Source: Candidatus Blochmanniella pennsylvanica str. BPEN (GTDB lineage: Bacteria; Pseudomonadota; Gammaproteobacteria; Enterobacterales; Enterobacteriaceae). Taken from it: DNA of 64,000 nt. The stretch spans positions 496,001 through 560,000 of the forward strand of contig NC_007292.1 in the NCBI RefSeq assembly GCF_000011745.1, given 5' to 3'. Numbering within the stretch: the first letter of the stretch is position 1; the number at the start of each line of letters is the position of its first letter. Positions 1 to 64,000 of the stretch are shown here, piece after piece. The position numbers were made by a program, and so were the translations under genes. Below the pieces are notes generated by a model. The model saw nothing but the letters and a program-made list of their open reading frames with translations, was not told the DNA's origin and made no database searches.

Positions 1-793
1 CACATACATGTAGTTTTTTTAAGATAGAAACATTGTTCATTTTCAATATAAAAATAATTATTTAGCAGAAAATATATTATGATTAATTATCTATCGTTCC
101 GCAAATATAATTTCTTATTTATTCAACCTACTTTTTGACATTATCACAAAACATGCTTCTAACTGTTTAAGAAAATAGTGACCACATACAATCACTACAT
201 TTACACACATAATTATATATGAACTGTATAAAAAATAAGTTGATATAAAATATGCCAATATATCATAATGCTTTATTTTTACAGTTTCATTTTATGAACT
301 TACTGCTTTTTAAAATAAAAAATATCATTTAAGAGATATTAACAATAGATCTTTTAACATCGATCACTAATACATTAATCCAACTAATAAAATTTCATGA
401 TATATTTCAACAAAATTCCATTCACTTAAATATATACAATCCTTAATTTATGATATTATATAGCTCGTCCTAAATATTACATTCTTACTCATCATCAACA
501 TTACTAAATATACATGCACTTCATAACTCATCAAAACAATTGATTAATTTTTTACTCTTTAAGATAAGGTTTCTAAATATTTGTAACTAAAATTAACCAC
601 ATAGTTCATAATTAAATTTGCGGTTACTTCAAAAATTCATTGTTTCGTAAAATATTTTTATTAAAAATAAGTAATTAAATCAATGTTTAACTTACTTATA
701 TTTTTTATTAAAAAAATAAATAGGCACAATTATTTTAAAATAAAATTACGCATATCATCCTTCTAATAAAAAGTTAACAACAATAAATTTTAA
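1..793. other. gene-free stretch at the left edge
   Basis: Very AT-rich sequence with stops in all frames. I recognise no gene, RNA or strong inverted repeat in it. It lies downstream of rluC, which is read leftward. Confidence 0.6.
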
Positions 794-1810
794 TTATTTT
801 AAATTATCTATATTTTTACTAATATTTTCCAATAAACAATCATAATTTTTTATAGATAAATTTCTTAAAAAAAATAAGCAATTATGAAATGATTGACCTA
901 ATGGCGCATGTATATGGAATTTTTTTTTTGTTTTTGGATGTATAAAACGCAATATAGAAGCATGTAAGAATAATCGATTAAATCCAAATCGTTTAAATCG
1001 AGTATTAGATTGATAATCGCCATACCGGTTATCCCCTACAATAGGATGACTCGCGTATTGAGTATGTACTCTAATCTGATGTGTGCGTCCAGTAATAGGT
1101 TTAATTGCCAGAAAGGTCGCTACATTATCAAAATATTCTTTAATTTGAAAATGAGTTGTAGAAAATTTTCCATTTTCCGAGTCTATGTAAACAACTCTGC
1201 TACTGTTAAGTAAAGTGTTTTTTTTAAACAATGGCACGGATACTATTTGTAGATTTACATTCCATCTTCCATGTACTAAAGCTAAATATTCCTTTTTCAT
1301 ATTTTGTAAACGTAACTGTTCATGTAAATATACTAAAGCAGTACGTCTTTTAGCCACTAATAACACACCAGAAGTTTCTCGATCTAAACGATGAACTAAC
1401 TCTAAAAACTGTGCTTTAGGACGTAATGCTCGTAATCCTTCAATAACACCAAATTTAAGCCCACTTCCTCCATGTGCAGCAACGCCAGTAGGCTTGTTCA
1501 GTGCTAATAAATAATCATCTTCATAAATTATAATATTCTGTAAAAATGCAACTTCTTCCATATATTTCATATTAAATCTATTGATTTTTATTCCTCTTAT
1601 TGGAGGAATTCTTAATAAATCTCCTATTTGCAACTTATACTGAAATTTAATTCTTTTTTTGTTAATACGTATTGCACCAGTTCGTATAATTTTATAAATC
1701 ATAGATTTAGGTGCTACTTTTAAATAAGTATATAAAAAGTTATCAATTCTTTGACCAGAAGAATTTGAAGAAATTCTAATAAAATGTACATTTATATCAT
1801 GTTCTTTCAT
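794..1810 (-). CDS. rluC: 23S rRNA pseudouridine synthase RluC
   Basis: Converts uridines of 23S rRNA (955, 2504 and 2580 in E. coli) to pseudouridine in the cytoplasm. An N-terminal S4 RNA-binding region (about residues 20-70 of this frame) with the RIDNFL and KSMIYKIIR motifs precedes the RluA-type catalytic domain. The HRLDRETSG motif carries the catalytic Asp, and GRTHQIRVHTQYA is also intact. The reading frame is open from a TTG at 1825, but E. coli similarity begins after the ATG at 1810, so I start there (338 aa against 319 in E. coli). It is divergent from rne, as in E. coli. A run of ten T on the plus strand (920-929) lies in the C-terminal coding part and keeps the frame. Confidence 0.95.
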   Translation of the reverse strand: MKEHDINVHFIRISSNSSGQRIDNFLYTYLKVAPKSMIYKIIRTGAIRINKKRIKFQYKLQIGDLLRIPPIRGIKINRFNMKYMEEVAFLQNIIIYEDDYLLALNKPTGVAAHGGSGLKFGVIEGLRALRPKAQFLELVHRLDRETSGVLLVAKRRTALVYLHEQLRLQNMKKEYLALVHGRWNVNLQIVSVPLFKKNTLLNSSRVVYIDSENGKFSTTHFQIKEYFDNVATFLAIKPITGRTHQIRVHTQYASHPIVGDNRYGDYQSNTRFKRFGFNRLFLHASILRFIHPKTKKKFHIHAPLGQSFHNCLFFLRNLSIKNYDCLLENISKNIDNLK

Positions 1811-2326
1811 AAGAACCCATGGCAATTACATAATTGTTTTAATATAATAATAAAGATAATGAAAAGATCATAATTTTAGCAAGCTAATATAAGTTTGCAT
1901 GATAAATACTGTAAAATTGATATATTTAATATTCGCAATTGATAATTTTAAATTAAAACATTTAATTTCACACATATACTATTTTTATAGTGTTATTTTT
2001 TCATCTAATATCAAGTACAATTATTAGTTCATTTGGTTACAATAAGATTACTTATAGCTGATATATTCTAAAAAATAACAACAATAATAAATATCATTCG
2101 CAATAACGTTATGTACTATACAATAGTCTATCGATAACTAATATTATGATTTGCATAAATATATGGTTATTAACAATTCCATGAACCTTCTAGGCAAAAA
2201 ATAATTATACATTTAAGTTGTAAATGCAAATCTATTAAACATCAAACTATAAAAACACTGAAAATAATTAGATATTTAAATCAAAATATCTACATTTCAA
2301 TATATCAACATTGAGCAAAAATTATA
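1811..2326. other. rluC-rne divergent intergenic region
   Basis: About 500 bases between two divergent genes, so both promoters should lie here. In E. coli the long rne leader carries autoregulatory hairpins. I could not identify a convincing equivalent or an unambiguous promoter in this AT-rich background. Confidence 0.5.
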
Positions 2327-4927
2327 ATGAAAAGAATGTTAATTAACGCTACTCAACAAGAAGAATTACGGGTAGCATTAGTAGATGGGCAACGATTATA
2401 TGATCTAGATATTGAAACAGTAGGTCATGAACAAAAGAAATCAAATATTTATAAAGGAAAAATTATCCGAATTGAACCTAGTTTAGAAGCAGTATTTGTA
2501 GATTATGGAGTCGAACGACACGGATTTCTTCCTATAAAAGAAATCTCACACGAATATTTTCTTTCTTCGCCATCTTCCTATAATAAGTTCAATATTAAGG
2601 AAATTTTATGTGAAGGACAAGAACTAATTGTACAAATAGATAAAGAAGAAAGAGGAAATAAAGGCGCTGCATTAACTACTTTTATCAGTCTAGCAGGTAG
2701 CTATTTAGTGCTCATGCCAAATAATCCCAAATCCAGTGGAATCTCAAGACGAATTGAGGGAAACGATCGTATCGGATTAAAAGAAATTCTATCTACTTTA
2801 GAATTACCTGAAGGAATGAGTTTAATTATTCGTACCGCTGGGCTGGGAAAATCTATCGAGGCATTAGAATGGGATTTAACTTCTCGTTTGCAACATTGGA
2901 AAACCATCAAAAATACCGCAGCAAAGCACTTGGCTCCTTTTTTAATTCATCAGGATAGTAATGTTATTGTACGTGCATTTCGAGATTATTTACGCCCAGA
3001 TATAGGAGAAATTTTAATTGATAATCCCAAAATTATGCATTTAGCTAAAGAACATATAACTTCTTTAGGTCGCCCAGATTTCACTAAAAAAATAAAATTT
3101 TATAATGGCGATATTCCTTTATTTAGTCACTACCAGATAGAATCTCAAATAGAATCAGCGTTTCAACGAGAAGTAAGATTACCATCTGGAGGCTCCATTG
3201 TTATAGACACTACCGAAGCTCTAACAGCAATCGATATTAATTCCGCACGCTCTACTAAAGGAACAGACATTGAAGATACAGCTTTTCATACCAATTTAGA
3301 AGCAACTGATGAAATAGCGCGTCAGTTACGTCTTCGTGATGTGGGTGGATTAATTGTTATAGATTTCATAGACATGACTCCAATTCGGCATCAACGAGAA
3401 ATTGAAAATAGCTTAAAAATAGCGGTGCATCAGGATCGCGCCCGCATTCAGATAGGACATATTTCTAAATTTGGTCTATTAGAGCTATCTAGACAAAGAT
3501 TAAGTACGTCGCTTGGAGAATCAAGTCATCATATTTGCCCACGTTGCAGCGGAACAGGCAGCATTCGTGACAATGAATCTCTTTCTCTATCAATTTTACG
3601 TTTAATTGAAGAAGAAGCACTAAAGGATAATACTTATGAAGTACATGCTATCGTTCCTGTAGCTATCGCCTCATATTTACTCAATGAAAAACGAAAAGCC
3701 ATTAGCGATATAGAACAACGACAAAAAGGAGTACGTGCCATTATAGTACCTTATGAACAAATGAAAACTCCAAATTACGAAATACGACGTATACGTAAAG
3801 GAGAAACATACAATAAACCAAGCTATTTGTTAGCAACAAATCAAGACTATGAAATAACCCAATCATCAGGAGAAATGATTTCTTCAAATTATACTTATAC
3901 TACAGAAAAACTACAGTCAACAGCACGCACCTCATCAAATTTAGTACCTGATTATAATAAAATTTTTTATTATGCAAATCTCAAATTACAATTTAAATCA
4001 AAAAGAGAAATATCATGGTTTGATAAAATTAAAAATCGTTGCCATAAAATACTCAGTTTATGTATCACAAGTTATAATAATTTAAAACAAATATTGTCAA
4101 AAATAATCACCAAAAACATTCATTGGATATACACTAAAATTATATATCAACACAAACCATCTCAGAACGTAAATCATTTTTTCAAGTCATATCCGAATTT
4201 TTATTCTAAATATAATAGCAATAATAATAAAAAAAATTATACCCATAATACAAAAAACAAAACTAATTTAAATAATCATAAAAAAATAACAGATTTTTTT
4301 AATAAAAATAATAGTAACAATACTAAGTCTCTATCGAAATTTAATGACAATATTTACAAGTCCATACCTACTCCCTACTACATTAATCCAACACAGTCTA
4401 TTGAAAAAATAACGAAAAAACCACCTATACAGAAATATAAAAAAAGATATACGCACAACGTTAAACATCAGCACTTAAATAAGGCACATCACTCAGAATA
4501 TTGGATATGGCGAAAACTTTACCAATCTGAACACACCTTGCATATGAAAGTAAATAAAGAACCAGTAGTACCTATAAATATCAATTCCTACAGAACATAT
4601 AATGCAGCAGATTCCCGCATTTTTGACAAAAAAACCACCATTGCTGAAGTAAACTCCAATACTATTGATAATTCTACAAATATTCATACCTCTGATTTGA
4701 CATCAAACACTCTATATATTCCAAAAAGTACCAATACTATCATCCATTATCCACATCTTAACCATAATAGCATTGCTAAACAGCACAACAACATATCTCA
4801 ACAAGACAACAATAACCATACACAACTAATTCGGCGTATACGTCGATCTTCTCGTCATTTTCGTATAAATTTTAAATATCGGTTACAACAACGTCGAGAA
4901 AAAATTACCTCAAAGAAAATGCAGTAA
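2327..4927 (+). CDS. rne: ribonuclease E with shortened C-terminal scaffold
   Basis: Endoribonuclease of mRNA decay and of rRNA and tRNA processing. The catalytic half keeps E. coli numbering: S1 domain about residues 36-120, catalytic Asp303 (AIDINSARS) and Asp346 (VIDFIDM), and the zinc-link Cys404-Pro-Arg-Cys407. The protein has 866 residues against 1061 in E. coli. A stretch around 564-606 ([16 protein letters not shown] and onward) is amphipathic and sits where the membrane-anchoring segment lies. Residues about 620-835 are Asn/Lys/Ser/Thr-rich and low in complexity. An Arg-rich end (about 836-858, [20 protein letters not shown]) resembles the AR2 RNA-binding segment of E. coli. Nothing follows that could be the enolase- or PNPase-binding segments. 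The catalytic assignment is certain; the scaffold reading is inference. Confidence 0.97.
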
Positions 4928-5332
4928 AATATTACTCAATAAATGTAACATAGCACTAAAATAACTCTCGAAAGTTCGTTACATACACATACCGTTCATA
5001 TATCCAAATATAATTCAAAATAAAAACTAGTTCTTCGTTTTTTAATAAAATGAATTTATAATTATATTTTGCTTTTTAAGATTTACAATCTCTAAAGAAA
5101 TAACTAATTCAAATAAATACATTTTCTAGATGCATGCGCATATATACTTAATTTTAAAAAATTTTATTCGCTGCAAAATTACATAAACAATTTAATATGT
5201 GCTACACTCAAATATGTCTGCATGCAATTTTATGAAAACAGATTTCTAAAAATATAGATGATCGTAACAATTAATATTGCAAATATACGCTAATATATTT
5301 TTATTATGCCGTTTATATGATGTCAACTACAT
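4928..5332. other. rne-lpxL spacer
   Basis: About 400 bases without a coding signal, RNA gene or clear hairpin. It should contain the rne terminator and the lpxL promoter. Confidence 0.5.
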
Positions 5333-6256
5333 ATGAGAAAACTTCCGGTTTTTAATTACTCTTTCTTAAGCCCACGATTTTGGTTAATCTGGATAGGTAT
5401 AGGAACATTATATATTTTAGTATTGCTTCCTTATCCTGTCATACATTATCTTGGTACTAGAATTGGTCGTATTACAAAATATTTTATGACAAACCGCATG
5501 CGCATTATTCGTAGAAACTTAGAACTCTGTTTTCCTAATTTACCAAGTCAAGAACAAAAAAATTTGTTCAACAAAAATTGTGAATCGATAGGTATGGGGG
5601 TTTTTGAAACTGGCATGGCTTGGTTTTGGTCAGAACATAGAATTAAACGCTGGTTTAAAATTAATGGACTAGACAATATAACCAAAGCACGAAAAAAAAA
5701 TCAAGGCATATTACTAATTGGGATGCATTTTTTTACTTTAGAATTAGGTGCACGAATTTTAGGTATGCTAAATCCAGGCATTGGTGTCTACCGTCCTAAT
5801 AATAATCCATTATTAAACTGGTTACAAACCAAGGGACGATTAAGATCGAATAAAACCATGTTGGACCGTACTAATATTAAAGGCATGATCAAAGCTTTGC
5901 AACACGGTGAAATTGTCTGGTATGCACCAGATCATGATTATGGATATAAAAACAGTGTATTTACCCCCTTATTCGCAGTGTCAAATGCAGCGAGTACTAT
6001 CGGTACTTATATACTCACAAAAATAACCAAACCTGCAATTGTTCCTTTTGTGGCACGCAGATTACCTAATCTTCTCGGATATGAACTACTAATTTTGCCA
6101 AATCAACAAGATGAAATACCTTTAGACACAAATATCAACATGATCAAACACATTAATAAAGTAATCGAACAAGTAATTTTACTAGCCCCTGACCAATATA
6201 TGTGGTTGCATCGTCGATTTAAAACCCGTCCTCCTGGAGAATCTCCTTTATATTAA
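5333..6256 (+). CDS. lpxL: lipid A lauroyl acyltransferase LpxL (HtrB)
   Basis: Inner-membrane enzyme that transfers a secondary acyl chain from acyl-ACP to Kdo2-lipid IVA during lipid A synthesis. An N-terminal membrane segment (about residues 14-32, FWLIWIGIGTLYILVLLPYP) anchors the catalytic domain. The HFFTLE stretch holds the family H-x4-E/D dyad, and GVYRPNNNPL, LRSNKTMLDR and WYAPDHDYG are conserved. The length of 307 residues and the C-terminal YMWLHRRFKTRPPGE match E. coli LpxL (306) rather than LpxM. A nine-A run (5692-5700) in the coding sequence stays in frame. Confidence 0.96.
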   Translation: MRKLPVFNYSFLSPRFWLIWIGIGTLYILVLLPYPVIHYLGTRIGRITKYFMTNRMRIIRRNLELCFPNLPSQEQKNLFNKNCESIGMGVFETGMAWFWSEHRIKRWFKINGLDNITKARKKNQGILLIGMHFFTLELGARILGMLNPGIGVYRPNNNPLLNWLQTKGRLRSNKTMLDRTNIKGMIKALQHGEIVWYAPDHDYGYKNSVFTPLFAVSNAASTIGTYILTKITKPAIVPFVARRLPNLLGYELLILPNQQDEIPLDTNINMIKHINKVIEQVILLAPDQYMWLHRRFKTRPPGESPLY

Positions 6257-6630
6257 TTAAACAAAAAATCAAACAACTTATTACAGGCCGATAAAATTAC
6301 TCATATTATATAAATTATTATTGGTATACATGCAGATACTAAAAATATGCGTAATTTATCCATCTCATTTCATAATTAAATATTATTTAAATCACATTAT
6401 ATAACAAAATATTTCTATTTAACTAAATAATCATTTTTTTGAAATTAATAAAAATTATATTATTATATACCGCTGCAATTTCATGCAATTTTTGATACAA
6501 TGAGAGGTTACATGGATTGATTATAAATTACAATTAAACGTTCCTAAAAATTTTTTCAATAATTTCTACAACGCTATTAATCATAATATATAAATAACAA
6601 AACACATATTTTTAAACAATGTAAATAAAT
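6257..6630. other. lpxL to L,D-transpeptidase spacer
   Basis: About 370 AT-rich bases. I see no gene, RNA or strong hairpin. Confidence 0.5.
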
Positions 6631-7579
6631 ATGAATACAACAATATATTTTTATAATATAATATTTTTTATTATTGGTTTACATCAGTATTTAGCTACTG
6701 CTACTGTTTATACATTACCTGATCACAATAACAGACTAATAGGCGAAAATATTGAAATTATCACACCTAAAAACAATACATATTCTCTTGAATATTTTTC
6801 TGCACAATTTCAAGTAGGAATGAGTAACATGTTAGAAGCTAATCCTGACGTCGATGTATATCTTCCAGATTCAGAAAAAAAATTAATAATTCCACATCAA
6901 TTAATTTTACCAAATACGCCTCATTCAGGCATTGTTATTAACAACGCTGAAATGCGGTTATACTATTATCCTGAAAAAAAAAATACTGTAATTGTGTTAC
7001 CGATAGCTATCGGGACCATTAAAAATGCAACACCATCACATTGGATAACCTCAATAACACATAAAAAAAAATCCAATTTGGATCCCTACCAAAAGTATGC
7101 GTGATGAATACATTAAACATGGAGAAATCCTACCTACCATATTTCCGGCTGGCTCTAGTAATCCTATGGGGCTGTATGCTTTATACTTAGAAAAAAATTA
7201 CGCAATCCACGGCACCAATAGGAATTTCGGAATCGGCCTTAGAATAACTCGAGGCTGCATAAGATTACGCCCTGAAGATATTGAATACTTATTCAACATT
7301 GTCCCCGTCGGTACTAAAGTACAATTTATAAATGAACCTGTGAAAAGTACTGTTGAAAAAAATGGTATGCGGTATTTAGAGATTCATAATCCGTTATCTT
7401 GTAACAAAGACAAAAAAAGATCAGAAGCATCGATAATAGCGCATTTAGAACAACAAATACGATCTATATTAATAAACGATTCCAACGTAGATTATGAAAT
7501 AATTAACAAAGCATTAAAAGATCGTTCCGGTATACCGATAAACATTACACGTAAACTTACCAACAATGAAAACAAATAA
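6631..7579 (+). pseudogene. ldtC: L,D-transpeptidase (LdtC/YcfS type), frameshifted at a poly(A) run
   Basis: In E. coli this enzyme attaches Braun lipoprotein to peptidoglycan. Two overlapping frames (6631-7104 and 7097-7579) together cover the whole protein. The first holds a signal-like N-terminus, the LysM-like region (SNMLEANPDVDVYLP) and the start of the YkuD domain (SGIVINNAEMRLYYYP). The second holds HGTNRNFGIGL and the active-site Cys (RGCIRLR). The break is at nine A (7063-7071): after HKKK the first frame ends in about ten residues, while the other frame continues as PIWIPTKSMRDEY, matching E. coli PTWTPTAKMHAEY. Removing one A would join them. The His of the usual S/T-H-G-C motif is Arg here (TRGC), which suggests relaxed selection. 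It could be partly rescued by transcriptional slippage or simply be decaying. Confidence 0.9.
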
Positions 7580-7720
7580 TTATTATAAATAACTATCCAT
7601 ATTAAACATAATGGCATTGCACTTCAAACACATACTAGCAATTATCAAATCAATTTATTTTTGAATAAAAACCATTTTTTTATTTAAAAAATTTTTATCA
7701 CACATAGTACTACAGCAAAC

Positions 7721-7802
7721 TACCCGGGACGAGATTTGAACTCGTACAGTCAAAGCCGAGGGATTTTAAGTCCCTTGTGTCTACCAATTCCACCACCCGG
7801 GC
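7721..7802 (-). tRNA. leuZ: tRNA-Leu (anticodon UAA)
   Basis: Cloverleaf read on the minus strand: acceptor GCCCGGG paired with CCCGGGT (a G-U first pair, as in E. coli leuZ), D arm, anticodon loop with TAA, a long variable arm typical of class II tRNAs, and a T arm with GTTCAAATC. The 3' CCA is not encoded (GTT follows the discriminator A). It lies next to tRNA-Cys and downstream of pgsA, the E. coli pgsA-glyW-cysT-leuZ order without glyW. Confidence 0.97.
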
Positions 7803-7816
7803 TGTTCAGAATAAAA

Positions 7817-7887
7817 AGACGCGTCTCGGAATTGAACCGAGATATACGGATTTGCAATCCGATGCATGACCACTCTGCCAACGCGCC
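7817..7887 (-). tRNA. cysT: tRNA-Cys (anticodon GCA)
   Basis: Minus-strand cloverleaf of 71 nt: acceptor GGCGCGT paired with ACGCGTC, anticodon GCA in GATTGCAAATC, and discriminator U73, the identity base of tRNA-Cys. CCA is not encoded. It lies 14 nt upstream of tRNA-Leu and is probably co-transcribed with it. Confidence 0.97.
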
Positions 7888-8314
7888 TCACAAACAATAT
7901 TAACCAGACATACAACAAAATACAAACCCTATCAACATAACCACATTTTAATCTCATATATTCTTCAGTAACAATTTAAATTGTTACTGATCAACTTAAC
8001 AATAACAGACCTATAGCAATTTCAAACCATCCTTTTATTTAAAAAAGATATAATCTTTTACATGATATAGATTCGATTATCAACATGATCTTCATCGTAT
8101 TGGCATCAATGATCAAATTCAAATTGTATTTTTATCTTTAAATAAGTGTACGTTTTCTATATAAGTAATATACATACGTAATGCTTGAATATAATGTAAG
8201 TTTACATAAATAACCCTATATATATTAATATAGATAGCGGTCAATGCCATTCCAATTTTTCAAATAAATACAATTACATGCTCACCTTAAAATTATAATC
8301 TATATAAATAAAAA
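7888..8314. other. pgsA-tRNA spacer lacking glyW
   Basis: About 430 bases between pgsA and tRNA-Cys. E. coli has tRNA-Gly (glyW) in this place; no cloverleaf is visible here. The only structure is the palindrome at 7965-7990. Confidence 0.6.
7965..7990. repeat. 26-nt perfect palindrome between pgsA and cysT
   Basis: TCAGTAACAATTT followed directly by its reverse complement. On the minus-strand transcript it would form a hairpin about 325 nt past the pgsA stop and about 80 nt before mature tRNA-Cys. It could end or process the pgsA message, but there is no U-tract. Confidence 0.5.
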
Positions 8315-8866
8315 TCAATAATTAAACAAGTCATAACGCACAATATATAAATAAAGGCACATAGACCAAAATGTCAACAACACTGAAACATACAACGCAA
8401 CAATGCCTATAATTACTATCCATTCATCAGAGCTCCATAGTAATGCAGTTAAAGCCAACATTTGTACAAATGTTTTGATTTTGCTAATCCATAAAACCCC
8501 AATTCCGTTACGACTACCAATTGCAGCTACCCATTCACGCAATGCTAATATAATCACTTCACGAATAATTATAATGGACGCTGGTAATGTGACCCACCAC
8601 GTATGAAAATGCTCAGCTATTAAAACAAGTGCCGCAACTATCATAACTTTATCTGCTACTGGATCTAAAAATTTACCAAAGCTAGTAGTTTGTTTCCAAC
8701 GCCGAGCCAAAAACCCATCAAACCAATCTGTAACAGCCGCAACAAAAAACATAATAGTACATATCATCGGCGCCCACCTTACAGGTAAATAAAACATTAC
8801 CGTAAAAAACGGCACCATGACAACACGTAATAAAGTAAGATACGTAGGTATATTAATAATATCCAT
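8315..8866 (-). CDS. pgsA: CDP-diacylglycerol-glycerol-3-phosphate 3-phosphatidyltransferase PgsA
   Basis: Makes phosphatidylglycerol phosphate, the precursor of phosphatidylglycerol and cardiolipin, in the inner membrane. It carries the full CDP-alcohol phosphotransferase signature D-G-x2-A-R-x8-G-x3-D-x3-D (DGFLARRW ... GKFLDPVAD) and several membrane helices. The frame is open from a TTG at 8881, but the ATG at 8866 gives 183 residues against 182 in E. coli and starts the conserved [11 protein letters not shown], so I use it. A cardiolipin synthase gene (cls) further along the window uses its product. Confidence 0.96.
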
Positions 8867-9353
8867 AATAACAAAAAACAATTAATTTAACAAAATTAAA
8901 ATGTTAGCTCTTAAAAGAGCTATAACTTTATAAATACATACTCCATCCTTTATATTTATAAAGAATTTTACATAATAACATTATTCGTTATCAATATAAC
9001 TGATACACTGAATTAGATAAAGAACTACTCATTTAACCTATAACCAATATTCTTATAACATACAATTGAAATGTAGTATCCATTTATTTAATAAACTACA
9101 TCGTTGCAGCCTTACATCATAAAATATTTATAAAATACATAATCATCAATTTTCTCTATTATTATGTGATATAATAGAATATTAAGACCACAGTTTTCTA
9201 CTGCTGTAGATACAATACCTGTGAGCTACTGTAATTAATTAAGCTGTCTTTAACCCATTAAATAACCAATTACACATAATAATATATAAAGAATAAATAA
9301 TCAAAATTCAATTTAGTTACTAACATAGTATCATATATTTTAAAAATATAATT
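8867..9353. other. pgsA-tRNA-Lys divergent spacer
   Basis: Nearly 490 bases, presumably with the pgsA promoter (leftward) and the tRNA-Lys promoter (rightward). A small hairpin, TAGCTCTT/AAGAGCTA at 8905-8922, lies in the pgsA leader. No gene is visible. Confidence 0.5.
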
Positions 9354-9427
9354 GGGTCGTTAGCTCAATATGGCAGAGCAGTTGACTCTTAATCAATTGG
9401 TTGTAGGTTCAAATCCTACACGACCCA
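9354..9427 (+). tRNA. tRNA-Lys with anticodon CUU
   Basis: Cloverleaf with acceptor GGGTCGT/ACGACCC, D arm GCTC/GAGC, anticodon stem GTTGA/TCAAT, loop CTCTTAA (anticodon CTT), T arm TGTAGG/CCTACA and discriminator A. The body is almost identical to E. coli tRNA-Lys(UUU), but position 34 is C, so it should read AAG and not AAA. The D loop is one base longer than in E. coli. CCA is not encoded. Confidence 0.9.
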
Positions 9428-9722
9428 ATCAATGAGACACTGCAATATCTGCTAACATTTTCAGTAAGTTAGAAAAACCTTTTAATGTTTTCAACATAAA
9501 TATATATCTACGAAATAACTAAAATATTAGAACAAAAACTTTAATAATTACTTCTGAATGCATGCTCTTAAAATAGTACAAATGAAAAACCACATATTAA
9601 TCATCAAAATAACTACTTTTAAAGAAGTATATTTACTTATACAAATTCTTAAAAAATAACAAAAATATTGGTTCTATCACATTCCATTAGTACAAAAAAA
9701 TAATCATTATACTTTAAATCTC

Positions 9723-9806
9723 CGGAGGAGTAGAGATTCGAACTCTAGAATGTTTTACATTACCGATTTTCAAGACCGGCGCCTTAAACCACTCGGCCAC
9801 TCCTCC
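9723..9806 (-). tRNA. serT: tRNA-Ser (anticodon UGA)
   Basis: Minus-strand class II cloverleaf: acceptor GGAGGAG/CTCCTCC, discriminator G, anticodon TGA in GGTCTTGAAAATC, a long variable arm, and T loop GTTCGAATC. CCA is not encoded (GAG follows). E. coli serT also lies close to tusE, which supports the symbol. Confidence 0.96.
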
Positions 9807-10143
9807 ATAAAATTTGAAACAATACAATTATTTTATCATTTTTTTTTATACATACAATAAATACATTATACTTCTACGTATAGCAAAAAAATTAAATGGT
9901 TTAAATTATTAATTTAATACTGAAATCAATACTGAATTATAAAAAATAATTCCTATAAACAAAAAGACCATATTTAACAACATTATTATTAACCTATATC
10001 AAGTATAAATTATATTACTATGAATATATATACTCATAATTAATACAATTTTGATTATATCTAAATTTAAACACTATTTAAGTCTCCGCGCATTATTATT
10101 GAATATTAATAATAAATTTATTAAGTAATTAAGGAATAACTCT
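9807..10143. other. serT-tusE divergent spacer
   Basis: About 340 AT-rich bases between divergent genes. Promoters are expected, but none is distinguishable. Confidence 0.45.
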
Positions 10144-10473
10144 ATGAAATATAATAAAATTAATGCTAATATTGACACACAAGGATATTTAATTCACCTT
10201 GAAGATTGGAATGAAGAAATTGCAATTAATATTGCTAAATTAGAAGGCATTACACTAAATACAATACATTGGGAAATTATATATTTTGTACGAAAATTTT
10301 ATATGGAATTTAATTCGCTACCAAAAATTCGAATACTAATCAATGCTATAGCGCTTAAACATGGTAAAGAAAAAGGAAATAGCCGATACCTTGCTCGTTT
10401 ATTTCGGCAAGGATCTGCAGTTCAAAAAATTGCAAAAATTTCTGGCCTTCCTAAACCTGTTAAATGCTTATAA
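10144..10473 (+). CDS. tusE: sulfur relay protein TusE (tRNA 2-thiouridine synthesis)
   Basis: Cytoplasmic sulfur carrier that takes persulfide sulfur from the TusBCD complex and hands it to MnmA for 2-thiolation of U34 in tRNA-Lys, -Glu and -Gln. It belongs to the DsrC/TusE family, with HWEIIYFVRKFYMEFN and GNSRYLARLF conserved. The catalytic Cys108 is penultimate (PKPVKCL), and the length of 109 residues equals E. coli. AAGGAAT lies just upstream of the ATG. Its retention implies that a U34-type tRNA-Lys, its normal substrate, probably exists elsewhere in the genome. Confidence 0.95.
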   Translation: MKYNKINANIDTQGYLIHLEDWNEEIAINIAKLEGITLNTIHWEIIYFVRKFYMEFNSLPKIRILINAIALKHGKEKGNSRYLARLFRQGSAVQKIAKISGLPKPVKCL

Positions 10474-10680
10474 TACAATAAGCACAATTTTAATTTATAA
10501 TAAATTGTTTTATTAAATATTTTTGACATTAAAATAGAGGGCTGTTAAATTTATTTAACATAAAAAATAAATTGTTTATTTATATTAAATCTACTTAATA
10601 ATAATTTACCCTTGATTTTATCATCTTATCCCATATCTATCCTATTATTTCCGGTAGATGATATTTAATAGGGGAGGGTT

Positions 10681-10998
10681 ATGATAGCTAGCAAATTTGG
10701 AATAGGACAACAAGTACGACATAAACTATTAGGATATTTAGGAGTAATAATAGATATAGATCCAGAATATTCTCTTGAAAAACCTACATTAGATGAAATT
10801 ACAAAAAATGACACCCTACGTAAATCTCCCTGGTATCATGTTGTTATGGAAGATGAAGAAGGAAAACCCATGCATACCTACTTAGCAGAAGTACAACTAG
10901 GGTATGAGAACATACTAACACATCCAGAACAAACAACTTTAGATGAGCTTTCTGAATCTATTCGTTTGCAACTACAAACACCAAGATTAAGAAATTAA
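10681..10998 (+). CDS. hspQ: heat shock protein HspQ (hemimethylated-DNA-binding family)
   Basis: Small cytoplasmic protein of the YccV/HspQ family, known in E. coli as a heat-shock factor that affects DnaA stability and Lon proteolysis. The 105-residue length and conserved [31 protein letters not shown] and C-terminal LQTPRLRN match E. coli. A strong Shine-Dalgarno, GGGGAGGG, lies a few bases before the ATG. A hairpin about 95 nt downstream may end the transcript. Confidence 0.94.
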
Positions 10999-11832
10999 TC
11001 TTCATATCCAAGAAACTTTTTATGTATATATGAAAAAATTATCAAAAATATTATATTTCCTATACAAAATAGGATTATATTAAACACTTTTTTCAAATGG
11101 TTATATTTATAATATAATATAGCCATTTGAATTCAAAAATATCTTAAATATTAAACATATCTATTATTTGATATCAAATTCAAATAATAATTTAATCGTA
11201 ATAATTAATTTCTAATCATACCTATATACAACATAACTCTTCTCTTCATAGCCTATAAGAGATTCACACTCGAACATATCAATTGATGCTTAAAGCATTA
11301 AATTACCACATATTAATTATAATAATAAATATTAATTGATATATCTTGTCAGAATTTAGATTCACATTCTATCTAATATAGAACTATATTTTTAATAAAA
11401 CATAATATATATATTAATTATCTTTAATAAAAATATATTTTTCAAGAAATACATATTTATAAAATCACACACCATTAAATCATGTTTGATATCAAAAATA
11501 ATCATTATTATATTAAAGTAATATATATTAAATATAATTACGCGCACTTGAATAGATTCATATATATTTAATAAACAATAATATTTTCAGACTAAAATAA
11601 ATATAATAGAATAATTCAGAAAATGAACATACAATTTCAAATCTTATTAAAATATAATGACTTAAACTTTTTATCAAAAAAAATTTAATCATTTGATAAA
11701 ATCACTAAATATATAGTGTAATAAATATTATTCATCATATACATATACACACGCGGAATATAATCAGATTTAACAATTTGATATTTTATATTGTACGAAA
11801 TGAGCAAATATATTCATAAGATGAGATGTACT
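10999..11832. other. hspQ-fabA gene-free stretch
   Basis: More than 800 bases. Apart from the hairpin at 11092-11131 I see no gene or remnant I can name. Confidence 0.55.
11092..11131 (+). terminator. hairpin downstream of hspQ
   Basis: 16-bp arms (TTCAAATGG... / ...CCATTTGAA) with one G-U-type mismatch and an 8-nt loop. There is no U-tract after it. It is probably the end of the hspQ transcript. Confidence 0.45.
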
Positions 11833-12351
11833 ATGCTTAATAAACGTGAATACTATACAAAAGAAGATTTATTAGCTTCCAGCAGGGGTGAATTATTTGG
11901 AAAAAACGGACCTACACTACCCGCTCCTAACATGCTGATGATGGATCGAGTAATAAAAATGACTAAAAATGGAGGAAATTATAATAAAGGATTTATAGAA
12001 GCAGAATTAGATATTCAATCAGATATGTGGTTTTTTAATTGTCATTTTATAAAAGATCCGGTTATGCCGGGATGTTTAGGATTGGATGCTATGTGGCAAT
12101 TAGTAGGATTTTACCTCGGTTGGCTCGGAGGAGAAGGTAAAGGACGCGCTTTAGGAGTAAAAGAGGTTAAATTTACTGGCCAAATCTTACCTACATCTAA
12201 AAAAGTTACTTATTTTATTCATTTTCGAAGAATCATCAACAGAAAACTAATTATGGGAATGGCTGATGGTGAAGTATCATGTGATGGAAAAATAATTTAT
12301 ACTGCAACTGATTTAAAAGTTGGATTATTTAAGAATTCTACAGTATTCTAA
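11833..12351 (+). CDS. fabA: 3-hydroxydecanoyl-ACP dehydratase/isomerase FabA
   Basis: Dehydrates 3-hydroxyacyl-ACP and isomerises trans-2- to cis-3-decenoyl-ACP, the branch point for unsaturated fatty acids. Active-site His71 (NCHFIKDP) and Asp85 (GLDAMWQ) are present, and most of the chain is identical to E. coli. The frame is open from a TTG at 11791, but the ATG at 11833 ([16 protein letters not shown]) gives 172 residues, exactly the E. coli length. With fabI in this window it shows an active type II fatty acid pathway. Confidence 0.96.
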
Positions 12352-12696
12352 AATATTTAGATATAAAATATAAAAATATTTTTACGTATTAATGTACCTC
12401 TATTAACTAACTCCATCAAAATTTAACTTATTTCATATAAAAGACGCAACTATTATATATTACAACAACTAACAATATATATTATTATTATAATAATAAG
12501 CATATCTCTGATTAATAATTTATTAAGTTGTAACAATTATCTATATCTGATTACGAGTGTACTCAAAGAAATAAAAAATTGTGAGCTATATATACTATAT
12601 ACTATTTCAAATACAATTATCAGTATATGATGTTTAATATTTACAATATAACTAAAAATTAAAATATTATTAGTCTAAAAATCAGGAGACTATAAA
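12352..12696. other. fabA-asnS spacer
   Basis: About 345 bases with no coding or RNA signal. It includes a weak TATTATTATAATAATA-type self-complementary stretch near 12480. Confidence 0.45.
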
Positions 12697-14109
12697 ATGA
12701 ATGTAGTATCAGTAGTAGATATACTAAGCGGTCATGTATCAAAAAATACTGAAATTACTATACAAGGTTGGATTCGAACCCGACGAGATTCTAAAGCTAA
12801 AATCTCCTTCCTAGATTTATACGATGGTTCATGTATCAACTCGTTACAAATAATTGCGTATGATAAGTTACATAACTATAAAAATGAGATATTGCGTTTA
12901 ACTAGCGGTTGCTCAGTTATAATTGTGGGAATAATAGTTAAATCCATTGGTATAAAACAACATGTTGAAGTAATTGCAAAAAACATTAAAATATTAGGAT
13001 GGATAGAAGATCCTAGTACTTACCCAATAACTGCCAAAAAACATACTATGGAATATCTGCGTGAAGTTTCTCATCTGAGACCACGTACTAATACAATTGG
13101 TGCTGTTGCTCGCATCAGAGACACATTATCACAAGCTATTCATAACTTTTTGCATAAACAAGGATTTATATGGATTCCTACTCCTATAATTACTGCATGT
13201 GACACTGAAGGAAGTAGCAAAATGTTCTGCGTATCTACCTCAGAAACTCAAAAAATTTTAAATAATCCAAACGAAAAATTACATCATACTCACGACACCA
13301 CCTATGACTTTTTCAGTAAAAAAGCTTTTTTAACAGTATCAGGTCAATTAAATGCAGAAGCTTATGCTTGTGCGCTATCAAAAGTATATACTTTTGGTCC
13401 AACTTTTAGAGCAGAATATTCCAATACTAATCGACATTTAGCTGAATTTTGGATGATAGAACCAGAAGCTGCATTTATGACCTTAGATGATATTATTATT
13501 TTAGCAGAATCTTTACTTAAAAACATCATCAGAATACTCCTTGAAAAACGTTCCGACGATATAAAATACTTAGTTGATAAAATAAACAAAAATATTATTA
13601 CTATCCTGGAAAATTTCTCTGAGATTAAATTCAATCATATAGAATATACTGAAGCAATAAAATTACTAGAAATATGCAACAGAAAATTTAATAATCCAAT
13701 CCACTGGGGAACAGATTTGTTCTCTGAACATGAAAAATATCTGTCGGAAGAATATTTTAAATCCCCAGTAATAATAAAAAACTTTCCAAAAAACATCAAA
13801 GCTTTCTACATGCGTTTAAACGATGATAATAAAACTGTGGCATCTATGGATATTTTAGTTCCCGGGATTGGTGAAATAATTGGAGGTTCTCAGAGAGAAG
13901 AAAGATTATCAAAATTAGATCAAAGATTACAAGAAAACTGTTTAACACAAGAAAATTATTGGTGGTATCGTGATCTACGACGCTACGGAACAGTGCCTCA
14001 TTCAGGGTTCGGATTAGGTTTTGAAAGATTAATGATATATGTAACAGGAATAAAAAATATTAGAGATGTCATTCCATTTCCCAGAACCTCAAAAAACATT
14101 AATTTTTGA
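12697..14109 (+). CDS. asnS: asparaginyl-tRNA synthetase
   Basis: Class IIb synthetase that charges tRNA-Asn. The N-terminal OB-fold anticodon-binding domain (about residues 15-105, [25 protein letters not shown]) precedes the catalytic core with motif 2 ([21 protein letters not shown]) and motif 3 ([15 protein letters not shown]). It has 470 residues against 466 in E. coli. CAGGAG lies nine bases before the ATG. In E. coli ompF stands between asnS and aspC; here only about 220 bases remain. Confidence 0.97.
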
Positions 14110-14327
14110 CAAAATCTATAGGCATAGACATAAATACATAAACAAAATAAATCTAATTATATAATGCTTAAAAATAATTCATATATACATATATTATATG
14201 CATGATTATATATTTACATTCTTATATTATTAAAATTGAAAATTTCAATATAAATAATTGGAAAAACATAATAGTTTTTGATATAAATAAAATATTCTGC
14301 ATATTATAATAAATACGGATGCATGTT

Positions 14328-15533
14328 ATGTTTAAATCTATTAAAATGGCACCTGATGATCCAATTCTTGGTTTATCAGAAATTTATGATGCTGATGAAC
14401 GAAAAAATAAAATTAATCTAGGAATAGGAGTATATATCGATAAACTGAAAAATACTCCTGTTTTAACTAGCGTCAAACAAGCTGAGGAATGGTTATTAAA
14501 ACATGAAATCAGTAAAAATTATCTTAGCATAGAGGGTTTACATTCCTTTAATACTGCAACTCAATATTTATTATTTGGAACAGATGATAATTCTATCATT
14601 TCAAAAAAACGTATGCGAACTGTTCAAGCTCCTGGAGGGACTGGTGCGTTACGTATTGCAGCTGAATTTATAGTAAAAAATACTAATTCTAAACGCATAT
14701 GGATTAGTTCTCCTACTTGGATTAATCATAGAAATATTTTCCTTGCTGCAGGATTAAAAGTATATACTTATCCTTATTATAATAGTGTAACTAATTCACT
14801 AAATTTTAATGAACTATATTCAAGTTTGAAAGACGTTAATCCTAATGATGTCGTATTATTCCATTGTTGCTGTCATAATCCTACAGGAATTGACCCTAAC
14901 GCTGAACAATGGGATATACTATCGGAATTATCAGCTAAAAAACAATGGCTACCTTTATTTGATCTAGCTTATCAAGGATTTTCGCGTGGTTTACAAGAAG
15001 ATCTTGAAGGTTTATATATTTTCTGTAAAAAAAATTCAGAGTTGATAGTATGTAATTCTTATTCAAAAAACTTCGGTTTATATAATGAACGGATAGGGGC
15101 GTGCACTGTAATCACTAATAATAATAAAGATGCTGAACACGCATTAAGTCAATTACGCGTTATTATTCGCGGCAATTATTCTAATCCACCAGCTCATGGA
15201 GCATCCGTTGTATCTTTGATATTAAATAACAAAACTTTGCGATCTACATGGGAAACAGAACTCAAAAACATGCGAGAAAGCATCAATCATATGAGAAAAT
15301 TATTTGCAGACACTTTGCAAACTAATGACAAAAATAGAGATTTCAGTTTTATTGAGCGACAATGTGGTATGTTTTCTTTTATGGGTTTAAATGAAAATCA
15401 AGTGATAAGATTAAGAAATCAATTTGGTATTTACCTAGTAGGAGCGGGTAGAATTAATTTATCTGGGTTATCAGACGACAACATCAATTATGTCAGCAAT
15501 TCTATAATTAAAACTTTACATACAACAGCATAA
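14328..15533 (+). CDS. aspC: aspartate aminotransferase AspC
   Basis: PLP enzyme that interconverts aspartate/oxaloacetate and glutamate/2-oxoglutarate, and also acts on aromatic amino acids. The PLP lysine lies in SYSKNFGLYNERIG (residue 247), with PGGTGALRIAAEF and NYSNPPAHGASVV conserved. The conserved HGCCHNPTG loop reads HCCCHNPTG here, a Gly-to-Cys change next to the PLP-contacting Asn. I choose the ATG at 14328, which matches the E. coli N-terminus (401 aa against 396), over the one at 14319. It follows asnS and precedes gloC as in E. coli, without ompF. Confidence 0.95.
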   Translation: MFKSIKMAPDDPILGLSEIYDADERKNKINLGIGVYIDKLKNTPVLTSVKQAEEWLLKHEISKNYLSIEGLHSFNTATQYLLFGTDDNSIISKKRMRTVQAPGGTGALRIAAEFIVKNTNSKRIWISSPTWINHRNIFLAAGLKVYTYPYYNSVTNSLNFNELYSSLKDVNPNDVVLFHCCCHNPTGIDPNAEQWDILSELSAKKQWLPLFDLAYQGFSRGLQEDLEGLYIFCKKNSELIVCNSYSKNFGLYNERIGACTVITNNNKDAEHALSQLRVIIRGNYSNPPAHGASVVSLILNNKTLRSTWETELKNMRESINHMRKLFADTLQTNDKNRDFSFIERQCGMFSFMGLNENQVIRLRNQFGIYLVGAGRINLSGLSDDNINYVSNSIIKTLHTTA

Positions 15534-15554
15534 CCATCTTATCACCAAGATGGT
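15533..15554 (+). terminator. hairpin at the aspC stop codon
   Basis: ACCATCTT, six bases, then AAGATGGT: perfect 8-bp arms that begin in the aspC stop codon. With the palindrome just downstream this forms a tandem hairpin end of the aspC message. Confidence 0.5.
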
Positions 15555-15560
15555 TGGTGG

Positions 15561-15604
15561 ATATTTAATGCATTTATTTTAATTAAAATAAATGCATTAA
15601 ATAT
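15561..15604. terminator. 44-nt perfect palindrome between aspC and gloC
   Basis: 20-base arms (ATATTTAATG... / ...CATTAAATAT) around a central AATT, with no mismatch. It lies between convergent genes, so it most likely works as a bidirectional terminator. Its own T-rich and A-rich arm ends could give U-tracts on both strands. Confidence 0.6.
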
Positions 15605-15700
15605 TTATAAAACACAAACAATAAATCGACGTACACGCATCGGCCTTTTTTAGATTTAAAGAATTTCTCTCATTGAAGAGAATCATAAATTTTTACTATT

Positions 15701-16360
15701 CTATGATATAGCATGTGTTATGTAAATATTATTTAAACGCTCATAACCCAACGTAGAGCTGCTACCATGTCCCGGTAAAAAAAGAATATCATCTCCCAAT
15801 GGAAACAATTTAGTCTTAATAGAATTTATTAAGACTGCAATATTCCCTCCGGGCAAATCCGTGCGACCAATACTTCTTTTAAATAATACATCTCCCATCA
15901 CCATAAATTTTCGTATTTTATTCCAAAATACTATGTGTCCCGGAGAATGTCCTGGACAATGTAATATATCAAAAACTTCACGACCCACTTGTACTGTATC
16001 ACCATCTTCTAGCCAAACATCTGGGATGACCGCAGTAGTACTATTGTTAGGAAGATCTATATCTAATATTCTGCATTGAACAGACAAATTATCTAATAAC
16101 GATTGATCAGCTTTATTTGGGCCTATTATTGGAATTTTATAATATTCTCGTAACTCCATAGCGCTACCAACATGATCAAAGTGACCATGAGTCAATAAAA
16201 TTTTATTTACCTTTACTCCTAATTTATCTATTTCTGACCGTAATTTATCACTTTCTCCTCCAGGATCTACTAAAACTGCTTCATGCGTTACTTCGCACCA
16301 AATTATTGAACAATTTTGATGAAAAGGAGTAACTGGTATAATATTATATTGCATATCCAT
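15701..16360 (-). CDS. gloC: hydroxyacylglutathione hydrolase GloC (YcbL)
   Basis: Type II glyoxalase of the metallo-beta-lactamase fold that hydrolyses S-lactoylglutathione. Metal ligands are visible in THGHFDHVG (residues about 55-63), the HCPGHSPGH stretch, GDVLF and the C-terminal FLPGHGSSSTLGYERL. It has 219 residues against 215 in E. coli. The ATG at 16354 (MQYNIIPVTPF) is an alternative start closer to the E. coli N-terminus. It is convergent with aspC. Confidence 0.93.
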   Translation of the reverse strand: MDMQYNIIPVTPFHQNCSIIWCEVTHEAVLVDPGGESDKLRSEIDKLGVKVNKILLTHGHFDHVGSAMELREYYKIPIIGPNKADQSLLDNLSVQCRILDIDLPNNSTTAVIPDVWLEDGDTVQVGREVFDILHCPGHSPGHIVFWNKIRKFMVMGDVLFKRSIGRTDLPGGNIAVLINSIKTKLFPLGDDILFLPGHGSSSTLGYERLNNIYITHAIS

Positions 16361-16609
16361 TCCATTATCGTGTACATCTATTTCTAAAAACTAATAATTA
16401 TTCTAATATTATTCTTACAACACGAATCTAACCATCACAAATCATATTTATAACACAATCACATTGTAAAAATTAAATATTAAATTCTACAATAAAAAAT
16501 AAATTATAAAGAAATCACATATTCACTATAACCAAAAATTTTTAAAAACACGAACGATCTCAAACATTCAAATATAATAACTATATCCCGCATTACTAAT
16601 TTATATTAA

Positions 16610-17398
16610 TCATTCTACATCATCTATATTAGATGCGATATTAAATCCTCCATCAACATAAATTATTTCACCAGTAATACCAGATGATAAATCAGAACAT
16701 AAAAATACAGCAACATTTCCAATTTCGTCAATAGAAATATTACGACGCATCGGTGATTGCCTTTGATAACACAACAACATCTTTTTAAAATTCTTAATAC
16801 CAGAGGACGCCAAAGTGCGAACAGGCCCGCAAGAAATCGCATTAACGCGAATACCTTTTTTTGGTCCCATGGTATTGGCCATATAACGAGTATTCGCTTC
16901 CAATGAAGCCTTAGCTAATCCCATTACATTATAATAAGGAGTAGCACGCATAGCACCTAAATAAGTCAATGTAACTAAGGATGCGCTATTGTTAAGCATT
17001 TTTTCGCATGCTTTAGCTATTCCTACAAAGCTATAAGAACTAATAACATGAGATAATGTAAACCCTTCACGAGTAACAGTATCTACATAATCACCTTTCA
17101 ATTGATCAGTAGGAGCAAACGCTATCGCATGTATAAAACCATCGAAAGTCGACCACTTTTTTCTCAACTCAACAAATAATTTATCTATATAAGAATCTTC
17201 GGATACATCACACGGTAATACAATATTAGAATCAAAATTTTTAGACAGATTTTGTACTCTCAATTTTAATTTATCGGTATGGTAAGTAAAAGCTAATTCA
17301 GCGCCTTCTCTATGTAAGGCCTGAGCTATACCGTAAGCTATAGATTTATTGTTAGCTACACCGGTAACTAAAATTCGCTTATTACTAAGCAATGCCAT
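16610..17398 (-). CDS. fabI: enoyl-ACP reductase (NADH) FabI
   Basis: Last step of each fatty acid elongation cycle; a cytoplasmic short-chain dehydrogenase. The N-terminal nucleotide-binding [15 protein letters not shown] and active-site Tyr146, Tyr156 and Lys163 (YYNVMGLAK) keep E. coli numbering. The length of 262 residues is identical to E. coli. GGAGAT lies a few bases before the ATG. In this orientation nothing follows until gloC. Confidence 0.97.
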
Positions 17399-19201
17399 GT
17401 TTGTATCTCCAAAATATAAGGTTTTTTATAACCAATATTTAAAAAATATAATCAATACATCAATCATTTAAAATTAATTGTAACAAATATTATTGCATTT
17501 TTATAAACTTGTCTATTATTACAGCAACATCGTTTTCAATCTTAATTGAAAGTTACTATTAAAAAATTCATAAAATATTATTACTACTGTCATAATAATC
17601 ATATCTACAAACTGTATGTTTCATTACCATTGAAATCTACATTTGCCATATCGCAAACATCAATATAAATTTCAACCATAATAAACTATTCTCGTGTCAT
17701 GCCCCAACTCTATTTTGCGATAATTAATTAATGATCATTAATTAAAATATTCTAATATATTTTAATTAAAAACATACACCATCTGCTTCTATGCAACCAC
17801 CACAACTATCAAAAAATTTATTAAAAAATTATATTTGTAAACAATCTATCAAATCATTATTACTCATCATTCATCTTAAAAATTTTTAAATACTCTGTTT
17901 TATATCTGTCGCGATATATTTACCAAAATTTTATTAATTATATTGTTATAAAGTCTTAAATTAAATTTAACTTACTTATTAGTATATCTCAAAAATATTA
18001 ATTTTGAGATAAATCCAGATCTGTCTAATCACTTTAGACACTCTAAATTATAAAATATAGATATATGTAAAAAATAATTGTTACATTTATAATTACATAA
18101 TCACTATTAATTGTGAATAATATTCATAATCATTGTTATCTTAAGACGCAATTTAAATCTGAGTATATATCAAATGGATCATGCACGGATTCTTTTTTCA
18201 TTTCTATATAAAATTAGAATAAATTATCTAAAAAAATCAATCACATTTTAATACTTCTATTATTCGTTTCTATTATTTAACATGAGTTAATATCACATAT
18301 CAATTTTTTTATTTTTACCTAAAAACAGAATTTATCATTCTATTAGTTTATACTTTTATATTTTTATAGTTTATATGTTAATGTAAAAAATAGAAAATAA
18401 AATCTTATACAATTAGGATTGTATTAGTTCCTTAAACCTATTACGTTCATAACAAACAATATAAAAATTTTACTAAAATCATTTTATTTATTTATATTAA
18501 TAATATATACGCTCAAACCTGCAATACCATCATCTTTTAACAATAAATATCCAATAAGATCTCTGCATACAGATATTAACTAATTTTATTAACTGTTATA
18601 CTAATTTCATATCGAAAAAATTACAAACATATAATATTTTCTCTATCCGCAATCATTTATTCTTTTTTATAATAGGTACAATTAAATATCAAAGTATTTA
18701 TTTTCTCTGTAATTACAAACATATATGAAAATAAATACCAATTACGTATATCATTCCTATTTGTTTTAAAAAATTTTAATCAAATTAATAATCTGCAATA
18801 GATATTCATAAATGTTATTAAATACATTATACTAATATAACTTAAAAATTCAAAAAGATATCAATATTTAAAATTGTAGATACAAGTTGTAATTGTCTGA
18901 TTTAATATCATCTTTTCATATAGTTTTTAATAAAACTCACTAAAAAGAACAAAACTAACAAATATTATTTGTAATATAAATAACACATATAATATATGTT
19001 ATTAAAAAATTAAACAATTATATGTATAGCAATGATATTCAATATCGAAATTATTAATTAACAAAGTTATCGCACTATAACAAACATAATACAGATATTT
19101 GTATATATAACATATTTTGTACTTCAATACTATTATTGAGAAACTATCAATGCTTTAATAAAAATAAACATTCTTGATGACATCTTGAGAGAGGCAATAA
19201 C
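17399..19201. other. 1.8-kb gene desert upstream of ribA
   Basis: No open frame of note, no cloverleaf and no family I can recognise on either strand. Base composition is even more AT-rich than the genes, and the C content of the plus strand exceeds G. It probably represents eroded genes. The promoters of fabI (leftward) and ribA (rightward) should lie at its ends. Confidence 0.6.
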
Positions 19202-19801
19202 ATGCGACTTAGGCGGGTGACAGAAGCAAGATTACCAACACTTTGGGGAAATTTTTTAATAGTAGGATTTGAAGAAAATTTCACTGGCCATAATCATATT
19301 GCATTAATATATGGAAATATCACTGGATCAGATCCAGTATTAACACGAATACATTCTGAATGTTTAACAGGAGATGCTTTATTTAGTTCACGTTGTGATT
19401 GTGGATTTCAATTAAAAACCGCATTACATTGCATTACAGAAGAAAAACGCGGTATTCTAATTTATCATCGGCAAGAAGGACGTAATATCGGATTATTGAA
19501 TAAAATTCGTGCTTATGCATTGCAAGATAACGGAGCTGATACAGTAGAGGCAAACCAATGTTTAGGTTTTGCTCCCGACGAAAGAGACTTTACTATTTGC
19601 GCAGATATTTTAAAATTACTGCGCGTAAAAAAAATACGTATTTTAACTAATAACCCAAAAAAAGTAGAAATCTTAAATAAATCATGTATTAATATTACAG
19701 AAAGAGTTCCGTTAATTGTAGGAAGAAACCCAGAAAACTCTAGATATTTAGATACCAAAGCATCTAAATTAGGACATTTATTTTATAGTTATCATAAATA
19801 A
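19202..19801 (+). CDS. ribA: GTP cyclohydrolase II RibA
   Basis: First committed step of riboflavin synthesis: opens GTP to 2,5-diamino-6-ribosylamino-pyrimidinone phosphate, formate and pyrophosphate. Zinc ligands Cys54, Cys65 and Cys67 ([19 protein letters not shown]), the [10 protein letters not shown] stretch and [11 protein letters not shown] are intact. It has 199 residues against 196 in E. coli. GAGAGGCAA precedes the ATG. It stands alone between two long gene-free stretches. Confidence 0.96.
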
Positions 19802-21321
19802 AAATTATAAACGTGATAACGAAAAAAACAAAAATGTTTTTATGTAACAAATTTATTAGTTACTTCTGTATATACAAAATAATAATACGCGCATGCTCTG
19901 TTTACTTGAGCAAATCTTCTTTTCTTCAATCAAGAAAATTATAATTTTAAATATCAGTATTTAATTTAAATTATATATACAAAATTAAATCCATTTAATT
20001 CACATAATAAAATCTATCCAAACTTTTTTATAAGTTGTATCTTTAAAAAATCATTTTTTATTTATTCTTTTATAGAAAAAACCCCGACTTTAATTATAAG
20101 TCTATTCTAAATAAAAATAACTAAAAAATAATAATCTATTGATAAACAATATTTAAATTTAATTAATTTTAATATACACTAATTTATCATAAATTACACA
20201 TACTTTCAAAGTATGAAAAATATCTACAAACATAATATCTTTCTTTTATTCAAAAAACTATTACCTTTCAAATTCGTTAAATAATACATACACCACAATT
20301 AAAGTCTTATTTATTGCATTAAATACAACCCCTTTATTAACATATTAATTCATTCCAATTTAACTATACCAAATTTAAAAAATCATATACTCCTGTGTAT
20401 AAAAAAATGTTATCCTTTTATTCAGAACTTATTCGTATCATATGCGTAATCTATATATATTCTAATTATGACTCCCTATTATCTAAAATAAATTACATAC
20501 CCGAATATCCATCCATATTCAAACATTTATTTTAATTTCAAATACCCAACAAAAATATATTCAAAAAAATAATTCTTGATCCAAATAATCGATCATCTAC
20601 AAACAAAAGCAACTTTAAATTATTATTATAATAAGCAATCAATTCTATCCTACTCCACACATAAATTCTTTAATAATATTACCATTACATAAATTTTCCA
20701 ATTTTTTCTCTATAGAACACAACTAATATTTAGTTGTTAACTAACCTTAATTAAAACCACTTCACATATCTCCGATGTGTATATACAATAAAATTGATGC
20801 TATACAACTCTGAAATTTCAAATAATTTACTTACTACTAATATTTTCTGTTTTAAAATACATAAAACCACAATTTAAAAAAATAACTCTATCAATATAAA
20901 TTCATTAACAAACAACTATTGCTATAATAACATAGTTACTAGCATTTTTTGTTTCACAATTAATAATAAAACATATCAAAATATAAGTTAAAATATTTCA
21001 TTCATATATAAAAATAATAATTCTAGACTTAATTTAAAGTTTATTATATAATATTATTTTGGAGTATCATCTATCATCAATTTATTTTAAAACTCCTCTA
21101 AAAATAATACATTCAACTATATAGCCACGTTGACTATATAACAATAATTATTGTAATGAATATTACATATTAAATTCGGTTAATAAAAATATATCTAATC
21201 ACTAATGTCACATACATATAAATTCATATACCCACAGATGTATATATGCATACTAATTCAATACTGCAATTCCCATTGCAAAAAATTTATACATTAGTAT
21301 AATATACTATCAACAAACAAT

Positions 21322-21353
21322 ATTAGTATTTATATTATAATATAAATACTAAT
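21322..21353. repeat. 32-nt perfect palindrome
   Basis: ATTAGTATTTATATTA followed by its reverse complement, in the ribA-trpE desert. It is AT-only except for one G-C pair, so its significance is limited. Confidence 0.4.
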
Positions 21354-21979
21354 TTAATAACATTTTATCCATAAAAAATTATTAAACTTAATTATTTTTT
21401 ATTATTATATCTAGTTTTTTATTCATATCATTCCAATGCACATAAATCATTATTTGATCCATAATTCATTAGAATCTTGTCAATTAAAATTTCTATAGAC
21501 ACTAAAAATTAAAAATAATTTATTTATATGTAATATTAAATATATATATGATATCATTACGACTAAATACATTTAAACCAACTTACTGACATGCATACTT
21601 ATACTTAACCTATCATGAATTAAATGAGATGTAACCAACAAACGATAATGGTTTCTATAACAATATTTATTTTGAATAATTTAAATAAAAATCCTTGTAA
21701 GTTTCCATTAATCACTGTTTTATAAACTCAATTAAAAATGAATTCATACCATTAATATAAATAAACTATATCTTGCACATATCTTGATATATTTAAAATA
21801 ATCCTTTTCCAAATACTGTAAAAATTTTTATTTTTAATAAAAAGTAGCTTACTAGTTATTAAATTAATTAATTACATTCGCGTAAATAAAAACATAATGA
21901 ACATAACTGTTTCATCTTCTTTAAGATAAACAAAGTTTCTCAATAAGCTGTCTTTATATGTACATTATATACACATATA

Positions 21980-22015
21980 TTAATAACATAAATAGTTAAC
22001 TATTTATGTTATTAA
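21980..22015. repeat. 36-nt perfect palindrome
   Basis: 18-base arms (TTAATAACATAAATAGTT and its complement) centred on GTTAAC, about 830 bases before trpE and far from any gene end. A cruciform or hairpin is possible. Its function is unknown. Confidence 0.45.
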
Positions 22016-22840
22016 ACACAATCTTAATCTTTATATCATTAATTAAAATAATAAAAAATTCATATACATCCCATGTAATAAACCTTCATAGCTATTAATC
22101 AAAACATTTATATAAATATTTTTATTAATTATTTTTACACCATTAAATAGCATAAAATTATACAAATATATTATCCTAATGTTAGCCTAAAATTACCATT
22201 AAATTAACACAGCAAACCAAATGTAACAACTAAATAATTTCATGTCCCAACATGACAAGAAAAGTCACATATCTAAAAAATATATTCATAATATATTTCA
22301 CGTGCGTATAAACATATGTTTTTAATAGTATTATTTAAGTACATTTATTAAGTTATATTATAGCTGCTTATACAATAACATCTGTCCAAATAAAACCACC
22401 AAGACCTATAAAAACTAATAAAATATATATATTAATTATAATTTAGTATGATTTTATATTTTTCACAATAATTATACTTTAAATAAAAAATCATACATTT
22501 GATATTTATAGAAATAATAGACAGATTATTCATTAATAAGCTGTCTATTAAAAAATAGATATAAATTAGTGCATTTAATTAAAAAATGTTTTTTACTATC
22601 CTTCAATTACTGCTATTTGACATTTTAAAAAAAAAATAGTATTACTAATATCATTAGCATTCGTGCATCTATAAAATATATATAATCACATCGCAATAAA
22701 AATGAGTATTCTCTCATTGAAATCATTTCTAGTAATTAAGCAATTATTTAGAATATTACTATGATTGAAAATATTGCAATTAGATCCTTAAATATAAATG
22801 AGGTTTTTGATAAATAAATCACTGGGAAATTTAAAAAATA

Positions 22841-24403
22841 ATGAAATATCAAAAAAATCAGATGAAATGTCTAAATATTCAAGTGCGCTATCATTCTAAT
22901 CCAGCAGCCGTTTTTAATCAATTATGTAATAAACGTAATTCGACATTATTATTAGAATCAGCAGAAATTAATAAAAAACACAACATAGAAAGTATGATGA
23001 TTGTTGATAGCGCATTGCGTATTACCGCTTATGGATCAACTGTTACTGTACAAGCTTTAACTAAAAATGGTGCAAGTTTACTTCCATTACTAGTACAAAC
23101 ATTACCCACAAAAATACAAATTCATAAAACTTCTAACAGCATCAAATTTATGTTTCCTACAACACAGACCATGACTGACGAAGATACACGTCTACGATCG
23201 ATTTCAATATTTGATTGTCTACGCTCATTGTTAAAAATAATACAACCTCTTCATGATACCCCCAAAGCTACATTTTTAGGAGGTTTATTTTCCTACGATT
23301 TAATATCTTGTTTTGAATATTTTCCTCGGTTAATCAATACTTATACATGCCCAGACTACTGTTTCTATTTAGCCGAAACATTATTAGTATTTGATCATCA
23401 ACAATATACTGCTTCGTTACAAATTACCTTGTTTAGTCCAAATATCTTAGAAAAAGATCGATTACAAACTAGGATGAATCAATTAAAAACCCAAATTAAC
23501 CAAACACCGCAATCTATTCCTTATAAAAAAATACATAATATGACATTACGCTGTGATCCAAATGACGAAAAATACAAACGAGTTATACGTAAAATACAAA
23601 GATCTATACGTCAAGGAGAAATATTACAAGCTGTCCCTTCACGACGATTTTTCCTTCCCTGTCCTTCACCATTAGCAGCATACCATGTATTAAAAACTAA
23701 TAATCCTAGTCCCTACATGTTTTTTATGCAAGACATAGCATTTACACTTTTCGGAGCTTCTCCTGAAAGTTCTTTAAAATACAATGCAGATACTCGACAA
23801 ATTGAAATTTACCCCATCGCTGGTACACGAGCTAGAACTTATCGTACTGACGGATCATTGGATACAGATGCAGATAACCGTATAGAATTAGAAATGCGCT
23901 TAAATCATAAAGAATTATCAGAACATCTCATGTTAGTAGACTTAGCAAGAAATGATTTAGCACGTGTCTGTAAAACGGGTAGCCGTTATGTCGCTGATTT
24001 ATTAAAAGTAGATAGATACTCTTTTGTTATGCATTTAGTGTCTAGAGTGGTGGGAGAATTGCGTCATGATCTTGATATACTACATGCCTATCGTGCATGT
24101 ATGAATATGGGCACATTAACTGGAGCTCCAAAAATTAGAGCCATGGAACTGATTTATGAAGTAGAAGGTACACGTCGTAACACTTACGGAGGCGCTATTG
24201 GATACCTAACTGGTGCTGGAAATTTAGACACATGTATCATCATTCGATCAGCCTACGTCACAAATCAAATAGCTACAATACAAGCAGGAGCCGGTGTGGT
24301 AATAGATTCCATACCTCAATCAGAAGCTGATGAAAGCCGTAGCAAAGCGCGCGCTGTTTTACATGCCATTTCTACAGCACATGGTTCTAAGGAGTTATTT
24401 TAA
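22841..24403 (+). CDS. trpE: anthranilate synthase component I TrpE
   Basis: Uses chorismate and ammonia (from TrpG) to make anthranilate, the first tryptophan step. The 520-residue length is that of E. coli. The N-terminal feedback-inhibition motif LLES (Ser40) is kept, so tryptophan inhibition is probably still possible. Catalytic motifs are intact: [43 protein letters not shown] and the C-terminal [10 protein letters not shown]. First gene of a compact trp operon, with trpG starting two bases after its stop. No Trp-rich leader peptide is visible upstream. Confidence 0.97.
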
Positions 24404-24405
24404 CA

Positions 24406-25002
24406 ATGGTTAATGTAATATTACTAGATAACATTGACTCATTTACGTATAATTTAGTAGATCAGTTACGCAATCACGGCCATCAAGTACTAATATATAC
24501 TAATCAACTACCTGCATCGATCATTATTGATACCATATCGAATATGGTAAACCCAATTTTAATGTTATCGCCAGGTCCTGGATCCCCTAGTAAAGCTGGA
24601 TGCATGACAAAATTGATAGCACAATTACATAGAAAAATTCCAATCATTGGGATCTGTCTGGGATATCAAGCCATTGTAGAATTTTATGGAGGGAACATAT
24701 CGCGATCAAAAGAAATTTTTCATGGAAAATCTTCTTTGATACATCACGACAATTCAGCTATGTTTTCTAATATACCAAACCCTTTTTTAGTAGGACGATA
24801 CCATTCATTAATAGGTAGTTCTATACCAAATAATTTAAAAATTAATGCTTATTACAATAAACACACAGCAATGGCAGTACGTAATGACTCTGATCGGATT
24901 TGCGGGTTTCAATTTCATCCCGAATCTATCTTAACTGCTCATGGAACACGACTTATTCAGCAAACTATCGCATGGGCAATATGCTTAGACAAGGAACAAT
25001 AA
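24406..25002 (+). CDS. trpG: anthranilate synthase component II TrpG (glutamine amidotransferase)
   Basis: Supplies ammonia from glutamine to TrpE. Class I amidotransferase triad: Cys84 (GICLGYQA), His171 and Glu173 (FQFHPES), plus the oxyanion motif MLSPGPGSP. In E. coli this domain is fused to TrpD. Here the protein stops at residue 198, where the linker would begin, and trpD starts one base after the stop. It might also serve PabB, encoded at 46.8 kb, if no separate pabA exists; that is inference. Confidence 0.96.
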
Positions 25003-25003
25003 C

Positions 25004-26029
25004 ATGCAAAAAATCTTAGACACCTTATATCAAGGTAAAAATATTAACCAAAAACAAAGTGAAGCATTATTACATTCCATAATAAAAGAAAAATTATCCG
25101 CAATACAAATTGCATCGGCACTTATTAGTATGAAAATACGTGGAGAGACCTTTGAAGAAATTATAGGTGCTGTGAATATATTATTAACTCACGCTAAACC
25201 TTTTCCTCGTCCAAATAGCTTGTTTGCAGACATTACAGGCACCGGAGGAGACAATAGTAATACTATCAATATTTCTACAACCAGCGCTATTGTAGCTGCA
25301 ACTTGCGGCGCAAAAATTATTAAACATGGCAACCGTAGTATATCTAGTCTAACGGGATCAATGGACTTACTAAAACAACATTGTTTAATACTCAACAGTC
25401 CGCAACAAGCACGTAAAAATTTTGATGAATTGGGTATATGCTTTTTATATGCCCCGCAATACTATACAGTGCTACATCGCATTATGCCCATACGTAAGCA
25501 ATTAAAAATTCCTACATTATTTAATATAGTAGGTCCATTGATTAATCCATCCAAACCACCATTAACACTTATTGGTGTATACAAAAAAGAATTATTATCG
25601 CCTATAATCCGAATATTACAATTACTTAAATATAATCACGCTATAGTAGTACATTGCGGGGGAATTGATGAAGTGGGATTACACTCCCCTACTCATATAG
25701 CGGAACTACACAATAGCATCATAAATAATTATATTTTGACAGCATCAGATTTTGGGCTGGACTCTTATCCAATAGAAATATTACGTTGTTATTCGAGAAA
25801 ACAAGCCCGCGAATACATGATCAATATATTAAAAGGAAGAGGAAAACCTGCGCATTCAGCTGTAATAGCAGCCAATGTAGCATTATTATTAAAATTATTT
25901 GGGTATACCGATCTACGCGCTAATGCACAACTAGCTTTAGAAAAAATACATTATGGCATACCTTACACTCTTTTGAGTTCTTTATCAGAAACTAAGATAC
26001 AAAACCATGCAACACACAATACTCGATAA
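25004..26029 (+). CDS. trpD: anthranilate phosphoribosyltransferase TrpD
   Basis: Transfers phosphoribosyl from PRPP to anthranilate. The glycine-rich PRPP site DITGTGGDNSNTINIST, the KHGNRSISS stretch and the NIVGPLINPS region are intact. It has 341 residues and begins (MQKILDTLYQGKNINQKQ) exactly where the TrpD half of the E. coli TrpGD fusion begins. Its 3' end overlaps trpC by 23 bases, indicating translational coupling. Confidence 0.96.
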   Translation: MQKILDTLYQGKNINQKQSEALLHSIIKEKLSAIQIASALISMKIRGETFEEIIGAVNILLTHAKPFPRPNSLFADITGTGGDNSNTINISTTSAIVAATCGAKIIKHGNRSISSLTGSMDLLKQHCLILNSPQQARKNFDELGICFLYAPQYYTVLHRIMPIRKQLKIPTLFNIVGPLINPSKPPLTLIGVYKKELLSPIIRILQLLKYNHAIVVHCGGIDEVGLHSPTHIAELHNSIINNYILTASDFGLDSYPIEILRCYSRKQAREYMINILKGRGKPAHSAVIAANVALLLKLFGYTDLRANAQLALEKIHYGIPYTLLSSLSETKIQNHATHNTR

Positions 26030-27380
26030 AATTTTATCATATAAAAAAATGTGGATAGCTGATCAAAAAAAACAACATTCATTACATTTTTTAAAAAGTA
26101 AAATACAAGCAAGCAATCGTGATTTTTATAGCGCTGTGTCTCGCAATAAATATCAAAAAACAATATTTATATTAGAATGTAAGAAAGCGTCTCCTTCTAA
26201 AGGTATTATTTGTAATGATTTTGATCCTATCAAAATAGCACAGACTTATAAAAATTACTCCTCAGTGATATCAGTATTAACTGATAATAAATACTTTCAT
26301 GGGAATTTTAATATTTTACACCAAGTGAGCAACATCGTAAAACAACCAATATTATGTAAAGATTTCTTTATTTCAGAATGGCAAATTTATTTTGCGCGCT
26401 TACATAAAGCTGATGCTATTTTACTAATGCTATCAATTCTAGATGATGCATCCTATCAAAAATTGGTCAAAATAGCTCATACATTATGTATGGGGGTACT
26501 AACAGAAATCGCAAACGAAGATGAATTAAAGCGCGCTAAATATTTAGGAGCTAAAGTTATCGGTATAAATAATCGTAATCTGAATGATTTGTCCGTTGAT
26601 TTAAATCGCACTATTACTCTAAGTAAAGATATACCTAATACAATCACTGTAATCAGCGAGTCTGGTATTAGCAATTATTGTCATATAAGAAAACTTAGAC
26701 GATATGTTAATGGATTTTTAATAGGTACAATATTAATGTCTCAACCAAAGCTTAATGCAGCCATTAAAAAATTAATTTTAGGAGAAAATAAAATATGTGG
26801 ACTAACTCGAGTGAGAGACGCTGATATTGCATACAAATCAGGCGCAATATATGGAGGGCTAATTTTTGTTCCCACTTCACCTCGCTACATAAATATCACA
26901 ATTGCGCAACGTATTGTTTCTTGTGTAAAATATTTAAGTTATGTTGGTGTATTTTGTAATGCTCCAATTTCTTATATTGTTACCATAGTTAACATATTAG
27001 GACTAGCAGCAGTTCAACTTCATGGCGTAGAAGATCAAGATTATATTAATATTTTACGGACACGATTACCCATAACATGTCATATATGGAAAAGTATTAA
27101 TATGAATCACAGACCATTGTCGAAATGTAATATACTGAACGTAGACCGCTATTTAGCAGACAGTGGAGGGGGTAGTGGAAAAACTTTTGATTGGTCACTG
27201 CTTTCTAGCATGCAATTAGATAAAGTAATTTTAGCCGGAGGATTGACAATAAACAATTGTAATAAAGCGGCGGGCATAGGTTGTTTAGGTTTAGATTTTA
27301 ATTCTGGAGTTGAAATTAAACCAGGTATTAAAAATCACCAGAAACTCATCAAAGTCTTCCAAATAATCAGGTCTTATTAA
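26007..27380 (+). CDS. trpC: bifunctional indole-3-glycerol-phosphate synthase / phosphoribosylanthranilate isomerase TrpC(F)
   Basis: Two TIM barrels catalyse successive steps. IGPS covers about residues 1-255 with ECKKASPSKG, CKDFFIS, EIANEDE and VISESGI; PRAI covers about 256-457 with KICGLTR, AVQLHGVE and GLDFNSGVE. It has 457 residues against 452 in E. coli. The ATG lies within the last codons of trpD in another frame. Its position agrees with the E. coli N-terminus (MQTVLAKI / MQHTILDKI), so the overlap is real. A 42-base gap separates it from trpB. Confidence 0.96.
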   Translation: MQHTILDKILSYKKMWIADQKKQHSLHFLKSKIQASNRDFYSAVSRNKYQKTIFILECKKASPSKGIICNDFDPIKIAQTYKNYSSVISVLTDNKYFHGNFNILHQVSNIVKQPILCKDFFISEWQIYFARLHKADAILLMLSILDDASYQKLVKIAHTLCMGVLTEIANEDELKRAKYLGAKVIGINNRNLNDLSVDLNRTITLSKDIPNTITVISESGISNYCHIRKLRRYVNGFLIGTILMSQPKLNAAIKKLILGENKICGLTRVRDADIAYKSGAIYGGLIFVPTSPRYINITIAQRIVSCVKYLSYVGVFCNAPISYIVTIVNILGLAAVQLHGVEDQDYINILRTRLPITCHIWKSINMNHRPLSKCNILNVDRYLADSGGGSGKTFDWSLLSSMQLDKVILAGGLTINNCNKAAGIGCLGLDFNSGVEIKPGIKNHQKLIKVFQIIRSY

Positions 27381-27422
27381 AGGAATATATATTTCAAATA
27401 ATTAAAAAATAAAATAATCAAT

Positions 27423-28613
27423 ATGATAAAATTAAAATCCTATTTTGGAGAATTTGGAGGTATGTATGTACCGCAAATTCTAATACCAGCCCTAACTCAA
27501 TTAGAAGAAGCATTTATATCAGCTCAAGATGATGCTATTTTCCAAAAAGAACTCAAATATCTTTTAAACAACTATGCCGGTCGTCCTACTCCTTTGACAT
27601 TATGTAGAAATTTAACAAAAGGAACTCGCGCTAAACTGTATTTAAAACGTGAAGACTTATTGCATGGAGGATCTCATAAAACCAACCAAGTATTAGGACA
27701 AGCTTTATTAGCAAAACGTATGTCTAAAACAGAAATAATCGCTGAAACTGGTGCCGGACAACATGGAGTGGCTGTCTCCATTGCAGCCTCTCTTTTAGGA
27801 TTAAAATGTCGTATTTATATGGGATCTAAAGATATAAAACGTCAAAAACTCAACGTTTTGAGAATGCAATTAATGGGCACACAAGTTATTCCAGTACATC
27901 GTGGATCTGAAACTTTAAAAGATGCTTGTAACGAAGCCATGCGCGAATGGTCGAAAACTTATGAATACACCCATTACATGCTTGGTACAGCTGCTGGACC
28001 TCATCCTTTTCCCACAATCGTTAGAGAATTTCAACGTATTATTGGAAAAGAAACATACAAACAAATACAAAAATATGAGCAATGCTTACCAGATGCAATT
28101 ATTGCTTGCGTAGGAGGAGGATCTAATGCTATTGGCATATTTTCTGATTTTGTTGACATACCATCAGTGCAGTTATTAGGTGTAGAAGCTGGAGGATTAG
28201 GTATAAATACTGAATATCATGGTGCCGCTCTACAACATGGAAGTATAGGAATTTATTTTGGTATGAAAACTTCAATCTTACAATCTTCGGAAGGACAAGT
28301 AAAAAACTCTTATTCTGTTTCCGCTGGTCTCGATTTTCCGTCTGTCGGTCCAGAGCATGTTTATCTAAAAAATACTGGCCGGGTACAGTATGTATCTATT
28401 AATGATATAGAAGCCATAACAGCTTTTAAGAAATTATCTATTCATGAAGGAATTATTCCAGCTCTAGAATCCGCTCATGCTTTAGCTCATGCACTAAAAA
28501 TAATTCAGAAACAACCAGATAAAGCACAAATTTTAGTAGTTAATTTGTCTGGACGTGGAGATAAAGACATTTCTACCGTTCATAATGCATTACAAAAAGA
28601 AAGAGATAAATAA
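27423..28613 (+). CDS. trpB: tryptophan synthase beta chain TrpB
   Basis: PLP enzyme that condenses indole with serine to tryptophan in the alpha2-beta2 complex. The PLP lysine is Lys86 ([11 protein letters not shown]). The phosphate-binding loop [15 protein letters not shown] and the [12 protein letters not shown] stretch are intact. It has 396 residues against 397 in E. coli. The trpA start codon follows its stop after two bases. Confidence 0.97.
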
Positions 28614-28615
28614 CA

Positions 28616-29446
28616 ATGAATCGTTACAAAAAATTATTTACACATTTAAAGAAAAAAAAAATAGGCGCATTTGTTCCTTTTATTGCTGTAGGATATCCCG
28701 ATCCTATTTCTTTTATGCATATCATCGATACATTAGTGTCTTCAGGTTCCGATGCACTAGAATTAGGAATACCATTTTCTGATCCTATATCAGATGGACC
28801 TATAATACAAAAAAGTATGGAACGTGCTTTCAAATCAGGTATAAATTTTTCACGTTGTGTGACAATACTACACAATATTCGCAACAAATATCCAAATTTG
28901 CCCATCGGATTACTAATTTATGCAAATTTAGTCTTTAAAAATGGAATAGATAATTTCTATTCATGTTGCTCAAAACTAGATATAGATTCTATATTAATTC
29001 CTGATCTCCCTGTAGAAGAAAGTCTACCGTTTTATAATGCTGCTATACAACATAAAATAGCCCACATCTTCATTTGTCCACCTAATGCTACCGAAGAATT
29101 AATCCATAATATTACTACTCTCGGACATGGATACATCTATTTATTATCCCGACCCGGAGTAACTGGCATTGATATTAATGCAAAAAAAATTTATAATGCT
29201 GTATTACATAGTATAATTATGTGTATCCAAAAACAAAAAAAAAAATTACCTATACTACAAGGTTTTGGAATACACACACCGCTTCAAGCTCAAGAATCGT
29301 TATTGTTAGGAACTTCTGGGATCATTACCGGTTCTAAAATTGCAAGCATTATAGAAGAAAATATATCTAACACAAAACTAGCATTTAAGAAAATAGAAAA
29401 ATTAGTACGTCTTATGAAGACATCCATGAGTTCTAATACTCATTAG
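28616..29446 (+). CDS. trpA: tryptophan synthase alpha chain TrpA
   Basis: Cleaves indole-3-glycerol phosphate to indole, which is channelled to TrpB. TIM barrel with catalytic Glu49 and Asp60 (ELGIPFSDPISDG) at E. coli positions, loop SRPGVTG and the phosphate-binding GFGIHTP. It has 276 residues against 268 in E. coli. The gene contains two slippage-prone A runs, nine A near the start and eleven A at 29235-29245, both in frame. Last gene of the operon. Confidence 0.96.
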   Translation: MNRYKKLFTHLKKKKIGAFVPFIAVGYPDPISFMHIIDTLVSSGSDALELGIPFSDPISDGPIIQKSMERAFKSGINFSRCVTILHNIRNKYPNLPIGLLIYANLVFKNGIDNFYSCCSKLDIDSILIPDLPVEESLPFYNAAIQHKIAHIFICPPNATEELIHNITTLGHGYIYLLSRPGVTGIDINAKKIYNAVLHSIIMCIQKQKKKLPILQGFGIHTPLQAQESLLLGTSGIITGSKIASIIEENISNTKLAFKKIEKLVRLMKTSMSSNTH

Positions 29447-29900
29447 AATTAATAATAATAGGTATTTTTCTATTCTTATTTTTAATAAAAAACCGAACGA
29501 TTATATATTATAATCATCAAAATTAGCACGCACATCCTTACAAAAAGCCACAAAATACATTATATTAAATTTAATATTACTTTGATATACAAAATTATTA
29601 TAATAATACTTATTAAGATCCGTATGCAGACGCCTTAAACTTATAAACATATCTACACGTACAATAGATCGACAATACGTTAAAGAAAAAATTTTTAGTT
29701 TATTATATATAAACTATATATTATCGAAAAATTTCCAAATACAAGTATTCCCTAAACAATATGTTGAATATAATTATTTATAGAATCATATTATATTTAA
29801 ATTGAAATTAAATAATTTGATCATATTTCCCGAATTCAATTTTGAAGAAATATGACCTCTCTACTTTCAAAAAATATTTTTTGGAAAAATTATAAAAATT
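29447..29900. other. trpA-yciC spacer
   Basis: About 450 bases. There is no strong terminator hairpin after trpA, only weak GGTATTTTT / AAAAAACC complementarity. In E. coli ompW and other genes lie here. Confidence 0.45.
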
Positions 29901-30638
29901 ATGATGATCAGAATATCTCAAGACGTATTATGTTTTATTCGTAATTATTACATTAATATTACAACATTAATATTAGCTACAACATTAATTCAAGCTAGCT
30001 TAGATTATATTTTATTACCAAAAAAAGAAGATTTCATATTTATGAATAACTTTATTAATGAGAGCTTACAGAACATGATCAAAGAATTATCGTCAGATCA
30101 ACAGTATATTTTATTAAAATTATCTGCTGCTAATAGTATTTCTAAGCTTCTAAGTAATACTTTTTTATGCGGAAATATACTAACCATGTTACATGTTTTA
30201 TCCACTACCGATAAAAATAATCAATCTTTCAATATAATAAATATTATTCAGTTAGCAATACCATTATTTCCAAAATTATTACTATTAATTTTTTACACTA
30301 CATTGTGCATGCAACTGGGTTTAATGATAGCAATTGTTCCGGGTATTCTATTAGCCATTATAATCAGCCTAACTCCGGTTATGATTATCACTAATAATAT
30401 ACCTATTATGGAAGCCATACGCCTTAGTATAAAAGTAAGCTGTCGTAATATTCATTTAACTACACCACCAATATTATTATGGTTTCTAATAAAAACTATA
30501 CTTATATTGATATTAATCCATTATTTCCATTCTTGGGTCTTCGTTGTTAAGATTTTAATAAATACCGCGAACAATATATTATCTGTAATTATTTTAATTT
30601 ATTTATATCGCTTATATATGATTATCAGAACAGTATGA
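29901..30638 (+). CDS. yciC: YciC family inner-membrane protein (UPF0259)
   Basis: Multi-spanning membrane protein of unknown function. Hydrophobic segments lie near residues 18-36, about 105-125, 130-155, 190-210 and 215-235. The SSDQQYILLKLSAANSIS and LYRLYMIIR stretches and the length (245 aa against 247) match E. coli YciC. It stands upstream of tonB as in E. coli, where yciB and yciA lie between; both are missing here. It is convergent with tonB. Confidence 0.88.
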   Translation: MMIRISQDVLCFIRNYYINITTLILATTLIQASLDYILLPKKEDFIFMNNFINESLQNMIKELSSDQQYILLKLSAANSISKLLSNTFLCGNILTMLHVLSTTDKNNQSFNIINIIQLAIPLFPKLLLLIFYTTLCMQLGLMIAIVPGILLAIIISLTPVMIITNNIPIMEAIRLSIKVSCRNIHLTTPPILLWFLIKTILILILIHYFHSWVFVVKILINTANNILSVIILIYLYRLYMIIRTV

Positions 30639-30784
30639 AATTATTAATTTTTTAAAAAAATTTTATTTATATTTATATTAAAAATAACTAATATAAAACA
30701 AAAACCTGTATATATTGCAGCCCAAAATAATAAATTATTCAATTGGTTAAAAGCATTATTTTCATATAAACCTGCGCAATCAAT

Positions 30785-30810
30785 TTATTAACATAACCAT
30801 ATGTTAATAA
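30785..30810. terminator. hairpin between convergent yciC and tonB
   Basis: TTATTAACAT, loop AACCAT, ATGTTAATAA: perfect 10-bp arms that overlap the tonB stop codon. It is likely a shared terminator. Confidence 0.45.
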
Positions 30811-31532
30811 TCACTAAAAATTTTTACAGAATTTAAACAAAATTTGAAAGTAATAATCAATTTTTTTTCTGGTTTATTGCTCTCATATACCCAACGACGC
30901 ATAGCTGATCTAATACTTTCTTCGAATATACCAGGAGGAACCGCTGATAATATACATATGTTATCAACTTTACCTCTAGCATTCACATCATATTGTACAA
31001 TAACTTTGCCTTCTACATTTAATATTTTCGCTCTATTAGGATATTCAGGATATACGCGATTAATTGCGCAAGAAGATATATACGGTCGATCATGATGTTT
31101 TTTAGGCAAATGCACAGAATGTGTTGTAGATTCTCCAATATTAACATCGTTTTTCTCAACCAAAGGCAAATTTTTATCAGCATTGAATTTATATTTAGAA
31201 CTATCTAAATTTTTTTTTTCTGAACGAATTATAGATCTTGAATTTTTCTGCTTATGATATGTTTTAAGTGTTTTTGGCAATTGTTTTTTTTCTAACGATT
31301 CATGAAAAAATTGACTAGTTTGCAGTAATGACAATGTCATTATATTAGATCTTTGCTCGCAAACAGACTGATTAACAGAATGATAACAATGATGTAATAA
31401 TACATGCATTATAAATGCATGTATTACACATGATAAAAAACAACAAAAATAAATTGACATATGCAGTTTGCACCAAATCCGGCGGAGCGGATCTATAACC
31501 AAATCTTTTATTTTTTTTAAAAAAAATCTCAT
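30804..31532 (-). CDS. tonB: TonB energy-transducing protein with an atypical spacer
   Basis: TonB couples the proton-motive force (via ExbBD) to outer-membrane receptors. A basic N-terminus is followed by one membrane helix (about residues 26-46) that keeps the S-x3-H motif (Ser34, His38). The C-terminal domain (about 150-235) aligns with TonB: YPEYPNRAKILNVEGKVIVQYDV, ILSAVPPGIFEESIRSAMRRWVYE. Between them the usual Pro-rich Glu-Pro/Lys-Pro spacer is replaced by a Lys/Ser/Asn-rich stretch with almost no proline. It has 242 residues against 239 in E. coli. Synteny (yciC-tonB-cls) supports the call. A ten-T run on the plus strand (31210-31219) lies in the spacer. No exbBD is in the window. 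Confidence 0.88.
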   Translation of the reverse strand: MRFFLKKIKDLVIDPLRRIWCKLHMSIYFCCFLSCVIHAFIMHVLLHHCYHSVNQSVCEQRSNIMTLSLLQTSQFFHESLEKKQLPKTLKTYHKQKNSRSIIRSEKKNLDSSKYKFNADKNLPLVEKNDVNIGESTTHSVHLPKKHHDRPYISSCAINRVYPEYPNRAKILNVEGKVIVQYDVNARGKVDNICILSAVPPGIFEESIRSAMRRWVYESNKPEKKLIITFKFCLNSVKIFSDY

Positions 31533-32044
31533 ATTTCATTATAATTTTAAATATTTTATGTCTTTATACTAGGAATTATTTTAAATCACTTTCCTTAATA
31601 TTTTAAATACATGAATATATACGACAATAAATAGTTATGCATCAATTCTAATTATCTAAAATTAAATAATTCAACTAAACACATGCATCATTTTTGCGTT
31701 CATTGCTTATACTATTTGAGTATTAATAATCGATTATATATATTGCATCGCATAATAATTATTAATTATATACATAAAATTACAAATTAATTTATTTCCT
31801 CAAAATATAATAAGTGTTTGCAAATATCATATACTATATATAATGCATAAATATAATAATGAAATTGATATTATTAAATAATTATTAATATTAATTAATA
31901 TATTTTATCAATCAATATCTGATCATTATATATATCTACACCTTTTATATGATTATAAAATTTGTCATAAAATAAATATTCAATAATAATCTATAGTCTT
32001 TGTTTAAAATATCTCATAAATATCTCAATAGGATTTATGTAATC
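31533..32044. other. tonB-cls divergent spacer
   Basis: About 510 very AT-rich bases. Divergent promoters are expected here, but none is distinguishable. Confidence 0.45.
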
Positions 32045-33514
32045 ATGATTGCGATTCATGCCATATTTAATTGTATTTTCTTATGCAGTTATTGGTTATT
32101 AATCGTACTAGTTACATTTCGAGTTTTAATAAAACGCCGAGCAGTACCATCGTCTATGGCATGGTTATTAGTAATTTATGTTTTGCCTTTAATAGGTATC
32201 ATTACATATCTATTATTTGGAGAATCTAACCTTGGTAAACAACGATCTAATAGAAGTAAGATAGCATGGTCATCTACTATGCGTCGTATACGAATACTAA
32301 AAACCTACAAACATATATTTTCCACTGAACACAGCGTAATCGCTTCTTCATTGTTTAAGCTTTGCGAACATCGTCAAGGAATAGGCGCTCTAAAAGGTAA
32401 TCAAATACAGTTATTAAAAAAAACTGACGATACCATTATATCTTTAATTAAAGATATTGAATTGGCTCAACACAGCATTGATATGGTATTTTATATTTGG
32501 GAGTCTGGGGGACTAGTAGATCATGTTATAAAAAAATTAATTATAGCAGCTAAACGAGGCATCCGATGTCGCATAATATTAGATTCAGCCGGATGCGCCA
32601 ATTTTTTCAGTAGTTCATGTCCTAATATAATGCGTCAAGCTGGGGTGAATATTGTAGAAGCACTACATGTCAATTTGTTACGCGTCTTCTTACGTCGTAT
32701 GGATTTGCGACAACACAGAAAAATGATATTAATTGATGACCATATTGCTTATACTGGCAGTATGAATATGGTAGATCCACAATTGTTTAAAAAAAACATA
32801 GGAATTGGGCAATGGGTCGACATTATGGTGCGTATAGACGGGCCTGCAGCTTCAGCAATGAGCATAATATTTTCTTCTGATTGGGAAATTGAAACAGGAC
32901 AACACGTATTGTTCCCATTGTTATTCAACACTCACATAGTAGCAGCTCATAAACTAATATCAACAGGACATACTATTCAAATTATTCCCTCTGGACCAGG
33001 ATGCCCGGAGGGAATAATTCATCAAGCATTACTAATATCATTATATGAAGCACGTAAAAAGCTTATTATTACTACTCCATATTTGGTGCCTAGTGATGAT
33101 TTATTACATGCCATTTGTACAGCAGCACAACGGGGAGTAGAAGTACATATTATTATTCCTCAAAACAACGACTCTGTATTAGTAAACTGGGCTAGTAGAG
33201 CATTTTTTAGCGAATTATTAAAAGCCGGAGTTTTAATACATCAATTCCAAAATGGATTACTACACGTAAAAAGTGTATTAATCGATCAACAATTAAGTCT
33301 AATAGGAACCGTAAACCTGGACATACGCAGTTTATGGCTAAACTTTGAAATCACATTAGTCATTGATAGTAAAGATTTTAGTAACGAGCTAGAAAAAACA
33401 CAGGAGAATTATATTGCACACTCTAAAACAATTGATCCCCAAAAATGGGCTAACCGTCCTTATTGGGAACGCATTGTTGAACGTTTATTTTATTTCTTAA
33501 GTCCTCTGTTATAA
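32045..33514 (+). CDS. clsA: cardiolipin synthase A
   Basis: Condenses two phosphatidylglycerols to cardiolipin in the inner membrane. Two N-terminal membrane helices (about residues 5-23 and 38-58 from this start) are followed by two phospholipase D domains, with HKD motifs HRKMILIDD and HVKSVLIDQ. The frame is open from a TTG at 32000, but the ATG at 32045 gives 489 residues against 486 in E. coli and fits the N-terminus. It ends in LFYFLSPLL as in E. coli. It is the downstream partner of pgsA in phospholipid synthesis. Confidence 0.95.
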
Positions 33515-33959
33515 GGATTTTTTAACTTTTAATTTCAACAACATAATTCAAAATAAATATAACAAATCCCATACCACATCCATTAAATAGGGTGTTATTA
33601 ATTTGAATTAAAATATTCATAAAATCCCTTTATCACAATTAAACATATACTCACTTATCAATTTAATTTGCATACAAGTAAAATTCTATATACGTTTAAA
33701 ACAATAAATATATTCTGTATTTAATTAACCTAACACCTGGCGCCAAGTACATGATGAAATTACATAGTATTTCATCATCATTACATATAACTGTATATTG
33801 TGATATATAAAATATGAATCAATCCATATTGATTAATAAAAATGAATCCAAAATACAAGTAATATCCATATCAGTTTATAACTTGAATATAAAATTTATT
33901 GTGCATAAAAATATATCTTATTTAAAAGAAAGTAACATATGCATAACTTCAATAAACTA
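33515..33959. other. cls-tdk convergent spacer
   Basis: About 445 bases between convergent genes. A small GC island (CACCTGGCGCC) at about 33735 is followed by the hairpin at 33751-33778. A plus-strand open frame here runs antisense into the tdk 3' end and looks spurious. Confidence 0.5.
33751..33778. terminator. hairpin between cls and tdk
   Basis: ATGATGAAAT, loop TACATAGT, ATTTCATCAT: perfect 10-bp arms. It is a plausible terminator for cls, tdk or both. Confidence 0.45.
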
Positions 33960-34577
33960 TTATCTATTTTTATATACACGTTTTGTTAAAGATAATGGTG
34001 ACTCTAATTGTTCTACAAAATGTTTGCGGCACACTGAAACATAACGATTATTACCACCAACCAATATTTGATTTCCATCTCGAATTATTAAACCTTGATC
34101 ATCAATTCTAAGAACTCTATTAGCCTTTCGTCCACAATAACAAATAGTTTTTAATTCGATTAATTTATCTGCCCATGCTAATAACCATAGACTACCTGAA
34201 AATAAATCAGCTCTAAAATCAGTACGTAATCCATAACATAATACTGGAATATTTAACACATCGACTATTTTGCTTAAATCAATCACTTGATTACGGTTGA
34301 GAAAATGACACTCATCCACTAACACACAATGTATTATATCCTTTTGATGTATAGTTACTACTTGATCAAAAAAATTAGTTTTAATGTTAAATACTCTAGC
34401 AGAAGCATATAATCCAATACGAGATTTAATTTGTTTATATCTATTATCTCTAGAATTCATGTCAGCAGTATATAACACAGTGCGCATTCCTCTTTCTTGA
34501 TAATTATAAGAAGACTGTAATAATGCGGTAGTTTTTCCAGCATTCATTGCGGAATAATAAAAATATAATTGTGCCAT
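33960..34577 (-). CDS. tdk: thymidine kinase
   Basis: Salvage enzyme that phosphorylates thymidine with ATP. Walker [14 protein letters not shown], the catalytic Glu in VLVDECHFL, the [15 protein letters not shown] stretch, zinc-type Cys pairs (ICYCGRK and VCRKH) and GGNNRYVSV are all present. It has 205 residues, as in E. coli. It is divergent from hns, the E. coli arrangement. Confidence 0.96.
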
Positions 34578-35204
34578 ACAATTAACACCCTATTCGACTC
34601 ACAGTATTTTACTATTAGCAACATAAATATAATTTAAATTATAGATAATATTAGGTTTAAAAATTATTTAATCCATAAACTTATAAAAAACATTTATTTT
34701 TATATACTAAATTAATGTGCGATGAAATAATTTTTTTATTTTATCCAAGATAAACACTTTTACAATACCATATATGTTTTTAACACTACTTTGTATTTTA
34801 TATTCAAAATAACGATTCAGGTAAATAAAACAATCTGTACTTAACATACAATCCATATATTTACAAAATAATTTAAATTAATAAAAAGATATTATTTATA
34901 TTTAAAAATTTTATAAGTAAATAAATAATTTTAATTTGAATGGATAATACTTAAACATTAAATAATATTAAATATTATTATAAATAATACATAAATCATT
35001 TAATTAAAATTAATTAAATATTTTTAATAAAAAAACATAAATCATACTCACTGATACTTATAACACTATATATATTTAATTACCAATTAACACAAAATAT
35101 AATAAGATTATTTATAAATTAAACACCCTAGGTCTTGCAGAAAATAAATTAGCGCTCTATCCTTATACTAGACTTATTATTTATCACATTTTGAGATTAA
35201 TTTA
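34578..35204. other. tdk-hns divergent spacer
   Basis: About 630 bases of very AT-rich DNA upstream of hns. H-NS represses its own promoter in E. coli by binding curved AT-rich DNA. That may hold here, but the sequence alone does not show it. Confidence 0.45.
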
Positions 35205-35615
35205 ATGAACGACACACTAAAAATTCTTAATAATATACGCACTTTACGAGCGCAAGCTAGAGCATGCACCCTTGATACCTTAGAAGAAATGTTAGAAAAA
35301 TTAGAAGTAGTTGTTAATGAACGCCGAGAAGAAAATAATCAAGCTCAAGCTGAAATAGAAAAACATTCTCGAAAATTACAACAATATCGTGATATGCTCA
35401 TAGCTGATGGGATAGATCCTAATGAACTATTACAAAATATAACTTCTAATACTAAGCCTATTCATAAAAATAAACGTGCAGCTCGCCCAGCAAAGTATCA
35501 ATACATTAACAAATATGGTGAGATTAAAACTTGGACCGGACAAGGACGTACTCCCTCAATTATCAAAAAAGCTATCGATGAAAAAAAGAAAAAATTAGAA
35601 GATTTTTTACTATAA
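35205..35615 (+). CDS. hns: nucleoid-associated protein H-NS
   Basis: DNA-bridging protein that silences AT-rich genes. The N-terminal oligomerisation domain (residues about 1-65, [37 protein letters not shown]-like) is nearly identical to E. coli. The basic linker [13 protein letters not shown] leads to the DNA-binding domain with the AT-hook-like TWTGQGRTP (about 110-118). It has 136 residues against 137. Close similarity in the N-terminus and hook motif supports H-NS over StpA. It follows tdk as in E. coli. Confidence 0.95.
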
Positions 35616-37573
35616 TTAATGATAAATAATACTTATTTATTTCATCTCAAACAAAGAAATTCTTGGTAATATTTTCAAGCTCTTTGTCTGGAATCATCAT
35701 ATGCAGAATTTAATATGTACTATACTGTTCACAACCATTCAAATTTAATATTATTTAATTCATAATATCGCATATAACAATCACAATGACTTTTTATAAA
35801 ATACAAATATATTTAACTAAATTAATAAATCTATTGTATATTTACTGTTTTTATCGAAACGCTAATTGCCCAATTCCTACCCTGTTTAGAGGAAATAAAC
35901 AAATTTTCATTAATTTTAATAACATCTATCGCTAATATAAATTTGTTATTACCCAAACAAATTGTCACTATATTACATTATAGTAATATTTTTTATACAT
36001 ATAAATAAATTCTATTTAATCCCATCTCAAAATAGCTCTGTGTATTTTACACATATGCCTACAACATTAATTATAACCAATAATCTATACTTACTAGTAT
36101 AGTATATTCCTTAAAAATATAAATCTTAAAAAATAAAAATAACTATATTGACATCAACTGTAGAATTGAAAAATTTTTCATTAACATAAATATCACAATT
36201 ATTAAATATAGTCACTTGTATAGATGTCCATTATTATTTCCTTCATAACCCTGATCTAAAATATTAGATGAAAATATCATATACAATTTACTAAAAATTG
36301 ATTCTTAATTAAAAACGCAATACCTATAAATATATACCAAATAAATACATATACTTACGATCTATACTGTTTTTTTAGAATTATTAAAATAGTTAAAAAT
36401 AAAAACCCCAACATAACATCATAATATAATTTAATTTAATACAATAATATTATTTTTGTACTAATAAATATATTTTATATGCTTAATAAAAATTAATGAT
36501 ATAATAAATATTAGAAATATCCTAGCATCATGTATATTAGGATGATCACTATACTTGTTAATATATTTTAATAAAAATTCAAATGCAAAAATCATTGTAC
36601 TCACTAACATTCAATGATATCATTCAACATATTTTCTAAAACTTTTGTGATTATAAATTTTAACAATATGTCCTATTGACATATAAAAAAGATACAATGC
36701 ACTTGGCGATGGCACTAAAAGACTCGACATAAAACATATTAAAAATTATTTAATAATCATAGGATTGCTTTGCAATTATGCAGCACATCAATTTTCAATT
36801 GTTTCAACATAATTTCACATTACTGAAAAATAAATTTATACAAAAATCATTAGTATCAAATAATATTTAAAATATATCTATATTATTAGATACAACAACC
36901 CTCCTAATAATAAGATCAAAATAGGCTTTTGGAACAAGCTATAAATCTATTTTTTATACACATTATTTCAAATACGCATTTAAATTACTTTTTAATTATT
37001 CTGCAGCAACTTTATAAAGAAGTTGATAAAAACCAATGTTAAATCAACATGATTTTAATTGAAATGACCAACCATTATATACAAACATTCTATTAAATAA
37101 AATTAAAACAAAACTACAGATTACTAAAGCTCATTTTATGAGCTATTACAATAATAGCTGTAATTTTCAATTATTAGTTAAATTAATTAATCGTTCAATA
37201 ATAAATATATAATAAAATTAGAACCATAATAATTAATTATAATATATTTAATAATCTTCTTATACTCACAAACATACCCATACCTAAATAATTTATTAAA
37301 AACACAACAAATGTTTTGAACTTATTAATTCATTGTATTATATAGAAACATGCATATATAATAGCCTGCAGTTTTGTAGCTCTACTACTATATTTAAAGA
37401 ATTTAATATACTAAACCGATTAATAATTAAATAATTGTAACAAATGGTATTTATTTTCATATACTATGATACACATAAAAAGTATAATTATTAATTGTTG
37501 TTAATTATTTTTATTTTACTAAATCAGTAACGCCTATATTTTATAATCGAAAATAAATACGGATCGCCATCAT
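35616..37573. other. 2-kb gene desert between hns and xthA
   Basis: No credible reading frame or RNA gene on either strand. A slightly richer patch around 36690-36730 (CACTTGGCGATGGCAC) could be a last trace of a gene but cannot be assigned. Confidence 0.55.
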
Positions 37574-38380
37574 ATGAAATTTGTTTCTTTTAACATCAAT
37601 GGATTACGTGCTCGTATGCATCAATTAAACGCAATTATCTTTCAATTGAAACCTGATGTCATTGGGTTACAAGAAACTAGAGTACATGATGATTTTTTCC
37701 CTGTAAAAGAAATACTGCAACATGGTTATCACGTATATTATTACGGTCAAAAAAAATATCATGGGGTTGCATTGTTTCTACGTCAAACTCCTTTAACCGT
37801 TACTCGCGGACTAACTGATGATGACAATTTATCTCAAAAACGAATAATTATGGCTGATATTATGACACCAATAGGAACATTAACTATTATTAACGGTTAT
37901 TTTCCCCAAGGAGAAAATAAAAATCATCCAGAAAAATTTATGTACAAAAAAAATTTTTATAAAAGTTTCCAAAACTACGTAGAACATACCTATCATAGTC
38001 ATTCATTGTTACTAATTATGGGCGACATGAACATTAGTCCTACAGATTTTGATATTGGTATTGGTGAAAAAAATAAAAAACGTTGGATCGCATCAGGTCG
38101 ATGTTCTTTCTTACCAGAGGAAAGAACATGGATCAATCGTTTGATGAGCTGGGGTTTGGTAGATATATACCGCAATATGCACCCTCAAAATGATGAACGT
38201 TATTCCTGGTTCAGTTATAGATCCCACGGCTTTTACAAAAATAATGGTTTACGTATTGATTTGATATTGGCAACACGTCCTCTAGCCAATCGTTGCAAAA
38301 ATAGTGATATAAGCTATGATATTCGTAGAATGCAACGACCGTCCGATCATGCTCCGGTATGGGTAGATTTTGATATTTAA
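37574..38380 (+). CDS. xthA: exodeoxyribonuclease III
   Basis: Major AP endonuclease and 3'-repair exonuclease of base-excision repair. All catalytic residues fall on E. coli positions: Glu34 (GLQETR), Tyr109, Asp151 and Asn153 ([10 protein letters not shown]), Asp229 (LRIDL) and His259 (SDHAPVW). It has 268 residues, the same as E. coli. Retention of one AP endonuclease is in line with the small repair sets of endosymbionts. Confidence 0.97.
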
Positions 38381-38584
38381 TATATACTTACATCACACGG
38401 AAATCATTTTATATAAACCTTAACTACTAATATGACATGATATCACTGAAAATTTTTAATTTTTATATATGTAAAAATTAATAAAATCATAAAAATTTCA
38501 TAATTTTCATTTAATTTATACGTATTTTGTGATACCTAATTTGATTTAAATGTGAAAATATAAAGTTAATGTGGATATTGTATA

Positions 38585-40462
38585 ATGTTTTTAATGATAA
38601 AGTCGTTCATCCAGAATATATGGAAGATCATTTATAAAATACTTAGATATAGCATACGTACACTGCATCTTATACGAACAGTAATAATAAATATATTTTT
38701 CATCATTTTCATTGTAATTAGTGTGGGAGTATATTTAAATTTACGTGATTCTTCTGCCTCGTTATCAAAGTGCTCTGCATTAATTCTAGATCTTTCTGGC
38801 ATTATTGTAGATAAACCAGTGACATACAGTAAATTTCAAAAATTCAGTCAACATTTATTAAATACAAATAAACCAAATGCTAAAGAAAACTCACTATTTG
38901 ATATTATTAATATATTACGTCAAGCCAAAAATGATCCACATATAACTGGATTGATATTATCATTAAAAAACTTTTGTGGAAGCAATCAAACATCATTAGA
39001 ATATATTGGTAAAGCATTACGTGAATTCAAAGAATCTGGTAAACCAATTTATGCTATTTCTGATTATTACAATCAATCACAGTATTTGCTCGCTAGTTAT
39101 GCCAATAAAATCTATCTCACACCACATGGATTTGTAGATTTACGAGGAATTTCTACCAGCAAATTATATTATAAATCTCTATTAAATAATTTAAAAATTA
39201 ATACTCATATTTTTAGAGTAGGTAGATATAAATCTGCTGTTGAACCATTTATTCAAGATCAAATGTCTGATCATGTGCGACATGAAGAAACAAAATTGGT
39301 AAATCGTTTATGGGATCAATATTTACAAATAATATCTATTAATCGTAACACAACAACACGATCAATTTTTCCGGGAATCAACAATATATTAAATGAATTG
39401 CATCGAATGCAAGGCGATACTGCAGCTTATGCGCTGAAAAATAAATGGATCGATGAAATCGCATCCCATTTTGTTATAGAAAATACGATGAAAGAAATAT
39501 TTGGATCTAATAAACAAGGCACTTCGTTTAATGCAATTAGCATGTATGATTATAATCTTATAGCTCCTGCAAAAAAAGATAACCAAATAGCAATAATATG
39601 TATTAATGGCCCTATCGTGGATGGACCTGATATACCAGGTTCAATTGGTGGTGATACTATAGCGCATAAAATCCGCAGCGCTCGATTTGATCCTAAAATA
39701 AAAGCAATAGTACTTCGTGTCAATAGTCCCGGTGGAAGCGTAAATGCTTCTGAATTAATTAGATTAGAATTAATAGCTGTCAGAGATTCTGGTAAACCAG
39801 TAGTGGTTTCTATGGGTGGCATAGCAGCATCTGGCGGATATTGGATATCAACGCCAGCCAATGTTATTATTGCAAGTAACAGTACTATTACGGGTTCTAT
39901 CGGTATATTTGGTATTATTAATACATTTGAAAAATCTCTTGACACCATCGGTATTCATAGTGACGGAGTAAATACATCCCCTATATCAAATATTTCAATA
40001 ACTACCCCGTTACCTACTGAATATATAAATATGATGCAACTTTATGTAAATACCAGCTATCATTATTTTATTAACACTGTGGCTGAATCTCGCTGTAAAA
40101 CTACAGAAGATATCCATAAAATTGCTCAAGGCCATGTATGGCTTGGCTATGATGCAATAAAAAATGGATTAATTGACAATATAGGAGATTTAGATGACGC
40201 AATAAATAAAGCTATTGAACTAGCTCACTTAAAAGAATATCAACTGAATTGGTACGAAAATAAAATAAATTGGATAGATGTTTTAATACAACAAGCTAAT
40301 AAAGTTATTCATACTATAATTATAAATTTATTAAATCATTACGTTTCATTAATTAATTTTGATAACAATATAAAAATAAATAACTCTAATATCCTCCAAT
40401 TTTCGTGGAATGATCCAAAAAATTGCTATGCTCTTGATTTAAATTATTCAGAACAATTATAA
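38585..40462 (+). CDS. sppA: signal peptide peptidase SppA (protease IV)
   Basis: Membrane-bound Ser/Lys protease that degrades cleaved signal peptides. One N-terminal transmembrane segment (about residues 28-52) precedes two tandem S49 domains. The catalytic Lys216 (GRYKSAVEPF, Lys209 in E. coli) is in the first and nucleophile Ser415 (GGIAASGGYWIS, Ser409) in the second; LRVNSPGGSV is also conserved. It has 625 residues against 618. The C-terminal 60 residues are Asn/Ile-rich and less conserved. Confidence 0.96.
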   Translation: MFLMIKSFIQNIWKIIYKILRYSIRTLHLIRTVIINIFFIIFIVISVGVYLNLRDSSASLSKCSALILDLSGIIVDKPVTYSKFQKFSQHLLNTNKPNAKENSLFDIINILRQAKNDPHITGLILSLKNFCGSNQTSLEYIGKALREFKESGKPIYAISDYYNQSQYLLASYANKIYLTPHGFVDLRGISTSKLYYKSLLNNLKINTHIFRVGRYKSAVEPFIQDQMSDHVRHEETKLVNRLWDQYLQIISINRNTTTRSIFPGINNILNELHRMQGDTAAYALKNKWIDEIASHFVIENTMKEIFGSNKQGTSFNAISMYDYNLIAPAKKDNQIAIICINGPIVDGPDIPGSIGGDTIAHKIRSARFDPKIKAIVLRVNSPGGSVNASELIRLELIAVRDSGKPVVVSMGGIAASGGYWISTPANVIIASNSTITGSIGIFGIINTFEKSLDTIGIHSDGVNTSPISNISITTPLPTEYINMMQLYVNTSYHYFINTVAESRCKTTEDIHKIAQGHVWLGYDAIKNGLIDNIGDLDDAINKAIELAHLKEYQLNWYENKINWIDVLIQQANKVIHTIIINLLNHYVSLINFDNNIKINNSNILQFSWNDPKNCYALDLNYSEQL

Positions 40463-41838
<1,376 letters not shown>

Positions 41839-42356
41839 ATAATATCATCCAATAAATACTTCAACCTATTACATAGGTAATCTCATTAATGATTAGAATC
41901 AAATAAAAACAGTTTAATGACTTTCAAATAAGAGATGTTATCTCTGCAACATCCTCAAATAACATCTCTTATCAATTGGATATTTGAAATATAAATAAGG
42001 ATCAATAAAATAGGAGAACTATAAAAATAGTATTAATTCATATTATGAATATGAAATACAATATTATCATTTACAACGTATATGAATCTAAACTATCCAA
42101 TTGACCTGCATTGGAAAAATTATAAATATTAATATTTCAATGCTATTGACCACAAATAAATATAAATTAAATTGTTATACTTGTTTCATTGTTTCTAATT
42201 TGATAATCTTAGTAAGATTTAAACGTATACGTAATTGCACAGATATCATATATAACAATTTAATATACAACAGATTTGTTGATATCAAATTTTTTATTTT
42301 TTCAAAAAATATTAAAATACATCAATTTGAATTGTTTTAATTTTAGGTAATTATTT
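41839..42356. other. gapA-dsbB spacer
   Basis: About 520 bases holding the hairpin at 41928-41972. A plus-strand open frame at 42101-42340 begins with TTG, has no Shine-Dalgarno and looks like chance AT-rich sequence. Confidence 0.5.
41928..41972 (+). terminator. hairpin downstream of gapA with an alternative fold
   Basis: ATAAGAGATGTTAT and its perfect complement enclose 17 bases. Inside, GATGTT (41934-41939) can instead pair with AACATC (41948-41953), giving two mutually exclusive stems. It lies about 90 bases after the gapA stop. It is probably a transcript end or stabiliser. Confidence 0.55.
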
Positions 42357-42881
42357 ATGTTGAATTTTTTAAATATTTGCTCTAAAACTAGAAAAAGCTG
42401 GGTTTTGTTAATATTTACTGTTGTTATTTTAGAATTAATAGCCTTATATTTACAACACATTGTTTTAATAAAACCTTGCGTATTATGTGTTTACCAAAGA
42501 TGCGCTTTGTGTGGTATAGGGATTGCTGGATTGATTGGAACAATTGCTCCATTTACTCCTTTAAGATTTTTTTCTATTCCGATTTGGATATACAGCGCTT
42601 GGAAAGGATTGTTGCTAGCTAAAGAATATACTGATATTCAATTACATCCATCCCCATTTTTCATGTGTGATTTGTTTGTCCAATTTCCTCATTGGTTACC
42701 TTTAAATAAGTGGTGGCCTAGTATGTTTGATGCTGATGGTGATTGCGCTGAATACAAATGGTACTTTTTATCATTAGAAATATCTCAATGGATGCTTATA
42801 ATTTTTGCTAACTACTTAATAATAGCGATACTCGTATCGCTATCACAAATTATTGATCTCAAAAAATGGAATAATAAATAG
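42357..42881 (+). CDS. dsbB: disulfide bond formation protein DsbB
   Basis: Inner-membrane quinone reductase that re-oxidises periplasmic DsbA. It has four membrane helices. All four essential cysteines are at E. coli positions: Cys41 and Cys44 (KPCVLCVYQR), Cys104 and Cys130, and Arg48 is kept. It has 174 residues against 176. Its presence implies that a DsbA and oxidative folding of envelope proteins are retained. The ATG is preceded by TAGGTAATT. Confidence 0.96.
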   Translation: MLNFLNICSKTRKSWVLLIFTVVILELIALYLQHIVLIKPCVLCVYQRCALCGIGIAGLIGTIAPFTPLRFFSIPIWIYSAWKGLLLAKEYTDIQLHPSPFFMCDLFVQFPHWLPLNKWWPSMFDADGDCAEYKWYFLSLEISQWMLIIFANYLIIAILVSLSQIIDLKKWNNK

Positions 42882-43584
42882 AATATAAATAAAATTAATA
42901 CCAATTTTTTATATTTAAGCACATATATATACTTATTTATACATAAAACACAAACATTATATATTATCATCGATATTTATTGCAGTTACCTACTACCCTA
43001 ATTGCGTGCGTACTGAAAAATCAACATGAAATATACTGAGTAATCCTATCATATATTTGTTCAAAAAAATATTGTTGAACAAAACCAACTCAAATGTATA
43101 TTGCACTACATAATACATACCTTCTGAAATAATATTATTATTAGTATTTCTTATTGTTTTAAAACTTTTATAAAGTATATATACTTTATTAATATCTAAA
43201 ATTTTAAAAAGTAAAAATTATATTACCAATATACTATTATAATATAGTAACCTTAATCTCACGTTAAAAAAATATAACTGTCCTGATAATTTATAAAAAA
43301 TAAACAATCATTAACATCGTACAATTTTAAATATGTCGTATTTACTACATCGATGAAATACATTATACTACAGCAGTTATTGAACTATGTATGGTCATTA
43401 ATTAATTTTTATTGACAAGTCATCGTTTCACATATTCTACTATAGGCATAATAGTATTTTATACTTTAAAATAAAAATTAATATATATAAATCATAAAAC
43501 GAATAATAAATAAACATACGTTCGTACAAATAATCGTGTTGCATATAAGTATATGCATATATATCTAAATTGTGAAAGATCAAT
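42882..43584. other. dsbB-minC spacer
   Basis: About 700 bases without a gene or RNA I can recognise. The min operon promoter should lie near its right end. Confidence 0.5.
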
Positions 43585-44265
43585 GTGTCTATAAGCATAA
43601 AAGGGAGTAATTTTACATTATTGGTAATGCATGTCTATAGTACATGCATAGGGGTGATTCGTCGATCATTAGAAGAAAAAATAAAAAAAGCTCCCTTTTT
43701 TTTATTAAAAAACACTCCAGTTGTTATAGACGTTGGTAATCTTAATTATTGCAATAATTGGGATGCTCTATGTCGAACAATATCCGATGCTGGATTATTT
43801 ATAGTTGGAGTATGTTGTTGTCATGATAACAAATTAAAAGAAACAATTATTCGTAGTGGAATACCTATTCTTACTCAAGGAACCTCTGTCAAATATAAAT
43901 ATTTTGCAGAATGCTTACAAAAAAACATCCCAATAATCTCTAAAACACAATTAATCAATACACCAATACGTTCTGGACAAAAAATATACGCTCGCAACAG
44001 AGATTTAATTATTATTGCAAATGTTAGCGCTGGAGCTGAAATTATTGCCGACGGAAATATCCATATTTATGGTACGATGAGAGGAAGGGTATTAGCCGGC
44101 GCCTCTGGTAGTAAAGAATCCCAAATTTTTTGTACTCATTTATCTCCTGAACTAGTATCTATTGGAGGACGTTATTGGCTAAGCGATCAAATTCCAAAAG
44201 AATTTTCAGGTAAACCAGTAAGACTTAGTTTAAAAGACGATATGCTTATCATTCAAAATTTATAA
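43585..44265 (+). CDS. minC: septum site-determining protein MinC
   Basis: Inhibitor of FtsZ polymerisation that acts with MinD at the poles. The N-terminal FtsZ-antagonist domain (about residues 1-100) is more diverged. The C-terminal beta-helix domain (about 120-226) is well conserved: TPIRSGQKIYA, VSAGAEIIADGNIHIYGTMRGRVLAGASG, ISIGGRYWLSDQIP-like. Translation appears to start at a GTG (43585); the nearby ATG is out of frame. It has 226 residues against 231, with a shorter interdomain linker. First gene of minC-minD-minE. Confidence 0.94.
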   Translation: MSISIKGSNFTLLVMHVYSTCIGVIRRSLEEKIKKAPFFLLKNTPVVIDVGNLNYCNNWDALCRTISDAGLFIVGVCCCHDNKLKETIIRSGIPILTQGTSVKYKYFAECLQKNIPIISKTQLINTPIRSGQKIYARNRDLIIIANVSAGAEIIADGNIHIYGTMRGRVLAGASGSKESQIFCTHLSPELVSIGGRYWLSDQIPKEFSGKPVRLSLKDDMLIIQNL

Positions 44266-44290
44266 TGTATCCTGCAATAAGGATTTGTTT

Positions 44291-45103
44291 ATGACACGAA
44301 TAATAGTTATTACTTCAGGAAAAGGAGGAGTAGGTAAAACAACATCAAGCGCAGCTCTCGCTACTGGACTGGCGCGTAAAGGTAAAAAAACCGCTGTCAT
44401 TGATTTCGATATCGGATTGCGTAATCTTGATTTAGTTATGGGATGCGAACGTAGAGTAGTATATGATTTTATTAATGTCATCCAAGGTGAAGCCACTTTA
44501 CATCAAGCATTAATTAAAGATAAACACACTGATTATTTATATATTCTACCTGCTTCACAAACACGTGATAAAAATTCTCTAACTCGGGTTGGAGTAGAAG
44601 AAATATTAAATAATCTTAATAAAATGAACTTTGAATTTATAATATGTGATTCTCCTGCAGGTATTGATAGCGGAGCTTTAACAGCTCTATATTTTGCAGA
44701 CGAAGCCATTGTTACTACCAATCCAGAAATTTCATCAGTACATGACTCAGATCGCATACTGGGTATTTTAGCATCTAAGTCTAAACGTTCCGAAAATGGT
44801 ATAGACACAATCAAAGAACACCTATTACTAACTCGATATAATCCTAGCCGCGTTCGACGAGGAGATATGCTTAGTTTAGAAGATGTAATAGAGATATTAA
44901 GAATTCCTGTACTAGGTGTTATACCAGAAGATAAATCAGTATTAAAAGCATCTAATCAAGGTGAACCAATCATTTTGGATTCAAAATCTCATGCAGGACA
45001 AGCCTATTCAGATACAGTAGATCGTTTGTTAGGTAATCCATGTCCTTTACGCTTTATTGAAGAAAAAAAACTCAATTTTTTTAAACGATTTTTCAAGAGA
45101 TAA
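44291..45103 (+). CDS. minD: septum site-determining ATPase MinD
   Basis: Membrane-binding ATPase that recruits MinC and oscillates under MinE control. Deviant Walker A SGKGGVGKTTSSA (Lys11 and Lys16), switch region DSPAGIDSGA, and a C-terminal amphipathic membrane-targeting helix FFKRFFKR. The ATG at 44291, preceded by AAGGAT, gives 270 residues, the E. coli length; an in-frame TTG six bases earlier is less likely. It lies 25 bases after minC and 7 bases before minE. Confidence 0.97.
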   Translation: MTRIIVITSGKGGVGKTTSSAALATGLARKGKKTAVIDFDIGLRNLDLVMGCERRVVYDFINVIQGEATLHQALIKDKHTDYLYILPASQTRDKNSLTRVGVEEILNNLNKMNFEFIICDSPAGIDSGALTALYFADEAIVTTNPEISSVHDSDRILGILASKSKRSENGIDTIKEHLLLTRYNPSRVRRGDMLSLEDVIEILRIPVLGVIPEDKSVLKASNQGEPIILDSKSHAGQAYSDTVDRLLGNPCPLRFIEEKKLNFFKRFFKR

Positions 45104-45110
45104 TACTATT

Positions 45111-45374
45111 ATGGTATTAGTAAATTTCTTTTTTTTTAGAAAAAAAACACCGGCCGACATCGCTAAAAAAAGACTACAAGAAATTGTTTCTGACCATAAC
45201 ATTAGAAATAATTTTGCTCCATATTTTTTACCTCAATTAAAAAAAGATTTAGTCCAAACAATAAGTAAATATATACATAATCCACGCATACTTTCAATCC
45301 AATTAGAAAAAAAAGACAACAATACATCTATTTTAAAATGTAAGATAATTTTTTTTAATGAAGAAACACAATAA
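45111..45374 (+). CDS. minE: cell division topological specificity factor MinE
   Basis: Stimulates MinD ATPase and drives the pole-to-pole oscillation. The N-terminal anti-MinCD helix region VNFFFFRKKTPADIAKKRLQEIV and the dimerisation domain YFLPQLKKDLVQTISKYI match E. coli. The frame is open upstream into minD, but the ATG at 45111 gives 87 residues against 88 and the correct N-terminus. Confidence 0.95.
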   Translation: MVLVNFFFFRKKTPADIAKKRLQEIVSDHNIRNNFAPYFLPQLKKDLVQTISKYIHNPRILSIQLEKKDNNTSILKCKIIFFNEETQ

Positions 45375-45728
45375 ATCGTACAATTAATACCAATCTTCAA
45401 TTAAAAAATTCATCAATACTACTAATAAACAATCTTCTCTCAGTATAAAAAGATATTACATTAATATATAAAAAAATAAAATTATAACAACTTTGTTATA
45501 TCTCCTTATTTTACTAATCAATATCCAATAAAAAAATTTTTATTACAAAAATCCAAATTACAGTAAAAAATAAAAAATACAACCATACCTTAATGTTACG
45601 AAACAATTCTATACATAATCATATTACAATTCCAAAATATAATAAATATATGTTTACTTACGTAAAAATTATTAAAATGTACAGGCAGCATCTAACATTA
45701 TTAGATCATTAATAGCCATTATTAAAAA
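45375..45728. other. minE-tsaB convergent spacer
   Basis: About 350 AT-rich bases with no clear hairpin or gene. Confidence 0.45.
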
Positions 45729-46448
45729 CTAAATATCATTTTTCTTTACAACTACTACGTTACGTAAATAAACAGGTTGTGCCTGATTTGGATTAATAAA
45801 TATTTTGTTTCTCCAATTACATATGCCTAAAGGCAACATGTCCTGTGCTTCAGGCGACATAACACTCTTCTTTAAGCTAATCACCCCAGGCACTCTTATG
45901 CATTTCAATACTAGATAGTTATTCCAACCTGTTCCTACAAGCGCCAAGTTACTCTGTAGCTTCTGGGAACCAGAATATATTAATTTTTTTGCAATTATCT
46001 CCGGCTTCGTAATAGACTCATTATCACTACGTATCCAATAACTATCGTCGCTCATTCGATAATAACGAGCCCAATACAACTCACCCATACGCGCATCAAT
46101 AGTAGATATAACTTGTTTAACAGAAAAAATACGCCAAGCCCCCTGCGCTAGTACTTCCAAAGAAGATACCTCTACTAATGGTAAATCTGCTCCTAATGCT
46201 AAGCCTTGTGCGACGCTTATCCCAATACGTATCCCAGCAAAACTACCCGGTCCTCTATTAAATACAATACAATCCAAGGATTGTAAGGTAACACCTACTT
46301 CTATTAATAATTGATTAATCATAGGCAATATATTTTCTGAATGACTCCTTGGAGCTATAATTTTATGATCATATATGCTATGATTAATCATTATGGCAAC
46401 AGAACACAATTCAGTGGTAGTATCAAAAGCCAAAATTTGAGTAGACAT
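45729..46448 (-). CDS. tsaB: tRNA threonylcarbamoyladenosine biosynthesis protein TsaB
   Basis: Partner of TsaD in making t6A37 on ANN-decoding tRNAs. ASKHA-fold protein: ILAFDTTTELCSVA, NRGPGSFAGIRIGISVAQGLALG, and IDARMGELYWARY all match E. coli TsaB (YeaZ). It has 239 residues against 231. It is divergent from pabB, its E. coli neighbourhood. Confidence 0.94.
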   Translation of the reverse strand: MSTQILAFDTTTELCSVAIMINHSIYDHKIIAPRSHSENILPMINQLLIEVGVTLQSLDCIVFNRGPGSFAGIRIGISVAQGLALGADLPLVEVSSLEVLAQGAWRIFSVKQVISTIDARMGELYWARYYRMSDDSYWIRSDNESITKPEIIAKKLIYSGSQKLQSNLALVGTGWNNYLVLKCIRVPGVISLKKSVMSPEAQDMLPLGICNWRNKIFINPNQAQPVYLRNVVVVKKNDI

Positions 46449-46814
46449 ATCATGTAAATAAAAATGAAATTGTATAAAAAGAAAATTATAACTGCATTAC
46501 ATAATATATGTAATACTTATAGTAAAGTGTAAAATTTACTAAACCAACTAAAATCATTAAAACTAAAAAATTATATTAATATTTTAATCATTCAATGATA
46601 TGATGATCAAGCATTTTAACACAACAATATAGATGTACTGATCATTTAATTTTTTAAAGTATTCTAAAATCCAATACATATACAATCATTAAATCTGATA
46701 CATGCAACAACATAAATTTTAAATATTCTTCATTTTTAAAAAAAAATAACAATAAAATGTTATATGCATAATCAATATATATGCTTACAATCATAAAGGA
46801 AAAATCTGTTTTAA
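46449..46814. other. tsaB-pabB divergent spacer
   Basis: About 365 bases expected to hold both promoters. An AAAGGAAAA Shine-Dalgarno-like element lies shortly before pabB. Confidence 0.45.
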
Positions 46815-48203
46815 ATGGGCATGCATCTTATAGAATTACCCTATCACCCTTATACTGTACTGAATCTTTTTGATCCTTTATCTAATACCCCATGGTCTAT
46901 GTTATTGTATTCTGGTCATAATAATAAACACCCAGATAGTCGTTTTGATATATTAGTTACTCATCCAACTCTTACATTAACAACGCACAACAATATCACT
47001 ACAATTTCTTATGATAAAAATCATCAAATTGATAATACAGACCCATTTATCTTACTAAAAAAATATATTCATATCATGAATATGAAACCAGAAAATAACT
47101 GTCAATTACCATTTCAAGGTGGATTTTTAGGTGTATTTGGATATGATCTCGCAAGATATATTGAATCAATGCCAAAATTAGCAGAACAAGACCTTTCGTT
47201 CCCAGATATGGCAATAGGTTTGTATCGCTGGGCGATCATTGCGGATCATAAACTTTGTAAAAATTATCTTGTTACTCACGACGATCCTAATCAAATATTG
47301 ACCTGGGTATATACACAACAACATATATATAACAATCATGTTTCTAATACATCATTCAATCTCATACAACCATGGAAAAGTAACATTAGTCGATCTGAAT
47401 ATAAGCAAAAATTCCATACTATCCAAAAACATATAATTTCAGGAAATTGCTATCAAGTATGTCTTTCTCAACGTTTCTCTGCTCCATATATAGGAGATGA
47501 ATGGATAGCATTTCGTTATCTGTTACATTATAATCACGCACCTTTTTCAGCTTTTGTTCGACTACCAAACAAATTAAGTATACTCAGTTTATCTCCAGAA
47601 CGCTTTCTAAGGTTACATAATACAAAAATTAAAACTCAACCTATTAAAGGTACGTTACCTAGATTAAAAAACGCACAAGATGATTATCACCAAATTATTA
47701 AATTATCTAAATCTACAAAAAATCAATCAGAAAATTTAATGATTGTCGATTTATTAAGAAATGATATTGGAAAAGTAGCTGTTCCGGGCAGTATTCATGT
47801 ATCTAAATTATTTGATATTCGATCATTTCCAGGAGTACATCATATGATCAGTACCATTACAGGAGAACTTTCTAATAATTTTTCTGCTTGTGACTTATTA
47901 CGTGCATGTTTTCCAGGAGGATCTATAATTGGAGCCCCAAAAATTCAAGTTATGCAATTAATTGAACAACTTGAACCACAACGCCGGAACGTTTGGTCTG
48001 GAAGTATTGGATACTTAAGTTGTTGTGGCAATATGGATACCAATATTGCTATCAGAACAATATTAGCTGAAAGACAATATCTATTTTGTTCAGTAGGAAG
48101 CGGTATTATTTTTGACAGCGATGAAGAAACAGAATATCAAGAAATGCAATACAAAATCTCTACTTTATTGCTACCACTACTAAAAAAATTTTATTTAAAA
48201 TAA
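46815..48203 (+). CDS. pabB: aminodeoxychorismate synthase component I PabB
   Basis: Converts chorismate to 4-amino-4-deoxychorismate for folate. It is a TrpE homologue. The PabB-type active-site lysine in QPIKGTLPR distinguishes it from TrpE (PIAGT); ENLMIVDLLRNDIG, FPGGSIIGAPKIQ and RRNVWSGSIGYLS are intact. It has 462 residues against 453. No pabA is in the window; TrpG could serve as its amidotransferase. Confidence 0.95.
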   Translation: MGMHLIELPYHPYTVLNLFDPLSNTPWSMLLYSGHNNKHPDSRFDILVTHPTLTLTTHNNITTISYDKNHQIDNTDPFILLKKYIHIMNMKPENNCQLPFQGGFLGVFGYDLARYIESMPKLAEQDLSFPDMAIGLYRWAIIADHKLCKNYLVTHDDPNQILTWVYTQQHIYNNHVSNTSFNLIQPWKSNISRSEYKQKFHTIQKHIISGNCYQVCLSQRFSAPYIGDEWIAFRYLLHYNHAPFSAFVRLPNKLSILSLSPERFLRLHNTKIKTQPIKGTLPRLKNAQDDYHQIIKLSKSTKNQSENLMIVDLLRNDIGKVAVPGSIHVSKLFDIRSFPGVHHMISTITGELSNNFSACDLLRACFPGGSIIGAPKIQVMQLIEQLEPQRRNVWSGSIGYLSCCGNMDTNIAIRTILAERQYLFCSVGSGIIFDSDEETEYQEMQYKISTLLLPLLKKFYLK

Positions 48204-48223
48204 CTGCTTTAAATCAACAATTC

Positions 48224-48264
48224 ATAGTATCACACATACATATGTGTATATGTAACAATACTAT
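48224..48264. terminator. compound hairpin between pabB and yoaE
   Basis: Outer arms ATAGTAT/ATACTAT and inner arms ACACATA/TATGTGT sit in the 64-base gap between convergent genes. It is a plausible bidirectional terminator. Confidence 0.4.
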
Positions 48265-48267
48265 TTA

Positions 48268-49824
48268 TTAATGCGTATCATTAAAAAATAAAAGGCATTC
48301 TATTTCTACTAATTCAATACGATACTCTATCATTTTTCGAATTATAAAACGCCATCTATTAATTGTTAACACATCGCCCTCTTTTGGTATACGATCGCAA
48401 CGGGATAATAACAGGCCAGCTAAAGAAGCTACATGATCACAAACATGCACCAAATCATGAGCCTGCAACGCCTGTTGCAATGCATGCAAATCCATACTAC
48501 CTTTTGCTAACCAACCTGTCCCATTATTAATTATCTCAATTTCTGGTGTTTCATCTTCATCAGGAAATTCACCAGCTATGGCTTCTAATACATCCAAAGG
48601 GGTTATTAATCCTTGAATAATACCAAATTCATTAGATACAACAACCATACTTCCTTTTGCACGCCGCAATTCTTTTAATAAATTTAAGACATCCAAAGTT
48701 TCTGGAACTACAATGGGCAAATTTTCTGAAGCATGTGTTTCTAATTGCTCTCCATTAGCAATAGCCGCCATTAAATCTTTAGCACGAACAATGCCTATTA
48801 ATTGATCCAATTCACCGTTACATACTGGAAACATATTATGAGGAGTATTCATTAACGTAGAATATAACTCTTGCACGGGTTTTTGAGAATCTAACCACGA
48901 AATTTCATTTCGAGGAGTCATTATGCTTCGTAAGGTACGTGAAGCTAACGATAATACTCCAGTAATCATATGGCGCTCCTCTTCAGCAAAATGTGTTTTT
49001 GATAAAAGAAGTGAAGAATTTTTCTCTGTATCAAAATCCCATTGAGCTGTATTACCACCCATTAACCTCATAATCGCCTCTGCTGTGCGTTCACGCATTG
49101 ATTTAGTTGATTGACCCTTCATGGAATTACAGTGAGCAATTTGATTAAATAATTCAATTAATACCGAAAATCCAATAGCAACATATAAATAACCTTTTGG
49201 TATATAAAATCCAATTCCCTCTGCAATTAAACTCAAACCAATAATTAATAAAAAACTTAAACACAAAACTACTACAGTCTGATGACTATTAATGAAATTA
49301 GTTAATAAACGAGATGATAGCGACATTATTAGTACTGCTATAACAACTGCTATTATCATTATTGTCAAATTCTCTACTGTACCAACAGCCGTTATTACTG
49401 CATCGAGAGAAAAAATAGCATCAAAAACTACAATTTGTATCACTACTACCCAAAAACTAGCATATCCACGACTAGTGTGATTATGTACTTTATGTTCTAA
49501 TTGTTGATGTAATTCAGTAGTTGCTTTAAACAAAAGAAACATGCCACCAAATAATAAAATTAAATCTCTACCAGAAAATGAAAAAGTAGCAATTTTGCAC
49601 AATGGTTTTGTAAGAGTAACAAACCATGAAATCAAAGATAATAATGCGATACGCATTATTAATGCTAACGTTAACCCAATAATACATGCACGTTCACGTT
49701 GTTTTTTTGGAAGTTTATCTGTTAAAATAGCAATAAAAACCAAATTATCGACGCCAAGTACAATTTCTAAAATTATTAACGTTAAGAATCCTATCCACAT
49801 TGATATGTCTGTTAAAAATTCCAT
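48268..49824 (-). CDS. yoaE: TerC-family membrane protein with CBS and CorC domains (YoaE type)
   Basis: An N-terminal TerC-type membrane domain (about seven helices, residues 1-235, [16 protein letters not shown] and [11 protein letters not shown]) is followed by a CBS pair (about 300-425, [10 protein letters not shown] and [23 protein letters not shown]) and a CorC_HlyC domain (about 435-518). The role in E. coli is not firmly known; metal-ion transport is suspected from the domains. I use the ATG at 49824, which has GGAGAT five bases upstream and gives exactly 518 residues as in E. coli, over an in-frame ATG at 49836 that overlaps that ribosome site. Confidence 0.92.
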
Positions 49825-50358
49825 GATAATCTCCATTGAACATTAGATAACAAATCGTCTCATGGCATATTTATATTAAACATATTAAAATATCTGATTA
49901 CATAATGAAGTTGTCAGCAATAAATTAAACACGATCAAAATACAAGTTTGTACAAAGGAGGGCATTGATAAAAATTAAAAATATGTTATGTATAATCATA
50001 AATTATGTGGATATCACTTACATAATAAGATCATTATTATGGAATAATATAAAACATCTCTTCAAATTATTGAAAATAAATGCTTTAACATTAAAGATAA
50101 TGTATCATTATGACAAAAAAGACAGTATAATATACTCGTTGATTTTTTGCAGTACATCAAGTTTATTTTGATTCTGTATTGTCCGTTGACTGAAACAAAA
50201 ATCAGAAAATAATCTAAACTATTATAGTGATACAATTTTTACTTTTACATATCAAAGCAATGTTAACCTATATAGGATAACATTAAAAACAATTCCTTGT
50301 TATTTTAAGAATTAAAATAACAAGGAATTGCTAAAAACATACAAAAGAGGAAAAAGTA
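49825..50358. other. yoaE-manX divergent spacer
   Basis: About 530 bases with divergent promoters expected. The only strong element is the hairpin at 50290-50330. A plus-strand open frame at 49965-50171 has no recognisable content. Confidence 0.5.
50290..50330 (+). promoter_or_regulatory. perfect hairpin just upstream of manX
   Basis: 19-base arms (CAATTCCTTGTTATTTTAA and its exact complement) around the loop GAA. It ends 28 bases before the manX GTG and about 15 before its Shine-Dalgarno (AGAGGA). No plus-strand gene lies upstream that it could terminate. It may be a leader structure of manXYZ or an operator-like dyad. Confidence 0.55.
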
Positions 50359-51342
50359 GTGACTATTGCTATTATATTAGGAGCTCATGGTTCTGTATCT
50401 AAAAAATTGATTGAAACCACTGAAATGATCATAGGAAAACAACAAAATGTTGCATGGGTTGATCTATTACCCGAAGAAAATACTAAAATATTAATTGAAA
50501 AATATCATGCACATCTATCAAATCTTAATAAAAGCGCAGGGGTATTATTTTTGGTGGACACCTGGGGAGGCAGCCCGTTTAATGCCGCTCATAGCATCGT
50601 GTTAAATAAAGAAAAATACGATATCGTTACAGGAATGAATATCCCTATGTTAATAGAAGTTTTCATGGCACGCGACAATATCCATTCCTTTCAAGAGCTA
50701 ATACAAATAGCATTAAAATCTGGTCATGAAAGTATAAAATCAGTAAATTACTCCCTAACTCACACCCATTTATACAATGAAAAAGACATTACTAAACACG
50801 CCACCGTACCTAAACCTAATAAACTATCAGATAAAAATAACAAAAACCATATGATCATTTGCTTAGCACGTATTGACGATAGATTGATTCATGGACAGGT
50901 AGTAACTCGTTGGGCTAAAGAATACAATATTAAACGCATCATAGTAGTAAACGACGAAGTATCTAAAGATATGATCCGAAAAACTTTACTTACTCAAGTA
51001 ACTCCCCCCGGAATAACTGCTCATGTTCTAGATATCAATAAAACTATACGTGTATACAATAATCCTAAATATGCCGGAGATAAAGTGATAATGTTATTCA
51101 CTAATCCTACAGATGTTTTACGTCTTTTTGAGGGCGGCATTCCTATCAATTCAGTAAATATTGGAGGAATGGCTTTTTATAAAGATAAAAAACAAATAAA
51201 TAATGCTATATCAGTAAATAACACAGATATTGAAGCTTTTAAAAAACTCGATCAATATGGCATTGAATTAGAAGTACGTAAAGTGCCATCAGATCCATCA
51301 TTAAAAATGATGCAATTAATAAAAAAAATAAATAATTCTTAA
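50359..51342 (+). CDS. manX: mannose-type PTS enzyme IIAB ManX
   Basis: Cytoplasmic phosphotransfer protein of the mannose/glucose/glucosamine PTS. The IIA domain (residues 1-130) has phospho-His10 (GAHGSV) and VDTWGGSPFNAA. A polar linker replaces the Ala/Pro-rich E. coli hinge. The IIB domain (about 165-327) has phospho-His178 (RIDDRLIHGQV). It has 327 residues against 323. It starts with GTG after AGAGGAAAAA. First gene of manXYZ. ptsH and ptsI are not in the window. Confidence 0.96.
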   Translation: MTIAIILGAHGSVSKKLIETTEMIIGKQQNVAWVDLLPEENTKILIEKYHAHLSNLNKSAGVLFLVDTWGGSPFNAAHSIVLNKEKYDIVTGMNIPMLIEVFMARDNIHSFQELIQIALKSGHESIKSVNYSLTHTHLYNEKDITKHATVPKPNKLSDKNNKNHMIICLARIDDRLIHGQVVTRWAKEYNIKRIIVVNDEVSKDMIRKTLLTQVTPPGITAHVLDINKTIRVYNNPKYAGDKVIMLFTNPTDVLRLFEGGIPINSVNIGGMAFYKDKKQINNAISVNNTDIEAFKKLDQYGIELEVRKVPSDPSLKMMQLIKKINNS

Positions 51343-51417
51343 TTAATTAGATGTACAATTTTATTTAATAAATTCATGTAAACGCTATATTTTATTTTCA
51401 TATATTTAGGAAATGAA

Positions 51418-52227
51418 ATGGAAATTAACACACTTCAAATTATTTTATTGTTCATTACATCTTGTGTTATCGGAATGGGCTCAATACTTGACGAATTTCA
51501 ATGCCATAGACCGTTAATAGCATGCACGCTAACCGGATTAATTTTAGGAGATATAAAAACTGGAATCATTATTGGAGGCACGCTAGAAATGATAGCACTA
51601 GGATGGATGAATATAGGAGCTGCTGTAGCACCCGATACTGCTTTAGCTTCAATTATCTCTACTATTTTAGTCATTATGGGGCAACAACCTATCGGAGCAG
51701 GAATCGCTTTAGCAATTCCATTAGCCGCTACCGGACAAGTATTAACCATTATTGTGCGCACTATTACTGTAGCATTTCAACACGCCGCTGACAAAGCAGC
51801 TGAACACTGTAATATGAAAATTTTAAGTTGGATTCATATTACAGCTCTTATGTTGCAAGCTATGCGGGTTTCAATTCCAGCAACTATTGTTGGAGTTTCC
51901 GTTGGAACTGAAACAGTGCACTCTATGCTCCATGCTATTCCAGAAGTGATAACTAATGGTTTAAATATTGCTGGAGGTATTATTGTTGTAGTTGGTTATG
52001 CTATGGTTATAAATATGATGCGCACCGGATATTTAATGCCGTTTTTTTATTTAGGATTTGTTATTACAGCCTTTACCGATTTCAATTTAGTCGCATTGGG
52101 TATCATTGGTATAATTCTGGCCATCCTGTACATTCAATTGTCTCCACGTTATAATCAAGTTAAAAATCAAAATCTTTCTAAACAAACTGTTCAATCCGCA
52201 AGTAATCTTGATGACGAACTAGATTAA
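51418..52227 (+). CDS. manY: mannose-type PTS enzyme IIC ManY
   Basis: Membrane channel subunit of the mannose PTS. The whole 269-residue chain is hydrophobic with several helices, and the LGDIKTGIIIGGTLEMIALGWMNIGAAVAPD stretch is characteristic (E. coli 266 aa). AGGAAATGAA precedes the ATG. It lies 75 bases after manX and 26 before manZ. Confidence 0.96.
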   Translation: MEINTLQIILLFITSCVIGMGSILDEFQCHRPLIACTLTGLILGDIKTGIIIGGTLEMIALGWMNIGAAVAPDTALASIISTILVIMGQQPIGAGIALAIPLAATGQVLTIIVRTITVAFQHAADKAAEHCNMKILSWIHITALMLQAMRVSIPATIVGVSVGTETVHSMLHAIPEVITNGLNIAGGIIVVVGYAMVINMMRTGYLMPFFYLGFVITAFTDFNLVALGIIGIILAILYIQLSPRYNQVKNQNLSKQTVQSASNLDDELD

Positions 52228-52253
52228 TAAGACTAGATTAATAGGTAATCATA

Positions 52254-53120
52254 ATGATTAATAATCCTCAAAAAATCCATACTAAAACAAAAACAATAAA
52301 ATTAAAGAAAAATGATATACGTGCGGTTTTTATTCGTTCTAATATTTTTCAAGGATCTTGGAATTTTGAACGTATGCAAGCATTAGGATTTTGTTTTTCT
52401 ATGATTCCAGTAATCCGACGTTTATACCCAAAAAATAGCAAAGATCAAAAAGAAGCAATTAAACGACATTTAGAATTTTTTAATACGCACCCATATGTCG
52501 CTGCGCCTATATTAGGAGTCACTATGGCCATGGAAGAACAAAAAGCTAATGGTGCTACTACTATAGATAATGCTTCTATCAATGGTTTAAAAGTTGGGCT
52601 AATGGGACCTTTAGCTGGAGTTGGTGATCCGATATTTTGGGGAACTGCTAGACCAGTATTTGCTGCCCTAGGAGCAGGAATTGCTATAGGTGGGAATTTG
52701 CTAGGTCCGTGTCTATTTTTTATTTTGTTCAACACGGCTAGACTAGCTACTCGTTATTATGGTATTACGTATGGTTACAAAAAAGGAATCAGCGTTGTTA
52801 ATGATATGAAAGGAGGGGTTTTACAAAAATTGACAGAAGGTTCTTCAATTTTAGGTTTATTTGTTATGGGAGCATTAGTTAACAAATGGACACATGTAAA
52901 CATACCGTGCGTTCTTTCTACAATTACTGATAATGATGGAAATACAATAGTAACAACTGTACAAAATATTTTAGATCAGCTCATGCCTGGATTCGTTCCT
53001 TTATTATTAACGTTTGCTTGTATGTGGTTACTGAATAAGAAAGTAAATGCACTATGGATTATCATAGGATTTTTTGGGATCGGAATTGTTGGATACTGGT
53101 CAAGATTATTAAGTCTTTAA
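52254..53120 (+). CDS. manZ: mannose-type PTS enzyme IID ManZ
   Basis: Second membrane subunit of the mannose permease. Conserved IFQGSWNFERMQALGFCFSMIP, FFNTHPYVAAPILGVTMAMEEQ and GLKVGLMGPLAGVGDPIFWGT lie in the N-terminal half, and the C-terminus holds membrane helices. It has 288 residues against about 283 in E. coli. Last gene of the operon, followed by a very long inverted repeat. Confidence 0.96.
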   Translation: MINNPQKIHTKTKTIKLKKNDIRAVFIRSNIFQGSWNFERMQALGFCFSMIPVIRRLYPKNSKDQKEAIKRHLEFFNTHPYVAAPILGVTMAMEEQKANGATTIDNASINGLKVGLMGPLAGVGDPIFWGTARPVFAALGAGIAIGGNLLGPCLFFILFNTARLATRYYGITYGYKKGISVVNDMKGGVLQKLTEGSSILGLFVMGALVNKWTHVNIPCVLSTITDNDGNTIVTTVQNILDQLMPGFVPLLLTFACMWLLNKKVNALWIIIGFFGIGIVGYWSRLLSL

Positions 53121-53451
53121 CAAGAAATTTAGAGCTACAAAAAAAATAAGAGAACCTTTTTTAATATTAATTAATACTTTTACTTCTTAGGTTCTCTTAT
53201 TTTTTGTAGCTCTAACACACTATCACAGCAGTAACCATCATCCATTTTTTAAGATCTTTACCAAAATTACTAAATTAACACATTAGTACCGCATCTTATC
53301 TTCTATACCCTACCTACACACATTTTAAACTTTAAAAAAGTACTATGTATTTCACATCAACAGTAAATTTGTACTATGATACTCGCTGTTTGTTTTCAAA
53401 ATACCCTTATTTTATATTTTATATAAATACACATATATTAACCATCATATA
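53121..53451. other. manZ-cspC convergent spacer
   Basis: About 330 bases that contain the long inverted repeat at 53131-53213. Nothing else is recognised. Confidence 0.5.
53131..53213. terminator. long inverted repeat after manZ
   Basis: 27-base left arm (53131-53157, AGAGCTAC, eight A, TAAGAGAACCT) pairs with a 25-base right arm (53189-53213, AGGTTCTCTTA, six T, GTAGCTCT). The only imperfection is two extra A. A 31-base loop separates the arms. It begins ten bases after the manZ stop, between convergent manZ and cspC. Confidence 0.65.
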
Positions 53452-53661
53452 TCATAAAGCCGTCACGTTTACAGCAGATGGGCCTTTGTGTCCATCTTGA
53501 ATTTCAAATTCTACGCTTTGACCTTCAGACAAAGTCTTAAATCCATTTCCTTGAATGGCAGAAAAATGTACAAATACATCTTTGCTCCCATCTGACGGTG
53601 TAATAAAACCAAAACCTTTAGATTCATTAAACCATTTTACTTGACCTTTAATTTTTGCCAT
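53452..53661 (-). CDS. cspC: cold shock-family protein CspC
   Basis: Constitutive cold-shock-domain RNA chaperone. It has 69 residues, nearly identical to E. coli CspC, with RNP1 (KGFGFI) and RNP2 (VFVHF). Residues such as [17 protein letters not shown] favour CspC over CspE or CspA. AAGGAAAT lies before the ATG. The roughly 600-base gap upstream, with a hairpin at 53846-53873, may include a leader. Confidence 0.95.
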
Positions 53662-53845
53662 CTTACGTATTTCCTTTAGAGTGTTTACATTTGCCGTAAC
53701 AGCGATTAAAAGACAAACCAGAGTTATTATTCTCGTGAAACATTCAAATAAGAGGAAATTATATTATTCATACATAACACTTCTTTACTGAAGTTATCAA
53801 AATACTACTTATATACGGAAGCATATCTCGGTTTACCTGACATTC

Positions 53846-53873
53846 GATCACTGAATCTTACGTTTCAGTGATC
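53846..53873 (-). promoter_or_regulatory. hairpin upstream of cspC
   Basis: GATCACTGAA, eight bases, TTCAGTGATC: perfect 10-bp arms, richer in G+C than the surroundings. It lies about 185 bases before the cspC start. It could be part of a leader or an operator dyad. Confidence 0.4.
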
Positions 53874-54160
53874 CTACTAATAATATATAAAAATCTTTCA
53901 TTCACATTTTCACTATCATCATTGACAAAAATAATGCAAAAAAAACATACTAAAAATAACGATGCAATTCAGCGCACTCACTATATAAACCAATTTATTC
54001 AATTAATAATAATGTCTAAAAGATTTTACACATAAATAAAGAACTACTCTACATTACTATTTCTACCATATAAAACCCAAAAACAAAACAAATTTTTTCG
54101 TTATTTTAGAACATAACTAAATTAAAATAAAAATTTCTATAAAAACATTGCACTCACACT

Positions 54161-54185
54161 AAATGCTACGGGTAAGATAGCATTT
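54161..54185 (+). terminator. hairpin with following T-rich tract
   Basis: AAATGCTA, nine bases, TAGCATTT, then ATTTTTTA on the plus strand. It has the look of a plus-strand intrinsic terminator, but no plus-strand gene precedes it. For leftward htpX the downstream U-tract is absent. Confidence 0.35.
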
Positions 54186-54269
54186 ATTTTTTACTTTGTA
54201 AATCATATGACACATAACCCTGTACATAAACTCATAAAAACAATCATTTTCATCTTTAATCAAAATTAT

Positions 54270-55205
54270 TTATTTAAAAAAATAAGACGACTTATTTAAA
54301 TAAGTACCATGTTGTAACGCTTCTATCCGTTTATCTAAAGATGGATGAGATGCGAACAAATCACTTAATATACTTTTTTTTACACTATTAATATACAAAG
54401 TAGTAATATGATTAGATGTGTTAAGTGTATAACTATGTTTTAATTCTTGTAAGGCAGCAATAACATTTCTGCATCCTACTAATTTAGCAGCACCAGCATC
54501 CGCATAAAATTCACGATAACGAGAAAACCAAAACACGATGATACTAGCAAACATGCCGAACACAACTTCTAAAATTATTGACACAATAATATACACCATA
54601 GAATTGTTTATATCACAATGATTACTACTGCGAACATCAAACTGCTCATCATTTTGGTCATTTATAAAAGAAGTCCAATAAAAGACCATCGCGGCAAGAC
54701 TACGTGATACAAAAATCACAAAAGTATTAATTATACCTTGAATAAGAGTCATAGTAATCATATCGCCAGAAGCGATATGATTCATTTCATGAGCAACAAC
54801 AGCCTCAATTGACTCTGTATTCATATTTTTTAAAAGACCAGTACTAACGGCTATTAATGCCGAATTTCTTCTTGCTCCCGTAGCAAAAGCATTCATATCT
54901 ATAGAATCGTAAATTGCCAACTGTGGTGCAACAATATTTAATTTCTTAGCCTGAACATTTATTATTTTCAATAATAAATGCTCTACATCATTAGATGCTT
55001 GACTAATGATCAATCCATTAACTGCAGATAAAGCTATAGATTTAGATAATAATAAGGAAATAAACGCTCCTCCGAAACCAAATATTCCAGCCATTTTCAT
55101 TAATTCAAATGTAGTAGAGGACCAACATCCCAGTAAGCTCAATATACTACCAAATAATATCATTACTGATAAATTAGTAATTAAAAACAATATAATGCGC
55201 ATCAT
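54270..55205 (-). CDS. htpX: membrane zinc metalloprotease HtpX
   Basis: Inner-membrane quality-control protease that works with FtsH. HExxH zinc motif in VVAHEMNHIASGD; downstream Glu ligand region FSRYREFYADAGAAKLVG; two N-terminal and two central membrane segments. I use the ATG at 55205 (MMRIILFLITN, as in E. coli), which has GAGGAA about ten bases upstream; the in-frame ATG at 55214 is too close to it. It gives 311 residues against 293, with an insertion near the third membrane segment. Confidence 0.94.
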   Translation of the reverse strand: MMRIILFLITNLSVMILFGSILSLLGCWSSTTFELMKMAGIFGFGGAFISLLLSKSIALSAVNGLIISQASNDVEHLLLKIINVQAKKLNIVAPQLAIYDSIDMNAFATGARRNSALIAVSTGLLKNMNTESIEAVVAHEMNHIASGDMITMTLIQGIINTFVIFVSRSLAAMVFYWTSFINDQNDEQFDVRSSNHCDINNSMVYIIVSIILEVVFGMFASIIVFWFSRYREFYADAGAAKLVGCRNVIAALQELKHSYTLNTSNHITTLYINSVKKSILSDLFASHPSLDKRIEALQHGTYLNKSSYFFK

Positions 55206-55436
55206 AAAAACCATCTTCCTCTTTACTAAAGATACCTAAATATTTAAATAATATCTAGATATAGATAATTTCAATTTTTAAAGAATCTTTTATATACAAT
55301 AAAAACACTTCTACATGAAAGTTTTAAACAATTAAAAACATCCAATTGTTACAAATATCTTTTTTAAAAATAAAAAATTTTAAACTTCTATTAATTAGAA
55401 TAGACACATTAATGATCACTATAATATATAAAATCA

Positions 55437-56921
55437 TTACGTATAAAATTTATATTCATTCCAAAAACGACCATCTTTAGCAATCATTGTCACAGAATCT
55501 GTAGGCCCCCAAGTACCAGCTTGATAAAGCTTGGGAGCGTTATTTTCCAATTCCCAAGCTTGCACAATAGAATCAACCCATTTCCAAGCACCTTCTATTT
55601 CATCACAACGAACGAATAATGCTTGAATACCACGCATAGTCTCTAACAATAATCGTTCATATGCATCAATTACATGTTCTGGACAAAAATCTTTATAAAA
55701 ACTTAAATTTAATTTGGTAGTACGTAATCGATGTTTATGGCCTAATCCGGGTACTTTATTCAAAATTTGAACATCTATCCCTTCATCTGGCTGTAATCGA
55801 ATAGTCAACTTATTGTTAGGTAAGTCTTTATACGAATCAGAAAATAAATTAATTATTGGTTTTTTAAAAAAAATTACAATTTCAGAACATTTAATCGGTA
55901 ACCTTTTCCCAGTACGTAGATAAAATGGCACACCAGTCCAACGCCAATCATCTATGTTGACACAAATAGATACAAATGTTTCAGTATTGCTGCTTTTATT
56001 AGCCCCTTCTTCTTCTAAATAACCAGGTACTGGTTTCCCTTGAATAAAACCAGACGTATATTGTCCACGCACCGTAACATCATGTACATTATTACAATTA
56101 ATTTTCCTCAACGAATGAAGCACTTTAACTTTTTCATCTCGAATACAGTCAGCGCTTAAATTAGTTGGGGGTGACATAGCTATGATGGTCAAAATCTGTA
56201 ATAAATGACTTTGTATCATATCACGCATTTGCCCTACCGAATCAAAATATTTCCAACGACCTTCAATACCTACTTCTTCCGCCACAGTAATCTGCACATG
56301 ATCAATAGTATTATTATCCCAATTTGAAGAAAATAAATAGTTCGCAAAACGTAATGCCAATAAGTTCAAAACTGTTTCTTTTCCTAAATAATGATCAATG
56401 CGATAAATTTGCTTTTCCTCAAAATATTCTGATATCTGCGCATTAATAATACGAGCAGAAGTTAAATTAGTACCCAACGGTTTTTCTATGACTACACGAT
56501 TTGATTTTTTATTTAATCCAATAGTACTTAACCCTTTACATATAACACCAAACGTGTCAGGAGGCATAGCAAGATAATTTACTGTCTCTATATCTATGCT
56601 CTTTAGCTTATCTAACAACAAAACAAATCGTTCAGTTTGATATACATCCAAATTACAAAAATCAAGTCGTGCTCTAAACACATTCCATAGCGATTCATCA
56701 ATGGGGTCTGGCATAAATGTTTTTAAAGCAACATATACGACTTCGATATACATAATAAGACTCCATTCTGCACGACCTACTCCTATAATACGTGTGTCAG
56801 GATGAATAGCGCCTATTTTTTCTAATTGATATAATGATGGAAACAATTTTCTGCGTGCCAAATCACCTTTTGCTCCAAAAATAATTAAATTACATGCTCG
56901 AGTGATAGATGTTGATCTCAT
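55437..56921 (-). CDS. zwf: glucose-6-phosphate dehydrogenase
   Basis: First step of the oxidative pentose-phosphate route, producing NADPH. Nucleotide site IIFGAKGDLARRKLFPSLYQ, active-site RIDHYLGKETVLNLL and MIQSHLLQILT, and EEEGANKSSNTETF are intact. It has 494 residues against 491 in E. coli. It is divergent from pyk. In E. coli the regulator gene hexR stands between them; here only 665 gene-free bases remain. Confidence 0.97.
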   Translation of the reverse strand: MRSTSITRACNLIIFGAKGDLARRKLFPSLYQLEKIGAIHPDTRIIGVGRAEWSLIMYIEVVYVALKTFMPDPIDESLWNVFRARLDFCNLDVYQTERFVLLLDKLKSIDIETVNYLAMPPDTFGVICKGLSTIGLNKKSNRVVIEKPLGTNLTSARIINAQISEYFEEKQIYRIDHYLGKETVLNLLALRFANYLFSSNWDNNTIDHVQITVAEEVGIEGRWKYFDSVGQMRDMIQSHLLQILTIIAMSPPTNLSADCIRDEKVKVLHSLRKINCNNVHDVTVRGQYTSGFIQGKPVPGYLEEEGANKSSNTETFVSICVNIDDWRWTGVPFYLRTGKRLPIKCSEIVIFFKKPIINLFSDSYKDLPNNKLTIRLQPDEGIDVQILNKVPGLGHKHRLRTTKLNLSFYKDFCPEHVIDAYERLLLETMRGIQALFVRCDEIEGAWKWVDSIVQAWELENNAPKLYQAGTWGPTDSVTMIAKDGRFWNEYKFYT

Positions 56922-57586
56922 ATTTATTCTCTGATATGTCAGATGAATATAAATCTTTAATATTCATCATATATAGGTAGGTTATATAACAAGTATAAAC
57001 TTGTTATATTTAATCAAAATACAATAATAAGTAGCTTAGTTAAATTTAGGTTTATAAACGTAATAACCTGTAAAAAATTAAGCATCATTTATAATATTGA
57101 TATTAATTGTCTTTATATTTTCGCAATTTTTTTAAAAAATTTTTACATTTTTTAAGATATATCATCAAACGACATATCCAAAAAATTAATATTCCTAAAT
57201 ATTAATAAAATATATAATAGTACATATTTTATAATAACTGAATTAACGTATCACAAGTTTGTTCATAATTAAATAATTTATTTTATATTAAAAAATCCTA
57301 TCTACTACAATTGCAATTATCTATGTTTTTATTTAATCGATAGATTATCATTAATATTTATAATATTAGATGTTATTGCATGAATGTTGCTAATATTTCC
57401 AAAAAATTTAATTAATTATTTTATAAATATCGAGAACAAATATTCTATATTTAATAGATATACTATCATATAGTATATTAAAATTTAATATAAAATAAAC
57501 ATAAATTATAATACATTAATAACATAATTAATGATCGCCACACTTTAATATTGGTTATTTAAATTTAAGTTGCATAAGGAACTATT
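56922..57586. other. zwf-pyk divergent spacer without hexR
   Basis: 665 bases. I see no reading frame resembling HexR and no helix-turn-helix. Promoters for both genes should be present. Confidence 0.55.
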
Positions 57587-59035
57587 ATGTCCCAACAATT
57601 GAGAAGAACTAAAATTATCGCTACTTTAGGCCCTGCTACAGATAAAGGTAACAATCTTGAAAAAATAATTATCTCAGGAGCAAATATCGTACGACTAAAT
57701 TTTTCTCATGGAAAAACACAAGAACATTTTGTCCGAGCAGAAAAAGTACGCGAAATCGCTTCCAAACTAAGTACATATATTGCTATTCTTGGTGATTTAC
57801 AAGGCCCTAAAATCCGTATCTCAACTTTTCAGGGAAACGAAATACATTTAAAATCTGGAGATAACTTTTTAATTGATACCATGATGACAAACAATAATAA
57901 AAGTAATCACAAATGCGTAGGTGTTGATTACGAAGAACTCGCACAAGACGTATACCCAGAAGATTTACTTCTATTAGATGATGGGAGAATTCAATTAAAA
58001 GTTATAACAATCCATAATACTAAAATATATACTAAAGTAATTATTGGAGGTACATTATACAACAATAAAGGCTTAAACAAATTAGGAGGAGGGCTTTCAG
58101 CGAAAGTCTTAACAAACAAGGACAAAATTGATATTATCACCGCGGCTCAAATTGGAGTTGACTACCTAGCAATATCATTTCCTCGTAGCAGTATAGATTT
58201 AAATTGTGCACGAAAATTAATTGCCGATGCTGGTAGTCATGCAAAAATTATTTCTAAAATAGAACGCGCAGAAGTAGTTGCATCCGACGAAACAATAGAT
58301 GACATCATTCATGCATCAGACGCAGTTATGGTAGCCCGAGGAGATTTAGGAGTAGAAATTGGAGAACCAGAACTAGTGGGTGTACAAAAAAAAATAATAC
58401 AAAGAGCACGCGCTCTTAATCGCGCAGTCATTACTGCAACTCAAATGATGGAATCTATGGTTCATAATTCTATGCCTACTCGCGCAGAAGTAATGGACGT
58501 AGCCAATGCAGTATTGGATGGTACTGACGCGGTTATGTTATCCGCTGAAACTGCTACAGGTCAATATCCATCTGAAACTGTAGCAGCTATGGCTAATGTA
58601 TGTTTGGGTGCCGAAAAAATTTCAAACATCAATTTTTTATCAGACATCAATCAAAAAAAAAAAATTGATGATATCGAAGAAGCTATCGCTATATCGGCAA
58701 TGTACACTGCCAATCATCTAGCAGGAGTAAGTGCAATTATCGTTTTGACTGAATTTGAGAGTACTACGTTATTAATGTCTCGTATCAATTCAAAATTACC
58801 TATTTTTGCGCTATCCCAACACAAACACACCTTAAATATAGTTACTCTTTACAAAGGAGTTATTCCTATTTATTTTAATAGAACAGGGAATAACGTGATA
58901 GATGCCAAATATGCTAGTAATTTATTACGTGACAAAGGACTTCTTCTATCTGGTGAATTAGTAGTTGTGATACAAAATGATATATACAATAAATGTGATG
59001 TAATTAATATTAGTCACATTTTACAAGTAGAATAA
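57587..59035 (+). CDS. pykA: pyruvate kinase (PykA type)
   Basis: Final ATP-yielding step of glycolysis. [44 protein letters not shown] and TQMMESM are conserved. It has 482 residues against 480. Sequence and location (next to zwf and close to mepM) favour PykA over PykF. A run of twelve A at 58653-58664 (QKKKK) is the longest homopolymer I noticed in an intact gene here. AAGGAACT precedes the ATG. Confidence 0.95.
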
Positions 59036-59203
59036 TTATCATGGATTGAAATATTTTTTCCAATTAAATGAAAATTCATAATATCGTTACACATATAATA
59101 TGTAATATTACTTAAAAAACCCCGCATGCATGTGCATAAACTATCTTAAAAAAGAAACTAAATAAAAACCATATTGCTTAAAAAATTATAAAATTAAATA
59201 CAT

Positions 59204-60562
59204 CTAATCAAAACATAAGTGAGGAAGCATTTCTTTTACTTGATTTAAATATATCGTACGTTCATGTCCTAATAACTTCTCAAAATTTAATAATGTAGTA
59301 GTTAATGGGTTTACGGGACGATGATTGATCCATATTTCAAAATGTAAATGAGGCCCTGTCGATCGACCCGTATTTCCAGATAGCGCTATGTTGTCACCTA
59401 ATTTCACTCTTTGTCCAGGTTTAACTAATAACTTTTTTAAATGCATATATCGAGTTGTACAATGACAATTGTGCCTAATTGCCACATAATTACCAGCAAT
59501 TTTACTATATGCGCTGACGATAACTTCTCCATCTCCTACAGATACAACAGGGGTACCTATTGGAACGGCGAAATCAACTCCAGCATGGGGGGATACTTGA
59601 CCAGTCACAGGATTCAATCTATTTAAATTAAAATTAGAAGACACACGAAATGGTTTTAATGTAGGAAATCGTATAAAATTACCCCCTAATCTTACAGCTT
59701 CACGATCATACAATTTACCGTTATTTGCGCGAAACACATAGTAGTCTTTACCAGCAGTACACAATCTCGCTCCAAGTAATTTACTTTTAATACTATGATC
59801 ATCATTCATCATTATTGATATTAATACAGAAAATCTATCTCCCTGATGTAGTTTGTGAAAATCTAATTGATATTGTAATGCATTGGTTATATCCATAATA
59901 CAATTTTCCTCTATACCTAAAGAACGAGCGCTATCAATAAATGTTCCACTTAATTTACCTATAAATAAAATTGAAGGAGATAACCCATCATTTAATTGAT
60001 TTGAAAATCTAATAATTCCTTCTGTAAAACTAGTATTCATGCGATTGTAGACACGAATTTCCTGCGGAAAAATATCCCACACTAAACATTGTAATTTTTT
60101 TTTTGTAATTATTATCCAAGAAAGTATTTGCCCCGTTTTTATCTGTCTTAATACTGGATACTGTTGTAGTAAAAGAGTAATTTCAGAAGCATCGATACCA
60201 TTGTTACTATATTTTATTAAAATTTTACTCAATATCTCATTCTGAGATACTGTATAGTTATACATGTTTATGTCTCTTAATGATTCATTAAAACACCAGT
60301 GTTTCTTCAAAATATTAGAATGAACCATCACATTATTGAAAAATTTTCCATTTTTCATAATTTCAAATTGATGAAACTCATGGTTCTTAATAAGAAGTGC
60401 TTTGCTAGAATTTTTTTTATTTTTATTCAACATACATGAAGTAAAAACTTCACAAACCATTACAATCACAATCATTAACAGAAACACAAATACCATTACA
60501 AAATAATGTTTATACATATAACGATATAATAACTTAATAGAACTAACAATAATACTACGCAC
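59204..60562 (-). CDS. mepM: murein DD-endopeptidase MepM
   Basis: Cleaves D-Ala-mDAP crosslinks so that the murein sacculus can expand. An N-terminal membrane anchor (about residues 19-40), an OapA/LysM-like region (about 95-150) and a C-terminal M23 domain (about 325-430) with zinc ligands in PHAGVDFAV and GPHLHFEIW, plus TRYMHL. It has 452 residues against 440. The frame begins with GTG at 60562, which fits the E. coli N-terminus; the ATG at 60517 is an alternative. Neither has a good Shine-Dalgarno. E. coli has lpxM between pykA and this gene; here the gap is 168 bases. Confidence 0.93.
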   Translation of the reverse strand: MRSIIVSSIKLLYRYMYKHYFVMVFVFLLMIVIVMVCEVFTSCMLNKNKKNSSKALLIKNHEFHQFEIMKNGKFFNNVMVHSNILKKHWCFNESLRDINMYNYTVSQNEILSKILIKYSNNGIDASEITLLLQQYPVLRQIKTGQILSWIIITKKKLQCLVWDIFPQEIRVYNRMNTSFTEGIIRFSNQLNDGLSPSILFIGKLSGTFIDSARSLGIEENCIMDITNALQYQLDFHKLHQGDRFSVLISIMMNDDHSIKSKLLGARLCTAGKDYYVFRANNGKLYDREAVRLGGNFIRFPTLKPFRVSSNFNLNRLNPVTGQVSPHAGVDFAVPIGTPVVSVGDGEVIVSAYSKIAGNYVAIRHNCHCTTRYMHLKKLLVKPGQRVKLGDNIALSGNTGRSTGPHLHFEIWINHRPVNPLTTTLLNFEKLLGHERTIYLNQVKEMLPHLCFD

Positions 60563-60852
60563 TAATTAATAGCCTATATTACGATCTCCAACAAAAAGAG
60601 AGTCATTTTGACCAAAATTAAAAGAAATTATTACAGAAAATAATAAAAATGACTTTAATTTTAACGCTGTCTCTCAATAAAAAAATCACATTACTTATGT
60701 ACCATGTGATAAATAATTACATATAGTAATATCTATTGATTACTTTTATGTTTTAAAATATCTACAATAACCTCCTTAAATATTTTTCTAATACCAAACA
60801 AATCTACCCACATAAATACTACAATATTAACACTTCTGCTTGATAACATAAA

Positions 60853-62577
60853 TTAATCAGGCGCATTTGCCATTATATCTACTGATGCCGTAGTTTTAGG
60901 AAACGCAATCACCTCCCGAATGTTCTTAGAACCAGTTAGTAACATAGCTATCCGATCCAATCCAAATGCTAAACCAGCATGTGGAGGCGCTCCATATTTT
61001 AATGCATCCATGAAATACCCAAATTTTTTTTTCTGATCGTTTTGAGTAATACCTAAAATGTTAAATACCGCTTGTTGCATATCAAATGAATGGATACGCG
61101 CTGATCCACTACCAATCTCACAACCATTAATCACCATATCATAAGCTTCTGAAATTACTAATAACGGATCTTTCTTTAACATTTGAACATCACAATTTTT
61201 TGGAGAAGTAAACATATGGTGCATAGATGTATATTCTCCATGACAGTTCTTTTTAAACATCGGGAAATCTATTATCCATAGCGGAGCCCAAGAATCTTTC
61301 TTAATTAAACAAAGATCATTACCTAATTTTAATCTTAAAGCACTTAACATTTTTGTGATAAATTGGTTTTTATTATCATTAAACCCAACAAACAAAATAT
61401 CATTACTTTTAATATTAGTTTTATTTAAAATAATATCTAAAGTTAAGTTATCTATAAAATTAGTGACTGATCCTTGAATCTCTTTTTTAGTAATATCATT
61501 GTCACTAAATTGAACCTTAACCCACAGTAATTCCTTCAAACCACATTGTTTAGAATAATAAATATACTCATCGATCTGTTTTTGTGTCAGTTGTCTACCA
61601 TTAGGCACCTTCATAGCTATTGCCTGTACACCAATATTATTTGCTCTAATAAATGACAACCTATTTTGTGTTGAATTAAATAAATATGATACATCAAACA
61701 TTTCTATTGGATTTCTCAAATCTGGAGCATCAGATCCAAAACGCTGCATTACTTCAGAATATGTAAACTGCGAAAATACTCCCAATTCTACGTTTAAAAT
61801 TTCACGCCAAATGATACGAATAAAAATTTCCATAAGTTCTCGTATTTTTTGTGTTGTCATAAAAGAAGTTTCAATATCTATTTGCGTAAACTCTGGCTGA
61901 CGATCTGCACGTAAATCTTCATCCCGAAAACATTTAGTAATTTGATAATATCTATCAAAACCAGAAACCATTAATAATTGTTTAAATATTTGAGGTGATT
62001 GAGGTAAAGCATAATTTTTACCCGCATGTAATCTACTAGGAACAATATAATCACGAGAACCTTCTGGAGTAACTTTTGTTAACATCGGTGTTTCGATATT
62101 TAAAAATCCTTCTAATTCCATAAAACGATGCACAATTGACATAATACGCGATCGAGTTTTTATTCGATCAAACATAATAGAACGTCTTAAGTCAAGATAA
62201 CGATATTTTAGTCTATTTTCTTCAATATTATTTTTACTAATATCCAATGGTAATGGATCAGAAATATTAAGAATAGAAAATTTTTTCGCTACTACTTCAA
62301 CAGCACCGGTAGATATATTACTATTAATTTGATTTTTAGGGCGGGCGCGCACCATACCTATTAACTGTATACAAAATTCTTGTTTCAATTTAGCAGCAGA
62401 TATACACACTTCTTTGTTTTGATATACATCAAAACAAACCTGTATACATCCCTCTCTATCACGTAAATCAATAAAAATTAACCCACCAAAATTACGATAT
62501 TTATTAATCCAACCGCATAATGTAACTTCTAAACCTACATGGGACAAATTCAATTGACCACAATATGCAGTACGCAT
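60853..62577 (-). CDS. aspS: aspartyl-tRNA synthetase
   Basis: Class IIb synthetase that charges tRNA-Asp. OB-fold anticodon domain (about residues 10-105, LCGWINKYRNFGGLIFIDLRD), motif 2 FRDEDLRADRQPEFTQID and motif 3 GLAFGLDRIAMLLTGS; the bacterial GAD insertion lies between them. I use the ATG at 62577 (MRTAYCGQLNLSH), preceded by AGAGGT, over the upstream ATG at 62595. It gives 574 residues against 590 in E. coli. It is divergent from argS. Confidence 0.96.
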   Translation of the reverse strand: MRTAYCGQLNLSHVGLEVTLCGWINKYRNFGGLIFIDLRDREGCIQVCFDVYQNKEVCISAAKLKQEFCIQLIGMVRARPKNQINSNISTGAVEVVAKKFSILNISDPLPLDISKNNIEENRLKYRYLDLRRSIMFDRIKTRSRIMSIVHRFMELEGFLNIETPMLTKVTPEGSRDYIVPSRLHAGKNYALPQSPQIFKQLLMVSGFDRYYQITKCFRDEDLRADRQPEFTQIDIETSFMTTQKIRELMEIFIRIIWREILNVELGVFSQFTYSEVMQRFGSDAPDLRNPIEMFDVSYLFNSTQNRLSFIRANNIGVQAIAMKVPNGRQLTQKQIDEYIYYSKQCGLKELLWVKVQFSDNDITKKEIQGSVTNFIDNLTLDIILNKTNIKSNDILFVGFNDNKNQFITKMLSALRLKLGNDLCLIKKDSWAPLWIIDFPMFKKNCHGEYTSMHHMFTSPKNCDVQMLKKDPLLVISEAYDMVINGCEIGSGSARIHSFDMQQAVFNILGITQNDQKKKFGYFMDALKYGAPPHAGLAFGLDRIAMLLTGSKNIREVIAFPKTTASVDIMANAPD

Positions 62578-62866
62578 ACGAATACCTCTAATCATGAATA
62601 TCGAATTGAATAATATCTATTTTACAGAAAATTACATATCAATTAAGCACATGCATATTATAACTTACAAAATACATACGCTTTTTTCAACAATTCATAA
62701 AAATAAAACTATTTCCAACATGATGTGAATAATTTGATAAAAACATTATAGAACCTTTTTCTACACTATACTTAAATTTGTTTAAATTAACCGTAAATTA
62801 AATTTACCTTATATTTATTTAAATAAAATTACAACACTTAATTATTTAAAATAAATAATACACAAC

Positions 62867-62910
62867 AAAACCATATACAAGGATACATATGTATCCTTGT
62901 ATATGGTTTT
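62867..62910. repeat. 44-nt perfect palindrome, first of a pair
   Basis: 22-base arms (AAAACCATATACAAGG... and its exact complement) meet at ACATATGT, with no mismatch. It lies about 290 bases from aspS and 300 from argS, upstream of both. T-rich sequence follows on the plus strand (TTTTTATTTAT) and A-rich sequence precedes it. Confidence 0.65.
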
Positions 62911-62948
62911 TATTTATGATATTTTTATTACAAATAGAATTAAATCTT

Positions 62949-62992
62949 CAATTATATGTGAAATAAAATATATTTTATTTCACATATAATTG
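62949..62992. repeat. 44-nt perfect palindrome, second of a pair
   Basis: 22-base arms (CAATTATATGTGAAAT... and its exact complement) meet at AATATATT, with no mismatch. It lies 38 bases after the first palindrome. The two arm sequences are unrelated. Confidence 0.65.
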
Positions 62993-63208
62993 TGACTATT
63001 TATTTTTCAAAAAAATCACATCAGAACATTATATAATTATCAATAATGATTCAACAATCTCAGTGTTATAAGCACTAACATGAATATATCGAACAAATGA
63101 AAAAATAACTTTACAGATATTTATACAATTACAAAATATAGTTTTACTATATATCAAAAATCAAATTATATTACTAATATAGAAATAATATATGTTTAAA
63201 ACACTTAT

Positions 63209-64000
63209 ATGAATATTCAAAAATTTTTACTAAAAAAAATTCATAGAGCTTTACTTGCAATTACAAATGAATCATTTTTTCATCTGATACAAGTACAACA
63301 ATCAACAAAAAGAAAATTTGGAAACTATCAAATTAATGGATTAATAGCTATCTCTAAGAAATTAAATATACCTATAGAAGAATTCGCTAAAAAATTCATA
63401 CAGTTTATTAATTTAAATGATGTTGCTCATACAATAAAAATTGAAAAACCAGGATTTATTAATATATTTTTAAACACAAAATGGATATCCAATCAAATTA
63501 ATAATATTTTTTCCGCATCTCATTTAGGTATTACTCCAGCTACACCAAAAACTATTGTTATTGACTATTCTGGGCCAAATGTTGCAAAAGAAATGCATGT
63601 TGGGCATTTACGTTCAACTGTTATCGGAGATAGTATCGCACGTGTCTTATCTTTTTTAGGACATAATGTCATTCGAGCCAACCACATAGGGGATTGGGGC
63701 ACACAATTCGGTATGCTAATCGCCTATATAGAAAAAAATGCACAAACTAGATTTTTATTAAATAAAACTATACAATTATCTACGCTAGAACATTTTTACC
63801 GAGAAGCTAAAAAAAAATATGATATTGATCCTGATTTTGCTGAATTGTCCCGAAATTATGTTCTAAAATTACAAAAAGGCGATAAACATTATCGTCAAAT
63901 ATGGAAATATCTAGTAGATATTTCCATATTGAACAATCAGGACATATACGTACGATTGAATATTAACTTAAAAAAAAGCGACATTATAGGAGAAAGTTTT
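63209..64000 (+). CDS. argS: arginyl-tRNA synthetase, 5' part (cut by the window end)
   Basis: Class I synthetase that charges tRNA-Arg. The ATG at 63209 opens MNIQKFLLKKIHRALLAI, and the frame stays open for 264 codons to the window edge. The N-terminal Add1-type domain (about residues 1-85) ends in the GFINIF stretch. The catalytic start VIDYSGPNVAKEMHVGHLRSTVIGD-like region holds the HIGH signature as HVGH (130-133), and RANHIGDWGTQFGMLIAY follows. E. coli ArgS has 577 residues, so somewhat over half is missing to the right. Confidence 0.96.
   Translation, partial: MNIQKFLLKKIHRALLAITNESFFHLIQVQQSTKRKFGNYQINGLIAISKKLNIPIEEFAKKFIQFINLNDVAHTIKIEKPGFINIFLNTKWISNQINNIFSASHLGITPATPKTIVIDYSGPNVAKEMHVGHLRSTVIGDSIARVLSFLGHNVIRANHIGDWGTQFGMLIAYIEKNAQTRFLLNKTIQLSTLEHFYREAKKKYDIDPDFAELSRNYVLKLQKGDKHYRQIWKYLVDISILNNQDIYVRLNINLKKSDIIGESF

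Follow-up and report, generated by a model that had tools for sequence, protein, structure and literature searches.

Bacteria differ in their tRNA-Lys complement: E. coli has a sole tRNA-Lys, whereas Thermus has two (PMC5009743). In one survey, UUU is the sole tRNA-Lys type in only 168 of 431 bacterial species (PMC4066793). From this figure, we gather that possession of a CUU gene is probably the commoner state in bacteria. Here, we examined a tRNA-Lys(CUU) gene within a 64,000-nucleotide stretch (the window) of the genome of the symbiont Candidatus Blochmanniella pennsylvanica BPEN. The gene shares the anticodon loop CUCUUAA and a similar body with the tRNA-Lys(CUU) genes of Sodalis, Yersinia, Pectobacterium, Erwinia, and Brenneria, for which ARAGORN likewise calls CTT. 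Unlike other bacterial CUU genes, 9 of the 14 homologs from the symbiont genus have a D-loop that is one base longer.

The preliminary description of this locus had called the tRNA body nearly that of E. coli tRNA-Lys(UUU), adding that E. coli has no tRNA of the CUU type. The likeness was borne out: the best match of the BPEN gene per E. coli record had 80 to 90% identity in 5,374 of 5,379 records and 90 to 95% in 5 (89.3 to 90.7% in the best 20), whereas position 34 is U in E. coli. Three of these best 20 were inspected as potential CUU genes and rejected, all having a TTT anticodon. The second statement stood for E. coli chromosomes at the sensitivity of a search with a 42-base Yersinia CUU query, which needs 28 exact bases and may therefore miss diverged genes, but it failed for a single plasmid gene among 5,426 genomes. 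That plasmid, NZ_CP061761.1 (tRNA-Lys(CUU) at L348 4016-4091; ARAGORN, CTT), is 10.4 kb long and harbors colicin E7 together with two replication initiation genes.

At the BPEN locus itself, the CUU anticodon noted earlier was recovered by ARAGORN (ctt), by an Rfam RF00005 match (G000:C1:505354-505427, equal to window positions 9354-9427; 72.9 bits, over the cut-off), and by direct reading of the seven-base loop, in which C occupies position 34. A script that checked position 73 and three stems (acceptor, anticodon, and T) found all pairs in place (7/7, 5/5, and 5/5, respectively) and A at position 73. Together, the ARAGORN call, the RF00005 score, and the full pairing of the three checked stems indicate a canonical cloverleaf. 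A73, U35, and U36, which we take to be lysine identity elements, were found by motif and stem checks in all 14 CUU genes of the genus. The tRNA is expected to read AAG; presumably the gene is transcribed, and its product is charged by LysRS, keeps an unmodified C34, and decodes AAG. The 3′ CCA is encoded by neither tRNA-Lys gene of BPEN (9353-9428 in the window; L046 1134-1206), ATC following A73 in the CUU gene, whereas 29 of 34 CUU genes outside the genus encode it. The gene and its neighbors are listed in Table 1.

Table 1. Features at and around the tRNA-Lys(CUU) gene, in window coordinates
Feature	Position	Strand	Evidence
tRNA-Leu(UAA), downstream of pgsA	7721..7802	-	ARAGORN
tRNA-Cys(GCA), downstream of pgsA	7816..7888	-	ARAGORN
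pgsA, conserved neighbor	8315..8866	-	NCBIfam TIGR00560, 170.3 bits (cut-off 109.1); present in 14/14 genus loci
tRNA-Lys(CUU)	9353..9428	+	ARAGORN, Rfam, stem check, sequence
tRNA-Ser(UGA), conserved neighbor	9722..9807	-	ARAGORN; adjoins the CUU gene in 14/14 genus loci
tusE, sulfur relay protein of the U34 thiolation pathway	10144..10473	+	NCBIfam TIGR03342, 123.2 bits (cut-off 53.5)

To place this gene among the tRNAs of its genome, we considered the complete set. The BPEN genome (791,654 bp, one contig) contains 40 tRNA genes by Rfam, each with an ARAGORN anticodon, and four of the ARAGORN tRNAs lie in the window. By hand tally, each anticodon occurs once except CAU, which has three genes. 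Besides those for Met, Trp, and Lys, seven tRNAs carry C34 (Thr CGU, Leu CAG, Leu CAA, Ser CGA, Pro CGG, Arg CCU, and Arg CCG); six of the seven have a U34 partner (hand tally), and the C34 Lys gene therefore fits the tRNA set of the genome.

Codon usage and the lysine tRNA count bear on how AAA is read. The window has a G+C content of 28.2%, and its 40 counted open reading frames (ORFs; ATG started, at least 150 amino acids, kept if overlapping a longer ORF by <30%) contain 825 AAA codons versus 80 AAG codons. AAG is thus the rare lysine codon, as had been stated. The preliminary description had left two options, that a second tRNA-Lys(UUU) exists elsewhere or that AAA decoding is unusual, and had proposed a whole-genome count. 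Rfam and ARAGORN gave one CUU and one UUU gene, the latter at G000:C1:625433-625505 adjoining tRNA-Val(UAC), a neighbor that it also has in loci L060, L061, L064, L065, L066, and L068. The absence of a tRNA-Lys(UUU) gene was thereby ruled out; AAA has a normal reader in the same genome, and the suggestion of unusual AAA decoding is left without support. The further proposal that the retained TusE points to a thiolated U34 tRNA-Lys fits what the genome encodes: besides TusE, whose match to the equivalog model NF008562 (128 bits) falls below the cut-off of 191, there is a profile match to MnmA (G000:C1:479484-480548, 476.2 bits), and tRNA-Lys(UUU), tRNA-Gln(UUG), and tRNA-Glu(UUC) are all present. 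The modification itself is predicted from these genes.

The CUU gene is conserved throughout the symbiont genus. Each of the 14 genomes, BPEN among them, carries a single CUU motif and a single UUU motif, both with zero mismatches. All 28 genes have A73 and full pairing in the acceptor, anticodon, and T stems, with G-U counted as a pair. Since the identical motif recurs in every genome, a sequencing or assembly error at C34 was ruled out. Presence in 14/14 genomes also suggests some selection to keep the gene. Within the locus DNA examined, tusE was found in 12 of the 14 genus loci. The CUU gene lies opposite in strand to pgsA in 13 genomes and on the same strand in G012.

To determine how far the gene extends beyond the genus, we searched 295 genomes of the family, which include BPEN and two others of its genus. 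A strict CUU pattern matched 85 genomes, spread over 51 of 154 genera, and a second pattern of different design matched 84; the reversed-pattern controls gave no matches in either case. The two patterns agree except in G192, which the second missed, and G203, in which the second added another copy. Genomes scored as CUU negative are those with no strict-pattern match, a class that a divergent CUU gene could enter. In named genome contigs, an exact 26-base CUU pattern occurs in at least 118 stretches. The matches listed include, by title, Sodalis, Yersinia, Pectobacterium, Erwinia, Proteus, Morganella, Photorhabdus, Xenorhabdus, and Aeromonas, as well as Verrucomicrobia, Cyanobacteria, and Anaerolineae; ARAGORN called CTT in 6/6 of the loci from this listing to which it was applied. 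A C34 gene that is widespread and ordinary in relatives, the outcome named beforehand as speaking against anything unusual here, is therefore what was found, in the genus (14/14) as in the family (85 and 84 of 295 by the two patterns). By hand tally of the strict-pattern matches, the gene is present in 12 of 84 family genomes of ≤1.0 Mb versus 73 of 211 larger ones. Reduced genomes thus mostly do without it, and it is not indispensable; the small genomes may have lost it or may descend from ancestors already without it.

Gene order was compared in 20 kb around the gene in 20 hand-chosen CUU-positive relatives. In 11 of the 20, pgsA lies downstream of tRNA-Lys(CUU) on the same strand, so the BPEN gene resembles other bacterial CUU genes in its place upstream of pgsA but differs from its relatives in being inverted relative to pgsA, as in 13 of the 14 genus genomes. 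tusE is near the gene in two relatives, L264 and L256, the latter having pgsA as well. Thus, pgsA and/or tusE accompany the gene in 12/20, and neither was found within ~10 kb in the remaining 8; the position upstream of pgsA is therefore not universal. The L256 order is tusE, tRNA-Ser(UGA), tRNA-Lys(CUU), pgsA, tRNA-Gly, tRNA-Cys, and tRNA-Leu, and the Pectobacterium locus L179 has tRNA-Lys(CUU), pgsA, tRNA-Cys, and tRNA-Leu on one strand.

The shared neighborhood and the wide spread together argue that the gene is an old isoacceptor for AAG, and that vertical descent is its most likely history. We therefore consider it highly probable that tRNA-Lys(CUU) is an ordinary isoacceptor for AAG beside tRNA-Lys(UUU) and that it has most likely come down by vertical inheritance from the enterobacterial ancestor. 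That ancestor would already have had the CUU gene upstream of pgsA and of the downstream tRNA-Gly, tRNA-Cys, and tRNA-Leu genes, and the gene would have been retained through genome shrinkage. The compact order in the symbiont may have arisen by loss of intervening genes, loss or movement of tRNA-Gly, and inversion of tRNA-Lys. In decoding, tRNA-Lys(CUU) would pair with AAG only, and tRNA-Lys(UUU), presumably thiolated at U34 through the TusE/MnmA relay, would read AAA and could also read AAG.

An alternative account of why the gene was kept, which we regard as unlikely, is that its main role in this A-rich genome is the prevention of −1 slippage at A_AAA_AAG sites and not the supply of AAG decoding. 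A CUU tRNA should lower frameshifting on AAG, according to PMC4066793, which cites Tsuchihashi and Brown 1992. The same paper, however, reports that of 83 species having both tRNA-Lys types, 46 carry insertion sequence elements containing AAG motifs of this kind. Also against this account, the 40 ORFs of the window contain A_AAA_AAG in frame at 2 sites and have 6 AAA-AAG pairs, where 8.1 are expected.

The programmed slip site of dnaX gave evidence on both sides. Of the 218 genomes in which domain V was matched, we sampled 70 (the 30 best scoring and 40 picked by hand). A_AAA_AAG followed by an early −1 stop was kept in 23 of 29 CUU-positive and 38 of 41 CUU-negative genomes, and the association of CUU presence with loss of A_AAA_AAG was not significant across the 70 (Fisher’s exact test, P = 0.15); the 29 include G027, which is uninformative because of a 204-nucleotide open frame upstream and without which the count is 23 of 28. 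Among the six CUU-positive exceptions, five show A_AAA_AAA followed by an early −1 stop and the sixth is uninformative, but all three CUU-negative exceptions likewise have A_AAA_AAA, so that this form occurs in 5/29 and 3/41 genomes, respectively. When the genomes are grouped by genus, A_AAA_AAA replaces A_AAA_AAG in 6 of the 27 genera that have a CUU-positive member versus 0 of the 29 that lack one (P = 0.009), a grouping that was chosen after seeing the data, ignores kinship, and drops G027. The flanks of the A_AAA_AAA form are alike in several genera and may reflect only one or two events. A scan of 649 codons of BPEN dnaX (open frame of 727 amino acids) found no A_AAA_AAG in frame; it did find A_AAA_AAA sites, which −1 stops follow within a few codons. 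We treat as doubtful, though with somewhat better prospects than slippage suppression as the main role of the gene, the idea that tRNA-Lys(CUU) shapes programmed frameshifting such that the dnaX slip site in carrier lineages tends to change from A_AAA_AAG to A_AAA_AAA, in which the second codon is read by the slippery UUU tRNA alone. The wider value of the locus lies here alone: CUU-positive and CUU-negative species within one family constitute a natural experiment on A_AAA_AAG frameshifting. As a separate observation, BPEN dnaX (L274; domain V at G000:C1:366187-366603) contains several A runs upstream of domain V, one of them of ten A, followed after a few codons by −1 stops; transcriptional slippage is possible at these runs.

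A second alternative concerns origin. The preliminary description had suggested a diverged duplicate, and in its more specific form the CUU gene would be a copy of the tRNA-Lys(UUU) of its own lineage, having acquired CTT in place of TTT after the symbiont genus arose. The two genes of the BPEN genome are 88% identical, the CUU and UUU genes of G001 and of G008 have the same D-loop within each genome, and the T stem of many CUU genes outside the genus is the same as that of UUU genes. The T stem sequences themselves are mixed: GTAGG occurs in 12 and ATAGG in 2 of the 14 genus CUU genes, GCAGG occurs in 12 of the 14 genus UUU genes, and the 34 CUU genes from outside the genus (of which L093 and L174, on contigs of equal length, may be one gene) have GTAGG in 8 cases and GCAGG in 14. 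The T stem thus does not decide on the descent of the CUU gene. Against a duplication within the genus stand the presence of the CUU gene in every genus genome and its location in a neighborhood common to 12 of the 20 relatives examined, which disfavors a recent duplicate in particular. We judge such an origin very unlikely. Duplication would apply, at best, to the distant past; the distribution and location of the gene point instead to an old, inherited isoacceptor.

Finally, tRNA-Lys(CUU) might read AAA in an unusual way if C34 underwent editing or a modification such as conversion to lysidine by TilS. This idea has in its favor that TilS is encoded (G000:C1:344851-345426, 173.3 bits) and that AAA makes up 825 of the 905 lysine codons counted, but it is so improbable as to be set aside, because a normal tRNA-Lys(UUU) gene leaves no need for a modified C34, the anticodon is CUU and not the CAU expected of a lysidine tRNA, and the three CAU genes account for TilS, whose usual substrate has a CAU anticodon (an isoleucine CAU tRNA would require it). 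tRNA-Lys(CUU) is an ordinary gene of an already known kind, nothing suggests unusual reading of the code, and a false lead toward unusual AAA decoding in the symbiont is removed.

Elsewhere in the window, two ORFs on the forward strand (6631-7104 and 7097-7579) match the front (profile positions 10-148) and back (157-305) of the L,D-transpeptidase model NF007612, both below the cut-off of 583 bits. Just ahead of the break between them is a run of nine A, and the pair resembles a single reading frame interrupted near a poly(A) tract. Blochmannia pennsylvanicus is named among slippage cases in PMC5009743.
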